Of a stretch of DNA of 64,000 bases, positions 1 to 64,000 are shown piece by piece. Numbering within the stretch: position 1 is the stretch's first letter; the number at the start of each line of letters is the position of its first letter. The stretch is taken from assembly GCF_028368935.1 (NCBI RefSeq), contig NZ_JAQNDK010000006.1, forward strand, positions 727,501 through 791,500, given 5' to 3'. The notes beneath the pieces are model-generated. The model saw only the letters and a list, made by a program, of their open reading frames with translations, was not told the DNA's origin and searched no databases. Made by a program: the position numbers and the translations under genes. The stretch comes from Sorangium aterium (GTDB taxonomy: Bacteria; Myxococcota_A; Polyangia; Polyangiales; Polyangiaceae).

Positions 1-2289
1 GTGCGCTATCAGGCCGAGCGGGCGGCTGATGGGTACGGGGCATCGCTGTCGATCGACCAGGTCCGGCCCACCTGGAGCGGCGTCTCCCTGAAGGGGGTGG
101 ACGTCCACCTGCGCGGGGCTCCGAGCATCTCCATCCGGCTGGATGAGGTCGCCGTCGCGCTGGGCGTCTCGGGACGACGCGTGACGATGCGCGGGGGAAC
201 TGTCTCCGCTGTTGGCCCGCGGGAGGGCATCCTCCACGAGCTGGAGACCTGGCGGGCGGGGCAGCCGGCAGGACGTTCCAGCACCGCGACGAGCGAGGGG
301 GGCGGCAGCACCGAGCTGGAGGGCTTGCGGCTCGTCTGGACCGATCGGGCCGATTCACCCGGGGAGAGCCTGTCGGCCGACAACGTGCACCTGTCGCGCG
401 AGGGAGGGCGGACGTCCATCGCTGCGCGCGAAGCGATCCTGTCCCTGGGACGCGCCGCCTTCTCGGTCCGGCACGGCCGCCTGGTGCTTGCCCGGGAGCA
501 GGGACGGTACCAGGTGAGCGAGCTCTCGGCCGACGCCATCGACGCGAACGTGGCCCTCCCGGAGGTGACCCCTGAACCTCAGGTCGTGCCTGAGCAGAGC
601 GGGCGCACCCAGCCGGCACAGCTGACGAGGACAGACGAGCTCAGCGGCGGGGTCGAGGCGGCGCGGAATCGAGGGGCTGCGGTTCGAGAAGCCCTCCTGC
701 GGGCGGCGCAGGGCATCGATCTGGCGCTCGGCAAGGACGCCAAGGTCGACGTCGCGGGCGTCACCGCGCGCCTCCAGCGCGACGCCGATCATCTCAACCT
801 GGGACCGGGCCACCTCGCCGTGCGGCGCGAGGCAGGCTCGCTCGTGGTGGAGCTCTCGCCTGGAGAGGCCGCGATCGCGACCGCCGGCGCCGACGCCCAG
901 CAGGCGCTCACCTTTCGCCTTCGCGTGCCGATCAGCGACGCCAAGGAGACCCCACAGGAGATCGTCGCCGACGTGCAGGGCGGACCCATCTGGCTCTCCA
1001 CCCTCGGCGTCCATGAAGGGGACATGGGCCTGTTCGATGTGGCGCGGACGTCGATCGTCAGCCGAGCGCGGGTCGTCCTCTCTGCCGACGGCCAGACGCT
1101 TGGCATCGACGGCGAAGGAAGGCTGAAAAACCTCTCCCTGCGGAGCGCGGCCCTCGCAGACGAGCCCATCGCTGGCCTCGACCTGGCATGGCGAGCGAAG
1201 GCGAACGCAAAGCTCGACGGGTCCAAGCTCGTCGCCGAGGACGCCGAGGTCGACCTCGGTGCACTGAGGCTGATCGCGCGCGGCGAATACGAGCACGCCG
1301 GAAACTCACACCGGGTCCGCGGCAACTTCGAGGTGCCTCTCACGGCTTGCCAGTCGATGCTGGATTCGGTGCCCAAAGGCATCGTGGCGAAGCTCCACGG
1401 CATGAGGCTCGCCGGCTCGTTCGGCATCGAAGGGAAGCTCCGGTTCGATACCGCGAACCTCGACCGGAATTTTTTGCTTGACTGGGGTATCTCCAACACC
1501 TGCCGCGTGACCGAGATGCCACCGGAGCTCAGCGTCGATCGCTTCAAGCGCGCGTTCCGGCGCCTGGTCTACGGGCCCGGCGGCAAGCGCGTCGAAATCG
1601 AGTCCGGGCCAGGGACCCCCGAGTGGGTCTCCTACGAAGACATCTCCCGCTTCATGGAGGTCGCCGTGCTGACCACGGAGGACGGCGCCTTCCACCGGCA
1701 CCACGGGTTCGACGAGGAAGCCATCAAGAACTCGATCCGCGAGAACCTCCGGAAGAGGCGGTTCGTGCGGGGGGCGAGCACCGTCAGCATGCAGCTCGCC
1801 AAGAACCTCTACCTCGAGCGGACCAAGAGCGTGGCGCGCAAGCTCCAGGAAACCTTGCTCACCATGTACCTCGAGCAGGAGCTCACCAAGGAGCAGATCA
1901 TGGAGCTCTACCTGAACGCGGTGGAGTTCGGGCCGCTGGTCTACGGCATCGGCGCTGCCGCGCGGCACTACTTCAATGCGTCGGCGGCGCAGCTCTCCCT
2001 CGGACAGGCGCTGTACATCGCGTCGATCCTGCCAAACCCGAGCGTGCAGCACTTCGACGCGAACGGCGAGGTGACGCCTGCGTGGAGCGGGTACCTGCGC
2101 AAGCTCATGCAGATCGCGCACAGGCGCCAGCGGATCTCCGACGAGGAGCTGGAGAAGGGGCTCCAGGAGGTCGTGGTGCGAGGCTCCCCTGCGCCGCATC
2201 TGGCGCCCCGTCAGATCGGTGAGGACGGCGGTGAAGCCGGCGAGGAGAGATCGGGAGAGGACGAGGGCGGCGCCTGGGCGGCGCCTTAA
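1..2289 (+). CDS. GT51 peptidoglycan transglycosylase with long N-terminal region (5' end may lie outside window)
   Basis: Monofunctional glycosyltransferase that should polymerise lipid II into glycan strands at the outer face of the inner membrane. The last ~230 residues carry the GT51 signatures: EDGAFHRHHG (res. 560-569, with the catalytic Glu), RGASTVSMQLAKNL (from 590) and the RKLQE...ELTKEQIMELYLN helix. No penicillin-binding transpeptidase domain follows; the protein ends in a Glu/Gly-rich tail. About 530 residues precede GT51 and look like repetitive beta structure (alternating 'LKGVDVHL', 'LRLIARGEYEHAG' segments) reminiscent of AsmA-type periplasmic proteins; this is inference. The frame is open from base 1 (GTG), and no membrane anchor is visible, so the true start with its transmembrane helix is probably upstream of the window. 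Converges on tadA with a 24-bp gap. Confidence 0.88.
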   Translation: MRYQAERAADGYGASLSIDQVRPTWSGVSLKGVDVHLRGAPSISIRLDEVAVALGVSGRRVTMRGGTVSAVGPREGILHELETWRAGQPAGRSSTATSEGGGSTELEGLRLVWTDRADSPGESLSADNVHLSREGGRTSIAAREAILSLGRAAFSVRHGRLVLAREQGRYQVSELSADAIDANVALPEVTPEPQVVPEQSGRTQPAQLTRTDELSGGVEAARNRGAAVREALLRAAQGIDLALGKDAKVDVAGVTARLQRDADHLNLGPGHLAVRREAGSLVVELSPGEAAIATAGADAQQALTFRLRVPISDAKETPQEIVADVQGGPIWLSTLGVHEGDMGLFDVARTSIVSRARVVLSADGQTLGIDGEGRLKNLSLRSAALADEPIAGLDLAWRAKANAKLDGSKLVAEDAEVDLGALRLIARGEYEHAGNSHRVRGNFEVPLTACQSMLDSVPKGIVAKLHGMRLAGSFGIEGKLRFDTANLDRNFLLDWGISNTCRVTEMPPELSVDRFKRAFRRLVYGPGGKRVEIESGPGTPEWVSYEDISRFMEVAVLTTEDGAFHRHHGFDEEAIKNSIRENLRKRRFVRGASTVSMQLAKNLYLERTKSVARKLQETLLTMYLEQELTKEQIMELYLNAVEFGPLVYGIGAAARHYFNASAAQLSLGQALYIASILPNPSVQHFDANGEVTPAWSGYLRKLMQIAHRRQRISDEELEKGLQEVVVRGSPAPHLAPRQIGEDGGEAGEERSGEDEGGAWAAP

Positions 2290-2313
2290 CGCCGGCACGC
2301 GCGGGCCGGGCTG

Positions 2314-2847
2314 TCAGCGCTTCGAGGCGGCGGTCCGGAGCTTCGCGAAGAACGCGCGGAGCACGCCGGCGCACTCGTCCGCGAGCACGCCCGAGGTGAC
2401 CGCGAAGCGATGGTTGAGCCGGTTGTCGCGCCCGATCGCGAACAGCGTGTCGACAGCTCCCGCCTTCGGGTCCGGGCAGCCGTAGACGAGGCGCGCAATC
2501 CTGGCATTGACGAGCGCGCCCGCGCACATGGGACACGGCTCCAGCGTCGCGTAGACCGTCGCCCCTTCGAGCCGCCAATGACCAAGCCGCCTGGCCGCCG
2601 CCCGCAGCGCGTCCACCTCGGCGTGGCCGGTCGGATCCTGATCGACCTCGCGGCGGTTTCGACCGCGCGCCAGCACCGTCCCCGTCGCATCGACGATGAG
2701 CGCCCCCACGGGGACGTCACCGGCACCTGCCGCAGCCTCGGCCTCAGCGAGCGCCTCGCGCATCCACAGCGCATCGACGCTCGCTGGTTCCTCCAGCTGT
2801 GCCACAGGGGAGAGGAGCAATTCCGCTCCGTCATCCATGACGTCCAT
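2314..2847 (-). CDS. tadA: tRNA-specific adenosine deaminase TadA
   Basis: Converts A34 to inosine in the wobble position of tRNA-Arg(ACG), an essential reaction in most bacteria. The cytidine/deoxycytidylate deaminase zinc site is intact: HAE at residues 75-77 (zinc His and catalytic Glu) and PCPMC at 104-108 (zinc Cys pair), spaced as in TadA. At 177 aa it is near the normal family length with a ~20-residue N-terminal extension; ATG at 2847 is used, although a start near residue 29 (MREALAEAE) would match the shortest homologues. It lies 34 bp downstream of, and on the same strand as, a tRNA-Arg(ACG) gene, its own substrate, and the two may share the promoter at 3036-3062. Confidence 0.95.
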   Translation of the reverse strand: MDVMDDGAELLLSPVAQLEEPASVDALWMREALAEAEAAAGAGDVPVGALIVDATGTVLARGRNRREVDQDPTGHAEVDALRAAARRLGHWRLEGATVYATLEPCPMCAGALVNARIARLVYGCPDPKAGAVDTLFAIGRDNRLNHRFAVTSGVLADECAGVLRAFFAKLRTAASKR

Positions 2848-2881
2848 GAGGGGCTCAGGACCTTTTACACGACCGATCAGG

Positions 2882-2955
2882 CGCGCCCAGGAAGATTCGA
2901 ACTTCCGACCCCCGGCTTCGTAGGCCGATGCTCTATCCAGCTGAGCTATGGGCGC
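2882..2955 (-). tRNA. tRNA-Arg (anticodon ACG)
   Basis: Complete cloverleaf on the minus strand: perfect 7-bp acceptor stem GCGCCCA/TGGGCGC, D-stem GCTC/GAGC, anticodon stem TCGGC/GCCGG around loop CTACGAA (anticodon ACG), 5-base variable loop and T-arm GGAAG-TTCGAAT-CTTCC. Discriminator is G; CCA is not encoded. This is the single tRNA-Arg isoacceptor that needs A34-to-inosine editing, and the editing enzyme gene tadA follows 34 bp downstream on the same strand. Confidence 0.97.
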
Positions 2956-3817
2956 TCTGGTGAAGACAAGTGCAAGACGTGGCTACGCCACCGCACTCCC
3001 GCGTCGCGCTCGGTTGCGCGAAGTGAGTGCCGGCGTTTATACGCCCCTGAGCGAGCTGTCAAAGGAAAAGTGATCGAGGCCTGAGGGCGTCTGCTCGGAT
3101 GCGCGGCGTTTGCGGCCGAGGTCGCTGCAAACATCGCTGCTTCCTGTGCCCTCGCGCCTCGCCCTCCCGCGACTCCCTCCGAATGGCCGAGTCTGCTTGC
3201 CCGCCAAGGCTGATCCCATCCGCAAGGTTGAGCTGCCGCAGAGCGAAGCGGGCGAACGGGGCAGGCCATGCCTTCGACGCGCACCACGCCGGCGGCGGGC
3301 AACGAACGCAGGACAAAAACAGGGCGCGCGGCGACTCCGTCACGGAATGGCCGCGCGCTTTCACACGCTCTCGAAGGGCAAGCGAAGCTCAGAAACTCAC
3401 AACGAGGCGAGCAGGCCAAGCTGACGAAACGGGAAGAAGCCGTAAGCCAAGCAGCAGCGACGCCATGGACGAGGCGGATGGCGCCAGCTGAACGACCAAG
3501 CACAAGCTAGTGAGGCCCGTTACTAGGTGAGGAGGACCGAGACACGCTGCAGCCCACAGCGCAGAACACGGTCAATTCCGCCTGGAGCAGCCTCCGTGCC
3601 ATCTCGCGGCCTCCTCCTCGGCGCGTCCTCGCGCGTGCACACGTCCAATGGAATACTCACGTTTCGTCGCGGTTTCTTCGGTAGTCGCGGATCGGTGTCC
3701 GACGAGGTGCTCGGGCACCGCTGTCGCGTGCCATGCCGTGCTTCGCAATCTTTGCGGACCGAGATCGCTGGCTAACGCGCGCTGTGACGCACTGCGTCGT
3801 CGAGGGCCCGCGAGCGC
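2956..3817. other. Gene-poor interval
   Basis: Apart from the tRNA promoter at its left edge I see no convincing gene. Short open frames on both strands have no recognisable motif, no signal peptide and no ribosome-binding site, and the codon bias typical of neighbouring genes is absent. Confidence 0.6.
3036..3062 (-). promoter_or_regulatory. Sigma-70-type promoter for tRNA-Arg(-tadA)
   Basis: Reading the minus strand, TTGACA (3062-3057) and TATAAA (3041-3036) are separated by 15 bp, slightly short but with two near-perfect hexamers, unusual in this GC-rich DNA. A start near 3029 would give a leader of about 70 nt before the tRNA 5' end at 2955. No other gene lies downstream before the tRNA. 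Confidence 0.65.
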
Positions 3818-4447
3818 CTACCGGGGGCCGCCGAAGAGGTGGTCGTGCGGAGCGTCGGCATGGCAGCGCTTGCAGAGCGGCAGAGCGCCACGGTGGGTGG
3901 AGGTGCCCTGGGGCGTGAGGACCAGGTACTCCCAGTTGCCGCCGTCGGGGTCGTAGCCAGCCGGTCGCTTCACCATGGCCAGGAGCGTGGCCGGCTCCGG
4001 CGAGCCCGCCCGGTAGTGGAACTCGACAACGGCCGCGCCAGAGGGGAGGACGCGATCCGGACCCAGCTGCGGGTAGGGCGCAGCCGCCGCGTTGATCCTC
4101 ACCTCCGCCTCCATCTCCCCGGTGAAGTGCTGGGAACGAGCTCGATCCGTGACGGGCTGGAAGGTCGCGAGCTGGCCGGCGAGCTCCCAGGCCGAGGGCG
4201 CCGCCGCCGGAGGTGCAGCGGGCGCCTCGGCCGGCGCGCGCGCCTCGGCGGTGGAGCTGGAGCCGGGTCCGATCCACTCCGTGGTCCCCGCGACGTCCGC
4301 GCGGGACAGGGACGACGGGGGCGGCGCACAGCCGAGCGGCAGAGGGGCCCACCCGGCGCAGAACCGCGCCTCCGTCGAGAGCGTCATCGAGGCGAGCGAC
4401 GCCGCAGCGAGCGCGCACCACGCAGAGAGGCGGGTTCGGGACCGCAC
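3818..4447 (-). CDS. Cytochrome P460-like haem protein, exported
   Basis: About 209 aa from a GTG start at 4447, which restores a hydrophobic N-terminal export segment (res. ~6-20) that the ATG at 4387 would lose. A Pro/Ala-rich linker (res. 60-85) leads to a compact domain ending in CKRCH (res. 192-196), a c-type haem-binding CxxCH placed very near the C terminus as in cytochrome P460/P460-family proteins, with 'GNWEYLVLTPQG' and 'HRGALPLCKRCH' typical of that family. P460 proteins oxidise hydroxylamine or have related periplasmic redox roles; the substrate here is unknown. Divergent from the PDZ-thioredoxin gene with only 24 bp between the two starts, so at least one promoter must lie in coding DNA. 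Confidence 0.72.
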   Translation of the reverse strand: MRSRTRLSAWCALAAASLASMTLSTEARFCAGWAPLPLGCAPPPSSLSRADVAGTTEWIGPGSSSTAEARAPAEAPAAPPAAAPSAWELAGQLATFQPVTDRARSQHFTGEMEAEVRINAAAAPYPQLGPDRVLPSGAAVVEFHYRAGSPEPATLLAMVKRPAGYDPDGGNWEYLVLTPQGTSTHRGALPLCKRCHADAPHDHLFGGPR

Positions 4448-4471
4448 CGGTCGAGATGCTACACTGCCCGG

Positions 4472-5326
4472 ATGTACCTGGCCTCTTCCAGGCGAGGCCG
4501 CGCATGGCGCGCCCTCCTGGCCGCCACGCTGGTGTCGCTGTCGGGCGCTGCGCTGCTGGGAGGCGCCCCACGCGCAGCCGCCGAGGAGGCGTCCCGCCGC
4601 GCCTGGCTGGGCGTGGAGCTGGAGCCAGGGCCGGCCGGGGGGGTGGTCGCGAAGCACGTCATCAACAGCTCGCCGGCGGCGAAGGCGGGCATCTTGGACG
4701 GGGACCAGGTCCTCGCGGCGGACGGCGTGCAGATCGACGAGCCAAAGCAGCTCGTCGCGCGTGTCGCGCTCGCGGGGCCTGGAAACGTGGTGAACCTCCG
4801 GATCCGGCGCGGCGGTCGAGAGCGAGACGTCGCGCCGACGCTGGTGCCGTTCCCGGGGCACGATCAGATCCTCCGCCTCGACAAGATCGGCACGTTCGCG
4901 CCAGCCTGGAAGCCGCTCACCACCGTCGGAGGGGCCGTCCCGGCGAACATCGGGGCCCTGCGCGGAAACGTGGTGCTGCTCGATTTCTGGGCGACCTGGT
5001 GCGCGCCGTGCCGCTTGATGGCCCCGCAGCTCTCGGCGTGGCACGCGGCGTACGCCGCGCAGGGGCTGCGGGTCCTGGGCGTGACGACCGACGAGGTCGG
5101 CGTCGCGACGAAGACAGCGCAGGCCCTCTCGATGCGCTATGCGGTCGCGGCAGACGCGTCGGAGTCGACCTCCGCGGCCTACGGCGTCAAGGCGCTCCCC
5201 ACCATGTTCGTGATCGACAAGAAGGGCGTCATCCGGGACGTGGTGGTCGGGTACGACCCGACCCGGCACGCCGAGGTCGAGAAGCTCCTGAAGGCGCTGC
5301 TCGCGGAGCCCGCGCCGGCGCCGTAG
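4472..5326 (+). CDS. PDZ-thioredoxin (TlpA-like) fusion, exported
   Basis: 284 aa. Signal peptide in residues 1-36 (RRGR...LLAATLVSLSGAALL...AAA). A PDZ domain follows (about 45-125; 'GVVAKHVINSSPAAKAGILDGDQVLAADG'-type half-motifs), then a thioredoxin/TlpA domain (about 140-280) with the redox site WCAPC at 176-180 and the cis-Pro loop 'KALPTMFVIDKKG'. Likely a periplasmic or outer-surface thiol-disulfide protein whose PDZ domain selects a client; TlpA-type proteins often reduce apocytochrome c, and the divergent neighbour is a c-type cytochrome-like protein, so a maturation link is possible but inferred. ATG at 4472 chosen because it gives the signal peptide directly. Confidence 0.85.
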   Translation: MYLASSRRGRAWRALLAATLVSLSGAALLGGAPRAAAEEASRRAWLGVELEPGPAGGVVAKHVINSSPAAKAGILDGDQVLAADGVQIDEPKQLVARVALAGPGNVVNLRIRRGGRERDVAPTLVPFPGHDQILRLDKIGTFAPAWKPLTTVGGAVPANIGALRGNVVLLDFWATWCAPCRLMAPQLSAWHAAYAAQGLRVLGVTTDEVGVATKTAQALSMRYAVAADASESTSAAYGVKALPTMFVIDKKGVIRDVVVGYDPTRHAEVEKLLKALLAEPAPAP

Positions 5327-5365
5327 CCGCCGCGGGGCCGCGCGGGCTGGACCGGTACGCTCTCC

Positions 5366-6769
5366 ATGCTCCTCGCCATCGACGAGTTCCTCTGGGCGCT
5401 GCGCCGCGACGGCTTCGCCGTCTCGACGGCGCAGGCCATCGATGTCACGCGCGCGTGCGCCCTCGTCGGGTTCGGCGACCGTGGGGCGCTGCGCGACGCC
5501 ATCGGCGCGGTGGTCGTCGAGCGCGCCGCCGATCTCCGCCGGTACCGCGCCTGCTTCGACCGCTTCTTCTCCCCCGAGGGCGCGCACGTCGGCGATCTGT
5601 GGGGGCGCCTGCGGGAGCGAGGGTTCTCGGATGGGGAGCTCTCCGCCCTGCGCGATCTGCTCAGCGCGGCGGCGGAGCGGAGCGGCGCCTCGGGCGACGC
5701 GATCGCGTTCCAGGCGCTCGCAGGGACCGCAGGGGAGCTCGACCGAGCGCTCCAGGCAGCCGGGATCGCGCGCGTTCTCGCGCCGATGACGAGCTCGCTC
5801 CAGGTCGGGTTCTTCGCGCAGCGGGTGATGGATCAGCTCGGGGTGCCGGCCGTCGCCAGCGCGCTGCGGCGGATCCGGAGCGCGCTCGAGGAGGCGCTCG
5901 GCGAGGAGCGGGGGAGGGCCCTCGCGGAGGCGCTCGCCGCGGAGCTGGAGCGGATGCGGCACCGCGTGCGCGAGCACGTGACGCTGTCGCTCCGGCGCTT
6001 CGAGGGCGAAGAGCCAGCTGCCGAGGGCCGCATGGATGTGCCGTTCGCCTCGCTCGGCGAGGGCGAGATGGAGGAGGTGCGTCGCGCCGTGAAAGAGCTG
6101 TCCCAGCGACTGCGCGGCGCGGAGCGGCTCCGCAGGCGCCGCGCGCGGCGCGGGAGGATCGATCCCCACCGGACGCTGCGGCGCAGCCTCCAGACCGGCG
6201 GTGTGCCGTTCCAGCCGGCGCGGCGGGCGCGGCGGCGCGACAAGCCGCGCCTGATGATCCTGTGCGACGTGTCGGACTCGGTCCGCGTCGCCGCGCGGTT
6301 CATGCTCGAGTTCGTCTGCGCGGCGCAGGAGCTCTTCGACCGGACGCGATCGTTCGTCTTCGTGAGCGAGCTCGCCGAGACGACCGAGCTCTTCGAGGCG
6401 TTGCCGGCGGGCTCGGCGCTCGATCGGATCCAGCGCGGCGAGGTGGTGAGCCGGGCGCACAACTCGAATTACGGGCGCGCCCTGCTGGCCTTCGAGGAGC
6501 GACACGGGCGTGACGTGGACCGGCGGGTGACCCTCGTGATCCTGGGCGACGGGCGCACGAACTACTTCGCGGACGAGGCGGAGGTCGTGAGGAGGCTGCG
6601 CGACAGGGCGCGGGCGCTCCTGTGGCTCTGCCCCGAGGGGCCGGGCGCCTGGGGGACGGGAGACAGCGCGATGCCGCGCTACGCCGCCGCGTCGACGAAG
6701 GTGCTGGTCGCCCGGACCGCGCGGGAGCTCGAATCGGCGGCGCGGGAGGTGGTCGCCCGGCGCGCTTAG
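5366..6769 (+). CDS. CoxE-like VWA domain protein
   Basis: 467 aa, cytoplasmic. The N-terminal half is helical and Arg-rich, matching the CoxE-like/VWA-containing family; the C-terminal half is a von Willebrand A fold with an intact MIDAS D301-x-S303-x-S305 in 'LCDVSDSVR' and a later 'ILGDGRTNY' strand. Such proteins normally partner a MoxR-type AAA+ ATPase in assembling metal enzymes; no MoxR gene is in the window. Stop codon is 4 bp before the ATG of the carboxylase gene, so the two are very probably one operon. Function of this particular member is unknown. Confidence 0.82.
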   Translation: MLLAIDEFLWALRRDGFAVSTAQAIDVTRACALVGFGDRGALRDAIGAVVVERAADLRRYRACFDRFFSPEGAHVGDLWGRLRERGFSDGELSALRDLLSAAAERSGASGDAIAFQALAGTAGELDRALQAAGIARVLAPMTSSLQVGFFAQRVMDQLGVPAVASALRRIRSALEEALGEERGRALAEALAAELERMRHRVREHVTLSLRRFEGEEPAAEGRMDVPFASLGEGEMEEVRRAVKELSQRLRGAERLRRRRARRGRIDPHRTLRRSLQTGGVPFQPARRARRRDKPRLMILCDVSDSVRVAARFMLEFVCAAQELFDRTRSFVFVSELAETTELFEALPAGSALDRIQRGEVVSRAHNSNYGRALLAFEERHGRDVDRRVTLVILGDGRTNYFADEAEVVRRLRDRARALLWLCPEGPGAWGTGDSAMPRYAAASTKVLVARTARELESAAREVVARRA

Positions 6770-6773
6770 GGCT

Positions 6774-8318
6774 ATGGGTCGCGCCATGTCGCTCGATCAG
6801 AAGCTGCGGGATCTCACGGCGCGCATCGAGAAGGGAGGCGCGCAGAAGTACCACGACAAGAACGCGGAACAGGGCAAGCTGTTCGCGCGGCAACGCGTCG
6901 CGCTGCTCGTCGATGAAGGAAGCTTCATCGAGGACGCGGCGCTCGCCAACGCGCTGGATCCCGAGCTGCCGGCCGACGGCGTCATCACGGGCACCGGGAC
7001 GGTGGGCGGGCGCCCCGTGTGCGTGATGGCGAACGACTCGACGGTGAAGGCCGGCTCGTGGGGGCGCCGCACCGTCGAGAAGATCCTGCGCGTTCAGGAG
7101 ACAGCGCGGCGCCTCCGGTGCCCGCTGCTCTACCTCGTCGACTCCGCGGGGGCGCGCATCACCGACCAGATCGAGATGTTCCCCGGGCGGCGCGGCGCGG
7201 GGCGGATCTTCTACAACCAGGTCGAGCTGAGCGGCCTCGTCCCGCAGATCTGCCTGCTGTTCGGCCCGTCGGCGGCGGGGGGCGCCTATATCCCGGCGTT
7301 CTGCGACGTCGTGTGCATGGTCGAGAGCAACGCGAGCATGTACCTGGGCTCTCCGCGGATGGCGGAGATGGTGATCGGCGAGAAGGTCACGCTCGAAGAG
7401 CTCGGCGGGGCGCGCATGCACTGCTCGGTCTCGGGGTGCGGCGACGTCCTCGTGAAGACCGAGGAGGAGGCGATCGCCTTCGCGAAGCGCTACCTCGCGC
7501 TGATGCCGCAGAGCTCCGCCGAGGCCGCGCCCCGCGTCGAGCCGAGGCCGGAGAAGCCAGGGCAGCGGCCGCTCGAGGACGTGATCCCCGCCGACGAGAA
7601 CAAGCCGTTCGACATCATGGCCGTGATCGACGCGATCATCGACGAGGGCAGCTTCGTCGAGATCAAGAAGCTCTACGCGCGAGAGATCGTCACGGGGCTC
7701 GCGCGCGTCGAGGGACGAGCGGTCGGCATCGTCGCGAACCAGCCGAAATACAAGGGCGGCGTGCTGTTCGTGGACTCGGCCGACAAGGCGGCGCGGTTCA
7801 TCTGGCTGTGCGACGCGTTCAACATCCCGCTCCTGTACCTCGCCGACGTGCCCGGCTTCATGATCGGGACCGTCGTCGAGAGGCAGGGGATCATCCGGGC
7901 CGGGGCGAAGATGATCGCCGCCGTGAGCGAGGCGAGCGTGCCGAAGCTGTCCGTCGTCGTGCGCAAGGCGTACGGCGCCGGGCTCTACGCGATGTGCGGG
8001 CCGGCGTTTGCGCCCGACGAGTGCGTCGCCCTCCCCTCGGCCTCGATCGCGGTGATGGGGCCGAGCGCCGCGGTGAACGCCGTCTACTTCAACAAGATCC
8101 AGGCGATCCCGGCGGGGCCCGAGCGCGAGGCGCTCGTCCAGAAGCTGCGCGACGAGTACCGGGCCGACGTCGACCTGGAGAAGCTCGCGAGCGAGCTCGT
8201 GATCGACGCGATCATCCCGACGGCGAACCTCCGCCGCGAGGTGGCGCGCCGCTTCGAGCGGTACGCCGGCAAGGTCGAGGAGAGGCCGCGCAAGAAGCAC
8301 CTCGTGCCGCCGGTGTGA
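6774..8318 (+). CDS. Acyl-CoA carboxylase carboxyltransferase (beta) subunit
   Basis: 514 aa. Crotonase-fold carboxyltransferase of the propionyl-/methylcrotonyl-CoA carboxylase type: it transfers CO2 from biotin to an acyl-CoA. N-terminal half has the acyl-CoA site 'SAGARI' and the oxyanion-type 'GPSAAGGAYIPAFCD'; C-terminal half has the biotin-side 'LYLADVPGFMIGT' and 'KAYGAGLYAM'. Closest by eye to methylcrotonyl/geranyl-type or generic PccB proteins; substrate cannot be assigned. No biotin carboxylase/BCCP subunit is encoded nearby, so it must draw on a partner elsewhere. ATG at 6774 sits 4 bp after the VWA gene; ATG at 6786 (MSLDQKL) is an equally good start. Confidence 0.93.
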   Translation: MGRAMSLDQKLRDLTARIEKGGAQKYHDKNAEQGKLFARQRVALLVDEGSFIEDAALANALDPELPADGVITGTGTVGGRPVCVMANDSTVKAGSWGRRTVEKILRVQETARRLRCPLLYLVDSAGARITDQIEMFPGRRGAGRIFYNQVELSGLVPQICLLFGPSAAGGAYIPAFCDVVCMVESNASMYLGSPRMAEMVIGEKVTLEELGGARMHCSVSGCGDVLVKTEEEAIAFAKRYLALMPQSSAEAAPRVEPRPEKPGQRPLEDVIPADENKPFDIMAVIDAIIDEGSFVEIKKLYAREIVTGLARVEGRAVGIVANQPKYKGGVLFVDSADKAARFIWLCDAFNIPLLYLADVPGFMIGTVVERQGIIRAGAKMIAAVSEASVPKLSVVVRKAYGAGLYAMCGPAFAPDECVALPSASIAVMGPSAAVNAVYFNKIQAIPAGPEREALVQKLRDEYRADVDLEKLASELVIDAIIPTANLRREVARRFERYAGKVEERPRKKHLVPPV

Positions 8319-8407
8319 GCGGGCCGCGGCGCGCTCCGGAGAACGCGCGGCGAGGGCGGCGCCCTTCGAGTCCTCGGCCGCGCGCGGACGTGGTGTAGAC
8401 TCGCGGC

Positions 8408-10843
8408 GTGCTCGCCCGCAGGTCTCCGCTCTCCATCGCGCTGCTCGGCCTCGCCCTCGCGGCCGGTGAAGCGCGCGCCGACGTCCCGGCCCCGGCGGTG
8501 GCGCGCCTGCTCAGCTCGCGCCTGGGTCGGCACCCGTTCGCCGATCCGCGCGGGCGCATCCCGGTGATGGTGCCGCTGCCCGCCGGCGCCGACGCACGAG
8601 CGCTCGGGCTGCTCCCGGTCGCGCCGGGCCTCGGGACCATCCGGCTCGCGCCCGGCGACGTCGGCGCCTTCTCCGCCGCGCACCCGCAGCTCAGGCTGCT
8701 CACAGGACCGCCGCGGCAGCCCCTGCTGGATCGGTCCAAGGGGTGGATCCGCGTCGAGCCGTACAGGAAGGTCACCGGCGCGGACGGCAAGGGGGTGGTC
8801 GTCGGCGTCGTCGACACCGGACTCGACGTGACCCACCCGGATTTTCGAGACAAGGACGGCAAGACACGGATCCGATGGATGCTGCAGGCCGGAAGCCCGA
8901 AGGGGCTGCACGCGGCGCTCGAGCACACGTACGGGTGCGATGATCCGGACCAGTCGGCGTGCGCGATCTTCTCCGACGCCGACATCGACGCGATGCTCGC
9001 GAAGAGCATGCCCGGCATTCTCCGCGATATCGCGGGGCACGGCACGCACGTGGCCTCCATCGCTGCAGGCAACGGCGGGCCGATGGTCTCGGAGCGGCCG
9101 CGGTATGTCGGCGTGGCGCCCTCCGCGACGCTGATCATCGCCGCGCCTGCGCGGCCGGGCGAGGGCTTCGACGATCCGGACATCCTCAAGGCGGTGCAGT
9201 TCATCTTCGACCGCGCCGAGGAGCTGAACATGCCGGCGGTCGTCAACCTGAGCGTCGGGAGCGATTTCGGGCCCCACGACGGGACGAGCCCGCTCGAGGC
9301 GGGGCTCGCAGCGATGGTCGGCAGCGCTCATCCGGGGCGGGCGATCGTCGTCGCCGCCGGCAACAGCGGCGCGCTGTACGAGATCGACGGCGAAGGATCG
9401 CTCGGGATCCACACCGAGGCCCACGTGTCGGCGCACGCCGAGACGCGCGTGCCTATCCGCACGCCGAGCGCGGAGCGCGGCGAAGGATACGTCTGGATCA
9501 CCTTCCGGCCCGGGGACGAGGTGTCGGTCGGCCTCGAGGGGCCAGGCGGCGAGGCGTGGATCGGCCTGGTCGAGCCCGGAGACGACGCCGGTTACACCGG
9601 CGACGACGGCGAGACGACCGGCGCCGTCATCAACCGGGTCGCGAACGGGAAGTCGCCCATCACCTCAGCGACGAACAGCGCCGTCGTGGCCTTCAGCGGG
9701 GCGTGGAAGGCGGGCGAGTTCGCGATCCGCCTGCGAGGCCAAGGGGACGCGCAGCTCTGGGTGACGGGGCTCGGCGACGTCTCGCCGTCGCACGATCTCG
9801 GGCTCCTGTTCCCGCGCGCCATGAAGCAAGGGACGATCAACGTGCCCGCGAGCCACCCTGGGCTGCTCGCCGTGGGATGCACCATCAACCGCGTCCGCTG
9901 GCAGCCGCTGGGGAGCTCCACGAGCGTGCGCCTCACGAGCCTCGACGGCGTGGACATCGAAGAGGACAGCGCCTGCTACTTCAGCGCGGCTGGTCCCACG
10001 CCGTTCGGCGTGGCCAAGCCGGAGATCAGCGCGCCCGGCGGCCTGGTCGCGGCCGCCATGGCCAGCGGCGTCGACCCGCGCACCCATCCCGGAGGGCTGT
10101 TCGATACGCCCGGGTGCCCCGGCGACGAGCCTTGCTTCGTCGTCGATGATTACCACGCGATCGCGTCAGGGTCGTCCATGGCGGCGCCGCAGGTCGCAGG
10201 GGCGATCGCGCTCCTCTTCCAGGTCAACCCGAACCTGACCCAGGCGGAGGTCACGGAGGCGCTCCAGGCGGGCGCGCGGTATCCGAGGGGCGCCGTGCCG
10301 CTCGACGCGCAGCTCGGTCCCGGCGTGCTCGATCTCGAAGGCGCGCGCCTCGCGCTCGAGGCCGCCGAGACGGGCGGCAACGAGCCGGCGCTCGACAAGA
10401 GCTGGTACGTCCTGTCGAGCACCTACGCGAGGCCCGACCCGTCGTGGCCGGTCTGGGGGACGATAGAGCTGCGGCGCCCTGACGGAGCCCCGGTGAGGGG
10501 CGTCGATGGGAAGCTCACGGTCGCCGTCCGCGGCGGGGCGATGCACACGCCGCTCCGGGAGGTGCGCCGCGGGCTGTGGCAGTTCGCGGTTGCCGCGCCG
10601 CGCGGCTCGGGCGGGGAGACGCTGGCCATCGACGTCCTCTACGGCGGCGCCTCGCTCGGCGCGCGCGAGCTCCCGGTCGGGAGCGACGTCTGGATGGCGA
10701 ACGGAGAGCTCGAGGCGACCAGCGGCGCGTGCACCTGGGCCGCGGTTGGCCCGGACCGCACGCCGCCGTCGAGCCGCGCCGCCTGGGGCCTCGCGAGCGC
10801 CCTCGTGGCGGCGTCGGCGGCGCGCCGGCGGCGCCGCGGCTGA
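8408..10843 (+). CDS. S8 subtilisin-like serine peptidase with C-terminal sorting-like tail
   Basis: 811 aa secreted protease. GTG start at 8408 leads into a signal peptide (res. ~5-25, ending ARA-D). Catalytic triad: Asp136 in 'VVDTGLDVTHPDF', His211 in 'GHGTHVAS', Ser590 in 'GSSMAAPQVAGA'. Between His and Ser there is a ~200-residue insertion with a beta-sandwich/PPC-like look (res. ~340-460). The C terminus has a single Cys followed by a Pro/Ser stretch, a hydrophobic segment (WGLASALVAASAA) and five Arg at the end; this Cys-TM-Arg layout resembles the MYXO-CTERM surface-sorting signal of myxobacteria, although the usual GC pair is not perfect. Monocistronic as far as visible. Confidence 0.92.
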   Translation: MLARRSPLSIALLGLALAAGEARADVPAPAVARLLSSRLGRHPFADPRGRIPVMVPLPAGADARALGLLPVAPGLGTIRLAPGDVGAFSAAHPQLRLLTGPPRQPLLDRSKGWIRVEPYRKVTGADGKGVVVGVVDTGLDVTHPDFRDKDGKTRIRWMLQAGSPKGLHAALEHTYGCDDPDQSACAIFSDADIDAMLAKSMPGILRDIAGHGTHVASIAAGNGGPMVSERPRYVGVAPSATLIIAAPARPGEGFDDPDILKAVQFIFDRAEELNMPAVVNLSVGSDFGPHDGTSPLEAGLAAMVGSAHPGRAIVVAAGNSGALYEIDGEGSLGIHTEAHVSAHAETRVPIRTPSAERGEGYVWITFRPGDEVSVGLEGPGGEAWIGLVEPGDDAGYTGDDGETTGAVINRVANGKSPITSATNSAVVAFSGAWKAGEFAIRLRGQGDAQLWVTGLGDVSPSHDLGLLFPRAMKQGTINVPASHPGLLAVGCTINRVRWQPLGSSTSVRLTSLDGVDIEEDSACYFSAAGPTPFGVAKPEISAPGGLVAAAMASGVDPRTHPGGLFDTPGCPGDEPCFVVDDYHAIASGSSMAAPQVAGAIALLFQVNPNLTQAEVTEALQAGARYPRGAVPLDAQLGPGVLDLEGARLALEAAETGGNEPALDKSWYVLSSTYARPDPSWPVWGTIELRRPDGAPVRGVDGKLTVAVRGGAMHTPLREVRRGLWQFAVAAPRGSGGETLAIDVLYGGASLGARELPVGSDVWMANGELEATSGACTWAAVGPDRTPPSSRAAWGLASALVAASAARRRRRG

Positions 10844-10944
10844 GCACCCCCCGCGGCCCGTGCGCCCTCGCGTCGCGCGGCTGCCGTCCGACGCCGTCCG
10901 TGTCACGGTGGCCGAGCGGCGGGGCGGGGTAGAGCACGACGGCG

Positions 10945-12228
10945 ATGGAGCATGGACGCATGGAGAAACGGGTGAGCCTGGATCGACCTCCCGCGGCAGA
11001 GGCGGACGCGGGACACGCGCGCGCGCCCCGGCCGCTGCGGTTCGCGGCGCGCACCGGCTGGGATCTCTCGGGCAACAGCCTCGCGTCCGTGCTCGCAGAG
11101 GCGCGCGGGGCGGGGCGCGCGCTCGTCGATTTCACCGAGTCGAACCCGACGCGCTGCGGGATCGTCGAGACGGCTCACCTCATCGCGCCGCTCGGCGAGC
11201 CGCGCGGCGCGCGGTATTCGCCGCTGCCGCTCGGCGATCCGGCGGCGCGCGCCGCGGTGTCGCGCTACTACCGGGAGCGCGGGCTCGACGTGAATCCGTC
11301 GAGCGTCGTGCTGACGGCCAGCACCAGCGAAGCGTACGGCTGGCTGCTCAAGCTGCTCGCCGAGCGCGGCGACGACGTGCTCGTCCCCGTGCCGTCCTAC
11401 CCGCTGCTCGAGTACCTGGCCTGCCTCGAGGACGTCGCGCTCACGCCCTACCCGCTCCTCAGGGAGGAAGGATGGCGAATCGACCTCGGCGCGCTCGAGC
11501 GCGCGGCCGGCGAGCGGACGCGGGCGGTGGTGCTCGTCCATCCGAACAACCCGACCGGCTCCTTCGTGCGCCGCGACGACGCTGCCGCGCTCGAGGCGTG
11601 GGCCGGGGAGCGCGGGCTCGCGCTGATCGTCGACGAGGTCTTCGGGGACTACGCCCACGGAGACCTCGCCCCGGACCGCCTGCCGAGCTTCGCCGGCTCG
11701 CGGCAGGCGCTGACCTTCGTGCTGAGCGGGCTCTCCAAGGTGATGGCGCTGCCGCAGCTCAAGCTCGGCTGGATCGCGGTCTCGGGGCCGCCGGAGCTCG
11801 CCGCCGCGGCGCTGGAGCGGCTGGAGGTCATCGCTGACACCTACCTCTCGGTCGGCACCCCGGTGCAGCTCGCGCTGCCGGAGATCCTCGCCTCGCGGGC
11901 GCCCGTCCAGCGCGCGATCCTGTCGCGCGTGCAGGCCAACCTGGCCGCGCTCGACGCGGCGATCGAAGCGCACGCCGGGGGCGCGGTCCGGCGGCTCCCG
12001 ATCGACGGCGGCTGGTACGCGACGCTGGAGGTCCCGCGCGTGCACGACGAGGACGGCTGGGTCGAGCTCCTCGTGCGCGACGAGGGGATCATCGTCCACC
12101 CCGGCTACTTCTTCGACATGCCGCGCGACGGCTTCCTCGTGGTCGGCCTGCTGCTCGATCCGGACGTGTTCGCGGAAGCCGCGCTGCGGCTCGCGGGCCG
12201 GATCGCGCGCGCGATCAGCGGTGAATGA
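10945..12228 (+). CDS. PLP-dependent aminotransferase, class I/II
   Basis: 427 aa fold-type I aminotransferase. 'ASTSEAYGWLLKLLA' binds the cofactor phosphate, 'VHPNNPTGS' and 'LIVDEVFGDYAH' carry the conserved Asn and Asp/Tyr, and Lys265 in 'SGLSKVMALPQLKLGW' is the expected Schiff-base lysine. Resembles the aspartate/alanine aminotransferase-like group; amino-acid substrate not predictable. Starts at 10945 or 10960 are both possible; residues 1-35 are a poorly conserved extension. Its last 14 bp overlap the convergent L,D-transpeptidase gene. Confidence 0.9.
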   Translation: MEHGRMEKRVSLDRPPAAEADAGHARAPRPLRFAARTGWDLSGNSLASVLAEARGAGRALVDFTESNPTRCGIVETAHLIAPLGEPRGARYSPLPLGDPAARAAVSRYYRERGLDVNPSSVVLTASTSEAYGWLLKLLAERGDDVLVPVPSYPLLEYLACLEDVALTPYPLLREEGWRIDLGALERAAGERTRAVVLVHPNNPTGSFVRRDDAAALEAWAGERGLALIVDEVFGDYAHGDLAPDRLPSFAGSRQALTFVLSGLSKVMALPQLKLGWIAVSGPPELAAAALERLEVIADTYLSVGTPVQLALPEILASRAPVQRAILSRVQANLAALDAAIEAHAGGAVRRLPIDGGWYATLEVPRVHDEDGWVELLVRDEGIIVHPGYFFDMPRDGFLVVGLLLDPDVFAEAALRLAGRIARAISGE

Positions 12229-13930
12229 GGACCACCGTGGAGCGGCCGGCGTCGCGGGAGGCCCGCAGGCCGTGCCACCCCTCCGGCACCGGCGGGTCGG
12301 TCCAGGCGAACATCTGCTTCGCGTCGATGGGGGAGAGGTTGACGCAGCCGCCGCTCTTCGGCTCGCCCCAGGCGTCGTGCCAGTACGCGCCGTGCAGCGC
12401 GTGCGGTCCGCTGAAGTTCTGCACGAACTGCACCTCGGAGTGGACGATCTTGTCGTTCGTGCTCGACACCATCGTCGCCGTCACGAACTTCCCGTCGATG
12501 CGGAAGCGCCCGGTCGGCGTCGCCGCGGTCTCGATGGCGGGGATGCCCTGCCTCGGGACGCCGCCGCGCCCCGGTGAGATGAGCGTCGCGAAGACCGGGG
12601 TGAGCTCTTCGTAGGCGACGAACCAGCCGCCGAGCACGCTCACCTCGATCCACTTGCGCGGCGGCGACGACGGATCGGCCTCGCCCTCGAGCGGCGAGCT
12701 CTTCGCCGCCTCGATCACGACGGTGTCGTCCGCGCGCACGTAGACCCCCGGCTCTCGCGTCTCGAGGAACCGCTCGCCGTCCTCGGACTCGGCGCGACCG
12801 GTGAGCCCGATCGAGGCGAGCCGCGCGAACGACGCGCCGGTCGGCTCGAGGCGGCCGCCAGCGCCCCGCTGGTACTTCGGTCGATCGGTCTTGCGGAAGA
12901 ACGCGAGCGGGAGCGAACGCCCGTCCTTCAGCCAGACGCCCTGGAAGCTCGAGCGCGGGTAGGGCTTCAGGCGATCCTTCGGCATGTACGCCTGGTCCGA
13001 GGTCACCACCCAGGTCCGGTCCTGCGCGTCGAACGCGCGGGTGAACGCCACCGTCGAGCCGTTCACGATCCGGTCGCGCCCCTCGCGCACGAGGCCGCCG
13101 AAAGGAAACAGCGCCGGGGCGGCGACCCCCGCGGGCTTCAGGTCGACCCCCACGAGGGCCTCGTCGATCTCTCGAACGGCTTCCTCGCCAGCGCCCTCGG
13201 CGGCGCGCACCTTCGCGATGTTCGCGAGGTGCTCCTCGAGGTCCCACTCGGCGCGCCGCTGCTCCTTCGCGCTCGGGAGCTGCGGGTAGCGCGGCGCGCC
13301 GGTCGACTCCGCGTAGTCATAGGGCCACGGGGAGTCGACCCTGGGCGCGTGCGGCCGCAGCGCGACCACGACCGGGTCGTTCGGGTCGACCGCGGCGCTG
13401 GCGCCAGCGCAGACGTAGCCCCGCGGCTCGATGGCGTACCACGCGTCGCACCCCTCGCCCGGCGTCCGCGCGGCCTCGGCGCTGCCGCCGCGCAGCGCGA
13501 CGGAGCCGCCGAGCCCCAGGTAGCCGCTCCAGCCCCGCGTCGGGTAAGGGCCAGGGCTGATCCACGCAAACCGCGCCTTGGAGTAGATGCGCGCGCCCTC
13601 CGCCGCCGCGCTGGCCGGCGGTGTCGCTCCCGCCGCGCTGGCCGGCGGCGTCGTTCCCGCTGCGCTCGACGAGGGCGGCGCTTCGGCCTCCGCCTGGGTC
13701 GGGGCCGGCGCCTTCGTGACGTGCGCCGCCTCGACGACCGCGGCGCGCGGCGCGTCCGGTCCCGCGGACACGCGCGGCGCGTCCGCCTCGGGGGGCGTCC
13801 GCAGGGCGTCCGCCTCGAGCGAGGCAGGCGCCGCCTCGGCGGGGCTCTCTTCGGAGCAAGCCGCGGCGCCGCCCGACGCGATCGCGCACGTCAGGGCCGC
13901 GAGGAGCAAGGAAGGCGGTGAGCTAGCCAT
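12215..13930 (-). CDS. L,D-transpeptidase (YkuD) lipoprotein
   Basis: 571 aa. N-terminal lipoprotein-like signal (hydrophobic core res. 7-22, Cys25 in 'GAAAC') followed by an Ala/Pro/Thr-rich linker to about residue 110 that contains a short tandem 'PPASAAG' repeat. The C-terminal YkuD domain (about 430-560) has the catalytic His513 ('LHGAYW') and Cys529 in SGGCVNL; the usual SHGC His is Gly here. The enzyme would make 3-3 peptide cross-links or anchor proteins to meso-DAP in the periplasm. The middle 300 residues (including 'KPYPRSSFQGVWL') are a family-specific region of unknown role. Start ATG at 13930. Confidence 0.88.
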   Translation of the reverse strand: MASSPPSLLLAALTCAIASGGAAACSEESPAEAAPASLEADALRTPPEADAPRVSAGPDAPRAAVVEAAHVTKAPAPTQAEAEAPPSSSAAGTTPPASAAGATPPASAAAEGARIYSKARFAWISPGPYPTRGWSGYLGLGGSVALRGGSAEAARTPGEGCDAWYAIEPRGYVCAGASAAVDPNDPVVVALRPHAPRVDSPWPYDYAESTGAPRYPQLPSAKEQRRAEWDLEEHLANIAKVRAAEGAGEEAVREIDEALVGVDLKPAGVAAPALFPFGGLVREGRDRIVNGSTVAFTRAFDAQDRTWVVTSDQAYMPKDRLKPYPRSSFQGVWLKDGRSLPLAFFRKTDRPKYQRGAGGRLEPTGASFARLASIGLTGRAESEDGERFLETREPGVYVRADDTVVIEAAKSSPLEGEADPSSPPRKWIEVSVLGGWFVAYEELTPVFATLISPGRGGVPRQGIPAIETAATPTGRFRIDGKFVTATMVSSTNDKIVHSEVQFVQNFSGPHALHGAYWHDAWGEPKSGGCVNLSPIDAKQMFAWTDPPVPEGWHGLRASRDAGRSTVVLIHR

Positions 13931-14026
13931 GCAAGCGGGAGAGACTAGTTGCCGGAAGCGGCTGCGGACAAGCGAACGACACCTGCGCCGGCCGCGGCCG
14001 CCAGCGCAGGCGAGCCTCGCTCGCCG

Positions 14027-14314
14027 CTAAAGCCTGCCGAGCACGGCCACCACGAGCAGGATGACCCCGACGAGCGCCGCCGTGATCATCGCGAACTTCA
14101 TGAGGCGTGGCTTCAGCCACTTCCACAGGACGAGGCGAGCCACCTTCCACAAGAGCACCAGGATCTGCCGGAGGACCTTGCCCACGACGAGAGCGTAGCG
14201 CAGTCCCGCGGCACGCGCTGCCAGCAAGGGCGGTAGATTTCGCGCCCAATGAACGAGCCCTGCGACCGCCTCCGCGTCGGACAGGGCCGGTCGCAGCGCG
14301 AAGCGGGCCGCCAC
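14027..14314 (-). CDS. Small hydrophobic membrane protein
   Basis: Up to 95 aa (GTG at 14314); a GTG near 14188 (res. 43) would leave a 53-residue protein. The C-terminal half is an amphipathic Lys/Trp/Leu helix (VLLWKVARLVLWKWLKPRL) followed by one clear transmembrane helix (MITAALVGVILLVVAVLG). No family recognised. It is coding-like in codon bias and lies between two minus-strand genes, but it is short and unsupported by motifs. Confidence 0.4.
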   Translation of the reverse strand: MAARFALRPALSDAEAVAGLVHWARNLPPLLAARAAGLRYALVVGKVLRQILVLLWKVARLVLWKWLKPRLMKFAMITAALVGVILLVVAVLGRL

Positions 14315-14389
14315 CGGATACCTCCGCCAGCGGCCAGCCCGGCGTGCGGGCGGTCGCTGCGTTCGGTCCGCGGCGTCACGTCAGTCACG

Positions 14390-15124
14390 TCAATTGATGT
14401 CGACGCTCACCTTCGATGCATAGCTGCCAGGGGAGGGGAAGGTGATCTCGCGCAGCGCGCCGGCGACACACTCGGCCGCCTCCTCGCCCCGTTCGTCGTT
14501 GCTGGACACGCCCACGCTGAGCGGCTTGCCGTCGGTGTCGATGTAGAGCGTGGCCTTGAGCTGGCTGGCGCCTGCCTGGCTCCGGCACGTCGCGAGCGCC
14601 GGCTTCGCCTTCTTGTACGGCGTCCCGAGCTGGTCGGGCGTCCAGGGCACCGGCAGGCGCTCGTCGCTGCTCGGCTCGAAGGTGAAGCTGTTCTCCGCCA
14701 GGCCCTCTCCGCCGACCGGCTTCGGCCACCTCGTCGCCTTCAGGACGCTCAGCATGCACGCCTCGGTCTCGCGATCGCCCAGGTTCGAGTCCTTCACGAA
14801 CGCCCAGCGCGCCGTGCCCTCCTCGGTCACCCGGACCTTGAAGCGGATCTCGCCCCCGAGATAGGGGATCCGCTGGACGCCCTTCTGATAGCAGCGCGAG
14901 AGCCGAGGCGACACGCGCTCGAACGCCGCTTGCACCTTCTCCTCGTTCATGCCGCCGATCTCGGAACGCGAGTTCATCTTCGGGCTCGACGTCTCGACAG
15001 GTTCGGCGTCGACCATCACGGGCGCCACGGACGTGGGCGCGGCGCCGCCGCAGCCCAGCTGGGCCGCGAACGTCGAGAGAGCAACGACGGTGATCGTACA
15101 CCTGAGCAAGCGCGTGAATTTCAT
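14390..15124 (-). CDS. Lipoprotein with AgmX/PglI-type C-terminal domain, probably duplicated
   Basis: 244 aa. Lipoprotein signal with Cys25 (AAQLGCGG). After a short linker comes an AgmX/PglI C-terminal-like domain (res. ~60-130): 'RLSRCYQKG', a 'GEIRFKVRVTEEGTARWAFV' hairpin and 'EACMLSVLKATRWPKP', the pattern seen in many myxobacterial gliding and secretion-linked proteins. Residues ~165-240 repeat the same scheme (Cys, 'LKATLYIDTDGKPLSVGV', 'ECVAGALREITFPSPG'), so the protein seems to be two tandem domains. Probable periplasmic-facing lipoprotein; exact role unknown. Confidence 0.8.
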   Translation of the reverse strand: MKFTRLLRCTITVVALSTFAAQLGCGGAAPTSVAPVMVDAEPVETSSPKMNSRSEIGGMNEEKVQAAFERVSPRLSRCYQKGVQRIPYLGGEIRFKVRVTEEGTARWAFVKDSNLGDRETEACMLSVLKATRWPKPVGGEGLAENSFTFEPSSDERLPVPWTPDQLGTPYKKAKPALATCRSQAGASQLKATLYIDTDGKPLSVGVSSNDERGEEAAECVAGALREITFPSPGSYASKVSVDIN

Positions 15125-15210
15125 GATCGGACGAGGACTCTATACGAGCCGCGTCTTGGGCGAAAAGAGCGCGATGAGGGGAACGCGCGCTGCAGTGCGT
15201 GTGAGAGATT

Positions 15211-16044
15211 CTACGCCAGCGCGAACGCCGACGCGCCGCTCCGAACGCGCGCCCGCTCGGACAGGAGGCGCCCGCAACGCACACGGTAGAGGCGTAGCGG
15301 TGAAGGTCCGTCCACGAGCGCCTGAGCGCAGAAGATGCGAGGCGGCGCGCCTGAGCGCACCGGCGCGTCGTGGTCTCGGTGCGTATGGCCGTGGATCACG
15401 TGAAGGTGATCGTGCTCGTGGAGCAATGCCATGAGCTCAGCGCTGTTGATGAGGCCGTCCAGCCACTGCATCGCTCCGATCGGATGGCGGAGCGGCGGGT
15501 GGTGCTGGGCGAGCACGAGCGCGTCGCCCGAGCGGCGCGTCTCGGCGGCGAGCGAGGCGATCCACGAGAGTTCGCGGGCCGCGATCGCGCCCGCCGAGCG
15601 CGTCACCGGTTGCATCATGGCGGTCGAGACCGCGGCCAGGACGGCCCCGGGCAGCGCGATGGCCGTCCCTTGCCCGCTCGTCGCCGCGAAGGGGCGGAGG
15701 CAGCCCTCCAGCGCGCGCTCCCACGCGCCGTCGGTATACGCGTCGTGGTTGCCAGGCACCAACGTGACGCGGGCCGGGTCCCAACCGCTCTCGGCCAGCA
15801 CGGCCGCGAGCACCTCGAACTGGGCAGGAGTCCCGTCTTCCGTCAGGTCGCCGGTGAGCACCAGGTGGTCCGCCCCGGTCCGCCACGCCTCGACGAGCGC
15901 GGCCAGCGTGCGGCGCCGGCGTTGCGCTGCGTCGATCGGGCGGCCGAAGCTCAGGTAACGAAGCCGCCACCGCTCGGCGCCGCGGCGCCGGTCGTGATCC
16001 GCCTCGAGGAGATGGAAGTCCGTGAGGTGCGCGATCGTCGTCAT
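15211..16044 (-). CDS. Calcineurin-like metallophosphoesterase
   Basis: 277 aa from ATG at 16044, which places the first metal motif right at the N terminus. Dinuclear-metal signatures in order: D-x-H in 'HLTDFHLLE' (res. 9-11), GDLTEDG, GNHDAY, 'AQHHPP' and GHTHRD. This is the CpdA/Icc-like class of phosphodiesterases; substrate could be a cyclic nucleotide or another phosphoester and is not determinable here. No signal peptide, so cytoplasmic. Confidence 0.88.
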   Translation of the reverse strand: MTTIAHLTDFHLLEADHDRRRGAERWRLRYLSFGRPIDAAQRRRRTLAALVEAWRTGADHLVLTGDLTEDGTPAQFEVLAAVLAESGWDPARVTLVPGNHDAYTDGAWERALEGCLRPFAATSGQGTAIALPGAVLAAVSTAMMQPVTRSAGAIAARELSWIASLAAETRRSGDALVLAQHHPPLRHPIGAMQWLDGLINSAELMALLHEHDHLHVIHGHTHRDHDAPVRSGAPPRIFCAQALVDGPSPLRLYRVRCGRLLSERARVRSGASAFALA

Positions 16045-16258
16045 TGACGCGATCGTGAGCCCTGACCGACGTCGTTCTCGCGACATCGACGCAAGCTCTC
16101 GGCGACGCAAACCGTCGCTGCGCGAGGCGCCTCGACGCGCGCCTCGCGATCTCAACACGACATCCGCGAGCGCGTCGCGCGCGTGTCGCCGCGACGGGCG
16201 CGACGTCTGTCCGGGCCGGGCGGCGCCGCTCCCGCGCCGCTCGACGAGCGATCGTCAT

Positions 16259-18427
16259 TCACGGGGCGGGTGCAGCGCTGCTCGGGACGGGGAGCGTGCC
16301 TCCGGCGAGCTGATCGCTCTCCTGGTTGCCCTCGAAGCTGTTGTCCTCCGACACCGACGGCGCCTGCGCGCCCTGCACGACGAGGCCAAACCGGTTGCCG
16401 GTCGACTCCGAGCTCACGAGCGCGCCGCGGCTGTCGCTGAAGAGCAAACCGGCGCGCGCGCAGCGATGCACCTGCACGTAGCTCACCTGCGCCGTCGAGC
16501 CCAGGACCACGAGTCCATCGCCCAGGTCCGGCACCGATTCCGTCTGCCCACCGGCGCTCAGGGCCGAGAACGTGCCGCCCTCGACCCCGAGGATGGCCGT
16601 GTCCTCCACCGTGCTCGGCGAGGCCAGCAGCAGGCCCGCCACGCGGCTCTCCAGCACGGCCGACCTCTGGACGAGGACCTGCGCCGCCCCGGCGCTCAGC
16701 AGGCCGACGCCGCCCGTGCCGTCGCGCTCCTCCGGCAGCGAGCGCTCGATGAGGCTGTCCGCGATCTCGAGGGTCGCGCCCTGGGACGCGGACACGCCCG
16801 CGACGTGGGGCTCCAGGACATACGCGGACGCAAGCGCGGCGCGGCCACCCTGCACGAGCACGCCGGCGGCGCGATCCCGGTGCAGCGGGCTCGCGCGCGT
16901 GCCCTCGATGACGACGCCGCTCGCCGAGAGCGTCCCGCCCGAGACGAACAGCCCAGCGTCGCCGGCCTGGCGCACGAGGCTCGACGACAGCGAGAGCGCT
17001 CCGCCGCGCTGCTCGACGGCGACTCCGAGGCGATCGCTCTCCGAGGCGGCCGCGCCGTCGAAGAGATTGCCCGATGCCTCGACCGCGGTATCGGCGTCCG
17101 CGACGACGAGCAGCGCATCGCACGCCCCTGACAGTACGCTGGAGGCGAGCGAGGCGCGCGCGCCATGCTCCACGGCCAGGCCGCCGGCTTCGGGCGCCGC
17201 GTCTGCCGGGGCGGCGATGAGGTTGCGCGCCGCCACGAGCTCCGCGCCGGCGCCCGTCACCAGCGCGCCCAGGCGATGGTCGACGAGCGCGTTCGCGTCG
17301 AGCCGGAGCGTGCCTTCCTCGAGATGCACGCCGACGCCGTCGCTCGTCACCGACCGCAGCCCCGCTGCCTCCAGCAGGTTGCCCTCCGCGACCACCTCCG
17401 CTGCCTCCGAGCTGATCCGCAGATTGACCGTGCCCCCGACCAGCGCGTTCTCGGTGAGCCGCGCCTCGGCCCCGGAGACGACGAGCACGCTCGTCCAGAC
17501 CTCGCCCGCTCCATCGTCCGCCCACGACGACTGGATGAGGCTGCGCGACAGATCGAGGCGCGCGCCAGGGAGCGCGACCACGAGTCCATTGCCGCTCTCG
17601 CCCGTCACCCGGATGTCGCGCACCGAGACCGCCGCTGCCTGGATCAGCATCCCGATCGAGGCGCTGAGCACGCTCACGCCGCTCACGCCGGCCCGCTCGA
17701 CGTCGTGGATCCAGACCGCGCTGACGTTGCCGCTGGGATCGCTCTGCTCGCCCCGGAGCACCACCCGCGAGGCGCACCGCCCGACGATCTCGATGGGCTT
17801 CGTGATCTCGATCGGCTCGTCGTACTCGCCCTCGGCCAGGACGACGCGCCCGTCCGCCCGAACGCTCGCCAGCGCCTCCGCCAGCGTCGTGAACGGCCTC
17901 TCCCGCGACCCGTCGCCGTCTCCTCCCTCGTAGGCAGGATCGACATGGAGATCGCCGGGGGCCTCGACGATCTCGCCCCACGGCATCGAGCCGCAGCCGT
18001 CCGGGCCGTCGATGGAAACACAGCCCTTCTGCGGGACCGCGAATGTTCCCTCCGGGCATTTGGCCATGGTGGGATGACAGGCGCCGCCCTCCACGAACTC
18101 CGCCGCACAGCCGGGGATCCCGACTTCAATGCAGCCCTCGTCGTGCTTCGGGATCGTCCCGGGCGAGCACTTCGCGAGCGTGGGACGACAGAAGCCGTCC
18201 TCGTCGACGAACGCGTCGACGCAGCCCGGAATGCCCACCTGCGCACATCCGCTGGCGCCGCTGATCTGCCCCGGCGCACACCCCGAGCCGCCGGCGCCTT
18301 CCCCCGGGAGGCTGGTATACGGCGGCAGGTTGGTGCTCTCGCAGCCGAAGAGCGAGACGGCGCACAGGCTGGAGGCGAGAGAGAAAAGACACCAGAGCGC
18401 CGAGTGTCCAAGCTTCGCGCGCAACAC
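16259..18427 (-). CDS. Lipoprotein with Cys-rich repeats and right-handed beta-helix
   Basis: 722 aa. Lipoprotein signal (hydrophobic res. 8-28, Cys29 in 'LFGCES'). Residues 48-150 hold three to four copies of a Cys-rich unit of the form GC-(x)-VGIPGC-...-FVEGG-x-C-x-PTMAKCPEGT. From ~155 ('DGSRERPFTTLAEALASVRADGRVVLAEGEYDEPI') the protein is a parallel beta-helix of the polysaccharide-lyase/DUF1565 type, with many Gly-Asn/Ser-Leu turns to ~700. Probably displayed on the cell surface and binding or cutting polysaccharide; no catalytic residues can be pointed out. ATG at 18427; N-terminal repeat architecture is typical of Sorangium-type lipoproteins. Confidence 0.82.
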   Translation of the reverse strand: MLRAKLGHSALWCLFSLASSLCAVSLFGCESTNLPPYTSLPGEGAGGSGCAPGQISGASGCAQVGIPGCVDAFVDEDGFCRPTLAKCSPGTIPKHDEGCIEVGIPGCAAEFVEGGACHPTMAKCPEGTFAVPQKGCVSIDGPDGCGSMPWGEIVEAPGDLHVDPAYEGGDGDGSRERPFTTLAEALASVRADGRVVLAEGEYDEPIEITKPIEIVGRCASRVVLRGEQSDPSGNVSAVWIHDVERAGVSGVSVLSASIGMLIQAAAVSVRDIRVTGESGNGLVVALPGARLDLSRSLIQSSWADDGAGEVWTSVLVVSGAEARLTENALVGGTVNLRISSEAAEVVAEGNLLEAAGLRSVTSDGVGVHLEEGTLRLDANALVDHRLGALVTGAGAELVAARNLIAAPADAAPEAGGLAVEHGARASLASSVLSGACDALLVVADADTAVEASGNLFDGAAASESDRLGVAVEQRGGALSLSSSLVRQAGDAGLFVSGGTLSASGVVIEGTRASPLHRDRAAGVLVQGGRAALASAYVLEPHVAGVSASQGATLEIADSLIERSLPEERDGTGGVGLLSAGAAQVLVQRSAVLESRVAGLLLASPSTVEDTAILGVEGGTFSALSAGGQTESVPDLGDGLVVLGSTAQVSYVQVHRCARAGLLFSDSRGALVSSESTGNRFGLVVQGAQAPSVSEDNSFEGNQESDQLAGGTLPVPSSAAPAP

Positions 18428-18510
18428 CCCACCAACCTAGCAGATGCTCCGATGTGCGCGCCGGCAATGCGCGCCTCTCTCGCGGTCTTCAGCCGCTCGA
18501 GACCGGACAT

Positions 18511-20205
18511 TCACGGGCATGACCCGGACAGCCGCAGGTCGGCTCGCGCCCAGGCGAGCTTGAAGCGCGCGTGTGCGGCGTTTGCGTCCTCTTCCTTGCC
18601 CTGTGCGCGCAGGCTGCGCTCGAGCCCGCACAGCGACCAGCCATTCTGCGGGTTCTGGCGCAGGTCCTCCCGGTAAGTCGCCTCCGCGTCGCGCGCGCGA
18701 TCCGCCTTGAGGAGCACCTCCCCGAGCGTGTGGCGGACCGGCTCGGGCCAGTCTGGCGGCTCGAAATAGCGCAGCTCGTCCTCGATGCGCGCGGCTTCCT
18801 CGAGCAGGCGGGCAGCGGCGCCGGTCTCGCCCCGCTCCGACGCGATCTGGCCCTCGACCACGAGCGAGGCGATCTCGAGCACGTCCTTCGCGCGGTTCTT
18901 GCCGATCGTCGCGTCGTCCGAGCTCTCGGACGCTATCGCCCGGAGCGCCGCCGCCTCGCGCGCGGCATCGTCATGGCGCCCGGTCGCGGCGAGCGCGCGG
19001 CCGCGTGCATAGCGCCATATCCCCGTCGTGTACCGCAGCTCGGGCGGCGGCGCCGGCTCCGCGAGCACGTCGTCCCACCGTCCGAACCGGACGAGCGCGA
19101 ACAGCAGCGCAGGGCGGAACATCTCGAGCATCGGCATGTGCTGGACGTTGTGGTCGGGGACCGCGTCGGCCAGCTCTCGCGCGGCGCGCACGGCGACGGC
19201 GCTGCGCCCCTCCATGCTCGCCGAGACCGAGAGGAAATAGAGGTTGTGAGGGAAGTACATCATCGGATAGATGCCCTCCGGCCGCCGCTCGCGGAGGTAC
19301 CGGCGATCGGCCAGCACGGCCTGCTCGTTCGCGTCGGAGGCGTCGGCGTAGCGACCGACGCGCATGAAGATGTGCGACGGCATGTGCACGAGGTGCCCAG
19401 CGCCAGGGGCCAGGCCGCCGAGGCGCTCGGTGCTCGGCAACGCCCGCTCCGGCGCGCGCGACGCCTCGACCGCGTGGATGTAATAGTGATTCGCGCCGAC
19501 GTGCTCGGGATCGCGCCGGAGGATGCCCTCCAGCGTGGAGACGATCTCGTCGGTCTCCGGCTGCGGCCGGCCGTCCGGCGTCCAGAGATCCCACGGGCGC
19601 AGATCCATGAGCGCCTCGGCGAAGAGGACACCCGCGTCGAGGTCGTCGGGGAAGCGGCGCGCGAGCTCGCGCATCGCGCTCGCGTAGGCGCGGTCGAGGG
19701 CCGCCCGGTCGCGGCCCGGCGTTGAAGCGTGGCGCTCCGCCAGCGCGTCGATGTACGCGCGCTCGCGCTCGCTCGCGGACGCGGCGAGCACGCGTGCCTC
19801 CGCGATGGCATCGAGGGCGGCCCGCTCCCGCGCCGCGTCGGCCGGCTGGTTGATGTTGGGGCCGAGCGTGAGCGCGATGCCCCAGCGGGCCATGGCGAGG
19901 CCGGGATCGATCCGGGCGGCCTCCTGAAATGCGCGCCTCGCCTCGTCGTGGTTGAACGCGTAGACGAGCCGCAACCCCTGATCGAAATAGCGTTGCGCGA
20001 GCGGCGATGACGTCGTCACGGGGTGATGGAGAGCGCCGATGCCCTCGAACAGAGGGACGCGCTCGGCGTCGGGCGCCTCTGCGGGCGCAGGGCCGGTCGG
20101 CGGCCCCGCTCCAGGCGAGGAGGGACGTGGCTCCGCGCCGTGCGCCGCGAAGGCGGCGCAGGCGCAGAGGAGGGGCAGGCTGAAGAGCGCGCGTCGAGCT
20201 GTCAT
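18511..20205 (-). CDS. Exported tetratricopeptide-repeat protein
   Basis: 564 aa from ATG at 20205, preceded by a strong AGGAGG ribosome-binding site 8 nt upstream and giving a signal peptide (FSLPLLCACAAFAAHGA). Helical repeats run the whole length, with TPR-like units such as 'YFDQGLRLVYAFNHDEARRAFQEAARIDPGLAMARWGIAL' split over several helices, 'HYYIHAVEA' and 'HMPSHIFMRVGRYADA', and a final 'GEVLLKADRARDAEATYREDLRQNP' unit. These motifs match a bacterial family annotated only as TPR-repeat proteins; no enzymatic domain. Probable periplasmic scaffold, role unknown. Confidence 0.82.
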   Translation of the reverse strand: MTARRALFSLPLLCACAAFAAHGAEPRPSSPGAGPPTGPAPAEAPDAERVPLFEGIGALHHPVTTSSPLAQRYFDQGLRLVYAFNHDEARRAFQEAARIDPGLAMARWGIALTLGPNINQPADAARERAALDAIAEARVLAASASERERAYIDALAERHASTPGRDRAALDRAYASAMRELARRFPDDLDAGVLFAEALMDLRPWDLWTPDGRPQPETDEIVSTLEGILRRDPEHVGANHYYIHAVEASRAPERALPSTERLGGLAPGAGHLVHMPSHIFMRVGRYADASDANEQAVLADRRYLRERRPEGIYPMMYFPHNLYFLSVSASMEGRSAVAVRAARELADAVPDHNVQHMPMLEMFRPALLFALVRFGRWDDVLAEPAPPPELRYTTGIWRYARGRALAATGRHDDAAREAAALRAIASESSDDATIGKNRAKDVLEIASLVVEGQIASERGETGAAARLLEEAARIEDELRYFEPPDWPEPVRHTLGEVLLKADRARDAEATYREDLRQNPQNGWSLCGLERSLRAQGKEEDANAAHARFKLAWARADLRLSGSCP

Positions 20206-20455
20206 GGGCACCTCCTGGAGCCCGGATCGCCACGGGCTCCGATGGTCCAACATCCCCTCGCGGGGTCGCTTTGCCTCGGGCACCGCCCTCCGGCGCGAGC
20301 GCGGAGGTCGAGCCGAGCGACGGCCATGCACGCGCGGTTCCCGCGGCACGGGAAGGCAGCGCACAGAAGAGCGGGGATTCCGGGCCATCGACGCGCTCGC
20401 TCCGCCAGTGCGGAGCTCGATGGACGGATGGCGAGACTTGCGGCAACCTCGGGAC

Positions 20456-20827
20456 ATGACGACGTGCAGGGATGAAGCTCTCCGATGGGTTCACCGCTAC
20501 GCGATCGGCGGGGCGGCGTTCGCCGCGCTTCCGCTCCCGATCTCGACCTCCGCCGGGCTCGTCGCGATCGAGACGCACATGATGGCGATGGTCGGCGAGA
20601 TCTACGGCGAGAACGTGGGATCCGTGGTGACGACCGCGGCCGGCGGGAGCTTCGCGATCCTCGGGCAGGGCTTGAAATTCCTCGCCACCCGGGCGGTCGG
20701 CTTCGTCCCCGTGATCGGGCCGGCCATCAAGATGGGCATCGCAGGGCTCACCATCGTGGCGATCGGCCGGGGCGTGGTGGGGCACTTCGAGCGGAAGTAC
20801 CCGGGCAAGATCTTCGAGAAGCCGTGA
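20456..20827 (+). CDS. YcjF/DUF697-like small membrane protein
   Basis: About 123 aa from ATG at 20456 (an in-frame ATG at 20420 would add 12 residues). Two hydrophobic, Gly-rich segments (IGGAAFAALPLPISTSAGLV and 'AVGFVPVIGPAIKMGIAGLTIVAIG') separated by a short polar helix, ending in 'HFERKYPGKIFEK'. This layout is like the DUF697/YcjF family of small inner-membrane proteins. Divergent from the TPR gene; 250 bp separates them. Confidence 0.7.
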   Translation: MTTCRDEALRWVHRYAIGGAAFAALPLPISTSAGLVAIETHMMAMVGEIYGENVGSVVTTAAGGSFAILGQGLKFLATRAVGFVPVIGPAIKMGIAGLTIVAIGRGVVGHFERKYPGKIFEKP

Positions 20828-20860
20828 GCCGACGTGGCGTGCGCGGCGCGCAGACGAGGC

Positions 20861-21020
20861 GCGCCGCGCGCGATGCGCCGCCTTCCGTGCACATGAGGCG
20901 CGGCGCGCGCAATGCGCCGACGCGCGGCGCCGCCGGACGCGCGCGAGTCGCATCCCGCACACGATGCGCGGCGCGCGCGATGCGCCGGCGCGCGGCGCTG
21001 CTTGATGCGCCGCGCGCCGC
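20861..21020. repeat. GC-rich imperfect repeats built on GCGCGATGCGCC
   Basis: ATGCGCC cores occur at 20873, 20912, 20980 and 21005, embedded in long GCGCGC/GGCGCG runs that can pair with each other. Copies are not evenly spaced (39, 68 and 25 bp), so this is not a CRISPR. It lies between the ends of two convergent genes and may fold into a strong structure that stops transcription from both sides. Confidence 0.55.
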
Positions 21021-21032
21021 TATCGAGGTACG

Positions 21033-21557
21033 TCAGTTCTCGCAGCCGCTGCAGGCGAGGGGGCAGGTGCCGTTCGCGGTCGCCTGACAGTGAAGGTCGG
21101 GCGCGTCGGCGCTGTCGCCGTAGTCGCAGCAGATCTCGCCGGCGCGGCAGCATCTCACGCCGCAGCAGAGGCCTTCTTCGCACCCGAAGCCGGGGGCGCA
21201 CGCATTCGCGCACTGGCCCTGGATGCAGACCTGAGTCTCGGTGCAGGTCGTGCCGCACGACCCGCAATTGCGCGGATCACCGGCCAGGTTGACGCACTCC
21301 GATCCACAGCACGAGAGCCCGGGCTCGCACGTGCACACCGTGCCGCCCTCGCCGCCCATGCCGCCCTCGCCCCCTGTGCTCGTCGTCGCGACGGTGGTGG
21401 TCGCTCCGCCTTCCCCGCCCGCGCCCCCGCTGGAGGAGCTCGACGCGGTGACGACATAGGTCGGCAGATTGTTCACGGTGCCCGGGTCAGCTTCACATCC
21501 AGCGACGGCGAACAATGCGGACCACAACAGCAATGCGATCACCCGATGACAGGGCAT
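21033..21557 (-). CDS. Cys-rich lipoprotein
   Basis: 174 aa from ATG at 21557 with GGAGG upstream. Lipoprotein signal ending at Cys21 ('FAVAGCEA'), then a Ser/Gly/Thr low-complexity linker (res. 38-70), then about 22 cysteines. It contains the unit 'CVNLAGDPRNCGSCGTTC', a motif repeated in many myxobacterial outer-surface lipoproteins, plus 'CCGVRCCRAGEICCDYGD'. Probably disulfide-stabilised and outside the cytoplasm. No enzymatic prediction. Confidence 0.75.
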   Translation of the reverse strand: MPCHRVIALLLWSALFAVAGCEADPGTVNNLPTYVVTASSSSSGGAGGEGGATTTVATTSTGGEGGMGGEGGTVCTCEPGLSCCGSECVNLAGDPRNCGSCGTTCTETQVCIQGQCANACAPGFGCEEGLCCGVRCCRAGEICCDYGDSADAPDLHCQATANGTCPLACSGCEN

Positions 21558-21705
21558 GAGCACCTCCAAGCCGAAAATCACACTACCACGGAGGGTCGTG
21601 GCCACACGAGGGGGGTATGGCACACGGCGCAGCGACGGCTGCATGCGCTGCGTCGTACGCCGCGGTCGGCGCGTCACGACCAGGAATGCAGCGGCGCGTG
21701 CGACA

Positions 21706-22443
21706 TCAGGGGGTGATGAGCTTGCAGTCCGACAGGAGCCCCGTGTACCAGTCATCGGTCCTGTCGAGCCATGCGCCCTCGCTGGACCAACGGATGCCGG
21801 GCCGCTTCATCCTGCCTTCGACGGTGTAGGTGCATTTCACCGCGAACCGTGCGGACGGCAGCTTGCCGTCGGTGAGCGCGGGCTCGCTCCACAGGCCGGA
21901 GGCGAGGAACTGGACGCGGTCCGTGGTCGTGTAAGGACGGAGCAGCTTCTTGTCGTCCGCATCGCCCTTGGACCAACCCTTGGTGGGCGACTCGAACGCG
22001 CAGTGCCGGCCGTTGACTTCCTCGGCCGACCAGCAGGCGAGATCCTTGATGTCGGTGGACACGAGGGTGACCTCGACCTGGGATTTGTCCCCCGTCTTCC
22101 ACTTGGGGCCGGCCGTGCCGGCCGCGGGCTCACGCCCGAAATAGGCGAAGGCCGCGGCGAGGCCGCCGATGATGATGAGGAACAGGATCATGCTCTTGCC
22201 GAGCGAGCCGCCCTGCGGTTGGGCGGCGGCGCGAGGCCGCGCGCCGGGCTTCTTGCCGGCCGGGCGCCGCGCTGCGCCGGCCTGCTTTGCAGGACGCGAG
22301 GCTCTGGCCGGCGCCGCTGCGTCGGCGCCGGCAGCGGCGCGGTCCTCGCCGTCGTCCTCGTTGCGGGTGTCCTGCGCGTCGGCCTCGCCGGGAGGCGCTT
22401 CGTCCGTGTCGGGGCGGTCTCTGTCTTCGGAGCTCGTAGCCAT
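21706..22443 (-). CDS. Single-span membrane protein of unknown function
   Basis: 245 aa. Residues 1-80 are a charged Ala/Pro/Lys/Arg-rich cytoplasmic segment; one transmembrane helix at about 85-103 (SMILFLIIIGGLAAAFAYFG); the remaining ~140 residues are extracytoplasmic with four Cys, likely two disulfides ('DLACWSAEEVNGRHCAFESP', 'VKCTYTVEG', 'LLSDCKLI'). I do not recognise the domain. Divergent from the FabH-like gene with a 112-bp gap. Confidence 0.7.
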   Translation of the reverse strand: MATSSEDRDRPDTDEAPPGEADAQDTRNEDDGEDRAAAGADAAAPARASRPAKQAGAARRPAGKKPGARPRAAAQPQGGSLGKSMILFLIIIGGLAAAFAYFGREPAAGTAGPKWKTGDKSQVEVTLVSTDIKDLACWSAEEVNGRHCAFESPTKGWSKGDADDKKLLRPYTTTDRVQFLASGLWSEPALTDGKLPSARFAVKCTYTVEGRMKRPGIRWSSEGAWLDRTDDWYTGLLSDCKLITP

Positions 22444-22555
22444 CGAGGCGCTTTATGTACCGGAGCGCGTCCGCGACTCAAGCATTCCGTGGACCGAGCG
22501 GCAGGGCACGATCGCCCGTTCCAACGAGCAGCCCTTGATGTAGGCTGCGCTCCCG

Positions 22556-23557
22556 ATGACGTCCGATGCCAGAAATCCACGCGCGCGCATCCTCGGCACA
22601 GGCCGCTCCCTGCCGCTCGCCGCTCCGACGAGCGAGGCGCAGGCGGGCGCGCCGGCGGACGGCGCGGCGGGCGACCCTGGCGCGAGCGACGAGCGGCGCC
22701 GCGTCGCGCCCGGCGAGAGGACGAGCGACCTGGCGGCGCGGGCGGCGAAGGCGGCGCTCGAAGCGGCCGGCATCGGGCCGCGCGACCTCGAGATGATCAT
22801 CCTCGCCACCTCGAGCGGCGACGCGCCGATGCCGGCGACCGCGGTGTACGTGCAGCAGAAGCTCGGCGCCGAGCACATCCCGTCGTTCGACCTCTCCGCG
22901 TCGCTGACGGGCTTCCTCTACGGGCTGTCGGTGGCGAACCAGTTCGTGACGGCCCGGACCATGAAGCACGTGCTCGTCATCGGCGCGGACCTGCTCTCCC
23001 GCCGCCTGGATCCGCGGGACAGGGCCGCTGCCCAGCTGTTCGGCGACGGCGCCGGCGCGGTGGTGATCGGGCCGGCGACCGGCGACGGGCGCGGGATCCT
23101 CAGCGTCGGCTTGCGCGCCGACGGGAAGAAGGCCGATGTGCTCCAGGTGCCCGGCGGAGGATCCGCGGAGCCGCTCACCGTGGAGCGGCTCGCCGACCGG
23201 CGGCAATACCTGCGCGTGAAGCAGCCCGAGCTGCGGCAGGCCGCGGAGGAGCACCTCGGGGCCGACGCCCTCTCGGCGGTCGCCGCCGCCGGGCTTGCGC
23301 CCGCGGACGTCGACTGGGTGATCCCGCACCACGCCGACCCGCACCTCGTCGCCCTCCTCGCCGAGCGCCTCGGGTGCCCGCCTGAGCGCGTCCTCGGCGC
23401 GGTCGACGGCGCCAGCGCGGCCGGGGCCTGCGCGGGCTCGGTCGCCATGGCGCTCGACGAGGCGCTCCGCGACGGCCGGATCCTGCCCGGAAATCACGTG
23501 CTGCTGTGCGCGCTCGGCGGCGGCCTCACGTGGGGCAGCGCCGTGCTCCGCGTCTGA
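22556..23557 (+). CDS. FabH-like (KAS III fold) protein lacking the catalytic Cys
   Basis: 333 aa thiolase-fold protein that aligns along its length with 3-oxoacyl-ACP synthase III: 'FDLSASLTGFLYGLSVANQF', 'LFGDGAGAVVIG', 'WVIPHHADPHL' and 'CALGGGLTWGSAVLRV' match FabH '[20 protein letters not shown]', 'IFGDGAGAAVL', 'WLVPHQANLRI' and 'EAFGGGFTWGSALVRF'. However the active-site Cys112 is replaced by Leu117 and the Asn of the triad ('HGNTSAAS') is not conserved; only the His of 'PHHA' remains. The FabH N-terminal 'W(I)xxRTGI' segment is also missing. It therefore probably is not a condensing enzyme. No other fatty-acid or polyketide gene is adjacent. Confidence 0.82.
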   Translation: MTSDARNPRARILGTGRSLPLAAPTSEAQAGAPADGAAGDPGASDERRRVAPGERTSDLAARAAKAALEAAGIGPRDLEMIILATSSGDAPMPATAVYVQQKLGAEHIPSFDLSASLTGFLYGLSVANQFVTARTMKHVLVIGADLLSRRLDPRDRAAAQLFGDGAGAVVIGPATGDGRGILSVGLRADGKKADVLQVPGGGSAEPLTVERLADRRQYLRVKQPELRQAAEEHLGADALSAVAAAGLAPADVDWVIPHHADPHLVALLAERLGCPPERVLGAVDGASAAGACAGSVAMALDEALRDGRILPGNHVLLCALGGGLTWGSAVLRV

Positions 23558-23866
23558 GTCGACGAGGGCCGGGTCTCTGGCGGCGCGCGGTCCGGCCGGC
23601 ACACGGACCTCGAGGGAGCCTGCGCGCTGCGCTCGGTGGCGGTGGGGGGATTCCCCCCATCCTGGTCGAAGGATGGAACCGCCAAGTCGCCATAAGACGC
23701 CAAGAAAACCACAAAATCTTGGCGTCTTATGGCGACTTGGCGGTTTGAAAGACCCCACCTTCAGCCGAAGTACCCCACCGCCACGCTCCGCGGCGCTCGC
23801 GACGAAGGCGACGAGCGCCACCGTGGACTTGTTGCCGTGCGCTCCCCATCGTGGTCAGGAGAACCC
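23558..23866. other. Intergenic region before the GH3 gene
   Basis: Besides the palindromic element (23638-23745) it contains only ~120 bp of leader upstream of the GH3 ATG at 23867. A frame open from 23729 reads into the GH3 gene but starts inside the hairpin and has no family similarity, so it is not used. Confidence 0.6.
23638..23745. repeat. Palindromic element with a perfect 29-bp inverted repeat
   Basis: Arms 23677-23705 and 23717-23745 are perfect 29-bp complements around an 11-base loop; each arm is three CGCCAAG-like units. Just upstream sit CCATCCT/AGGATGG (23657-23663, 23670-23676) and GGGGGG/CCCCCC (23644-23649, 23653-23658), so the whole stretch is a chain of hairpins. A half-copy of the arm occurs at 40685-40715. 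Possible terminator for the FabH-like gene or a non-autonomous mobile repeat. Confidence 0.85.
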
Positions 23867-26053
23867 ATGAACGACGCTCCGCTCTACAAAGATGCCAAGC
23901 AACCCGTGGGAAAGCGGGTGGAAGACCTCCTGCGTCGGATGACCCTGGACGAGAAGGTGGGGCAGCTCATGCAGCTCGACGCCCAGGGAGATCTGGAGGA
24001 CGCGATCGGGCGGATGAAGGTCGGCAGCCTCCTGCACTGCAACGGGAAGGACGCTGACACGGCGATCCGGCGCGCGCTGGATACCCGACTTGGCATTCCG
24101 GTGTTGATGGCCGACGACGGGATCCATGGCCATTCCTTCTGGGCGGGCGCGACGATCTTCCCCACGCAGCTCGCCATGGCCTGCAGCTGGGATACGGGGC
24201 TCCTGGAGCAGGTCGCGCGGGTGACCGCCGCCGAGATGCGGGCCACGGGCCTCAAGTGGACGTTCTCTCCCGTCCTGTGCCTCACGCGCGATCTACGCTG
24301 GGGCAGGGTGGGGGAGACCTTCGGCGAGGATCCCCACCTCATCGGAGAGCTCGCCTGCGCGATGATCAAGGGCTATCAGGGCAAGGGTCTGGACGATCCG
24401 GACGCGGTGCTGGCCACGGCCAAGCACTATGCGGGGTACTCGGAGACGCTGGGCGGCCGTGACGCCTCGGAGGCGAACATCTCGCGGCGCTACCTGCGCT
24501 CGTATTTCCTGCCGCCCTTCGAGCGGGCCGCGAGGAGCGGCTGCATGGCCTTCATGACTGGATATCAGTCCATGGATGGGATCCCGGCCACCGCCAACCG
24601 CTGGCTCCTGACGGAGGTCCTCAAGGAGGAGTGGGGGTTCGAGGGGATCCTCGTGACCGACTGGAACAACGTGGGCAATCTCGTGCTCGATCAGAAGGTC
24701 TGCAAGGACATGGCCGAGGCGGCCACGGTGGCGGTCCGGAGCGGCAACGACCTGATGATGGCGACGCCGCAGTTCTACGAGGGCGCCCAGGAGGCGGTGC
24801 GCCGCGGGCTCCTGGCCGAGGCCGAGATCGACGCGGTCGTCCGGCGCGTCCTGTCGCTCAAGTTCTCCCTGGGGCTCTTCGAGGACCCCGGGTACAGCAG
24901 CGAGCAGCGCATCCAGGAGATCATCGGGTGTGCGGCCCACCGGGACCTCAACCTGGAGGTCGCGCGGGCGTCTCTCGTGCTGCTCAAGAACGACGGCCTG
25001 CTGCCGCTCGCGGAGGGCGCGGCGTCGAGGCCATTGCGGCGGATCGCGGTGATCGGCCCCAACGCGGACGACCCGATCGCCCAGCTGGGCGACTGGTCGC
25101 TCGGCTCGGGCCAGATGAGCGGCGGCAACGGGCCGCAACACCCCCGATCGAGCATCGTCACCATCGTGGATGGGATACGGGAGCTTGCGCCCCCGGGGTG
25201 CGAGGTGGTCTATGCCGCGGGCTGCTCGGTTCTCAGCGAGGACGAGTCCGGCATCCCTGCGGCGGTGGAGCTTGCCCGGAGCGCCGACGCGGTGGTCCTG
25301 GTCCTGGGGGATCGGATCGAGCTCATCGGCGAGACGAAGAGCACGGCGACCCTCGAGCTCATGGGCGGCCAGAGGGCCCTCTCGGACGCGATCGCCAGGA
25401 CCGGCGTTCCGACGGTCGTGGTCCTCGTCAACAGCAAGCCGCTGGTCCTGCCGCGCTCGGCGCTCGGCGCGGCGGCGATCCTCGAGGCGTTCAATCCGGG
25501 GATGATGGGCGGGCGGGCCGTGGCCGAGGCGGTGTTCGGGAAGATCAACCCCTCTGGCAAGCTGACGATCTCGTTCCCCTACCACGTGGGCCAGCAGCCG
25601 ATATTCTACAACCAGGCCCGCGGTCAGCACGGGAATCGCTATGCGGATCTCACGCAGGAGCCGGCGTTCGCCTTCGGCTTCGGCCTGAGCTACACGCGCT
25701 TCACCTACGGCGATCTGAACGTCCTGACGCCGAGCGTGGAGCGAGGCGGCACGGCGTCGTTCGAGGTGACGATCACCAACGCTGGCGGGCGCGAGGGCGT
25801 CGAGATCGCCCAGCTGTACATCGAAGATCTGGTGACGTCGTCCACATGGGCGCAGAAGGAGCTGAAGGCGTTCCGCCGCGTGAGCCTGGCCGCGGGCGAG
25901 GCGCGCAAGGTGCGCTTCGACGTGCCCGCCTCGGAGCTGTCCCTGGTCGACGCGGAGGGGCGCCGCGTGGTGGAGCCGGGGGATTTCCGTGTCCACATCG
26001 GCTCGTCGTCCCGGCCTCAGGACCTGCTCTGCGCCGGGTTCGCCGTGGCGTAG
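23867..26053 (+). CDS. Glycoside hydrolase family 3 beta-glucosidase-like enzyme
   Basis: 728 aa from ATG 23867 with AGGAG 8 nt upstream. N-terminal TIM-barrel (res. ~10-320): 'MTLDEKVGQL', 'GIPVLMADDGIHG', 'WGRVGETFGEDP', 'ATAKHYAGY' and 'VTDWNNV', whose Asp265 is the predicted nucleophile. Then the alpha/beta sandwich (about 360-560) and a C-terminal fibronectin-III-like domain (~620-725, 'EVTITNAGGREGVEIAQLYI'). It should remove terminal beta-linked glucose or xylose from oligosaccharides. No signal peptide, so probably cytoplasmic, acting on imported cello- or xylo-oligosaccharides. Confidence 0.93.
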   Translation: MNDAPLYKDAKQPVGKRVEDLLRRMTLDEKVGQLMQLDAQGDLEDAIGRMKVGSLLHCNGKDADTAIRRALDTRLGIPVLMADDGIHGHSFWAGATIFPTQLAMACSWDTGLLEQVARVTAAEMRATGLKWTFSPVLCLTRDLRWGRVGETFGEDPHLIGELACAMIKGYQGKGLDDPDAVLATAKHYAGYSETLGGRDASEANISRRYLRSYFLPPFERAARSGCMAFMTGYQSMDGIPATANRWLLTEVLKEEWGFEGILVTDWNNVGNLVLDQKVCKDMAEAATVAVRSGNDLMMATPQFYEGAQEAVRRGLLAEAEIDAVVRRVLSLKFSLGLFEDPGYSSEQRIQEIIGCAAHRDLNLEVARASLVLLKNDGLLPLAEGAASRPLRRIAVIGPNADDPIAQLGDWSLGSGQMSGGNGPQHPRSSIVTIVDGIRELAPPGCEVVYAAGCSVLSEDESGIPAAVELARSADAVVLVLGDRIELIGETKSTATLELMGGQRALSDAIARTGVPTVVVLVNSKPLVLPRSALGAAAILEAFNPGMMGGRAVAEAVFGKINPSGKLTISFPYHVGQQPIFYNQARGQHGNRYADLTQEPAFAFGFGLSYTRFTYGDLNVLTPSVERGGTASFEVTITNAGGREGVEIAQLYIEDLVTSSTWAQKELKAFRRVSLAAGEARKVRFDVPASELSLVDAEGRRVVEPGDFRVHIGSSSRPQDLLCAGFAVA

Positions 26054-26059
26054 GGGGTA

Positions 26060-26093
26060 TCGGCGGCTCCGGTTTGTCGGCGGCTCCGGTTTG
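26060..26093. repeat. 17-bp tandem duplication
   Basis: Two exact head-to-tail copies of a 17-mer (TCGGCGGCTCCGGTTTG) immediately after the GH3 stop codon. Too short to be more than a local slippage or binding-site duplication. Confidence 0.7.
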
Positions 26094-26100
26094 AAGTTGG

Positions 26101-26138
26101 ATTCTGGCTGGAGGTTGCCGCACATCTCTGGCCAGAAT
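26101..26138 (+). terminator. Candidate terminator after GH3 gene
   Basis: ATTCTGGC (26101-26108) pairs perfectly with GCCAGAAT (26131-26138) around a 22-base loop, followed by TTTCAATTTTCG, the most T-rich run nearby. The long loop lowers confidence. Confidence 0.4.
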
Positions 26139-26222
26139 TTCAATTTTCGTCGGATCGTGTATTACCGTCGGCGGGGCAACGAGCGCCGGGTGAGGCCTCT
26201 GCGTCCGAGGAGGGAAGGACCG

Positions 26223-27074
26223 ATGACGGCGAAGCGGGTGGCGCTGGTGACGGGCGCGAGCACGGGGATCGGCCGGAGCGTGGCGGAGACGCTCGCGAGG
26301 AACGGGTACGTGGCCTTCGCGGGCATGCGCGATCCCGATGGCAGGAACCGCGCGGCGCGCGACGAGGTGGCCGGCCTCGCGACCGCGGGGATCCCCATCG
26401 AGACGGTCGCGCTCGACGTGACGGACGACGCCTCCGTGGCCGCGGCGGTCGCGACGGTCGTGGAGAAGACGGGGAAGATCGATGTGATCCTGAACAACGC
26501 GGGCGGCTGCGTGATGGGGCTGGCCGAGTGCAGCAGCGTCGATCAGCTGCGACGGCTCTTCGAGACGCATGTCTTCGGGACGCAGCGCGTCTGTCGCGCC
26601 GTTCTGCCGCACATGCGCCGGCGAAAGACCGGAGTGCTCGCCTTCACGTCCAGCGTCGGCGGGCGCGTCGCCCTGCCGACCACGGCGCTCTACTCCTCGG
26701 CCAAGGCCGCGATGGAGATGATCGCCGAGGGCTACAAGCGTGAGCTCGCGTCCTTCGGGATCGACGTCGTGATCCTGGAGCCGGGAATGGTCCGGACGAA
26801 GATCTTCGACAACATGTGGCTGGACGACGACACGGCGCGCGCCGCCGAGTACGGGGCGCTCGGCGGCGTGGCGCGTGCCGTGCTCGAGATGGTCAAGACC
26901 ATGGAGGGACCATCCCCGGAAGAGCTCGCGGGCGTGCTGCTGAGGCTGCTGGAGATGCCGCACGGCCAGCGGCCGCTGCGCACGACGTTCGGTCCGGACG
27001 CGGCGCTGATCGACCCGGTGAACATCGCCGCGGACGAGGCCACGCGGGCGCTGCACGCCCTGTACGGGGGGTAG
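26223..27074 (+). CDS. Short-chain dehydrogenase/reductase
   Basis: 283 aa classical-type SDR from ATG 26223 with a GGGAAGG ribosome-binding site. NAD(P) loop TGASTGIG (res. 10-17), NNAG at 91-94, catalytic Ser143/144 in 'FTSSVGG', and YSSAK with Tyr157 and Lys161. Arg at 36 in 'GMRDPDGRN' suggests NADP preference (inferred). The C-terminal ~60 residues vary as usual and determine substrate, which is unknown. 169 bp downstream of the GH3 gene and probably separately transcribed. Confidence 0.9.
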   Translation: MTAKRVALVTGASTGIGRSVAETLARNGYVAFAGMRDPDGRNRAARDEVAGLATAGIPIETVALDVTDDASVAAAVATVVEKTGKIDVILNNAGGCVMGLAECSSVDQLRRLFETHVFGTQRVCRAVLPHMRRRKTGVLAFTSSVGGRVALPTTALYSSAKAAMEMIAEGYKRELASFGIDVVILEPGMVRTKIFDNMWLDDDTARAAEYGALGGVARAVLEMVKTMEGPSPEELAGVLLRLLEMPHGQRPLRTTFGPDAALIDPVNIAADEATRALHALYGG

Positions 27075-27185
27075 AGGAGGCGCAGCCATTCGAGGCCCTA
27101 GCGCTGCCTCGCGCCGCTCCTCATCCATCATCCCATCCGGGCTCTCGGCCGGTCTGGCGGCGCCCATTCCACCCGGCCCGCCCGA

Positions 27186-28634
27186 CTAAAGCGACTTCAG
27201 GTACTCCACGAGGTCACGCTTCTCGCCGGAGTCGAGCCCCAGATCGAAGCGCTCGTTGTAGCTGCGCACGACGTCCAGCAGCGTCGCGAAGCGGCCATCG
27301 TGGTAGAAGCGACCCTTGTTCTTCGGCTTCATGAACAGCCCTAGCTCTCGGACGAAGAGGGCGGCGAGGTTCATCGTCTTGTACGAGTTGCCGGGCGCGC
27401 GGTTCGCCTGGAAGGCGTCGATTTTCATCTCCTCGGGCGTGTGCAGGTTCCAGCCAGCATCGGTCCAGAGCGGCTTGTTGTGGCAGCCGGTGCACATCGC
27501 CTTGCCGGTGAACAGCTTCGCGCCGCGCTCGGCGGCCTCCTCGTTGAAATCGCGCCCCGGCTCCGGCTTCGGCGCCGGGAGCGCGAGCTGGTAGAAGTGC
27601 AGCGCCGGGAGCTTCGACGTGACGAGATCGTCCTTCGGATCCACGACCACATTCCAGATCCCGGTGGCCGCGGCGTTCGGGTACTTGACGGGATCGTTGA
27701 GCCTGGGATCGAAGAAATTACCCTTCCCATGGAGCTGGGTCACGGCGACAAACGCGTTCCAATAGGGCACCGAGCCCCAGTTGCCCGTCCATGTGTGCTC
27801 GTTGACGCCGCCCATATCGAACGCGTTGGGGAGCAAGGTCGCGGCGGAGGTCCTTTCGTCGGGCGGTGGCAAGGTCGCGAGGGAGGTCTCTCCATCAGTC
27901 TGGAACGCCTTCCCGTCGAGCAGCAGCTCGGCGTCGTACTTGCCCGGCCCCCAGCTGAGCAGAACTTCCCTCACGCCTGCCTCGGTGATGCCCGCGGGCA
28001 CCTTCGGCAGCAGGTCGACGATCGGCTGGAGCGTCGGGGCCGTAGCGATGATGGCGCCGACGTCCAGGTCGCGGTTGGCCCAGCCGTCGAGGCGCGTGCC
28101 GATGCCTGGACGCACGGAGTCGTTGACCGTGGAGTGACAGAACGCGCACTGGAGCCCGATGGAGATCAGCTTGCCGCGGGCGTTGAAGAAGCCCGTCACC
28201 CCGAGGATCGCATCGAGCTGCAGGAGGCTCAGCGTGACGGCGGGGTCGTCGAGGTCCACCTGGCCACGCGCGATCTTGTCCCGGAGCCGCGACGGGAGCG
28301 CGTCCGCGTCCACCTTCAGTCCGAGCTCCAGCGCCTGAGCTGGAGTCACCTTGGCGATGCTCTCGTGCAACCGGAGCTTGCCGCCCCAGAACTGCTCGTC
28401 GCCGAAGGTGTCGAATCGGAAGATCTCCTGTCCCCGTTGGAGCAAGTTGCGCGTATTTCGTTCCGTGGTGGCTTCGAAGTCGCTGAATCGCCCGCGGCGG
28501 GGCAGTTCGTCCTCGGCGGAGGCGACGTGCTCTGCTTGCTCGTCCCGATCGGCCGAGTTGCACGCGAGCGCGGCCACGACGAGCGGAAGCGTCGCTCCAA
28601 CGAGCACGAAAAGCGGGGTGAGATGTGTCGTCAT
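27186..28634 (-). CDS. Di-haem cytochrome c lipoprotein (cytochrome c peroxidase-like)
   Basis: 482 aa from ATG at 28634. Lipoprotein signal with 'AALAC' (Cys25). Two c-type haem motifs: CAFCH (163-167) and CTGCH (381-385), the second in a 'ERGAKLFTGKAMCTGCH' context typical of the di-haem peroxidase/MauG-like superfamily, and 'KGRFYHDGRFATLLDVVRSYNERF' near the C terminus. The mature protein should sit at the periplasmic face of a membrane, most likely the outer membrane. Electron donor and substrate are unknown. A second, unrelated-length di-haem lipoprotein is at 40839-42911. Confidence 0.87.
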   Translation of the reverse strand: MTTHLTPLFVLVGATLPLVVAALACNSADRDEQAEHVASAEDELPRRGRFSDFEATTERNTRNLLQRGQEIFRFDTFGDEQFWGGKLRLHESIAKVTPAQALELGLKVDADALPSRLRDKIARGQVDLDDPAVTLSLLQLDAILGVTGFFNARGKLISIGLQCAFCHSTVNDSVRPGIGTRLDGWANRDLDVGAIIATAPTLQPIVDLLPKVPAGITEAGVREVLLSWGPGKYDAELLLDGKAFQTDGETSLATLPPPDERTSAATLLPNAFDMGGVNEHTWTGNWGSVPYWNAFVAVTQLHGKGNFFDPRLNDPVKYPNAAATGIWNVVVDPKDDLVTSKLPALHFYQLALPAPKPEPGRDFNEEAAERGAKLFTGKAMCTGCHNKPLWTDAGWNLHTPEEMKIDAFQANRAPGNSYKTMNLAALFVRELGLFMKPKNKGRFYHDGRFATLLDVVRSYNERFDLGLDSGEKRDLVEYLKSL

Positions 28635-29031
28635 GGTAAGACCTTTCGGTGTCTTCGCGTCATGCTGCGAATCCAAAAGTGATTTGTCTGTCTTCGCGGG
28701 CAAGTAAGAGAGTCCATGATCGTTCCGTCGGGTGAGCCGCTCGTGCGCGCGTCGCGAGCCCGCGACAGGCGTTGAAGACAGAGGTCTCGCGATGTTTGTG
28801 GGCGTTGCTTCCCGTTCGTGCCGACTGGGGATTCGATGAAGTTGGGAGATGATGGGTTGAGCTTCAGGCGATGGACGCCTTGCGCCCTGCACACAAGGGG
28901 CTGCGTTCGGCTTGGCATCGGCAGCCTCGGCCTCCGCGAGGAAATGGGCTACCGTGCCGGAGGGCGCGCTCCGTAGAGCGGCGGTCAGCCGCCGCGGACA
29001 CGGGCCCGTCTTGGCGCTCTTGGATCCCTCC
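28635..29031. other. Divergent intergenic region
   Basis: Holds the upstream regions of the cytochrome lipoprotein (minus) and the 29032 gene (plus). A weak 9-bp inverted repeat TCTGTCTTC (28687) / GAAGACAGA (28774) is 79 bp apart. No coding frame has recognisable content. Confidence 0.5.
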
Positions 29032-29817
29032 ATGCTGAACCTCCTTCTCCGCCTCTCCCCGCTGCGCCCCGCCGTCCGCCTCGAGACCGTCGAGCGGCGC
29101 GACTTCACCGAGCCGCGCCTGCGCGAGCTCCACGCGCTCTCGAACGCGCTCATGGCAGAGGACTTCGGGCACTTCTGCGTCCACGCGAGGACCAACGATG
29201 TCGTCCATGTCTTCCGCCGCGCCGACACCGGGGCGATCGTCGGCTTCCAGTTCTGGAAGACCGCGCCGCTCGCCTTGCCCCGCAGCCGGGCCATCGTTGG
29301 CGGGAAGCTCAGGATCTCGCCCGACTTCCGGACCCGCGGGCTGCACCTCGTCTCGGGCCTCCTGTTCTTGCTCGAGACGAAGCGCCGCGCGCCGCGGACC
29401 CGCCTTTACCGGCTCTCGATCGCCAGCCTCTTCGGGTTCGTCTCCATCACCGAGGCGCTCGCGCGCTACGAGCTCTTCGATCCGAAGCGCCGGGGCACCG
29501 CGGAGGACGAGGCGGTGCGCGAGGCGTTCCTGAAGCTCGCCAGGGAGAGCAACTACCACGTCGACGACGAGACCGGCCTCTTCCGCGTCAACATCTTCAT
29601 GACCGAGGAGACGGTGAGCCGGTATCCGCCGCGCTACTTCGAGCGCCCGGCCGCGCGGCGCTACGCCGCGGCCAACCCCGGCTTCCGCACGAACGGCTGC
29701 TACGCCGGCTTCTGGTTCCGCTTCACCAGCGAGAACCTCCTCGTCATGACCCGCGCCGTCATGAGGAGGCTCTTCCGGCGGGGCAGCCCCGTGGATCCAC
29801 CGCCCGCGCGTGGATAG
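29032..29817 (+). CDS. Conserved hypothetical protein, possibly GNAT-like
   Basis: 261 aa from ATG at 29032; longer frames upstream have no support. No signal peptide. The segment 'IVGFQFWKTAPL...KLRISPDFRTRGLHLVSGLLFLLE' has the strand-loop-helix look of an acetyl-CoA-binding GNAT core (R-T-R-G-L turn), but the match is weak and it is not assigned. Arg-rich C-terminal tail. Ordinary codon usage. Confidence 0.6.
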   Translation: MLNLLLRLSPLRPAVRLETVERRDFTEPRLRELHALSNALMAEDFGHFCVHARTNDVVHVFRRADTGAIVGFQFWKTAPLALPRSRAIVGGKLRISPDFRTRGLHLVSGLLFLLETKRRAPRTRLYRLSIASLFGFVSITEALARYELFDPKRRGTAEDEAVREAFLKLARESNYHVDDETGLFRVNIFMTEETVSRYPPRYFERPAARRYAAANPGFRTNGCYAGFWFRFTSENLLVMTRAVMRRLFRRGSPVDPPPARG

Positions 29818-29961
29818 CGGTTCAGGATGTCCCTTGCCTTGGAGGGCGAGAGGTCTTCGCCTCGGGGAGGTCGATGCCGACTGCGGCGAACGATCTCGTG
29901 GGCCCCTTGTCTAACTCCCGGATGACGTCGGTCGGACGGCGTCCTCGGTGCTCGAGCGCGA

Positions 29962-32367
29962 TCAGCGGTCGATCGTGGAGCGCATGCCCCCGCCGAAGCT
30001 GACCGTCCACGCCTCCTTCGAGCGGTGCGGGTTCCAGAACACCCGCACCGGATGGTGAAATGGATAGTCCTCGTCCAGCGCGAAGGTCGGCGCCTCATCG
30101 TCGAGGTTTTCGGTCAGCCAGAGCCCGTCCCGCTCCGTCGTCATGTACATACGGTTCGCGTTTTTCGGATCGATGGCGCATGACTCGACGCGATATCGAT
30201 CGCTGATGCGCTGCCATGTCGCGCCGCGATCCCTGGTCCGGTACAGCCCCCCGTAGAAGCGCTCGTCGTGGCTGAAGACCGCGGTGTACCAGGTGCTCTC
30301 GGTGCTGTCGTTCGGATCGATGACGATGTCCTTGGTCCAGTAGTACATCTCGGGCGAGGAGCGGTCTTCCCACGCCGAAGCTCCAGGCTGGAGGAGGAAC
30401 ACGCCGGACCTGTCGGTGAACGTCCGGGTGTTGCCGGGCTGATGGCCAGAGTAGGTGGCCACGATGCTTCCGTCCTTCAGCACATGGACGTTGTAGGGGT
30501 GACCCTGCGTGCGGGGCGGGGCCGGGAGCGCGGCGGGCGCCGCCCCCGGCGCGCTCAGATCGAGGTGATAGATCCCTCCCGTCAGGCTGTTGACCGCGCT
30601 CGCGTAGAGCTGATCCGGATCGTTCGGATCGAGCGCCAGCCAGACGACGGGACGGCCGAGATCGGCGAGGAGCGACCATGTGGCGCCCTTGTCCACGGAC
30701 ACCATGATTCCCCCTCTGGCCGGGCGGCTCGGCGTGCCGTCGAGGCGCGCGTCGCGCAGGTAGGGGCTCTGGTAGATGTCATGGACGCTCCCGGTCGCGG
30801 CGTAGAGCGCCCCCGTGTACGGATGCCGGACCACGTGATAGGTGGTGTTCAGGGACAGGCCGTTCGCGCCGTCGCGAGACCAGGACTCGCCGCCATGCTC
30901 GCTGAAGGCGCTGCGGATGTCCGTGAGCGACGCGAACATCGTGTCCTCGTCGTAGAACGTCAGCCACCAGCCCGACGTCTGCTCGACGCCGCTCGTGCGA
31001 TAAACGCCGGACATGGGCGTGTCTGCTCCCCTCGGGTTCTCATCCGCTGGTTTCACGTAGGCCTGCTGAAAGGTCCTGCCCCCATCCTCGCTGACGTGGA
31101 CGAAGCCGAGATCCGTGAGGGCAACGCGGTCGGGATCCGTGGGCGACACCGAGAGGCCGAGCGCGTACTCGCCGAACTCCCAGTCCATGTCTCCTCCGAA
31201 CCCGCTCCATCCGGTGTCGATGTTGGCGTTGTGGTCGGTGCGGAACACGTGCTGCCAGGTCTCTCCCCCGTTCACCGTGCGAAGGACGATGGGTGAGAGC
31301 TTCTCGCGATCGCCGCCGGCGACGTACGCGACCCTGGCGTTGTCGTCGGGCATCGCCACGAAGGCGAGCTTGTCGGTCGGTCCGAGCCCGGACGTCGCGG
31401 CTTCCCAGCGCCTCCCATCGCGCTTCAGCCGGTAGAGGCCAGCGTACGCGTCGAGCTCCCCACCGGTCGTGTCGGCGCTGATGAGGGCGTTGCCTTCGCC
31501 GTCCGTCGCGGAGAACGTGACCGCGAGGAAGGTCGTCCTCTTGCCGTGCCCGGAGCCGGCGAACGAGACGATCTTCTCGCCCGCCGGCATGCCGCCGATC
31601 GACGTGTCGACGGCGAAGGTGCCTCCGTTGTCGTGCGAGACGAGCAGTCCGTCGCTCGTACCAACATAGATGTCGCGCCCATCCCAGTAAACGCCGCCGA
31701 CCAGGAGGCCGCCCGGCCAGGTCGTCGCGTGGACCGAGCGGAAGGTGCGGCCGCCGTCGCGCGAGAAGTAGAGCTCCGTGGAGTCCGAGAAGAGCAGCCG
31801 CCGCGTGCCCTGCCGGTCAACGAACAGGTAGTGGCCGTCTCCTGGCCGCCCTGGCGTCGTGATCTCGGCGTCCCACGTCGCCCCCCCGTCGGTGCTCTTG
31901 GCCAGCGTGGCCACGTCCTGGATGCCGTTCGTGGACAGCGTGTAACTCACCCCATAGAGGACGTCGGGATCGGCGGTGAAGCGGAATTGTGAGAGGACGC
32001 CGCCCTGGAGCTTGTGAAAGTGCAGGGTCGTCCAGCTCCTGCCGAAATCCCTCGTGCGATAGACCCCCTTCATGTCGCTTGCCATGAAGATTTCGCGGCC
32101 GTCGTGCGGGTTGATAGACGGCGAATAGAGGGCGCCCCCGCCGCCCACACCCCGTGATTGCCACCGGCGGCGCGCGCTCCAGGACCCGTGCTTCTCCAGA
32201 TCCTCGTTCGCCCTGCTCGTGCCCGCGGCGAGGCGGTCGCTCGATGCTCTCGTCGCCTCGTGGATCGCGGCCTCCTCCGCGCAGCCTCCCGCGAGCAGCG
32301 CGATACCAAGGACCAGCGGCCCCGCCGTGGTCCTGAAGTCGATTGTGAATCCAGCGTGGTTCGTCAT
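29962..32367 (-). CDS. BNR/GH74-like beta-propeller lipoprotein
   Basis: 801 aa. Lipoprotein signal ending at Cys29 ('LLAGGCAEE'). At least eight BNR (Asp-box) motifs of S-x-D-x-G-x-T-W form: 'SKDMKGVYRTRDFGRSWTT'-type, STDGGATWD, SRDGGRTF, 'SHDNGGTF', 'TVNGGETWQH', SEDGGRTFQQ, SVDKGATWS and 'TRDRGATWQ'. This is the double seven-bladed propeller layout of GH74 xyloglucanases and sortilin-like proteins. Likely an outer-membrane-anchored glucan- or xyloglucan-active enzyme, in keeping with the cytoplasmic GH3 gene nearby. Catalytic Asp pair not pinpointed. Confidence 0.85.
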   Translation of the reverse strand: MTNHAGFTIDFRTTAGPLVLGIALLAGGCAEEAAIHEATRASSDRLAAGTSRANEDLEKHGSWSARRRWQSRGVGGGGALYSPSINPHDGREIFMASDMKGVYRTRDFGRSWTTLHFHKLQGGVLSQFRFTADPDVLYGVSYTLSTNGIQDVATLAKSTDGGATWDAEITTPGRPGDGHYLFVDRQGTRRLLFSDSTELYFSRDGGRTFRSVHATTWPGGLLVGGVYWDGRDIYVGTSDGLLVSHDNGGTFAVDTSIGGMPAGEKIVSFAGSGHGKRTTFLAVTFSATDGEGNALISADTTGGELDAYAGLYRLKRDGRRWEAATSGLGPTDKLAFVAMPDDNARVAYVAGGDREKLSPIVLRTVNGGETWQHVFRTDHNANIDTGWSGFGGDMDWEFGEYALGLSVSPTDPDRVALTDLGFVHVSEDGGRTFQQAYVKPADENPRGADTPMSGVYRTSGVEQTSGWWLTFYDEDTMFASLTDIRSAFSEHGGESWSRDGANGLSLNTTYHVVRHPYTGALYAATGSVHDIYQSPYLRDARLDGTPSRPARGGIMVSVDKGATWSLLADLGRPVVWLALDPNDPDQLYASAVNSLTGGIYHLDLSAPGAAPAALPAPPRTQGHPYNVHVLKDGSIVATYSGHQPGNTRTFTDRSGVFLLQPGASAWEDRSSPEMYYWTKDIVIDPNDSTESTWYTAVFSHDERFYGGLYRTRDRGATWQRISDRYRVESCAIDPKNANRMYMTTERDGLWLTENLDDEAPTFALDEDYPFHHPVRVFWNPHRSKEAWTVSFGGGMRSTIDR

Positions 32368-32714
32368 GTATGCTCCCTCACGCTTGCAATATCAGACGCT
32401 CAAGCGCCTGTGTGCGACGCTTTGGGGATCGGCGCCTCGTTTGCGTGATCCGGTCACGCGGCAGGGCAAACGTCTACCGCGGGGGTATGTTTGCGTAGGT
32501 GTAAGGCCAGATGGGGTGACGTGGCCTCCTTGTCGTACCGCGAAGAGGCGAGGCCGACGTCGGTGTCGTCGTAGGAGTGTTCCGACGCTTCGTAGACCCA
32601 ATCGTCGCGCTCATGTACGAGATCGGCTATCCAGCGAGAAGATCCCCGGAGCCTCCTCCGATCCGCCACATCTTGCGCGCAGCCCGGCCACGGCGCGGCG
32701 CCACGCTCCGTCTC
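32368..32714. other. Divergent intergenic region
   Basis: 347 bp between the GH74-like gene and the 32715 gene, both starting here. No recognisable coding frame, RNA or repeat; presumed promoter region. Confidence 0.5.
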
Positions 32715-33956
32715 ATGACCGACCTCTCGTCCTCCGCCGGCGTCGCGGTTCGCCCTGCGGCGGCTGGCCGCCTGCACCGGCTCGGCGCCGCCGCGCTGTC
32801 GCTGCTGGTCGCCGCGGCCGTGTGGCTGCCGTGCCTCCACCTCTTCTTCCGGAGCGAGCCGGGCGAGCACCGCGCCTCCGGCGGGCTCTCGCCGCGCGGG
32901 CAGGCGCTGCTCGCGCACCAGCTCTCGCTCTGGGAGGAGGGCGGCGCGGCGCAGGGCGCGACGCTCGCGCGGATGCGGGCCGCGAACGCCGAGTGGGACT
33001 TCATGGGGCGGACCTTCCTCGTCCTCGGCCTCGCCAACGCCGCGCTGCGGGATCCGGGCGCCGAGGCGCGCCACCTCGCCGTCATCGACCGGATCGTCGA
33101 CGAGACCCTCGCGATCGAGCGCGAGCGGGGGATGCTGCACTTCATGATGCCGTACGCCACGCGGCGGCCGTTCGTGCAGCAGCCTGCGCGCAGCCTCTTC
33201 GTGGACGGCGAGATCGCGCTCATGCTGGGCGCGCGCGCCCTGGTCGCGCGTCGCACCGATCACGAGGCCGAGCTCGACGCGCGCGTCGCCGAGATGCGGT
33301 CCCGCATGGAGCGGAGCCCCGTGCTGTCGGCCGAGAGCTACCCCGACGAGTGCTGGACCTTCTGCAACACGCTCGCCCTCTCCGCGATGCGCATGGCCGA
33401 CGCGCTGCACGGGGAGCGCCGCGGCCTCGAGCTCGGCCGCCGCTGGCTCGCGGCGGCGCGCGCCCGGCTCCTGGACCCGAAGACGGGGCTGCTCGCATCG
33501 AGCTACACCCACGACGGCAGGATCCTGGACGGCCCGGAGGGCTCGTCCCTCTGGCTGGTCGCGCACGCGCTGCTCCTGATCGACCCTGATTTCGCGCGCG
33601 ATCAGTACACGCGGGCGCGCCGCGAGCTCGGGGCGGAGCTCCTCGGCTTCGGCTGGGCGCGCGAGTGGCCCCGCTCGTGGGCCGGCCCGGAGGACGTGGA
33701 CTCGGGCCCGATCGTGCCGCTCGTCGGGGCGAGCGCCGGGTCGAGCGGATTCGCGCTGCTCGGCGCCGCCGCCTTCGGCGACGCGCCGTACCTCGGGGGG
33801 CTGCTCACGTCGCTCGACCTCGCCGCGTTCCCGATCCGCGAGGGCGACCGGCTGCGGTACGCCGCGAGCAACCAGGTCGGCGACGCGGCGCTGCTCTACG
33901 CGCTGAGCTTCGGCCCGCTCTGGGAGCGGATCGCCGGGGCGGGAGGTGCCCCGTGA
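32715..33956 (+). CDS. Membrane-anchored protein of unknown function, alpha-helical
   Basis: 413 aa from ATG 32715. One N-terminal transmembrane helix (LGAAALSLLVAAAVWLPCLHLFF, res. ~20-42). The rest is mostly helical with repeated 'W-x-x-A-H-A-L-L' and 'Y-P-D-E-C-W-T-F-C-N' features, Cys pair in 'DECWTFC' and several Tyr/His/Asp, which recalls an (alpha/alpha)6-toroid enzyme, but I cannot name a family. Ends by overlapping the next gene (GTG/TGA at 33953-33956), so the two are translationally coupled. Confidence 0.65.
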   Translation: MTDLSSSAGVAVRPAAAGRLHRLGAAALSLLVAAAVWLPCLHLFFRSEPGEHRASGGLSPRGQALLAHQLSLWEEGGAAQGATLARMRAANAEWDFMGRTFLVLGLANAALRDPGAEARHLAVIDRIVDETLAIERERGMLHFMMPYATRRPFVQQPARSLFVDGEIALMLGARALVARRTDHEAELDARVAEMRSRMERSPVLSAESYPDECWTFCNTLALSAMRMADALHGERRGLELGRRWLAAARARLLDPKTGLLASSYTHDGRILDGPEGSSLWLVAHALLLIDPDFARDQYTRARRELGAELLGFGWAREWPRSWAGPEDVDSGPIVPLVGASAGSSGFALLGAAAFGDAPYLGGLLTSLDLAAFPIREGDRLRYAASNQVGDAALLYALSFGPLWERIAGAGGAP

Positions 33957-34228
33957 GCCGACAGCTGGCCCTCGGCGCCGCGATGCTCCTCGCGGCCTTC
34001 GTTGTCTGCCACATGCTCGGCCTGCGCGAGCAGGTGTCCGTGCTGAGCGGCACGCCCCCGCCCGCCGGTGGGGGCGACCCGTTGCTCGGCGTCGCCTACG
34101 CGCTGGCGTGGTTCGGCGGCGTGGTGTTCGCGCCGATCCTCGCGATCGCGGCGGGCGTGCTCGCGGTCGTCGACCGGCTCCTGTCGCGGCGATCTGCGCC
34201 CGCTCGGACGGCTCCGCCGCCGCGCTGA
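33953..34228 (+). CDS. Small two-helix membrane protein, coupled to upstream gene
   Basis: 91 aa, GTG start overlapping the upstream stop by 4 bp with GGAGG upstream. Two transmembrane helices (LALGAAMLLAAFVVCHMLG and ALAWFGGVVFAPILAIAAGVLAVV) with a Pro/Gly-rich loop. Likely works with the upstream membrane protein; function unknown. Confidence 0.65.
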   Translation: MSRQLALGAAMLLAAFVVCHMLGLREQVSVLSGTPPPAGGGDPLLGVAYALAWFGGVVFAPILAIAAGVLAVVDRLLSRRSAPARTAPPPR

Positions 34229-34561
34229 GCGGCTGCCTGCGCCACCTCGGCCGGCTCGCGCGGGGCGCCTTCGCGCGCGCCGCGCTGGCTCCGCGCGCGT
34301 CGGTGATGGGCGAGCTGCTCCGCCCGCAGCAAGGCGCCAGCAGCCTGCTGCCTGCGAAGCAGACCTGCCGCCCGGCGTGCCGGCGCGCGCGGCGCCGCCA
34401 GGAGGGCCCGGCAGGCGCGGGCAGGGCGACGCGGACGCCGGCGCACGCCATCCCCTCTGCGAATAGCGGCAAGCGCAGGGTGGAATGAAACGTGCTTTGG
34501 CGCGGCTCTCTCGGCGCGAGAAGACACATGATCTCGTGTCTGCCGATGGAAGGAGCTGATC
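34229..34561. other. Intergenic region
   Basis: 333 bp, no gene seen. Contains the inverted repeat at 34522-34541 just before the SDR start. Confidence 0.5.
34522..34541. promoter_or_regulatory. Candidate operator upstream of SDR-aldo/keto reductase pair
   Basis: AGACAC/GTGTCT dyad with an 8-base centre, 21 bp before the GTG of the SDR. Position overlaps where RNA polymerase would sit; no regulator gene is adjacent, so this is only a candidate. Confidence 0.3.
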
Positions 34562-35320
34562 GTGGATCTCGAACTCACCGGCAAGCGGGCCATCGTCACC
34601 GGCGGCAGCCGCGGTATCGGCAAGGCCATCGCGCGGGAGCTGGCGCGCGAGGGCGCAGACGTCGTGATCGCCGCGCGCGGCAAGGACAAGCTGGAGGCGA
34701 CCGCCGCCGAGCTCTCGGCGGAGACGGGCCGCCGCGTCGTCCCGCTGGTTGTCGACACCGGCAACGAGACCTCGGTCAACGCGCTCGTCGAGCGCGCCGT
34801 CGCCGCGCTGGGCGGCGTGGACATCCTCGTCAACAACGCCGCCGTGCCGGGCGGGATCTCGACCGCGACGCGCCTCGACCAGATCGTCGACGCGCAGGTG
34901 ATCGAGGACATCAACATCAAGGTCGTGGGTTACCTGCGGACCGCGCGCGCCGTCGCGCCGCACCTCATCGCGAACGGCTGGGGCCGCATCATCAACATCG
35001 GCGGGCTGGCCGTGCGCAAGGCCGGCCGCCCGGTCGCCACCCTGCGCAACGTCGGCGTGGCGGCGATCACCAAGAACCTCGCGGACGAGCTCGGCCCGAA
35101 GGGGATCAACGTCACGGTCGTGCACCCCGGCGCGACGCGCACCGAGCGCGTCAGGCCCGAGCCGGAGAAGGAGTTCGCCGCCTCGGTGAGCATCGGCCGG
35201 ATCGTCGACGCCCGCGAGGTCGCGTGGGTCGTCGCGTTCCTCGCCTCGCCGAGGAGCGTCGCGATCAACGGCGACGCGGTCGTTGCCGGCGGCGGGAGCG
35301 TCGGGCCGATCTATTATTGA
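34562..35320 (+). CDS. SDR-fold protein without the Ser-Tyr-Lys catalytic residues
   Basis: 252 aa, GTG start with GGAAGGAG upstream. Rossmann motif TGGSRGIG (13-20) and NNA (91-93) are intact, and 'DINIKVVGY' keeps the conserved Asn, so it should still bind NAD(P). But the catalytic Ser is Gly (148 in 'NIGGLA'), and the YxxxK site reads A159-x-x-x-N163 inside 'PVATLRNVGVAAITKNLADELG'. A group of SDR proteins with an 'R-N-V' motif here exists in other GC-rich bacteria, so the change seems conserved rather than random; catalysis must differ or be absent. Followed 97 bp later by an aldo/keto reductase on the same strand. Confidence 0.86.
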   Translation: MDLELTGKRAIVTGGSRGIGKAIARELAREGADVVIAARGKDKLEATAAELSAETGRRVVPLVVDTGNETSVNALVERAVAALGGVDILVNNAAVPGGISTATRLDQIVDAQVIEDINIKVVGYLRTARAVAPHLIANGWGRIINIGGLAVRKAGRPVATLRNVGVAAITKNLADELGPKGINVTVVHPGATRTERVRPEPEKEFAASVSIGRIVDAREVAWVVAFLASPRSVAINGDAVVAGGGSVGPIYY

Positions 35321-35417
35321 GCCCTGAAACGACGGGCCCGCGCCCCCTGCGGGAGCGGGAGGCGACCGCGCCGGCGCGACGCCACGAGCAACCTAGCCAA
35401 AGCACCAACGGAAGATC

Positions 35418-36413
35418 ATGAGCATCCCGACGACCCGACTCGGCCGTACCGGCCTCACCGTTTCGCGCCTGTGCCTGGGCACGATGACGTTCGGTTTCCA
35501 GACGGACGAGGAGACCTCCCGCGCCATCCTCGACAAGGCCGCTGGCGCCGGCGTCAACTTCCTCGACACGGCCGACGTGTATCCGCTGGGCGGCGGTTTG
35601 GAGGCCGCCGGGCGCACCGAGGAGATCGTCGGCCGCTGGCTCAAGGGCAAGCGAGACCGCTTCATCCTCGCCACGAAGTGCGTCGGCCGCGTCGGCCCGA
35701 ACCCGTGGGACCAGGGCGCCTCCCGCAAGCACATCCTGGACGCGATCGACGCCTCCCTGCGCCGGCTCGGCACCGATTACGTGGATCTCTATCAGCTCCA
35801 CTCCGACGACCGCGACACCCCGATCGACGAGACGCTGGAGGCGCTCGACCTCGTCGTTCGCTCGGGCAAGGCGCGGTACATCGGCGTATCCAACTACCTG
35901 GCATACCGCCTGGCGCGCGCGCTCGGCCGCGCCGACGTGCGCGGGCTCGCGCGGTTCGTGTCCGTGCAGCCGCGTTATGCGCTCCTGTTCCGGGAGATCG
36001 AGCGCGAGCTGCTCCCGCTCGCGCAGGAGGAGGGCCTCGGCGTCATCCCCTACAACCCGCTCGCCGGCGGGTTCCTCACGGGCAAGCACCGCCGCGGCGA
36101 GCCGACGGCGGGCACCCGCTTCACGCTCGGCACGGCGGCGTCCAACTACCAGCAGCGCTACTGGAACGAGCGTGCGTTCGCGACCGTCGAGAAGCTCTCG
36201 GGCATCGTCGCCGAAGCAGGCCAGTCGCTCACGACCGTCGCCGTCGCGTGGGTGCTCGCCAACCCGGCCGTCACGTCGGCCATCATCGGCGCCAGCCGGC
36301 CCGACCAGCTCGACGCGACGCTCTCCGCGGCCGAGCTCTCGCTCGATCCGCAGCTCAAGGCCCGGCTCGACGAGGCGACCGCGGAGTTCCGCCACGGCGA
36401 CTCGCCGCGCTGA
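35418..36413 (+). CDS. Aldo/keto reductase
   Basis: 331 aa (beta/alpha)8 NADPH-dependent oxidoreductase. Catalytic tetrad: Asp50 and Tyr55 ('FLDTADVYPLGGG'), Lys87 ('ILATKCVG'), His128 ('YQLHSDD'). Cofactor-binding loop near the C terminus 'IIGASRPDQLDA'. Closest by eye to the YajO/AKR11-like group acting on sugars or aldehydes. Downstream of the SDR-fold gene and likely co-transcribed. Confidence 0.92.
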   Translation: MSIPTTRLGRTGLTVSRLCLGTMTFGFQTDEETSRAILDKAAGAGVNFLDTADVYPLGGGLEAAGRTEEIVGRWLKGKRDRFILATKCVGRVGPNPWDQGASRKHILDAIDASLRRLGTDYVDLYQLHSDDRDTPIDETLEALDLVVRSGKARYIGVSNYLAYRLARALGRADVRGLARFVSVQPRYALLFREIERELLPLAQEEGLGVIPYNPLAGGFLTGKHRRGEPTAGTRFTLGTAASNYQQRYWNERAFATVEKLSGIVAEAGQSLTTVAVAWVLANPAVTSAIIGASRPDQLDATLSAAELSLDPQLKARLDEATAEFRHGDSPR

Positions 36414-36458
36414 GCCGGGGTTGAGGCCGCCGGCGCGCCTTCGCGACGGCAGCGCCGG

Positions 36459-37850
36459 TCAGCCCCCGAGCGGCGTCTCCAGCGCCTGCCTCCGCGACAG
36501 CGTCCGCAGCTTGCTCAGCGCGCTCTCCTCGATCTGCCGGACGCGCTCCCGGCTCACCGAGAACATGCCCCCGATCTCCGCCAGCGTGTGCGGCTGCCCG
36601 CCGTCGAGGCCGAACCGGAGCCGCAGCACGTCGCGCTCTCGCGGGGTCAGCGCCTCGAGCAGCGCAGAGACCTGCGCGTGCAGGCGGCGGTGGACCAGGA
36701 GCTCGTCCGGCGCGGCGCCCTCGCTCGCGAAGAAGTCGCCCTGGCGCGCGCCGTCGTCGTCCCCGACCGGCGCGTCGAGGTACACGGGCGGCAGCGCCAC
36801 CTCCCGCAGCGTCTGGAGCTTCTCCATCGACAGCCCGCTCCGCTCGGCGACCTCCTCCGGCGCCGCCTCGCGCGCGTGCTCCTGCTCCAGCTCCCGCCGC
36901 GCCTGCAGCGCCCGGCGCCGGGTCTCGGCGATGTGGACAGGCACCCGGATGACCTGGCCCTGATAGAGCAGCGCGCGAGAGAGCGCCTGCTTGATCCACC
37001 ACATCGCATACGTGCTGAACCGATAGCCGCGCCGGTAATCGAACTTCTCCGCCGCGCGGATGAGCCCGAGATTGCCCTCCTGGATGAGGTCGAGCAGCGG
37101 CACGCCGCGGTGACGGAGCTGCCGGGCTGCCGCCGCCACGAGCCGCAGGTTCGCGCGGACCATCTCGGCCCGCGCCTCGGCCGCCGCCCGGCCCGCGACG
37201 CGCATCGCCGAGAGCGTCCCCTCGATCGCCTCGCGCCCGCGTCCATCGACCGCGGGGATCGCCGCGCGCAGCGCGCGCTCGATCCGCTCCTCCACCAGGG
37301 GGCCCAGGCGCACGTCGGAGAGTCCAGACGAGAGGGCGGCGCGCGCTCGCTGTCCGCTCGTCTCCGTCCGCCCGGCCTCCGCCAGGGACCGCGCGAGCCC
37401 GAGCAGCCGCGCCATCGTCACGGATGTCGCGTCGCTCGGCGCGTCGCCTCCGTCCGCGTTCAGCAGCAGATCGCTCATGTCCACCCGCCCCGCCCGCAGC
37501 TCGTCGGCGAGCGCCGCGAGCGCCCGCAGCGCGACGGGCGACGCGACCCAGGCCTCGATCATCGCGCGCTCCGCCGACTCGATACGACGGCCGAGCTCCA
37601 CCTCGAGCTCGCGGCTCAGCGGCGCGCTGCCCGAGATCTCCTGGAGATAGACCGCGGCGACGTCCTCGCTCGGCCGCGCCGGCGGCGCAGCCCGCCGGCT
37701 GGTGGGCGCTCCCTGTCGCGACGACGGGGGAGGGCGGGGGTCGGCGCCGCGCTGCTCCTCGGCCCTCGCGCCGGCGACAGCGCGCCTTCCCTCCAGGATC
37801 GTCGTCTCCGCCTCGCCCAGGAGGCGCGAGTTCGTGGGACTGTCGTTCAT
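36459..37850 (-). CDS. Sigma-70 family RNA polymerase sigma factor, RpoD-like (group 2)
   Basis: 463 aa from ATG 37850. Region 1.2 '[26 protein letters not shown]', a non-conserved insert, region 2 '[34 protein letters not shown]' with 2.4 '[12 protein letters not shown]', region 3 ('[17 protein letters not shown]') and region 4 '[18 protein letters not shown]' with the HTH '[28 protein letters not shown]' are all present. Region 1.1 is absent and the region 2.4 differs from a housekeeping sigma, so this is a primary-type alternative sigma factor rather than the main RpoD. Target promoters unknown. Confidence 0.92.
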
Positions 37851-38104
37851 CTCGCCTGCTCCACCATGGTGCCGCGTCGCGCGGTGATCCGCTCGGGCGC
37901 TCGCCGGGACACGCACCCTCAGGGCAACCCCCCAGCATGGACCATGAAGCGACTCCGGTCATGCCGCGACAGAACAAAGGGGCTCCGCGGTCCGCGCGAT
38001 CCAGAGTGCGCGACAGCCGCGCTCACTCCAGATCGCCTGTCGGCGCGGTCAGGCGCCGGGCCCGCGCGAGCCGCCCGGGCCGCCTGACCGAGAGGCGCTG
38101 GACC

Positions 38105-39748
38105 TCACAGCAGGACGGCCAGCGGGAGCACGGCGGGGCGCCGCGACGCCTCGCGCCGGAATATCCGCCTCACGCCTCGGCTGAGCGCGTCCTCCAGCGC
38201 CGGCGCCAGCGTGCGCGCCGCGGGCGACAGCGCGGCGAGCGCGTCGCGCGCGCTGTCGAGCGCGGCGGCGTACAGCGGGCCGCCCTCCTCGAAGTGGGCC
38301 ACGCCGCGCCCGAGGAGATCGGGGCCGCGCAAGATCTCGCCCGTCTTGCGGTCGGCCACCACCAGGACCATCACGAGCCCCTGATCCGAGATCTGCTCGC
38401 GCTCCCGGAGCACGAGCTCGGAGACGTCGAGCCCGCCGCGCGCGTCGAGCCACACCCGGCCGCTCTTCACCGTCTGGCCGAGGCGCATCCGGCCATCCTC
38501 GATGATCAGCGAGTCGCCGTCCTCGACGACGAAGACCCCCGACGGCGGAACGCCCATCTGGAGCGCCGTGCGCGCGTGGGCGAGGAGCATCCGGTACTCG
38601 CCGTGGATGGGGACGAAGTGCTCCGGCCGGACCGCGTCGAGGAGGATCTTCTGCTCCTCGGCCTGCGCGTGGCCGCTCGCATGGATGGGATCGAGGCCGC
38701 GATCGAGCACGACGGCGCCGCGCTTCGCCAGGCGGTTGGCGAGCTGGCTGACGGCGATCTCGTTGCCGGGGATCGCGCGGGACGAGAAGATCACCGTGTC
38801 GCCCGGATCGACCCGCAGCCGGTGGTGGTCGCCCATGGCCATGCGCGCGAGGGCGCTGTTCGGCTCGCCCTGCGCGCCCGAAGCGAGCACGACGAGGCGC
38901 TCGGGCGGGAGCGAGGCCGCCGTGGCGTCGTCCACGAGCACGCCGGGAGGGACGCTCAGGATGCCGATCTCCTCGGCGATCCGCGTGTTGGTCGCGAGGC
39001 TGCGCCCGGCGAGCACCACCTTGCGGCCGAGCTGGGCGGCGAGGTCGAGGACGCTCTGGACCCTGTGGACGTTGGAGGCGAACAGCGCGACGAGGATGCG
39101 CCCCTTCGCCTCGCGAAACCGCCGGGTGAACCCTTCGGCCACCGCGGTCTCGCTGACCGACCAGCCGTCGCGCTCCGAGTTGGTGGAGTCCGAGAGGAGG
39201 GCCGCCACGCCGGCGCGGCCGTACTCGGCGAAGCGGCCGAGATCGAGCCGATCGCCGGCCACGGGGGTGAGGTCGATCTTGTAATCACCCGTGTGGATGA
39301 GGATCCCCTCGCCCGTCTCGATGGCGTAGCCGACCGCGTCGGGGATGGAGTGGGTCACGCGGAGGGGCTCGGCGCGGAACGGGCCCGCCACGAAATGCCG
39401 TTGCGGCTCGACCTCGCGGAGCGGCACGTCGATGCCGTGCTCGGCGAGCCGCTCGCGCACCAGCCGGAGCGTGAAGCGCGTCCCGTACACGGGGACGGGG
39501 AACTCGCGCAGCAGCGACGGCAGCCCGCCGATGTGATCCTCGTGGCCGTGCGTGACCAGCACCGCGTCGACCCCGCCCGCCTCGCGAACGTAGCTGAGGT
39601 CGGGGATCGCGACCTCGACGCCGAGCACCTGGTCGTTGGGGAACATGACGCCGCAGTCGACGAGCACGCGGCGGCCTTCCTCCTCGATCAGCATCGCGTT
39701 CATCCCGACCTCGCCGAGGCCGCCGAGAGGAATAATCCGGACTCCCAT
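38105..39748 (-). CDS. rnj: Ribonuclease J
   Basis: 547 aa metallo-beta-lactamase-fold ribonuclease with 5'-to-3' exo and endo activity in mRNA decay and rRNA maturation. 'IIPLGGLGEVGMNAMLIE' N terminus, zinc motif HGHEDH (67-72), 'HTGDYKID', and beta-CASP motifs including 'SGAQGEPNSALARMA' and 'HASGHAQAEE', plus 'VPIHGEYRML'. Length and order match the family; ATG at 39748 fits the conserved N terminus. Confidence 0.95.
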   Translation of the reverse strand: MGVRIIPLGGLGEVGMNAMLIEEEGRRVLVDCGVMFPNDQVLGVEVAIPDLSYVREAGGVDAVLVTHGHEDHIGGLPSLLREFPVPVYGTRFTLRLVRERLAEHGIDVPLREVEPQRHFVAGPFRAEPLRVTHSIPDAVGYAIETGEGILIHTGDYKIDLTPVAGDRLDLGRFAEYGRAGVAALLSDSTNSERDGWSVSETAVAEGFTRRFREAKGRILVALFASNVHRVQSVLDLAAQLGRKVVLAGRSLATNTRIAEEIGILSVPPGVLVDDATAASLPPERLVVLASGAQGEPNSALARMAMGDHHRLRVDPGDTVIFSSRAIPGNEIAVSQLANRLAKRGAVVLDRGLDPIHASGHAQAEEQKILLDAVRPEHFVPIHGEYRMLLAHARTALQMGVPPSGVFVVEDGDSLIIEDGRMRLGQTVKSGRVWLDARGGLDVSELVLREREQISDQGLVMVLVVADRKTGEILRGPDLLGRGVAHFEEGGPLYAAALDSARDALAALSPAARTLAPALEDALSRGVRRIFRREASRRPAVLPLAVLL

Positions 39749-39927
39749 GGGCGCAGCCTAGCATCGCCGATCGCACGAACAGAGGCCTCCGCTGGAGGCG
39801 CGCGCGGACCGGCCCGCGCGGAGGCGCGGGCGCGGGAGGGCCGAGCTCAAGAGAGCTGGGCCCCGCGCTGGGCAGGAGGCCTGTCCTCCGGTCTGCGGAT
39901 TGCCTCTGCGTAGAGCGGGAGGACCTC

Positions 39928-40470
39928 ATGGCACGATCCAACGTTTCGCTGGGCGCATACGAGCTGCCGACGACCTACCTGCCGCCGGACGACATACCGA
40001 CTGCAGAGCTCGCCTCGCTCGCCCCGAGCGTGCGGGCGGTGCAGCGGACGACGACGATCCCTGCGAGGCCGCTCCTCGGCGCCGTGCCCCTCGCGCGGAT
40101 CGTCCCCGAGGACGTGCACTCCGTCCTCGACTACTCGAACGGACTCATCGTCGCTCTGGCCGGGCTCTCCGCGCGGACGAAGGCCGCAAAGGTCGCGGGC
40201 GTCGCGCTCGGCGCCTCGGTCGTCTTCGTCTCCCTGCTCACCGACTACCGGCTGAGCCTGGCAAAGCGGATACCGATCGAGGCGCACGAGGTCATCGACC
40301 ATGCCTTCGGCGCGTCGGCGATCGCGGCGCCGTTCGCGCTCGGCTACGCGAAGCGCGACCCGCTCGCCGCGGTCATCCACGTCGCCGCGGGGGCGGTTAC
40401 GATCCTGGGGTCGCTGCTCACCGATTATCGCGCGGTGAGGGGCGCCGGGCGCCGGCCGAGGCGGGCGTAG
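39928..40470 (+). CDS. Small membrane protein with duplicated SLLTDYR segment
   Basis: 180 aa from ATG 39928 with GGGAGGA upstream. Soluble N-terminal ~65 residues, then three to four hydrophobic helices. The end of helix 2 ('VFVSLLTDYRLSLAKR') and of helix 4 ('TILGSLLTDYRAVRGAGR') share SLLTDYR, suggesting internal duplication, as in SPW-repeat-like proteins. 'HEVIDHAFGASA' lies between. Inner membrane; function unknown. Confidence 0.65.
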   Translation: MARSNVSLGAYELPTTYLPPDDIPTAELASLAPSVRAVQRTTTIPARPLLGAVPLARIVPEDVHSVLDYSNGLIVALAGLSARTKAAKVAGVALGASVVFVSLLTDYRLSLAKRIPIEAHEVIDHAFGASAIAAPFALGYAKRDPLAAVIHVAAGAVTILGSLLTDYRAVRGAGRRPRRA

Positions 40471-40838
40471 CCGCGCGCGAAGCCGGCCAGCGCCGGCACC
40501 TCCCCATGTGCCGAGTCGCCCCACCCTCGGTCCCACCAACGGTCCCCAACGCTATATGCGAGCCGCTGTATCCAGGCACGGGACTCGCGATGACCGTACC
40601 ACAGCGCATGTCACACACACCGCCGCAGCGAGGCTGAGAGATTCTCTTGCTTTACTGCGGGAAGTTACCCCGGATCAGCAGAGAAACCGCCATGGCGCCA
40701 AGGTCGCCAAGAAAAGGGGGGAGGGCTGTCGCAGGCGCCTCGACGCCTCCCGCGCAGCGGTGGCCGGCGCGCGGAGGATCGGGACCGACGGTGCCGAGGA
40801 ATACGGACGCCAGGCGCCGTCGTTGGCACGGGCGACCG
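40471..40838. other. Intergenic region
   Basis: 368 bp containing the half-copy of the CGCCAAG element (40685-40715) and no gene I can support. The start at 40839 is chosen for the next gene, so the open frame from 40647 is not used. Confidence 0.5.
40685..40715. repeat. Half-copy of the CGCCAAG element
   Basis: Matches one arm of the 23677-23745 palindrome with few differences: both read AACCGCCA...CGCCA...CGCCAAGAAAA. The complementary arm is missing here and a G-run follows. Confidence 0.6.
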
Positions 40839-42911
40839 ATGAAGCACCGACCATCAACCCTCCTCCTGGCCGCGCTCTTCGCCGCGGCCTGCTCGCGCCC
40901 TTCCAGGGAGACGCCGGCCGTAGAGCGCAGCGCTGAAGTCGCCGGGACGGCCGCGCCGGCTCCGCCAGCCTCTCCGCCGCCGCAGAAGCTCCAGGCCGTC
41001 ACGCGGATCGGCGGCGCGCTCGTGCGCGCGCCGCAGGACGACGCGCTCTACCTGGCCGACGAGGACCACGCGGTCCTCCGGCGCATCCCGCTTCCCGTCG
41101 ACGTGAGCACGCCGCCGGTCGAGATCGCCATGCCGGGGCGGCCGGCGCAGGTCCTCGCGCTCGCGGACCGGGTGCTCGTCACGATCCGCGATCCCGGGCT
41201 CCTCGTTATCTTGCGGCCCGATCCGGCGGCGGGGCTCGTGGAAGCGGCCCGCGTGCCCCTGCCGGCCGACGCCTGGGGGCTCGCGATCACGCCGGACGAG
41301 CGCACGGCGCTCGTCACGAGCGCGTGGGCGGGCAAGGTCTCTGCGGTGGACCTCGCGACCGCGACCGCGACGTGGTCCATCGATGTCCCGCGCGAGCCCC
41401 GCGGCGTCGTGATCCGCGAGGACGGCGCGGCCGCGTACGTCACGCACCTCACGTCCGCCGCGCTCACCCGGATCGCGCTGCGCGGCGCTCCCGAGGCCAG
41501 GCCGTTGGCCCTCCCGCCGTCGCCTTTCCGGGCTCCTCACGGCAAGTCGCTCTCCGCGTCGCTCGGCTACGCGGCCGCGCTCTCGCCGGACGGCCGCCGC
41601 CTCTTCGTCGCGCGCCACGCGCTGGGCGCGCTCGGCGAGCAGGCGTGGTTCGGCGCCTCGACGGTCGACGTCCTGATGACGAGCGACGAGGCGCCCCTCG
41701 CGCCGCGGCGCCGCCAGGGCGCGCCGCTCTGGCGGGCGGGCGCGCTCGACGATGCGGGGTTCGACGACGCGGAGCTGGAGCTCCCCAACACCTCGCTCGC
41801 CCCGTTCGTCCAGCCGCGCGCGCTCGTGTACCGGAAGAGCGCCCGCACGCTGCTCGTCGCCAGCGAGGGCACCGACGCCCTGGTGGAGCTCGACGCGGTC
41901 GCTGTCGATCCGGCGCTCCGGCCGCTCCGCACTTACGATCTTGGCCGCCATGCGGGGCCCGACATCTACGTGGCGACCCTGTGCGGCGCGCCCAGCGGCG
42001 TCGCGCTGTCCGCGGACGAGTCCATGGCGTGGGTGTTCTGCCGCTCGACGGATGCCCTCGCGATCGTCCGCCTCGACGAGCACCGCGACGACGCGCCGTT
42101 TGAGCTGAGCCCCGTGCCGTACATCGCGCTGGCCTACGCGCCGGTCCCGCAGCAGGCCGCCCTCGGCCGGAAGCTCTTCTACAACGCGGTCGACTGGGGC
42201 ACGAGCGGCGGCCTCGGGTGCGCCGGCTGCCACCCGGACGGGCGCGACGACGGCCATGTGTGGCACGAGGCCCGCGTGATGGACGTCGGCGGTGAGAGCG
42301 TCAATTTCCTCGGATCCGCCGAGAACCAGCCGGCCGATGCGGAGCCGCGCGGCGGCGTGCCCCGGCAGACTCCCATGCTCGCGGGCCGCGTGTCGGCCGA
42401 GGGGCCCTATGGATGGAACGCCCAGAGCGAGAACCTGGCGGAGCGCCTCCGCGAGGGGTTCGGCCTTCACCGGTGGGGGCCCGGCGGTCTGGGCAACAGC
42501 GAGCTCGCCCTGAGGGCGCGTCACCTGGCCGCGTTCCTGCGCGCGGGCCTCGTGCCGCCGCCCAGGGAGGCGCGGAAGTTCACGCCGCAGGAGGAGCACG
42601 GTCGCGCCCTCTTCATGAGCGACACGGCGCAATGCGCACGCTGCCACGTGCCCGAGACGGAGCACACCGACCGCATGGGCTACCCGATGCCTGGGTTCGC
42701 GGCGCGGCCCGGGTTCGCGGAGGAGAAGGCGGGCCAGGTGTTCAAGACGCCCTCGCTGCGCTTCGTCGGCGGGACGGCGCCCTATTACCACGATGGATCC
42801 GCGAAGACGCTCGAAGAGCTCATCGACGCCAACCAGGACCGGATGGGTCGCACCAGCCACATGTCGAGGAATGACAAGGCGGCGCTCGCCGCCTTCTTGA
42901 GGACGTTATGA
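40839..42911 (+). CDS. Beta-propeller/di-haem cytochrome c lipoprotein
   Basis: 690 aa from ATG 40839 (lipoprotein signal ending at Cys18, 'FAAACSRP'). Residues ~45-420 form a YVTN/NHL-type propeller ('TPDERTALVTSAWAGKVSAVDL', 'LSPDGRRLFVARHALG', 'LSADESMAWVFCRSTDAL'), followed by a cytochrome c domain with two haem sites, CAGCH (461-465) and CARCH (599-603), and MauG/peroxidase-like 'FKTPSLRFVGGTAPYYHDGSAKTLEELI' at the end. Probably a periplasmic or outer-membrane oxidoreductase. Stop codon overlaps the start of the next gene (ATGA at 42908-42911). Confidence 0.85.
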   Translation: MKHRPSTLLLAALFAAACSRPSRETPAVERSAEVAGTAAPAPPASPPPQKLQAVTRIGGALVRAPQDDALYLADEDHAVLRRIPLPVDVSTPPVEIAMPGRPAQVLALADRVLVTIRDPGLLVILRPDPAAGLVEAARVPLPADAWGLAITPDERTALVTSAWAGKVSAVDLATATATWSIDVPREPRGVVIREDGAAAYVTHLTSAALTRIALRGAPEARPLALPPSPFRAPHGKSLSASLGYAAALSPDGRRLFVARHALGALGEQAWFGASTVDVLMTSDEAPLAPRRRQGAPLWRAGALDDAGFDDAELELPNTSLAPFVQPRALVYRKSARTLLVASEGTDALVELDAVAVDPALRPLRTYDLGRHAGPDIYVATLCGAPSGVALSADESMAWVFCRSTDALAIVRLDEHRDDAPFELSPVPYIALAYAPVPQQAALGRKLFYNAVDWGTSGGLGCAGCHPDGRDDGHVWHEARVMDVGGESVNFLGSAENQPADAEPRGGVPRQTPMLAGRVSAEGPYGWNAQSENLAERLREGFGLHRWGPGGLGNSELALRARHLAAFLRAGLVPPPREARKFTPQEEHGRALFMSDTAQCARCHVPETEHTDRMGYPMPGFAARPGFAEEKAGQVFKTPSLRFVGGTAPYYHDGSAKTLEELIDANQDRMGRTSHMSRNDKAALAAFLRTL

Positions 42912-43492
42912 AGAAGAGAGCGGTGATCGGGATGGTCCTGCTCGGCGCGCTCGCGCCGGCGCAGGCCGCGGAGTCGGTGCTCGCCCCGGCGGGAGGCACG
43001 GCGGCCGGGCCGCAGGCGAGGGCCGCGGGAGACCCGGCGGACGCGGGAGGAGGCGCGGAGGCGCCGCAGAAGCGCGCGCTCGAGGCGACGCCGCCGCCGC
43101 CCGAGCGGACGGCGCGGCCGGCAGCGGCCGAGTGGGACGCCGCGGAGCAGGTGTCGCTCGCGCGCGCCGCGAGGGGCGGCGCGTGCAAGGCGCGCCGGCA
43201 GCGCGAGTGGCTGCGGATCGATTGCAGCGTTCCGTCGGTGGTCGCCGTGAGATCGCTCGGCGCCGGGGCCGGAGGCGAGTCTGTCTCGGTCGGTGAGCAG
43301 AGGCCCGACGAGGACGGCGCCTTTCCGTCGAGCATCTCGGTGATCTTCCCCGTCCGGATCGGCGACAGGAGGGTCATCGAGATCCTCTCGATCGAGGAAG
43401 GATACCGCTTCCAGACCGGGCTCTCGACGAGCGTCGTGATCTCCGAGCAATGGCTCGAAGGCGACGCCGGGCCGCTCGTCAGCGCGCTCTGA
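42908..43492 (+). CDS. Small secreted protein, coupled to the cytochrome lipoprotein
   Basis: 194 aa with a clear signal peptide (KKRAVIGMVLLGALAPAQA-A). Residues 25-80 are Ala/Gly/Pro-rich; the C-terminal domain (~90-190) has two Cys and a beta-rich pattern ('SVIFPVRIGDRRVIEILSIEEGYRF'). The 4-bp overlap with the upstream gene implies translational coupling and a joint role outside the cytoplasm. No family recognised. Confidence 0.7.
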   Translation: MKKRAVIGMVLLGALAPAQAAESVLAPAGGTAAGPQARAAGDPADAGGGAEAPQKRALEATPPPPERTARPAAAEWDAAEQVSLARAARGGACKARRQREWLRIDCSVPSVVAVRSLGAGAGGESVSVGEQRPDEDGAFPSSISVIFPVRIGDRRVIEILSIEEGYRFQTGLSTSVVISEQWLEGDAGPLVSAL

Positions 43493-43899
43493 GCCCACGC
43501 CGGCGCGATCGTTGACGCGCCCACTTCCCCTGCCCTGAGAGGCGCCACGCGCCTGGACGACATCCACGCAAGTTCGGAGGCGTCCCACGCTCCAAGCCGG
43601 GAAACCGGGATCGAGCTGGCGCGCTCTGCATCGAGAGCCTGTTCGCGAAATGTTGCGGTGCTTACCGCACGGCGCCGTCGCATGTGCGCCGTCCACCTGC
43701 TCCCCGCGCTCACGCGTGGCGCGTGGCGCGTGGCGCGTGGCGCGATCGATCCACGCGGCTCGCGGGAAGGGATTGGATCCGGCGCGACTACGTCGTAGTG
43801 TGGAGAGCTCGCATCGACCATCGCACCGGCCGTCGGCTGCAGCATCCAGAGCAACGATCCGGCGGTCATCGCGCGCGCCGGTCGAGAGATGGAGAAGAG
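43493..43899. other. Intergenic region with heptamer repeat
   Basis: 407 bp upstream of the STAS-like gene. Holds the GCGTGGC tandem repeat (43714-43741). No other structure seen; the frame open from 43684 has no recognisable content before 43900. Confidence 0.5.
43714..43741. repeat. GCGTGGC heptamer tandem repeat (4 copies)
   Basis: Four exact head-to-tail copies of GCGTGGC upstream of the STAS-like gene. A second 7-bp tandem array of a different unit occurs at 48664-48684. Confidence 0.85.
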
Positions 43900-44277
43900 A
43901 TGAGCTGCTTGAGCGTGGATCCTGTCGTCACCGACAGCTTCGGGATCGAGCCGGCCTTGAGGGACGACACCCTCAGCGTCAAGCTCACCGGCACGGGCGA
44001 CATGGCGGCATGTTCGCCGCTCAGCAGGTACGTCAAGGCGCTGGAGGGCGAGGTGATGCGCCTCTCGGTGAGCACCGTCGAGTTCGACGTGCGCGGCCTG
44101 TGCTTCATGAGCTCGAGCTGCCTCAAGGCGTTCGTCGGCTTCATCTGCGGCCTGATGAGCCATGGTCTCAGATGCAGGATACGGTTCGTCACGGACGCGA
44201 AGCGGACATGGCAGCGTCGGAGCCTGAAGCCCCTGGATCGCATGTGCCCGGAGCTGGTCTCGATCGCGGACGCATGA
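43900..44277 (+). CDS. STAS-like (anti-sigma-factor-antagonist type) protein
   Basis: 125 aa from ATG 43900 with GGAGAAG upstream. The core 'LSVKLTGTGDMAACSPLSRYVKAL...VSTVEFDVRGLCFMSSSCLKAFVGFI' follows the STAS order of strand, helix, strand and the phosphoserine loop; FMSSSC sits where SpoIIAA has DSSGLG, so one of the Ser residues is a plausible phosphorylation site. The similarity is moderate and the family assignment is inferred. It is 16 bp upstream of a SpoIIE-phosphatase fusion, which is exactly the enzyme that would dephosphorylate it. Confidence 0.65.
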   Translation: MSCLSVDPVVTDSFGIEPALRDDTLSVKLTGTGDMAACSPLSRYVKALEGEVMRLSVSTVEFDVRGLCFMSSSCLKAFVGFICGLMSHGLRCRIRFVTDAKRTWQRRSLKPLDRMCPELVSIADA

Positions 44278-44293
44278 TCGAGAGCCCGAGGCC

Positions 44294-46753
44294 ATGACGA
44301 GGAAGCGTCGGACGCTCGCATTTCTGATCGACAATGTCGTTGGCGACTACCAGTCCGAGCTGCGCGCCGGGATCGAGCGCGGCGCCGCGGCGCACGACGT
44401 CAACCTGCTGACGGCGTTCAGCGACCCGGCCATGGCTCGCCGGCCGGAGGTGGCGGACCGGGGCACCTTCTATCACCTCATCGGCCCTGAGACCGCCGAC
44501 GGCGTCATCGTCGCCTCATCGACGCTCTCCCCTTACGGCGGCATGGAGGTCATGCGATCGTTCTGCCGGTCCTTCGCGCCGCTGCCGGTGTGCAGCATCG
44601 GGACCGCGATCGACGATGTGCCGAGCCTGATGGTCGACAACGCCCTCGGGAGCGAGATCTCGGTCGGGCACATGGCGGACGAGCACGGGTGCCGGCGCAT
44701 CGCGTACATCGGCGGCCCGAGCAGCAGCGAGGAGGCCGCGCTGCGCGCCTGCGGGTACCGGAGGGCGCTCGCGGCGCGGGCGCTCCCTTTCGACGAGCGC
44801 CTCCTCGTGTTCGGTGGGTTCACGATCCCGACGGGGCGCGCGGCGATGCGCGAGCTCCTGGCTCGCGGGGTGGCGTTCGACGCCGTGGTGGCGGCCAACG
44901 ACAGGATGGCGCTCGCGGCGATCGAGGTGCTCAAGGCCGAGGGACGCCGCATCCCGGAGGACGTCCTCGTGTGCGGGTTCGATGACGTCGGCATCGCTCG
45001 CTTCACGAAGCCGTCGTTGACGACGGTGCGCCAGCCGATCGAGCGGCTCGGGGGGATGGCCGTGAGCACGGTCCTCCGCATGATCGACGGCGAGGCTGTC
45101 GAGGCGCTGCAGCTCGCGCGTGTGGAGCTCACGCAGCGCGAGTCCTGCGGCTGCGGCTACCGCGCGGGCGACACGTTCCTTCAGCCGGTCCCCTCGGCGC
45201 GCGGCTTCCCGCGCCCCATCGCGGATCAGCGGGCGTCGCTGGAGCGCGCGCTCGCCAGCAGCGTGGCGATCCCGAGGGGCGCCCTCGACGGCTGGGCGGG
45301 CGACCTGCTCGCCGCGATGGAGGCGGAGCTCGCGGGCGACGAGGGGCGCTTCCTGCGCGCGCTCCAGGCGCTCCTCGACGGGGCGAGGCGCGAGGGCGTG
45401 CTCCTCGAGGAGTTCCAGGCCGTGATATCGCTCTTGCGCTCGCGGGTACAGGGGTCACCCGTGGGCGGCGACGCAGCGCTGGAGCAGCTCTGGCACGCCG
45501 CGCGCATCCTGATCGGGAGCGAGTGCGTGCACGTCGAGGGGGAGCAGCGGCTGAACGTGGAGCTCGCCGCGATCGATGTCACTTACGGCGCGCGGGGCTT
45601 CTCCGCGTGCTTGAGCCTGCCCGTGCTCAAGGGGTTGCTGGCGTCGGAGCTGCCGAGGATGCGGTTCTCGGACGTCGCCGTGTCGCTGTACGACGATGCT
45701 CAGCAGGCCACCATGAAGCCGCTGTTCGTGATGGAGGACGGCCACGAGGTGGAGGTGCCGGCCGTGAGCTTCCCGTCGCACCTCCTGGCGCCCCCGGGCT
45801 TCCTGGAAGCCGACGAGCGCATCAGCAGGATCGTGCTTCCGGTTGCGTTCGGCGACGAGGAGCGGTTCGGCGTCGCGGTGCTCGATCACCGCGCCAGCGG
45901 GATGATGTACGAGGTGCTGCGCCTCCAGCTCGGCTCCGCGGTCAAGGCCGCGGCGCTGCACCGGCAGGTCGTCCGGGAGGTGGAGCTGCGCGAGCGGCTG
46001 GAGCAGGAGCGGGTCCGTCAGGAGAGCCAGGTCGCGGCGCGCATTCAGACAACGCTGGTGCCGAAGCAGCTCTCGATCGAGGGGCTCGACCTCTGCGCGG
46101 TCATGAAGCCGGCGGCCGAGGTCGGCGGCGATTACTACGATGTGATCCCGGCGAACGGGGGCGGGTGGCTTGGGATCGGCGATGTCGCGGGGCACGGGCT
46201 CGCGGCGGGCCTCATCATGCTGATGATCCAGAGCATGGTATCGGCGCTTACGTGCAACGACCCGGCCGCGAGCCCGGCGAAGGTCGTCACGGCGCTCAAC
46301 AAGGCAATTTTCAAGAACGTCCGCGATCGTCTGGAGCGCGACGAGCACGCGACGCTCCTCTTGCTCCGGTACGAGCGCAACGGGCGCGTGACGTTCGCGG
46401 GCGCGCACGACGACCTGATCGTGTGCTCGGCGCGGACGCGGCGCTGCGCGTGCATTCCGAGCTCAGGCGTCTGGATCGGCGCGCTGCCCGAGATCGGCGC
46501 GTTGACGCGGGATGCGGAGCTCTACCTTGGGGACGGGGACGTTCTCGTGCTCTACAGCGATGGCGTGACCGAGGCGCGGAACGCCCATCATGAGCAGTTC
46601 GGGCTGGAGCGGCTCTGCGCCGTCATCGAGGCTGTCCAGACCGAGCCTGTCAGCGTGATCCGCGACCGGATCCTCGAGGAGGTCGAGGGGTGGTGCCCGA
46701 GCCCGGACGACGACATCACGATCGTCGTGGCGAGGTATCGGGCGCCCGAGTAG
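44294..46753 (+). CDS. LacI-type ligand-binding domain fused to SpoIIE/PP2C phosphatase
   Basis: 819 aa, cytoplasmic. Residues ~5-275 are a periplasmic-binding-protein-like domain of the LacI/GalR kind ('TLAFLIDNVVGDYQSELRAGIERGA', 'VVAANDRMALAAIEVLKAEGRRIPEDVLVCGFDD', 'SLTTVRQPIERLGGMAV') but with no N-terminal HTH. A CGCG Cys pair closes it. Residues ~300-590 are a linker region, partly helical. Residues ~590-819 are a SpoIIE-type PP2C phosphatase: EVGGDYYD (609-616), DVAGHG (from 630), 'YSDGVTEARN', DDDITIVV, with metal-binding Asp residues present. Predicted role: a small-molecule-controlled phosphatase acting on the STAS protein encoded upstream. Confidence 0.88.
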   Translation: MTRKRRTLAFLIDNVVGDYQSELRAGIERGAAAHDVNLLTAFSDPAMARRPEVADRGTFYHLIGPETADGVIVASSTLSPYGGMEVMRSFCRSFAPLPVCSIGTAIDDVPSLMVDNALGSEISVGHMADEHGCRRIAYIGGPSSSEEAALRACGYRRALAARALPFDERLLVFGGFTIPTGRAAMRELLARGVAFDAVVAANDRMALAAIEVLKAEGRRIPEDVLVCGFDDVGIARFTKPSLTTVRQPIERLGGMAVSTVLRMIDGEAVEALQLARVELTQRESCGCGYRAGDTFLQPVPSARGFPRPIADQRASLERALASSVAIPRGALDGWAGDLLAAMEAELAGDEGRFLRALQALLDGARREGVLLEEFQAVISLLRSRVQGSPVGGDAALEQLWHAARILIGSECVHVEGEQRLNVELAAIDVTYGARGFSACLSLPVLKGLLASELPRMRFSDVAVSLYDDAQQATMKPLFVMEDGHEVEVPAVSFPSHLLAPPGFLEADERISRIVLPVAFGDEERFGVAVLDHRASGMMYEVLRLQLGSAVKAAALHRQVVREVELRERLEQERVRQESQVAARIQTTLVPKQLSIEGLDLCAVMKPAAEVGGDYYDVIPANGGGWLGIGDVAGHGLAAGLIMLMIQSMVSALTCNDPAASPAKVVTALNKAIFKNVRDRLERDEHATLLLLRYERNGRVTFAGAHDDLIVCSARTRRCACIPSSGVWIGALPEIGALTRDAELYLGDGDVLVLYSDGVTEARNAHHEQFGLERLCAVIEAVQTEPVSVIRDRILEEVEGWCPSPDDDITIVVARYRAPE

Positions 46754-46946
46754 CTGCGGCGGGGCGGAGCTCGCCCTGGCCGGGCGCGTTCCTCGTTCTG
46801 GGCCGGGCGCGCCGATGAAGCTCCTTCCGGCGGCTCCCCATGGCGGCCGCCACCCCCTCCGCCGCATTCGCCACCTCTTCCGCCGCGAATTTCCCTGAGT
46901 TCGCCGCCCTCTCCGCCTGGCACGCCTTTCGCGAAAGGGCTCTGGC

Positions 46947-48539
46947 ATGCAGGCCACGGCGCTCACGTTCTCTCTGCTCGGGCTCGACGCGCACCCCATC
47001 CGGGTGGAGGTCGACTCGGGCCGCGGTCCGTCGTTCTTCCAGATGGTGGGCCTCGCCGAGGCGAGCGTCCGCGAGAGCCGCGTGCGCGTCCGTGCCGCGC
47101 TCCAGCAACTGGGCATCGAGCTGGACGAATACGTGATCACCGTGAACCTCGCCCCGGCAGACCTCAAGAAGAGCGGCGGCGCGTACGACCTCGCCATCGC
47201 GATCGCCGCGCTCGCGGCGCTCGGCAAGGTGCCCGCCGAGGGGCTCGACCGGATTGGCCTGCTCGGCGAGCTCTCGTTGAGCGGCGCGGTGCGCCCCGTG
47301 CGCGGCGTCCTGCCCGCGCTGCGCGGCGCGGCGGCGCAGCGGGTCACGCGGGCGATCGTTCCCCAGGGCAACGCGCGCGAAGCGGCGAGCGTGGCTGGCA
47401 TCGACGTCCTCATCGCGGAGCACCTCGGCCAGGTCGTCGCGCACCTCCGCGGCAACAGGCCACTTGCGGGTGCAGGGACCATGGCCGCGATCGACGCAGA
47501 GCCGAGCGCTGCAGCGGCGGATCTCGCCGAGGTCCGCGGCCAGCACGGGGCGCGCCGCGCCCTCGAGATCGCCGCTTCCGGGGGACATAACCTGATCATG
47601 ATGGGCCCGCCTGGCAGCGGAAAGACCATGCTTGCTCGGCGCCTGCCGACGGTTTTGCCGCCGATGTCCTACGACGAAGCGCTCGATATCACCGCGATCC
47701 ACTCCGTCGCCGGGCTGCTCTCCCCGGACAGGGGCCTCGTCGCGATTCGGCCGTTCCGCGCCCCGCATCATACCGTGAGCGCCGCGGGCCTCGTCGGCGG
47801 CGGGGATCCCATCCGCCCCGGCGAGGTCTCCCTGGCCCACCATGGGTGCCTGTTCCTCGACGAGCTGCTCGAGTTCCGCCGCGGCGTCCTCGAGGCGCTC
47901 CGCGAGCCGCTCGAAGAGGGCACGGTCGCCCTCTGCCGCGCCCGCGCCCGCGTCGTGTTCCCGGCGCGCCCGATCCTGGTGGCCGCCATCAACCCCTGTC
48001 CGTGCGGCTTCCATGGCGACCGCGGCAATCGCTGCGCCTGCTCCCTCGATCGTGTCCGCGCCTACCGCGCGCGGCTGAGCGGGCCGCTGCTCGATCGCAT
48101 CGATCTTCACATCTCCTTGCCGCCCGTCGATGTCGCTCACCTGTGCGCGCCGCTCGCCGACGGCCGGTCGGCGCTCGAGGCGCCCGAGAGCTCCGCTGCG
48201 GTGCGGGCGCGCGTCGTCGAGGCCCGGGCCGCGCAGCGCGGGCGCTTCGAGGCGGGGGAGGTCGCGGCGACGCACAACGCCGAGCTCGGCCCGCGCGATC
48301 TCGCCCGCGTCGCGATGCCGGACGCCACCGGCGCGCGCGTGCTCGCGTCGGCCGTGGAGCGGCTCGGGCTCTCCGCGCGGGCGTACACCAAGGTGCTGCG
48401 GGTCGCCCGGACGCTCGCCGACATGGACAGGAGCTCTGCGGTGCGGGCGGCGCACGTGGCCGAGGCGATCGGCGCGCGGCTGTTCGACCGCGAGGCCGCC
48501 TCCGGGCCGGCGCCCGCCACCACCGCCGCGGGTGCCTGA
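46947..48539 (+). CDS. comM: YifB/ComM-type Mg-chelatase-like AAA+ ATPase
   Basis: 530 aa. ComM is a hexameric branch-migration helicase used in natural transformation and homologous recombination. N-terminal Lon-protease-like ChlI domain ('VGLAEASVRESRVRVRAALQQLG', 'VNLAPADLKKSGGAYDLAIAIAAL'), Walker A GPPGSGKT (220-227), Walker B 'GCLFLDELLEF', the Mg-chelatase motif 'CPCGFHGD' and C-terminal Mg_chelatase_C ('ARVLASAVERLGLSARAYTKVLRVARTLADMD'). ATG at 46947 gives the conserved 'ATALTFSLLGLDA' N terminus. The next two genes are recA and ssb. Confidence 0.93.
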   Translation: MQATALTFSLLGLDAHPIRVEVDSGRGPSFFQMVGLAEASVRESRVRVRAALQQLGIELDEYVITVNLAPADLKKSGGAYDLAIAIAALAALGKVPAEGLDRIGLLGELSLSGAVRPVRGVLPALRGAAAQRVTRAIVPQGNAREAASVAGIDVLIAEHLGQVVAHLRGNRPLAGAGTMAAIDAEPSAAAADLAEVRGQHGARRALEIAASGGHNLIMMGPPGSGKTMLARRLPTVLPPMSYDEALDITAIHSVAGLLSPDRGLVAIRPFRAPHHTVSAAGLVGGGDPIRPGEVSLAHHGCLFLDELLEFRRGVLEALREPLEEGTVALCRARARVVFPARPILVAAINPCPCGFHGDRGNRCACSLDRVRAYRARLSGPLLDRIDLHISLPPVDVAHLCAPLADGRSALEAPESSAAVRARVVEARAAQRGRFEAGEVAATHNAELGPRDLARVAMPDATGARVLASAVERLGLSARAYTKVLRVARTLADMDRSSAVRAAHVAEAIGARLFDREAASGPAPATTAAGA

Positions 48540-48663
48540 GCTCGCCGCGGCGCCAAGGACCACCGCGCCTGCAGCGATGCCGGCGCGATCGCGGCCGCCC
48601 CGACGGCCGCGCTGGATCGTCTGTCCGCGCGCTCGGGGGCGCGCGCGTCGAGCACGCGACAAC

Positions 48664-48684
48664 CAACACGCAACACGCAACACG
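48664..48684. repeat. CAACACG heptamer tandem repeat (3 copies)
   Basis: Three exact copies of CAACACG plus a partial fourth, in the recA upstream region 30 bp before its start. AT content is higher here than in surrounding DNA. Confidence 0.75.
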
Positions 48685-48716
48685 CAACGAACGCACGTCG
48701 ACAAGGAGAGACCGAG

Positions 48717-49745
48717 ATGATGACCGAGATCGCTGAGAAGCTTCGCACCGTGAAGACCGTCGTTGGCACCATCGAGAAGCAGTTCGGGAAGGGGGCAATC
48801 ATGTCATTGAACGGCGAGAACGAGACCCGGGACATCGGCCTGATCCGGACCGGATCGCTGTCGCTCGACGCGGCGCTGGGGATCGGGGGCTACCCGCGCG
48901 GGCGCATCGTGGAGATCTACGGCCCGGAGTCGTCGGGGAAGACCACGCTCACGCTGCACGCGATGCGGGAGGCGCAGCGCGCGGGCGGCGTCGCCGCGTT
49001 CATCGACGCCGAGCACGCGTTCGACGTCACGTACGCGCGCTCGGTCGGCGTCGACATCGACAGGCTGCTGGTCTCGCAGCCGGACAACGGCGAGCAGGCG
49101 CTCGAGATCGTCGAGATGCTCGCGCGCTCGAGCGCCGTCGACGTGATCGTCGTCGACTCGGTGGCTGCGCTCACGCCCAAGGCCGAGATCGAGGGGGACA
49201 TGGGCGACTCGCACATGGGCCTCCAGGCGCGGCTGATGAGCCAGGCGCTGCGGAAGCTCACGGGCATATGCCACCGCACCGACACGACGCTCATCTTCAT
49301 CAACCAGCTCCGGCAGAAGATCGGCGTCGTGTTCGGCAATCCCGAGGTGACGACCGGCGGCAACGCGCTCAAGTTCTACGCGAGCGTGCGGCTCGACGTG
49401 CGCCGGGTGGGGCCGGTGAAGGTGAGCGACGAGGCCATTGGCAGCAGGACGCGCGTCAAGGTGGTCAAGAACAAGATGGCTCCTCCGTTCCGAGAAGCTG
49501 AGTTCGACATCCGGTGGGGAGCGGGCATCGACGGCGCGGCGGATCTCATCGACTTCGCCTGCCAGCTCGGGGTCGTCGAGAAGAGCGGCGCGCACCTGTC
49601 GTTCGCGGGCGAGCACATCGGGCAGGGGAGGGAGCGCGCCCGCGAGGCGCTGCTCGGCAAGCCGACGCTCGCCACGTCGCTCCGCGCCGCCGTCGATGCG
49701 GCGGCGCTGGCGCGCCCCGGCGTCGCCGCGGCGATGGATGCATGA
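48717..49745 (+). CDS. recA: Recombinase RecA
   Basis: 342 aa. Forms filaments on single-stranded DNA, pairs homologous DNA and triggers LexA cleavage. Walker A GPESSGKT (69-76), '[17 protein letters not shown]', Walker B '[16 protein letters not shown]', loop L1/L2 '[19 protein letters not shown]', '[11 protein letters not shown]' and '[17 protein letters not shown]' all intact. Slightly divergent ('NENETRD...GLIRTGSL') as myxobacterial RecA tend to be. Double ATG at 48717/48720 preceded by AAGGAGAG. No LexA box is evident upstream. Confidence 0.97.
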
Positions 49746-49763
49746 GCCCGAGCAGGCGGCGCG

Positions 49764-49784
49764 CCGGCGGCCCATCGCCGCCGG
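49764..49784 (+). terminator. Hairpin after recA
   Basis: CCGGCGGC-CCATC-GCCGCCGG, perfect 8-bp stem with a 5-base loop, 19 bp after the recA stop. No T-run follows, so it may attenuate rather than fully stop transcription. Confidence 0.4.
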
Positions 49785-49939
49785 GCGCCGCTCGTCCTTC
49801 TGAACCGCCCTCGGGGACGACATGGCCTGTCGCGGGCGGAGGTGAAACGGCCGCAGACGTCGTTGGTGACCGCGATTGACGCTCTCGAACGACAGTAGAC
49901 GATGGCAGACGACAACAACGTGGTGAACTGGAGCACATC

Positions 49940-50416
49940 ATGACTGATGGACTGAACAAGGTGATTCTCATGGGCAACCTCGGCTCGGATCCGGAGCTGC
50001 GCTACACCGGCAATGGCACGCCGGTGCTCCAGCTGCGTATGGCGACGAACGAGTCGTTCGTCGACAAGAACAAGGAGCCGAAGGAGCGTACGGAGTGGCA
50101 CAACATCGTGTTCTGGGGGCAGCGCGCCGAGGCGCTCGCGAAGGTCCTGTCCAAGGGAGACGGTGTGCTCATCGAGGGCGGGCTGCGCACGTCGAGCTAC
50201 GAGAAGGACGGCATCCGGCGCTACCGCACCGAGGTGATCGCGCGGGATCTCCGCTTCACGGGGCGGCGGGGCGTGGCGCAGGCGCTGCCGGGTCCGGACG
50301 ACGACGGCGAGGCGACGCAGCCCGGGGCCGAGGTGCCGACCACCGCGCGGCTCGGGAAGAACGGCGTGCGGGGGCGGCCGCCGGAGGTCCCAGCGCTGGA
50401 TGAACTGCCGTACTGA
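49940..50416 (+). CDS. ssb: Single-stranded DNA-binding protein
   Basis: 158 aa. OB-fold SSB: 'LNKVILMGNLGSDPELRYTGNGTPVLQLRMATNE', 'RTEWHNIVFWGQRAEALAKVLSKGDGVLIEGGLRTSSY' and 'VIARDLRFTG'; coats single-stranded DNA during replication and recombination. The C-terminal tip is 'PEVPALDELPY', not the usual DDIPF, so contact with partner proteins may differ. ATG at 49940. About 190 bp downstream of recA. Confidence 0.95.
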   Translation: MTDGLNKVILMGNLGSDPELRYTGNGTPVLQLRMATNESFVDKNKEPKERTEWHNIVFWGQRAEALAKVLSKGDGVLIEGGLRTSSYEKDGIRRYRTEVIARDLRFTGRRGVAQALPGPDDDGEATQPGAEVPTTARLGKNGVRGRPPEVPALDELPY

Positions 50417-50436
50417 CGGCGGAGTAGCGACGAGCG

Positions 50437-50458
50437 AGGCGGCTGGGAGAAGCCGCCT
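50437..50458 (+). terminator. Probable terminator hairpin after ssb
   Basis: AGGCGGCT-GGGAGA-AGCCGCCT, perfect 8-bp stem, 20 bp after the ssb stop. Only TT follows, so intrinsic termination is likely partial. Confidence 0.5.
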
Positions 50459-51002
50459 TGCGGCGCCCCTCGCCCCCGCGGGCCCCCGCGCGACGCGGCC
50501 GGAGGCTGCCGATGAATGCGCGCCCGTGCGGCGCCTGGGCGTGCTCCTGGCAGCCGCGCACCCCGTCGGGTCGCCTCGCATGTACCAGCTCGTCGCCGCG
50601 CCAGCAACGCGGACCATTCTCCCAAGGACGGCTCGATTGCTCTGCTCGTGGGCCACCGGTCGTCGACCGTCCGGCCATTCGTCGCAGCGCGATTCTTCGC
50701 CAACCACCTGTCGCTCCTCGCGCGTCCTGGGCGCCACCCGTCGCAGCGCCATTGGGCCGCTGAGCTCGGCGTGTGGCGTGTTGCTGGATTCCAGTGATAC
50801 GGGTCTGCGGGGGTCAATCTCTCCTCGCGGCTACTCGTCACGGAGCCGTTGGCGCGTGGCGTCAGCTGCAGATGGCTGAGTTAATCATTCGAGGAGGCCA
50901 TCAAGCGGTAGACATTATCCGGCGGTGCCGGCTGAAGAGCTCTCGTGTCCTACATGGGCCCAGAAAAGTGATTCGTTGAGTCGATGCGATGTTCGAAGTG
51001 TA

Positions 51003-51031
51003 TTGACGGATGCATTGTATTGGGAGTAAAC
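51003..51031 (+). promoter_or_regulatory. Candidate promoter for the 51152 gene
   Basis: TTGACG at 51003-51008 and GTAAAC at 51026-51031, 17 bp apart, in a locally AT-rich stretch. The -10 is weak. Confidence 0.35.
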
Positions 51032-51151
51032 ATTGGATGCTAGGCTCGACGCGACCAGGTGCGATTCTATCGCTGTACACGATCGGCCTCCTCTACCGAA
51101 TCTGCTCGGCCTGCAGAACGGCAACGTGGTAACCGTCAACCGAGGTAATTC

Positions 51152-51838
51152 ATGCTCAGCAATATGGCTCGTTTCCTGATGGTGTCTGCTGCTGCTTCTT
51201 TCGTCGCGCTTGGCTCTGCCCCGGCCGATGCGTGCGTCGATATTTCCGACACCGCGCTCGATCTCATCGCTGACACCACACCGGTGGCGAGCGGCGCTGT
51301 GTTCTTCACGGCGGTCCAGAAGGCGGCTTTCGGCTACACGAACACGGACATCGCCGTCCTCTGGGGCAACGTCAGCCCGAACTCGGCGCTGTACTTCGAC
51401 AACTTCTTCGCGGTCGCCCCCGCAACAACCCACTTCACAGAGATCACGAACGTCGCCAACATTGCTGCGGGCGACGTCCTCATCCTCGACGCGACGGCGT
51501 CGTACTCCGGGCACACCGCGATCATCACGGGCCCAGTGACACAGGTCTCGCCAGCGCTGTCCCCGGTCTACGCGACCACGAAGCAGTGGGCGTTGCCGAT
51601 CGCCGACTCCACCACCTCGAAGCACGGCTGCAGTGTGGCCTATCCTGACAGCCGGTGCGTCGGCGGCGTGTTTACCGCTGGGGAGGGGACGGCCTTTATG
51701 CGTCTCTACGCCGACGATGTCACGGGAGTCCCGGGGGGCCACACCTGGAGCGTCGCTTCGGTCAGTGCGAGCAGCTATTACTCGATCTCGGACCGGCCCT
51801 TCAAGATCGGTAGGCTGACGCCGTGCCCTCCGCTCTGA
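51152..51838 (+). CDS. Secreted protein of unknown function
   Basis: 228 aa with a signal peptide (MARFLMVSAAASFVALGSAPADA). Three Cys in the mature part. 'AAGDVLILDATASYSGHTAIITGP' has the GDxxxx...GHTxI pattern found in CHAP/NlpC-like folds, but the catalytic Cys expected ahead of it is not evident, so it is not assigned. GGTAA/GAGG ribosome-binding region upstream of ATG 51152; ATG 51164 is an alternative. Confidence 0.6.
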   Translation: MLSNMARFLMVSAAASFVALGSAPADACVDISDTALDLIADTTPVASGAVFFTAVQKAAFGYTNTDIAVLWGNVSPNSALYFDNFFAVAPATTHFTEITNVANIAAGDVLILDATASYSGHTAIITGPVTQVSPALSPVYATTKQWALPIADSTTSKHGCSVAYPDSRCVGGVFTAGEGTAFMRLYADDVTGVPGGHTWSVASVSASSYYSISDRPFKIGRLTPCPPL

Positions 51839-51952
51839 TCTGAGCTCCGGCTCGATGTCCTGAGAGGCCGTGCGCGCGCTCGCGGCGCCGTGGCCGCCGG
51901 GCGATCCTGAGGGCGCGCGCTCCCAGGATCGCCCTCTCCCCCCCTTCGGCGT

Positions 51953-52756
51953 TTACGGCATTCCGCCCTTCTCGGCCGCCGCGGGCACGCGGCAGAGCTG
52001 GGCGATTCCCTTTCCGCTCAGCTTCTCGCGGGTCAGCTCGAACTGCGGCACGTACATGCAGAAGCGCCCGCCCTTCTCGGTCGCGATGCTCGTTCGACGC
52101 GAGATCATCTCCTCGAGCTCCGAGCGGCTGACGGCCTTGTCCGTCTTCAGCGTGTCCGAGACCTTGAGATCGACCGCGTTCGGGCAGCTGACGCTGGCGG
52201 CTACGGTGAGGTTGGGCTTCACCTTCTCCTGACCCTCGCGATAGTCAGCACCAGGCCCCGCCTGGCCGCCTGCTTGCGCCGCGCCCGCCTGGGCGCCTGC
52301 GTGAGGCTGGCTGCCGCCTTGAGCGCCGCCGGCATGGGCCTGGGCCTGGCTGCCGTCGGTATGGCCCTGCTCTCCCGCGCCGCCCCGTCCCAGGTTGCCG
52401 CCGCCGGTCTGGCCGCCCGACGGCTGCTGCGACTTGCCCGTGGCGACGGGATCGATCCGACCGTTCACGGAGGCCGTGTAGGTGCACCCTTCCTCGACCG
52501 GGAACGAGATCTGCTCCTGGAGCTTTATCGCCTGTTTCTTCTGACCCTGCCCCTGCTGCTGCTGCTGCCCGCGCTGTGCGCCGCTCGGGCTGGGCTTGTC
52601 GCCCTGATGCTGCGCACCGCCCTGCGCCGCTCCCGGGGTGCCCGATTCGCGGTGCTGCGGCGTGCTCGTGCCGCCCGTCTGAGCGGCTGCGAGCGCCGGC
52701 ACGACCGCGAACGCTCCCATGGCGAGCGCAAGTTGGATGGACCGATTCGATTTCAT
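51953..52756 (-). CDS. Secreted Gly/Gln-rich protein
   Basis: 267 aa with signal peptide (SIQLALAMGAFAVVPALAAAQ). Low-complexity Gly/Gln/Ala/His tracts (res. 25-75 and 105-170) bracket two more ordered segments: 'EEGCTYTASVNGRID' and the C-terminal 'VAASVSCPNAVDLKVSDTLK...FCMYVPQFELTREKL'. Four Cys. Function unknown; the composition is unlike its neighbours. Confidence 0.65.
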   Translation of the reverse strand: MKSNRSIQLALAMGAFAVVPALAAAQTGGTSTPQHRESGTPGAAQGGAQHQGDKPSPSGAQRGQQQQQGQGQKKQAIKLQEQISFPVEEGCTYTASVNGRIDPVATGKSQQPSGGQTGGGNLGRGGAGEQGHTDGSQAQAHAGGAQGGSQPHAGAQAGAAQAGGQAGPGADYREGQEKVKPNLTVAASVSCPNAVDLKVSDTLKTDKAVSRSELEEMISRRTSIATEKGGRFCMYVPQFELTREKLSGKGIAQLCRVPAAAEKGGMP

Positions 52757-52819
52757 ATTACCCCCAACCGTAGAATCTGCTTCCGATCGTACTCACCACC
52801 GCCGCGGGCCGACCGCCCA

Positions 52820-53263
52820 CTAGGCGGCTTGTTCCCAGACCTTCCTTGACAGCGCGTCCTTGATCCACGCGAGGTGCCGCTGCTCATCGGCGTAGTTGCG
52901 CTCGATGATCGCGCGCGCCTCGGTCGTGAGCGACTCGTCCAGCGCGGCCTGGTACTGCCGGTTTGTGAGCTCCTCGTTGCCGCGCATGGCGAGGAGCGCG
53001 CTCTGGTCTCCCTGGCTCGTGATCGCCGTGAACCCCTCGATGAGCTTGCCCTTGAGGTCGCGGGTCTTGGCCGCGACGCCGCCGAGCGACGTCACATGCG
53101 CGGTCAGATCCACCACGTGGCGCGCGTGATCGTCCCTGAAGCTCGCGAGCCTCTCCTTGGTATGAGCGTGCTCGCACGCCTCGATGGCGCGGTCATAAGC
53201 GGCGATCGCGTCGCGATCGAGCTGGATGAGGTCGTTGAACACCTCGAAGACGTCTCTCGCCAT
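52820..53263 (-). CDS. DUF2383-like ferritin-fold four-helix protein
   Basis: 147 aa from ATG at 53263 with GGAG upstream. Helical bundle with the ferritin-like pattern: 'VFEVFNDLIQLDRDAIAAYDRAIEACEH', 'FRDDHARHVVDLTAHV' and 'IIERNYADEQRHLAWIKDAL', giving Glu/His/Asp residues at metal-ligand spacing. Matches the PA2169-type DUF2383 group of stress-linked proteins; iron binding not shown. Confidence 0.75.
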   Translation of the reverse strand: MARDVFEVFNDLIQLDRDAIAAYDRAIEACEHAHTKERLASFRDDHARHVVDLTAHVTSLGGVAAKTRDLKGKLIEGFTAITSQGDQSALLAMRGNEELTNRQYQAALDESLTTEARAIIERNYADEQRHLAWIKDALSRKVWEQAA

Positions 53264-53571
53264 GATGGACACTCCTTCCGGGATCGCGCTCCGCTCGGAC
53301 CCCCCCGCCCACCACCTGGGGCATTTGCGTGGGGGCGCAAGCCATGCGCACGTCGTCGCCGGAACTTGTGGTCGCCGTCGGCGCGCTCGGCTCGGCCGGC
53401 GCTCGTGCGGCCTCTGGCGGCCGCGTCGGGCGGCCCGGCATCCCGATCGGCCCGGCAACCTCGACCTGGCACGGACCGTGAAAGCCGTTGGAAGATGGGA
53501 GATGGGAAACCCTACGGCTTTCGTTGACTGGCGCCGCCAGCGCAGGCGCCGCGGGGAGATGGGATGTGCCT
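53264..53571. other. Intergenic region
   Basis: 308 bp between divergently oriented genes; only a short AGATGGG duplication near 53495. No gene seen. Confidence 0.4.
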
Positions 53572-53838
53572 ATGAAATGCTCTCTTGGCTGCTCGATGCG
53601 CGCCGCGCTCGCGCTGCTCCTCGTCGTCGCCTCCGCGGCCTGCGCCGAGGGGCTCGCGAACGCGCCCAGCATCAACCGCGAATGGACCCCGGACGACCGT
53701 GGGCAGGACGCCATCGCGAATGGCCCGCGCTCCTGCCCCAGGGAAGGCCCCGATCCGCTCTCACCCCCCGGTGAGCTGCGCGATATCTGTCCCAAGGTCG
53801 CTCCGCCGAGGCTGCCCAACGCCGCTGCGTCGCCCTGA
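53572..53838 (+). CDS. Small lipoprotein
   Basis: 88 aa from ATG 53572. Signal 'SMRAALALLLVVASAAC' with the lipid Cys at ~26; mature part is short, Pro-rich with three more Cys. No family recognised; could be a fragment of a larger lipoprotein family. Confidence 0.5.
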   Translation: MKCSLGCSMRAALALLLVVASAACAEGLANAPSINREWTPDDRGQDAIANGPRSCPREGPDPLSPPGELRDICPKVAPPRLPNAAASP

Positions 53839-54063
53839 GCGCAGCCGGTTCGCGCGAGCAAACCTCGCTGCGTCCTCTGGCCTCACGCTCGCGCGCGCAG
53901 GAGCTCGCGGCGAGCTCCGCACGCAGGGGGTCCTTCTGCGGTCGACCGCGTCTACAATCGACGACCCGGATGCGGCTGTGCCTGCCAGCGCAAAGGCAGA
54001 ATGTCCCGGCTGAGGCGAACTGCCTCATGCAGAAGGGACGATCGCCCAGGCTCCGGTGTGCCT

Positions 54064-55830
54064 CTAGGGCTCGGGCGCGCCAGCTCCCGCCGCGACGCCC
54101 GTTGCGGGGGGGCGACTCCGCCGCTCGCCCGCAGGGCACTCGTGGAGCCCGGCGCCCGCTGCGTCGACCGTGAGCTGGACGGTCCGGCGCTGCCGCGCGA
54201 TCGGGATGGTGACGGGCTCCTCGATGAGCTCCGGCGCCAGCGCGCCGCGGGCGGGGATGAAGCGCGGCTCGCCGGGCTTGCGATCATCGGCCACCTTCCA
54301 CGCGCGTGGCACCTTCCTCAGCCCGACCGGGTAGAGGGTGAGCCCCTCGCGGTGGACGTGAATCCGCAAGAAGTTCTTGTAGTCCTGGATCCGGAGCGCC
54401 GAGAACGCTTCGTTGCCGTGGCGCCGCGCGACGTTGAGCGAGATCAGGAGGTAGAGGCCCATGATCGTCGACCCGACCACGGCGCCGGTGGCGCCGACGA
54501 AGAGCGTCACGCCGAGGAGGCTCCACATGGACGGGAGGTCCTGGACGTCGACACCGAGCAGCGCGCCGCCGAGGTGCGCGAGCCCCAGCGCCGCCGCGAG
54601 GTGCGCGAGCGCGTGGAGCGAGCCCGCGAACCGGCGATACCAGGTCTTGTAGGTGTCCGTGAAGACGATGAACACGAGCACGACGACGAGGACCCACCCC
54701 ACGGCCCCCGGCCCGGGACGGGGCAGCGTCAGGGAGGAGAGCATGTAGACGAAGGCGGCGGCAGGCCAGAAGCCGAGGTTGTGCCAAGCGAACGAGAGGT
54801 TGCGCCAGGCGAGCCGGCGCGACTCCGACTCTGACGGAAACGAGGCACGCAACATATAAGGGCGCTGGTCGGTGCCCGCGCCGGAGCGGACGACGGTGAC
54901 CGGCTCGCCGTGGGTCGGGTGCAGGAACGCGCCGCCGCCGCCGGCGATGACGTTCTGCCGGCCATCCGCGGACTCGTGGCGGCGGTAGTGGTGCAGATCT
55001 CCGGCGATGCGCGCGACGATCTCGACCCCGGGCCGCGCGTCGGCGAGCTGCTTCTCGAAGAAGGCGAGGTTGCTCTGGAGCTCTGGGTTGTAGATGGCGC
55101 CTTTCACCCAGTCGGGCTCGGCGGTGCAGAGGATCACGCGGTCGCCGTCGCGCATGTCGTGCGTCGCCAGCTTGCAGAAATACTCGATCTGCGGCTGGTC
55201 GATGTCGGACTCGAGCTGGATGTCGACGCCGAGCAGCCAGAAGCCGTGGGGCAGCTTCAGCGCGAAGTAGCTCCGGGACTGGAACGTCTTCCAGGCGCCG
55301 AGCGTGCGTTTCTGGCCGAAGAGGCGCATGAAGCTCATCAGCCCGTCGTACCAGTCGTGGTTGCCTGGGATGGCGAACAGGTGCGGCGCCTCCGTCACAT
55401 CGGCCTTCGGGAGCGCGGCCGCGTAGGGCTCGACGAGCCGCGTCCAGTACGCCTGACGCGTGGCCGAGGGGTACACTTGGTCGCCGCCCATGATGAGCAC
55501 CTCTCCGCGCCTCGTCTCCCGGCCGCCGAGCGAGAGGACCGGCCGCGCGAGGAGGCTGGCGATCGCGTAGGTGGGGTTGAAGCCATCGCCCGTGTCCGCC
55601 ACGTAATCGATCCAGAGCTCGTCGCGCACGACGCCGTTTCGGACGGCATAGTCGAAGGGCGGTTGCGGCCCCGCGATCGCCTCGAGGAGGCGGAAATCGT
55701 CGCGCGCGCCCATCAGGCGGGAGACGGTCATGTCGAGCGCGGAGCGGGCCAGCTGGAAGGGGCTGTACCAGCAGGTCATGAGGCTCCGCTGGAGCGCCGC
55801 GAGCTGCTCGCGATCCGGGCGATCGATCAT
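54064..55830 (-). CDS. Membrane-anchored metallophosphoesterase
   Basis: 588 aa. N-terminal calcineurin-like phosphoesterase: 'YVADTGDGFNP' (metal Asp), 'IMGGDQVYP', 'AIPGNHDWYDG', and 'GDLHHYRRH'. From ~350 four transmembrane helices (AAAFVYMLSSLTL; AVGWVLVVVLVFIVFTDTYK; LAHLAAALGLAHLGGALLG; LLGVTLFVGATGAVVGSTIMGLYLLI), then a soluble C-terminal domain. Substrate unknown; the fusion of a cytoplasmic-type phosphoesterase with membrane helices is consistent with acting on a membrane lipid or near the envelope. Confidence 0.82.
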   Translation of the reverse strand: MIDRPDREQLAALQRSLMTCWYSPFQLARSALDMTVSRLMGARDDFRLLEAIAGPQPPFDYAVRNGVVRDELWIDYVADTGDGFNPTYAIASLLARPVLSLGGRETRRGEVLIMGGDQVYPSATRQAYWTRLVEPYAAALPKADVTEAPHLFAIPGNHDWYDGLMSFMRLFGQKRTLGAWKTFQSRSYFALKLPHGFWLLGVDIQLESDIDQPQIEYFCKLATHDMRDGDRVILCTAEPDWVKGAIYNPELQSNLAFFEKQLADARPGVEIVARIAGDLHHYRRHESADGRQNVIAGGGGAFLHPTHGEPVTVVRSGAGTDQRPYMLRASFPSESESRRLAWRNLSFAWHNLGFWPAAAFVYMLSSLTLPRPGPGAVGWVLVVVLVFIVFTDTYKTWYRRFAGSLHALAHLAAALGLAHLGGALLGVDVQDLPSMWSLLGVTLFVGATGAVVGSTIMGLYLLISLNVARRHGNEAFSALRIQDYKNFLRIHVHREGLTLYPVGLRKVPRAWKVADDRKPGEPRFIPARGALAPELIEEPVTIPIARQRRTVQLTVDAAGAGLHECPAGERRSRPPATGVAAGAGAPEP

Positions 55831-55926
55831 CCGTCCCTCCGCTCAAGGGAGGTTATCACCGCCGGAGCGCCGCGTCGCCTCGCCCGGGCGCCTCAGCGCG
55901 GCACGACGACGTCGTGGGCATTCACG

Positions 55927-58900
55927 CTAGGCGAGATCACCGCCCTCCTTGAGGCAGCCGGCGAGCTCGCTGAGGAGCTTGTCGGTCGCCTCCAGGCCGC
56001 TCGTGAAGGCTTCTCCCTCCTTGGCTCGGCGGGTGAGCCGCATGTCGGGCGAGAGTCGGTAAGGTGAGCTCTTCGGCTGGACCAGCTTGAGCACCTTGGC
56101 ATGATCGAGCGGGGTGTCCTCGCGCAAGTGCAGCGTGACCCCCTTGGCGCTCGCCTCGCATGCGAGCGCCTTCAGCCGGCGCAGCTCGGTCTTGAGCCGC
56201 ATGAGGTGCACGAACCGGCGCGCCTCGAGCGGAGGCGCGCCGAAGCGATCCTCCATCTCGACCGCGAGGTCCTGCACGTCGTCGGTCGAGGCGGCACCGG
56301 CGAGCCGCTTGTAGAGGGAAAGACGTACGCCCACGTCGGAAATGTACTCTTCTGGCAGAAGTGCGTCGGCGTCGAAGGAGAGCTCGGTGTCGACGTCGTG
56401 AACCACGGGCTCGCCGCGCAGCTCGTGGACGGCCTCGTCGAGCATCTGGCAGAAGAGTTCGAAGCCAACCTGGGCGACGGTGCCGCTCTGCTCGGCGCCG
56501 AGGAGGTCGCCGGAGCCGCGCAGCTCCAGGTCGAGCGAGGCGATCTGGAAGCCGGAGCCGAGCTCGGTGTGGCGCTCGAGGGCCTCGATGCGGGCGCGGG
56601 CCTCGTCGGTCATGGCGTTCGGGGGCGGGACGATGAGGTAGCAGTAGGCGCGCTCCTTGGAGCGGCCGACGCGGCCGCGCAGCTGGTAGAGCTGCGAGAG
56701 GCCGAACATGTCGGCGCGGTCGATGAGGATGGTGTTGGCGCGGGGGATGTCGAGGCCGCTCTCGATGATGGCGGTGGCGCAGAGGACGTCGTAGCGCCCC
56801 TCGACGAAGTCGAGCATCGACTGCTCGAGGTTTTGCTCGCTCATCTGGCCGTGGGCGACGCAGATGCGGGCGCTCGGGACGAGCTCAGCGAGGCGGGCGG
56901 CGCGCTCGTAGAGGCCCTCGACGCGGTTGTAGACGTAGAACACCTGGCCGCCGCGGCCGAGCTCGCGGAGGACGGCCTCGCGGAGGACGGCCTCGTCGTG
57001 GCGGGTCACCACGGTGCGGATGGCGCGGCGATCGATCGGGGGGGTCGTGATGATCGACATGTCGCGGAGGCCGGAGACCGCCATCTGGAGGGTGCGGGGA
57101 ATGGGGGTGGCCGAGAGCGTGAGGACGTCGACGTTGGTCTTGAGGGCCTTGATGCGCTCCTTGTGAGTGACGCCGAAGCGCTGCTCCTCGTCGACGACGA
57201 GCAGGCCGAGCCGCTTGAAGTGGACGTCCTTGGAGAGGAGGCGGTGGGTGCCGATCACGACGTCGACGCTGCCGTCGCGGAGGCCGCGGGAGACGTCGTC
57301 CTGCTCCTGCTTGGTCTGGAAGCGGGACATGGCGCGGACCTCGATGGGGTAGGAAGCCATCCGCGATCGGAAGCTGAGGTAATGCTGCTGCGCGAGCACC
57401 GTGGTTGGGCAGAGGACGGCGACCTGCCTGCCGGCGTTGGCGGCGCGGAAGGCGGCGCGGATGGCAACCTCGGTCTTTCCGAACCCGACATCGCCGCAGA
57501 CGAGGCGGTCCATCGGGCGGCCGGACTCGAGGTCGGCCGCAACCTCGGTGATCGCCCGGGCCTGGTCGGGCGTCTCGTCGAAGGGGAAGGTCGCCTCGAA
57601 GGCACGGTAATCGTCGTCTGGCGGCGGAACGGGCTCCGCCGTGGCGGCGCGGCGCTCGGCGTAGAGGCGGAGGAGCTCGTCGGCCATCTTGCGGACGCTC
57701 TTCTCGACCCGCGCCTTCGTCTTGGCGAATGTCTGCCCGCCGAGCCGGTCGAGCTTGGGGGCGCCCTCGCCGCCGCTGAATTTCTGGATCTGGTTCAGGC
57801 GGTAGACCGGGAGGTAGAGCTTGTCGCCCCCGGCGTACTCGACGGCGATGAGATCGACCGTGGTTGAGCCGACCTGCTTGTGGACGAGGCCAAGGTACCG
57901 CCCGATGCCGTGCTCTACGTGGACAACGTAGTCCCCGACGCCCAGATTGCGGAGGTCCTCGAGGAAGGCCTGCGACGGCTTCGTGGAGGAGGAAGCGGCG
58001 CGTGCGGCGCGGCGGTGAGCGCGGGCACCGAAGATTTCCTCCTCCGTGACCAACGCGAGCCCCTCGGCAGGAGCGATGACGCCGCGCGCAAGAGAGCCCG
58101 TTACGACGAGGGCCGTTTCGCGCGGAGACGCGGAACTGCTGCCATCAAAGAACGCGGGGTCGAACGGACCGAGGTTGGCCTTCACCCGCACGTCACGATG
58201 GCGGAGCAGGGCGACGAGGCGCTCAACCTGGGTCTGCGCGCGTGCGGCGATGAGCACTCGTAGGCCCGCTTCTTGCCATGCGACCACGCGACGAACGAGC
58301 GGGTCGAGGGCGCCGTGCTTGCCGCGTGAAGCACGGGCGATCTTGATGGCGCGCTCGAGGTCCGACTGATCGCGCGTCGCAAGCGATGGAACGTCCTCAG
58401 GGACGACCTCGAAGCGCTCCAGCGAGTTCCGATTTTCCGCAGCACCCTCAACCCCGGTGCGGTGCAGGGCAAGCACCGTACGGGCGCCGAGCCACGAGGC
58501 AATGTGCACCTCGTCCTCGTAGAAGGCGGCCAGCGGGAAGTGCGGCTCACGGTCCTTGTGGCTCCGATCGGCCGCGGCGCGACCGAGCTCGTCGCGCACG
58601 GCGGCGGTGACGGAGGATGGGTCCTCAAGGACGATGAGCGCGTCGTCGGGCAGGTACGACGTGAAGGAGACGAGGTCGATGAAGGCAGGCAAGTAGCCTT
58701 CGGCCCCGAAGAAGGCGCGACCGCTCGCGACGTCGTCGACCAAGGCGCGCGCCTTGGTCGAGGGGAAGTCGATGACGTCACACGCGGCGCGCACCCGCTG
58801 GCGGGCTCGCTCGACATTTGCAGGCGTGAGGATCGCCTCGCGCGCCGGCGGGATCCAGACCTCCTTCACATCGGCGACCGTGCGCTGGTCGTCGGGGTTG

Positions 58901-59742
58901 AAGGTCTTGATCGATGCGACGATGTCTCCGTAAAAGTCGATGCGCACCGGCAGCTCGGCGGAGGGCGCCCAGATATCGAGGAGGGCGCCGCGGACGGCGA
59001 ATGTCCCGGGATCTTCTACCAGGGGGCTGCGGACGTAGCCGGATGCACCGAGGCGGGCGGAGAGCGCGTCGCGATCCATCTCCTGCTCGGCGATGACGAG
59101 CTCGGCGTGTTCGGTGATCTCGTCCCTGGGTACGACCTTGCGGGCGAGCGCGGTGATGGGGCAGACGAGGACCGACCAGGGAAGGTCCATGCCGAGGTGG
59201 AAGAGCGTGGCGAGGCGTGTCTGGGCGCCCCGGCGGTCCGGGTTGACATCCGCGTAAGGGCTGGCCTCGTTCGGCAGGTAGAGAAGGACGCGGCCGAACG
59301 TGGTCGAGCCGGCGGCCTCGGCGTCGTCGGCGTCCCGATCGACCAGCAGAAACGACGCGTCGGCCGCCAGAGCGCGGGCGCTGTCGACGTCGGGAGTCAG
59401 GGCGATGATCCGGCGCCCGGCGGCGGCCGCGACGAGGCGACGGATGACGAGGGCGCCGGCCGAACCGGCCGAACCTGTGACATGACGGGTGCCAGGTGGC
59501 GCCGCGGCGAGCTCTGCGGCGAGCTCACGGGGCGTGATGACCGGGCGGTCTGCCGGGAGGTCGAACGACGGGAGCAGCTCGAAGTCGGCCGGCGTGGAGG
59601 CGGGCGGGCCGCTGGTAGCGGTATCGTTCGAAGCACTGTCGTCGACGTGGCCTGAGAGCTCGGCGATCGTGGCGCTGAGCGGGGAGCTCGAGGTGGAGGT
59701 GCGGGAGCGCTCGGGGGGCATCGGCGCAGCGCGGTCTAGCAT
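55927..59742 (-). CDS. mfd: Transcription-repair coupling factor Mfd
   Basis: 1271 aa from ATG at 59742 (a start at 59721 is equally possible; frame is open further upstream without conservation). UvrB-like N terminus ('GAQTRLATLFHL', 'RGALLDIWAPS'), RNAP-interacting domain ('DYVVHVEHGIGRYLGL'), then the RecG-like translocase: Walker A 'GDVGFGKTEVA' near residue 750, 'DEEQRFG' near 850, 'TLSATPIPRTL', 'ATAIIESGLDIPRANT' and the TRCF C-terminal domain. It removes RNA polymerase stalled at lesions and recruits UvrA. Confidence 0.95.
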   Translation of the reverse strand: MLDRAAPMPPERSRTSTSSSPLSATIAELSGHVDDSASNDTATSGPPASTPADFELLPSFDLPADRPVITPRELAAELAAAPPGTRHVTGSAGSAGALVIRRLVAAAAGRRIIALTPDVDSARALAADASFLLVDRDADDAEAAGSTTFGRVLLYLPNEASPYADVNPDRRGAQTRLATLFHLGMDLPWSVLVCPITALARKVVPRDEITEHAELVIAEQEMDRDALSARLGASGYVRSPLVEDPGTFAVRGALLDIWAPSAELPVRIDFYGDIVASIKTFNPDDQRTVADVKEVWIPPAREAILTPANVERARQRVRAACDVIDFPSTKARALVDDVASGRAFFGAEGYLPAFIDLVSFTSYLPDDALIVLEDPSSVTAAVRDELGRAAADRSHKDREPHFPLAAFYEDEVHIASWLGARTVLALHRTGVEGAAENRNSLERFEVVPEDVPSLATRDQSDLERAIKIARASRGKHGALDPLVRRVVAWQEAGLRVLIAARAQTQVERLVALLRHRDVRVKANLGPFDPAFFDGSSSASPRETALVVTGSLARGVIAPAEGLALVTEEEIFGARAHRRAARAASSSTKPSQAFLEDLRNLGVGDYVVHVEHGIGRYLGLVHKQVGSTTVDLIAVEYAGGDKLYLPVYRLNQIQKFSGGEGAPKLDRLGGQTFAKTKARVEKSVRKMADELLRLYAERRAATAEPVPPPDDDYRAFEATFPFDETPDQARAITEVAADLESGRPMDRLVCGDVGFGKTEVAIRAAFRAANAGRQVAVLCPTTVLAQQHYLSFRSRMASYPIEVRAMSRFQTKQEQDDVSRGLRDGSVDVVIGTHRLLSKDVHFKRLGLLVVDEEQRFGVTHKERIKALKTNVDVLTLSATPIPRTLQMAVSGLRDMSIITTPPIDRRAIRTVVTRHDEAVLREAVLRELGRGGQVFYVYNRVEGLYERAARLAELVPSARICVAHGQMSEQNLEQSMLDFVEGRYDVLCATAIIESGLDIPRANTILIDRADMFGLSQLYQLRGRVGRSKERAYCYLIVPPPNAMTDEARARIEALERHTELGSGFQIASLDLELRGSGDLLGAEQSGTVAQVGFELFCQMLDEAVHELRGEPVVHDVDTELSFDADALLPEEYISDVGVRLSLYKRLAGAASTDDVQDLAVEMEDRFGAPPLEARRFVHLMRLKTELRRLKALACEASAKGVTLHLREDTPLDHAKVLKLVQPKSSPYRLSPDMRLTRRAKEGEAFTSGLEATDKLLSELAGCLKEGGDLA

Positions 59743-60237
59743 GGGCGGAGCGATTCGACCCGCCGTTGTTTTCGCGCGCGACCTGACCGTGGTTCGCGCC
59801 GCGCAGGTGCCACCCTGCCGTGCTGCGGCCGGGGGCGCGACCACACCGTGCTGGGAGCGTATCGCGTGGACGTCGTAGGAGGGGGCGTTACACGACGGGT
59901 ACTTCAGATCGGCCCCGGTCCTGAATGGCCTCTAGTCACGACGGTAATGTCGACTCTCGACTCCACGCCGGCATTTCGACCGCTCGGACTCCGTTCACGC
60001 CGAGCCTGGTGTCATCGAGCGAACCGAGCTGGCGAGCCGGTGCGCCTGCCGGCCAGCCGAATCGCCCGACGTAGTGCATGAGTCGAGCCCTGGAGGAGAA
60101 CGAATGTGTGGTCCTGCCGTTGCCTGCAATAACGCCGTGTCGTATTCAGGTGTGGGTAATGTTGTGCGGCGGGCGAGCTGATATCCCAGGTTTCGGCTTT
60201 TGAAATGCTCTGGGGTCAATGTGAGCTGGTCCTGCAT
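59743..60237. other. Intergenic region at the edge of the accessory segment
   Basis: 495 bp. GC falls noticeably from about 60090 towards the transposase gene. No gene, RNA or clear terminal repeat seen; 'GGGGTCAATG' near 60210 lies just outside the transposase stop. Confidence 0.45.
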
Positions 60238-61161
60238 CTATGCGGCCGCTGGCTCGCCCGCGTTAACGGTGACACCGTGGAACACGCGCATCCACCACGT
60301 TCCCGCAGGGAAAGTTACGCTGCGAACACCTGCGCGCCATTGATTGATCGAGTGTCGGTATGCGATGCGAAAGGCGTGAACGGCAGCGATGGCGGCGTTC
60401 TGTGCGTCTGCCTGTCTGCGGCCGACTGCGAATGTTGGATTGAGATCTCGAAGTGGCTCGATGCTCGTTGCTCGCTTGTAAGGAGAAATGTTCCTCGCGC
60501 GCGCAGCCCCCAGGAAGCCAAGCCTTTGTCGTTGCAGGGTAGTGCGAGCCTGTCTCTCGTGCAGATCGATCCTTTCGGTGATCTCGTGGCGAAATTTGTC
60601 AGCGTCGCAGTCGTTGATTGACGGCGGAAGTGTGATCGCAAGAGCTGCGTCGGTTGGCCATTCGTGGTTCCGTGGATTGAAGTATATTTCAGGTCTTTGG
60701 GCCCGCAGCACGCCGCGGCCGATGTCGCCGACGAGCACCTTGGCTCCTGGCCACTCATGCGCATGCCGTACGAGACCAGCAGCGACCGGATTTGCGAGTG
60801 TGTAAGCGATCTTCTCCACCAGAGCGTCCCGTGTTGCTAGCCGTACCACGCTGGTTGCTCGATGGTCCCACACCGGCCCTTCCCACGCGCGCAAGATCTT
60901 GGTCCCGAGAGCGACAAGCCGATGGAATCTCTGTAGAAATCGTGGGAGCTCGCCGTGCGTGTCTGTGACAACGATATGAATGTGCGTGGACATTACGCAG
61001 AGGGCGTGTATGAGGATACCATAGCGGTGGGCCGAGACAGCCAGGGTATAGATCACGAGCCGTGTGATCGCGGAGTCGGGGCGGAAGAGAAAGTGCCTTC
61101 GCAGTACACGGCGGGTGAGTAGATACGTAGCGCCGGGGACGATCGCACGAGGCTGGCTCAT
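60238..61161 (-). CDS. Y1/RAYT-like transposase with C-terminal extension
   Basis: 307 aa from ATG 61161 ('MSQPRAIVPGATYLLTRRV' fits the family start). HUH nuclease motif in 'MSTHIHIVVTDTHG' and the family signature 'IAYTLANPVAAGLV'. Where REP-associated Y1 transposases have the catalytic Tyr ('F-M-Q-x-L-x-x-Y-x-R-Y'), this one reads 'RFLQRFHRLVALGTKI' without Tyr. The C-terminal ~120 residues are an extension. Codon GC is clearly lower than in surrounding genes, indicating transfer. No paired REP sequence was found around it. Confidence 0.8.
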   Translation of the reverse strand: MSQPRAIVPGATYLLTRRVLRRHFLFRPDSAITRLVIYTLAVSAHRYGILIHALCVMSTHIHIVVTDTHGELPRFLQRFHRLVALGTKILRAWEGPVWDHRATSVVRLATRDALVEKIAYTLANPVAAGLVRHAHEWPGAKVLVGDIGRGVLRAQRPEIYFNPRNHEWPTDAALAITLPPSINDCDADKFRHEITERIDLHERQARTTLQRQRLGFLGAARARNISPYKRATSIEPLRDLNPTFAVGRRQADAQNAAIAAVHAFRIAYRHSINQWRAGVRSVTFPAGTWWMRVFHGVTVNAGEPAAA

Positions 61162-61393
61162 GTCCGACGGGTATGTCAAGCGCCGTGCCGGACTCGAAGT
61201 CCGCCGATTTTTGAAGATTTTGGTGATTGAAGCGGTGGCGGCCGCCATCCACTCCGCCACCTTCCGCCACCCAGTGGTCAGGTCGGGGGGGCAGGGCAGA
61301 GTGCAAAGGGCAGAGCGCAACGTAGCTCGGTAGACGTCGATTGCTCGAAGGCCATGGAGGCGATGCATCGTGGGCGGGCAACAAAACCAAACA

Positions 61394-61409
61394 AGAGCTC
61401 AACAGCTCT
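61394..61409 (-). terminator. Intrinsic terminator of the NHL/outer-membrane operon
   Basis: On the minus strand AGAGCT-GTTG-AGCTCT is followed by TGTTTGGTTTTGTT (61393 down to ~61380). The stem includes the TAG stop codon of the upstream gene. The clearest T-tailed terminator in the window. Confidence 0.78.
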
Positions 61410-62280
61410 ACAGGTGGACCCCGCCTCCTAGCGACACCCCCCACGTTGTTGCCCCTCGCTGCCCGGTCACCCCGGACGGCGCATCCAGGTTGACGGCAAC
61501 CTGGGAGCGTACGAACACCGGCTCTAATTCCACATTCGCATATAAGGTTGCTGCCCACTGTGAGAAATCTCGCCCTGCGAGCGGCGCCGACTGTGCGAGC
61601 ATCTGCACCCGCACTCCGGGTGTCAGCGGGCCCATCCGCAAGCCGGCGTGAGCGGCGGCCACGACCGCCAGCCGAGACGGATTGGCGTTTACGGAAACGA
61701 GCACGGCTGGATCCAGCTCAGCGCCAACGATCACCGGCATGGACAGCTCCGCCCGGCTGCGGAGCAACAGCGCGATCGGGATCGCGTTCGGTGCCCACAT
61801 CCAGTAATCCGCGAACCCGCGCGCGGCCGTAGCTACGGCGTAATTGTATTCGACCTCCGTATTTTCCGGGATGGTGCCAGGGAACGTCGTCACCGGCGGT
61901 GCAACCCCGACCCCGGCATAGATCGAGCGGTTTCGCTCCTCGAGCAGCGCCGCCTGCACGGTCACGAACGGATTCCCGAACCGGAACGCCGAGCGCCGCG
62001 CCTCGCTCTCGATCCGAAACGTAGTCCAGGCCGAGGTGACGTCCGTGGTTGCGAGCAGCCAGCTGTTCAGGCGAACGCCCGCCGCCACCTGCGCCGCGAC
62101 ATGAATCGTATTCAGCGCCCGGTCCTGCGGCGAGGCCGTGAAGATACCGTACAGCGCAATATGGCCGCGGCCGCCAGATCGCACCGGAATGTCCCCCGTC
62201 GTCTGTGCCCAGCTCGGCGCCGCCCCCGCCAACGCAACCACGGTGACCGTGAGCCCGAGCCCGAACGCCCGCCTCCTCAC
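61408..62280 (-). CDS. Exported beta-barrel-like outer-membrane protein
   Basis: 290 aa from a GTG at 62280 that overlaps the upstream stop (GTGA, 62277-62280), with GGAGGA upstream. Signal peptide MRRRAFGLGLTVTVVALAGAAPSWA. The mature part alternates Gly/aromatic amphipathic strands ('SIYAGVGVAPPVTTFPG', 'AHAGLRMGPLTPGVRVQML', 'VSLGGGVHL'), typical of a small transmembrane beta-barrel. Partner of the two NHL lipoproteins; role unknown. Confidence 0.68.
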   Translation of the reverse strand: MRRRAFGLGLTVTVVALAGAAPSWAQTTGDIPVRSGGRGHIALYGIFTASPQDRALNTIHVAAQVAAGVRLNSWLLATTDVTSAWTTFRIESEARRSAFRFGNPFVTVQAALLEERNRSIYAGVGVAPPVTTFPGTIPENTEVEYNYAVATAARGFADYWMWAPNAIPIALLLRSRAELSMPVIVGAELDPAVLVSVNANPSRLAVVAAAHAGLRMGPLTPGVRVQMLAQSAPLAGRDFSQWAATLYANVELEPVFVRSQVAVNLDAPSGVTGQRGATTWGVSLGGGVHL

Positions 62281-62876
62281 TTCGTCCTCCGGAATTTCTG
62301 CACGCCGCGACCCCTCAGGCTGGTGACGTAGACGCTGCCGTCGTGCCCCACGGCGATCCCGTGCCCCCAATCGATCTCCCCGGGACCGTCCCCCGATGTG
62401 CTCCACCGGTCCACAATCTTCCCGTCGAGGCTCATCCGCAGCACATGCCCTCGGGGCCGCTCTGGATCCTGATCGCCTCCGTCTACGACGTAGACGTGCC
62501 GATCGGGTCCGAAGGCGATCGCCCACGGTCGCCCCAGCGCGGCGCTCTTCCACTGCGCCAGATAGTCGCCGTTCGCGCTGAAGACCTGAACACGCGCGTT
62601 CTCCCGGTCTGCCACGTAGACGCGCCCCTCGTCGTCGGTGACGATGCCGTGAGGCGTGTCGAGTTGTCCCCGCCCGAAGCCCTTCTCGCCCCACTCCATG
62701 ACGAACTCGCCGTCCTTGGAGAAGCGCGCGATCCGCGCATGGTTGTAGCCGTCCGCCACATAGACGTCGCCGTCCAGGCCGAAGGCCACGTTGGTGGGCC
62801 GGTCGAACTGCTCCGGGCTCGCCGCGCACCCGATGCCTGCGAGCAATACGAGGATCCACACACCGATGCCCTTCAT
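62277..62876 (-). CDS. NHL-repeat lipoprotein (C-terminal half of a split propeller)
   Basis: 199 aa from ATG 62876. Own lipoprotein signal 'MKGIGVWILVLLAGIGC', then NHL blades: 'FDRPTNVAFGLDGDVYVADGYNHARIARFSKDG', 'LDTPHGIVTDDEGRVYVADRENARVQVFSANG', 'LGRPWAIAFGPDRHVYVVDGG', 'HGIAVGHDGSVYVTS'. These match the second half of peptidyl-alpha-hydroxyglycine alpha-amidating-lyase-like NHL proteins. The upstream gene encodes the first half and overlaps it by 4 bp. Its stop overlaps the next start. Confidence 0.8.
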   Translation of the reverse strand: MKGIGVWILVLLAGIGCAASPEQFDRPTNVAFGLDGDVYVADGYNHARIARFSKDGEFVMEWGEKGFGRGQLDTPHGIVTDDEGRVYVADRENARVQVFSANGDYLAQWKSAALGRPWAIAFGPDRHVYVVDGGDQDPERPRGHVLRMSLDGKIVDRWSTSGDGPGEIDWGHGIAVGHDGSVYVTSLRGRGVQKFRRTK

Positions 62877-63346
62877 GGCGCCTCGCCGAGGGTCATGACC
62901 ACATCCCCCTCCGCCGTCAGCTTGAACACCCGGTTCTGCTCGGAGTCCGTCACCCAGACGAAGTCGTTGCGATCCACCTCGATCCCGTGCGGATAGAAGA
63001 ACAGCCCCTCTCCCCACGCGTCGAGCAGCTCGCCCGTCTCTGGATCGAAGACCAAGATCGTGGGTTCGCTGATCGGCGCGTCGTTCCCTGACGTGCGCCC
63101 GGCCGCATGGCTCACCAGCACGCGCCCCCGCGCGTCGACCGCCACGTCAAGCGCCGGGCCGAACACCATCCCGTCAGGGACACGCGGCCACCCGTCCGCC
63201 ACCGCGTACGGCGGCGCTACAGGCGCGTCGTCCGCCGCCGGCGGTCGCGATGTGCACGCCCCCGCGAGCGTCAACCCTACCAGCCAGCGGCGGCCCCCGC
63301 GCTGCGCACAGGAGACCGACGTTGCGTTGCGAAGCAGCCATCCCAT
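62873..63346 (-). CDS. NHL-repeat lipoprotein (N-terminal half of a split propeller)
   Basis: 157 aa from ATG at 63346; a TTG at 63361 is possible but would place the start in the operator. Lipoprotein signal ending at 'LAGAC', linker, then 'MVFGPALDVAVDARGRVLVSHAAG' and 'FYPHGIEVDRNDFVWVTDSEQNRVFKLTAEGDVVMTLGEA', blades that in intact NHL/PAL-like proteins are followed directly by the 'FDRPTNVAFG' blade now in the next gene. Stop overlaps that gene's ATG. Confidence 0.78.
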   Translation of the reverse strand: MGWLLRNATSVSCAQRGGRRWLVGLTLAGACTSRPPAADDAPVAPPYAVADGWPRVPDGMVFGPALDVAVDARGRVLVSHAAGRTSGNDAPISEPTILVFDPETGELLDAWGEGLFFYPHGIEVDRNDFVWVTDSEQNRVFKLTAEGDVVMTLGEAP

Positions 63347-63354
63347 GACCAAGT

Positions 63355-63367
63355 ATAACAATGTTAT
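63355..63367. promoter_or_regulatory. Palindromic operator between TetR gene and NHL operon
   Basis: ATAACA-A-TGTTAT, perfect 6-bp arms, in the 68-bp gap between the divergent starts (63346 and 63415) and strikingly AT-rich for this DNA. Position and symmetry fit a TetR-family binding site controlling both directions. Confidence 0.65.
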
Positions 63368-63414
63368 CCTGATGGCGTCAACGGGCGAGGCGCGGACGTG
63401 GCAAGATGGTGGGC

Positions 63415-64000
63415 ATGGGTGTGATGAATGCCGATGAACCGGTGGAGCGCGTGTTCACGGCGCTCTGTGAGGGACGGTTGACGCGCGACGATCTGACGGC
63501 CCGCAAGATCGCCGCGTTCCTGGGCCAGACGACGATGGTGCTGTATCACCACTTCGGCTCGCTCGACGGATTCCTCATCCGCGTCGATGGCCTCGGGTGG
63601 CGGCGGCTCGCCGAGCGCCTCGACGCGCGGGCGCGCGGCGGCGCCGACGCGCGGTCGCTCGCCGTCGGTTACGTCGAGTTCGCGCTGTGCCATCCGGACC
63701 TGTACTGGCTGATGGCCGAGCGCCGCTTCGACCGCGCCCGCCTGCGCGAGCAGGGGCGCCTGCGGCTCGCGCGCCCTCTTTGGAGCTCATTCGTCGAGCT
63801 CTTGCGCCATCATGGCAGCAGGCGGCCGGAGGAGGATACCCACGTGCTCTTCGCGGGCCTCCATGGCATCGCGATGCTCGCACTGAGCGGGCGCTCCAAC
63901 CTGGGTGAGGTTTCTTCCAAGATTCCTTCCAGCCCGGGTAGGGCCCCCCCTGGAGGCCCGGGTGGGACCCCATTCAACCCGGGTGAGGAACCGAACCTGG
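63415..64000 (+). CDS. TetR/AcrR family transcriptional regulator (3' end outside window)
   Basis: At least 195 codons from ATG 63415 with no stop before the window end; ATG at 63424 is an alternative. N-terminal HTH: 'LTARKIAAFLGQTTMVLYHHFGSLDGFLIRV', a TetR recognition-helix pattern, then a helical ligand-binding domain to about residue 160 ('LFAGLHGIAMLALSGR'). The last ~35 residues are unlike a TetR C terminus and coincide with a CCCGGGT-rich repeat, so the gene end may be disrupted. Divergent from the NHL operon and its likely repressor. Confidence 0.78.
   Translation, partial: MGVMNADEPVERVFTALCEGRLTRDDLTARKIAAFLGQTTMVLYHHFGSLDGFLIRVDGLGWRRLAERLDARARGGADARSLAVGYVEFALCHPDLYWLMAERRFDRARLREQGRLRLARPLWSSFVELLRHHGSRRPEEDTHVLFAGLHGIAMLALSGRSNLGEVSSKIPSSPGRAPPGGPGGTPFNPGEEPNL
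63898..64000. repeat. CCCGGGT-containing repeat array at window end
   Basis: AACCTGGGTGAGG (63898), AGCCCGGGTAGGG (63931), GGCCCGGGTGGGA (63955), AACCCGGGTGAGG (63976) and AACCTGG (63994) follow at 18-33 bp spacing to the last base. Continuation beyond the window is not known. Confidence 0.6.

Follow-up and report, generated by a model that had tools for sequence, protein, structure and literature searches.

A STAS gene, a LacI-type sensor phosphatase gene and the remnant of a putative kinase gene in Sorangium

Genes and domains at the locus

The DNA analysed here (the window, 64,000 nucleotides in all) comes from the 13.5-Mb genome of a Sorangium and carries on its forward strand a STAS gene at 43900-44277, followed after a gap of 16 bp by a sensor phosphatase gene at 44294-46753. 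Both open reading frames are intact and have positive coding potential. The features of the locus are the following:

43831..43913, + strand: slr1658-like 3' remnant of a kinase gene, ~20 codons, frameshifted by a 2-nt deletion
43900..44277, + strand: STAS-domain protein of 125 aa, a distant relative of the slr1659 superfamily, with S72 of the motif FMSSSCLK as predicted phospho-acceptor
44294..46753, + strand: sensor phosphatase, 819 aa (Pfam, AF2 model, VIA-align, conserved catalytic Asp)
Residues 1-287 of the sensor phosphatase: LacI/PBP type I effector domain
Between the effector domain (ending at 287) and the helical region (from 309): linker motif RESCGC
Residues 309-437: helical region
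Residues 442-531: alpha/beta GAF-like domain
Residues 536-587: one long helix
Residues 598-815: SpoIIE/PP2C domain

Short GTGGCGC direct repeats are also found in the noncoding stretch upstream of the STAS gene (window 43712-43749).

The original prediction was of a LacI-type sensor without a helix-turn-helix (HTH), fused to an intact SpoIIE/PP2C phosphatase and adjoined by a STAS gene. This architecture is borne out by the two reading frames and by Pfam, which detects Peripla_BP_3 (1.8e-30) and SpoIIE (5e-37; 128 bits against a cutoff of 25) in the 819-aa protein. Pfam finds no HTH in it, and the sequence begins at the first PBP strand; the protein thus lacks the N-terminal HTH of a LacI/GalR transcription factor and has the effector domain of that family, with its PBP type I fold and ligand residues. 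With the AF2 model (mean pLDDT 82), VIA-align gives Z 26-27 for residues 1-287 against LacI, CcpA and CelR; for the C-terminus it gives Z 26.6 against the RsbU domain of Rv1364c and Z 24.5 against the PP2C domain of SiaA. R151, N202 and D230, ligand-pocket hallmarks of the LacI family that presumably correspond to LacI R197, N246 and D274, are conserved among relatives. The acidic residues D613, D630, D756 and D806/D807 of the PP2C domain are present and near-invariant in relatives, and together with the Pfam score these metal-binding positions identify a PPM/SpoIIE-type phosphatase. Hydrophobicity maxima are weak and all lie within the PP2C core. Pfam gave no match for residues 442-531, so that the term GAF-like refers to predicted secondary structure only.

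Cellobiose was considered as a ligand of the sensor. The best PDB match is cellobiose-bound CelR, but LacI, CcpA and RbsR tie with it structurally and no ligand is therefore assigned; the CelR match is appealing as the host is a cellulose degrader.

The STAS protein, the sister kinases and the loss of the kinase gene

When the STAS sequence is searched singly, Pfam reports STAS_2 at 17.5 bits, below the cutoff of 29.2. A family profile of 24 relatives matched SpoIIAA among PDB sequences at 9e-6, with the SSC of the profile aligned to the SSG of the FMDSSGL loop of SpoIIAA. The AF2 model (mean pLDDT 93) has SpoIIAA, RsfB and RsbV as its best Foldseek matches, with SiaC also among the matches, and its helix 2 (72-87) begins at S72. 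Since the model, Foldseek and the profile all give a STAS fold, the neighbour is indeed STAS-like, as had been proposed, and the alternative of a different fold falls away. Also as anticipated, it carries Ser residues in the loop that is phosphorylated in anti-anti-sigma factors: S72 and S73 are invariant across 24 homologues, and S72 aligns with what we take to be the phosphorylated Ser of the SpoIIAA loop. The protein thus combines the STAS fold with a phosphorylatable Ser that opens helix 2, as in anti-sigma antagonists. Judged by its sequence, it is a distant relative of the slr1659 superfamily, scoring 33.6 bits (E 3.8e-8) against the NCBIfam NF047705 cutoff of 100.

The host genome contains five pairs of a STAS gene and a LacI-SpoIIE gene, namely the window pair and four others, of which three form a tandem on contig C1 and the fourth lies on C6. 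Each of these four is immediately preceded by a gene of ~170 codons that overlaps the STAS start by ~20 nt, and a profile search of the host genome returned exactly four strong kinases, which fall one to each sister module and leave the window pair without one. The sister proteins score 31.6-39.6 bits (E 1e-7 to 3.5e-10) against the cutoff of 100 of NCBIfam NF047703, and by this measure are distant relatives of the slr1658 superfamily. HATPase_c_2 and RsbW are weak matches of the kinases of relatives, those in Pfam being sub-threshold, and the kinase profile matched nothing significantly among PDB sequences. An N-box-like ELxENxxKY and a G2-like SGLGLARxRAEG are conserved, with no recognisable G1 box (DxGxG). 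We refer to the product as a putative HATPase-type kinase. As its gene lies upstream in four sister copies, the module consists of kinase, STAS protein and sensor phosphatase and is thus partner-switch-like; the co-encoded cognate HATPase kinase that defines a partner switch is present in the four sister modules and missing at the window locus.

That no kinase lies beside the window pair had been noted before, and this is true of the locus itself, where tblastn for an unannotated kinase turned up only the remnant. The absence is nevertheless secondary, as what is left of a kinase 3' end lies immediately upstream and overlaps both the start of the STAS gene and its ribosome-binding region. The 64 nt that end 6 nt before the STAS start are identical to the 3' ends of the sister kinases at 50/64 positions (78%), and in the kinase frame at 43875-43913, 11/13 residues are identical. 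Chance similarity is ruled out by a shuffle test in which none of 1000 shuffles was as good; the match is shorter and weaker with single orthologues. Some of this stretch may owe its conservation to serving as the STAS ribosome-binding site. The picture of a module without a kinase therefore has to be corrected: the kinase belongs to the module, and was deleted from the window copy.

The tree unites the window sequence with four orthologues (support 98). The kinase is missing from every one of the five members of this group and the STAS gene from two of them; across the family, at least six kinase changes and at least seven STAS changes have occurred. In So ce26 (L044:8000-8215, - strand), an in-frame deletion removes the ATP-binding core of a kinase, while the STAS and phosphatase genes remain. 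STAS orthologues without a kinase have pN/pS values of 0.28-0.45, so that the STAS gene is not simply drifting, and the sensor phosphatase gives 0.41-0.71 across the window clade; constraint is strongest on the kinases (0.14-0.23). The remaining STAS-phosphatase pair is thus under purifying selection.

Relatives and known systems

An adjacent STAS gene is found at 25 of the 32 LacI-SpoIIE loci in the tree, which upholds the earlier expectation that the pairing recurs in relatives, and the full kinase-STAS-LacI-SpoIIE set also occurs in other Polyangiaceae outside Sorangium. In other genera, SpoIIE phosphatases whose input is a HAMP, 4HB or Cache domain are also encoded beside the kinase and STAS pair. 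At several divergent LacI-SpoIIE loci, a few of them cut by contig ends, neither a STAS nor a kinase gene lies nearby, and among 379 sampled Myxococcota genomes there was one case of a LacI-SpoIIE protein outside the family (G412). Mean identity among paralogues is 62% for the sensor, 53-59% for the mid-region and 80% for both PP2C domain and kinase. STAS and sensor distances correlate (r 0.60; none of 2000 within-genome re-pairings was as high); given their physical linkage, this reflects inheritance as a unit and is no proof of interaction.

Several variant arrangements were seen among these genomes. LacI-type sensors are fused to histidine kinases in related myxobacteria (L092:3534-6116, -; L098:3944-6814, +; L106:5717-8296, +) and to a GGDEF domain in another (L091:3746-5983, -). 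At L060:7388-9844 (-), a LacI sensor is joined to a degenerate PP2C domain that has lost its catalytic motifs and directly adjoins an intact one, and at L108:4692-7178 (-) the degenerate PP2C domain reaches only 30 bits for SpoIIE; these proteins are possible pseudophosphatase partners. A kinase and STAS pair of the same family stands without a phosphatase gene beside it at L097:4428-5209 (+), and two tandem LacI-SpoIIE genes without STAS or kinase are found in So ce26 (L043:5344-10319, -).

Fusions of a PBD (PF00532) to SpoIIE have been reported in Sorangium cellulosum So ce56 (Treuner-Lange, 2010; PMC2887360), and the novelty that the original prediction implied for the LacI-SpoIIE fusion is thereby withdrawn. 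Those phosphatases have the same domain fusion as the window protein, come from the same genus, and form a clade expanded by duplication; the fusion was noted there as otherwise almost unique (PMC2887360). However, few SpoIIE genes were read as kinase-linked in that paper (PMC2887360), whereas most complete copies here lie in a kinase-STAS-phosphatase operon, with kinase loss at some copies; the kinase and STAS proteins of these operons score below standard family cutoffs. We found no description of the three-gene operon, the kinase loss or the swapped outputs in the open-access papers searched. The arrangement in an operon, the repeated disappearance of the kinase and the use of this sensor by histidine kinases and by a GGDEF protein appear to be new.

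Similarly to the RsbU-RsbV-RsbW and SpoIIE-SpoIIAA-SpoIIAB switches, the module has a PP2C phosphatase with an N-terminal sensor, a STAS protein whose helix 2 starts with a (here predicted) phospho-Ser and, in the sister copies, an adjoining HATPase-type kinase gene. Differently from them, the window module has a LacI/PBP sensor, no sigma factor gene and no kinase at the locus, and the sister kinases resemble slr1658 and have no clear G1 box. SiaABC(D) of Pseudomonas aeruginosa shares the PP2C phosphatase, the kinase and a STAS-like phosphoprotein with a similar phospho-loop; SiaA, however, has a membrane/HAMP input instead of a LacI/PBP sensor, and SiaC targets the diguanylate cyclase SiaD, of which no linked counterpart was found in the part of the neighbouring genes scanned for GGDEF. 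Among curated families, the kinase and the STAS protein match best, though both below NCBIfam cutoffs, the slr1658/slr1659 regulators of Synechocystis; work cited in PMC7555055 ties Slr1658 to iron recovery and to the expression of Pgr5 and not to sugars.

Proposed mechanism, output and alternatives

We favour, with a probability of roughly 0.55, a reading of the window pair as one of five partner-switch-like modules, in which a ligand drives the dephosphorylation of S72 and the STAS protein partners the sister kinases in trans. The cytoplasmic LacI-type domain would bind a small, sugar-like ligand, and the signal would pass through the helical and GAF-like relay and the long, probably dimeric coiled-coil helix to set PP2C activity; a coiled-coil linker has been described as the common relay of PP2C phosphatases (PMC12143880). 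The PP2C domain would then dephosphorylate S72 of the adjoining STAS protein, presumed to be phosphorylated beforehand, and the dephosphorylated form would bind the slr1658-like HATPase kinase, taking it off or bringing it onto its target. In complete copies this kinase would be supplied by the first gene of the operon; with that gene deleted from the window copy, the window STAS protein would most likely work on the four sister kinases, several sensors feeding one output. The phosphatase may also act on other substrates, as suggested by the loss of the STAS gene in two of the five orthologues and by the LacI-SpoIIE loci free of STAS and kinase. If the favoured reading is right, a soluble sugar sensor is plugged directly into the dephosphorylation of a STAS Ser.

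By analogy, the output could be a sigma factor, as with RsbW, or an enzyme, as with SiaC. The modules have no linked target gene, and no sigma gene was found adjoining the sister modules, so that the sigma-factor output suggested originally lacks support. Only in the window lineage (window and L052) does the module have the sigma gene of position 36459 in its vicinity; a link to it, for which the prediction had itself claimed no evidence, was rejected for want of evidence. An active pair whose output is not a sigma factor, the STAS protein directly activating or inhibiting an enzyme or another regulator as in SiaABCD, is a real possibility that we hold short of even odds, and it overlaps the favoured reading where the latter leaves the target open. 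It would suit modules without a linked sigma gene, a PP2C domain that scores better against NCBIfam SiaA (2.4e-11) than SpoIIE (1.6e-6), the resemblance of the family phospho-loop LNSSCLK to the SiaC peptide LLYLNTSSIK with T68, the structural match to SiaC, and the response of SiaABC to carbon availability (PMC7647112). However, the best structural and profile matches of the STAS protein are anti-sigma antagonists, and no gene for a diguanylate cyclase or other effector is linked, as far as module neighbours were scanned for GGDEF.

The pair might instead be a decaying duplicate, its signalling ended with the loss of the kinase and its genes on their way out. The repeated kinase and STAS losses, in the window orthologues and across the family, are what such decay would leave behind, but the reading frames are intact, catalytic and phospho-acceptor residues are kept, the pN/pS values of the clade speak for constraint, and the clade has had time for its proteins to diverge by 16-28%; we consider decay unlikely. 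That the LacI domain serves for dimerisation or protein binding, like CcpA binding HPr, and is no sugar sensor, seems improbable to us: CcpA is among the closest folds, but the ligand hallmarks are conserved, and divergence between paralogues is much faster in the sensor than in PP2C domain and kinase, as expected if ligands change.

Beyond the favoured reading, we tentatively envisage a circuit in which duplicates of the LacI-sensor phosphatase with diverged pockets shed first their kinases and then their STAS genes, and signal via sister kinases; several intracellular sugars would then be combined, as by an OR gate, into one shared output. Repeated kinase loss offers a route to studying how the wiring of partner switches is merged after duplication. 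The occurrence of one sensor on PP2C, histidine kinase and GGDEF outputs within one bacterial family is what the proposed coiled-coil toolkit would lead one to expect, and provides a natural test of its exchangeability (PMC12143880).

A pyruvate-kinase-like gene (PF00224, ~80% identical across four genomes) lies directly downstream of tandem sensor-phosphatase arrays, and only hints at carbon metabolism:

L041:4702-6204, - strand: pyruvate-kinase-like gene
L044:3443-4945, - strand: pyruvate-kinase-like gene
L046:3356-4867, - strand: pyruvate-kinase-like gene
L034:3450-4955, + strand: pyruvate-kinase-like gene
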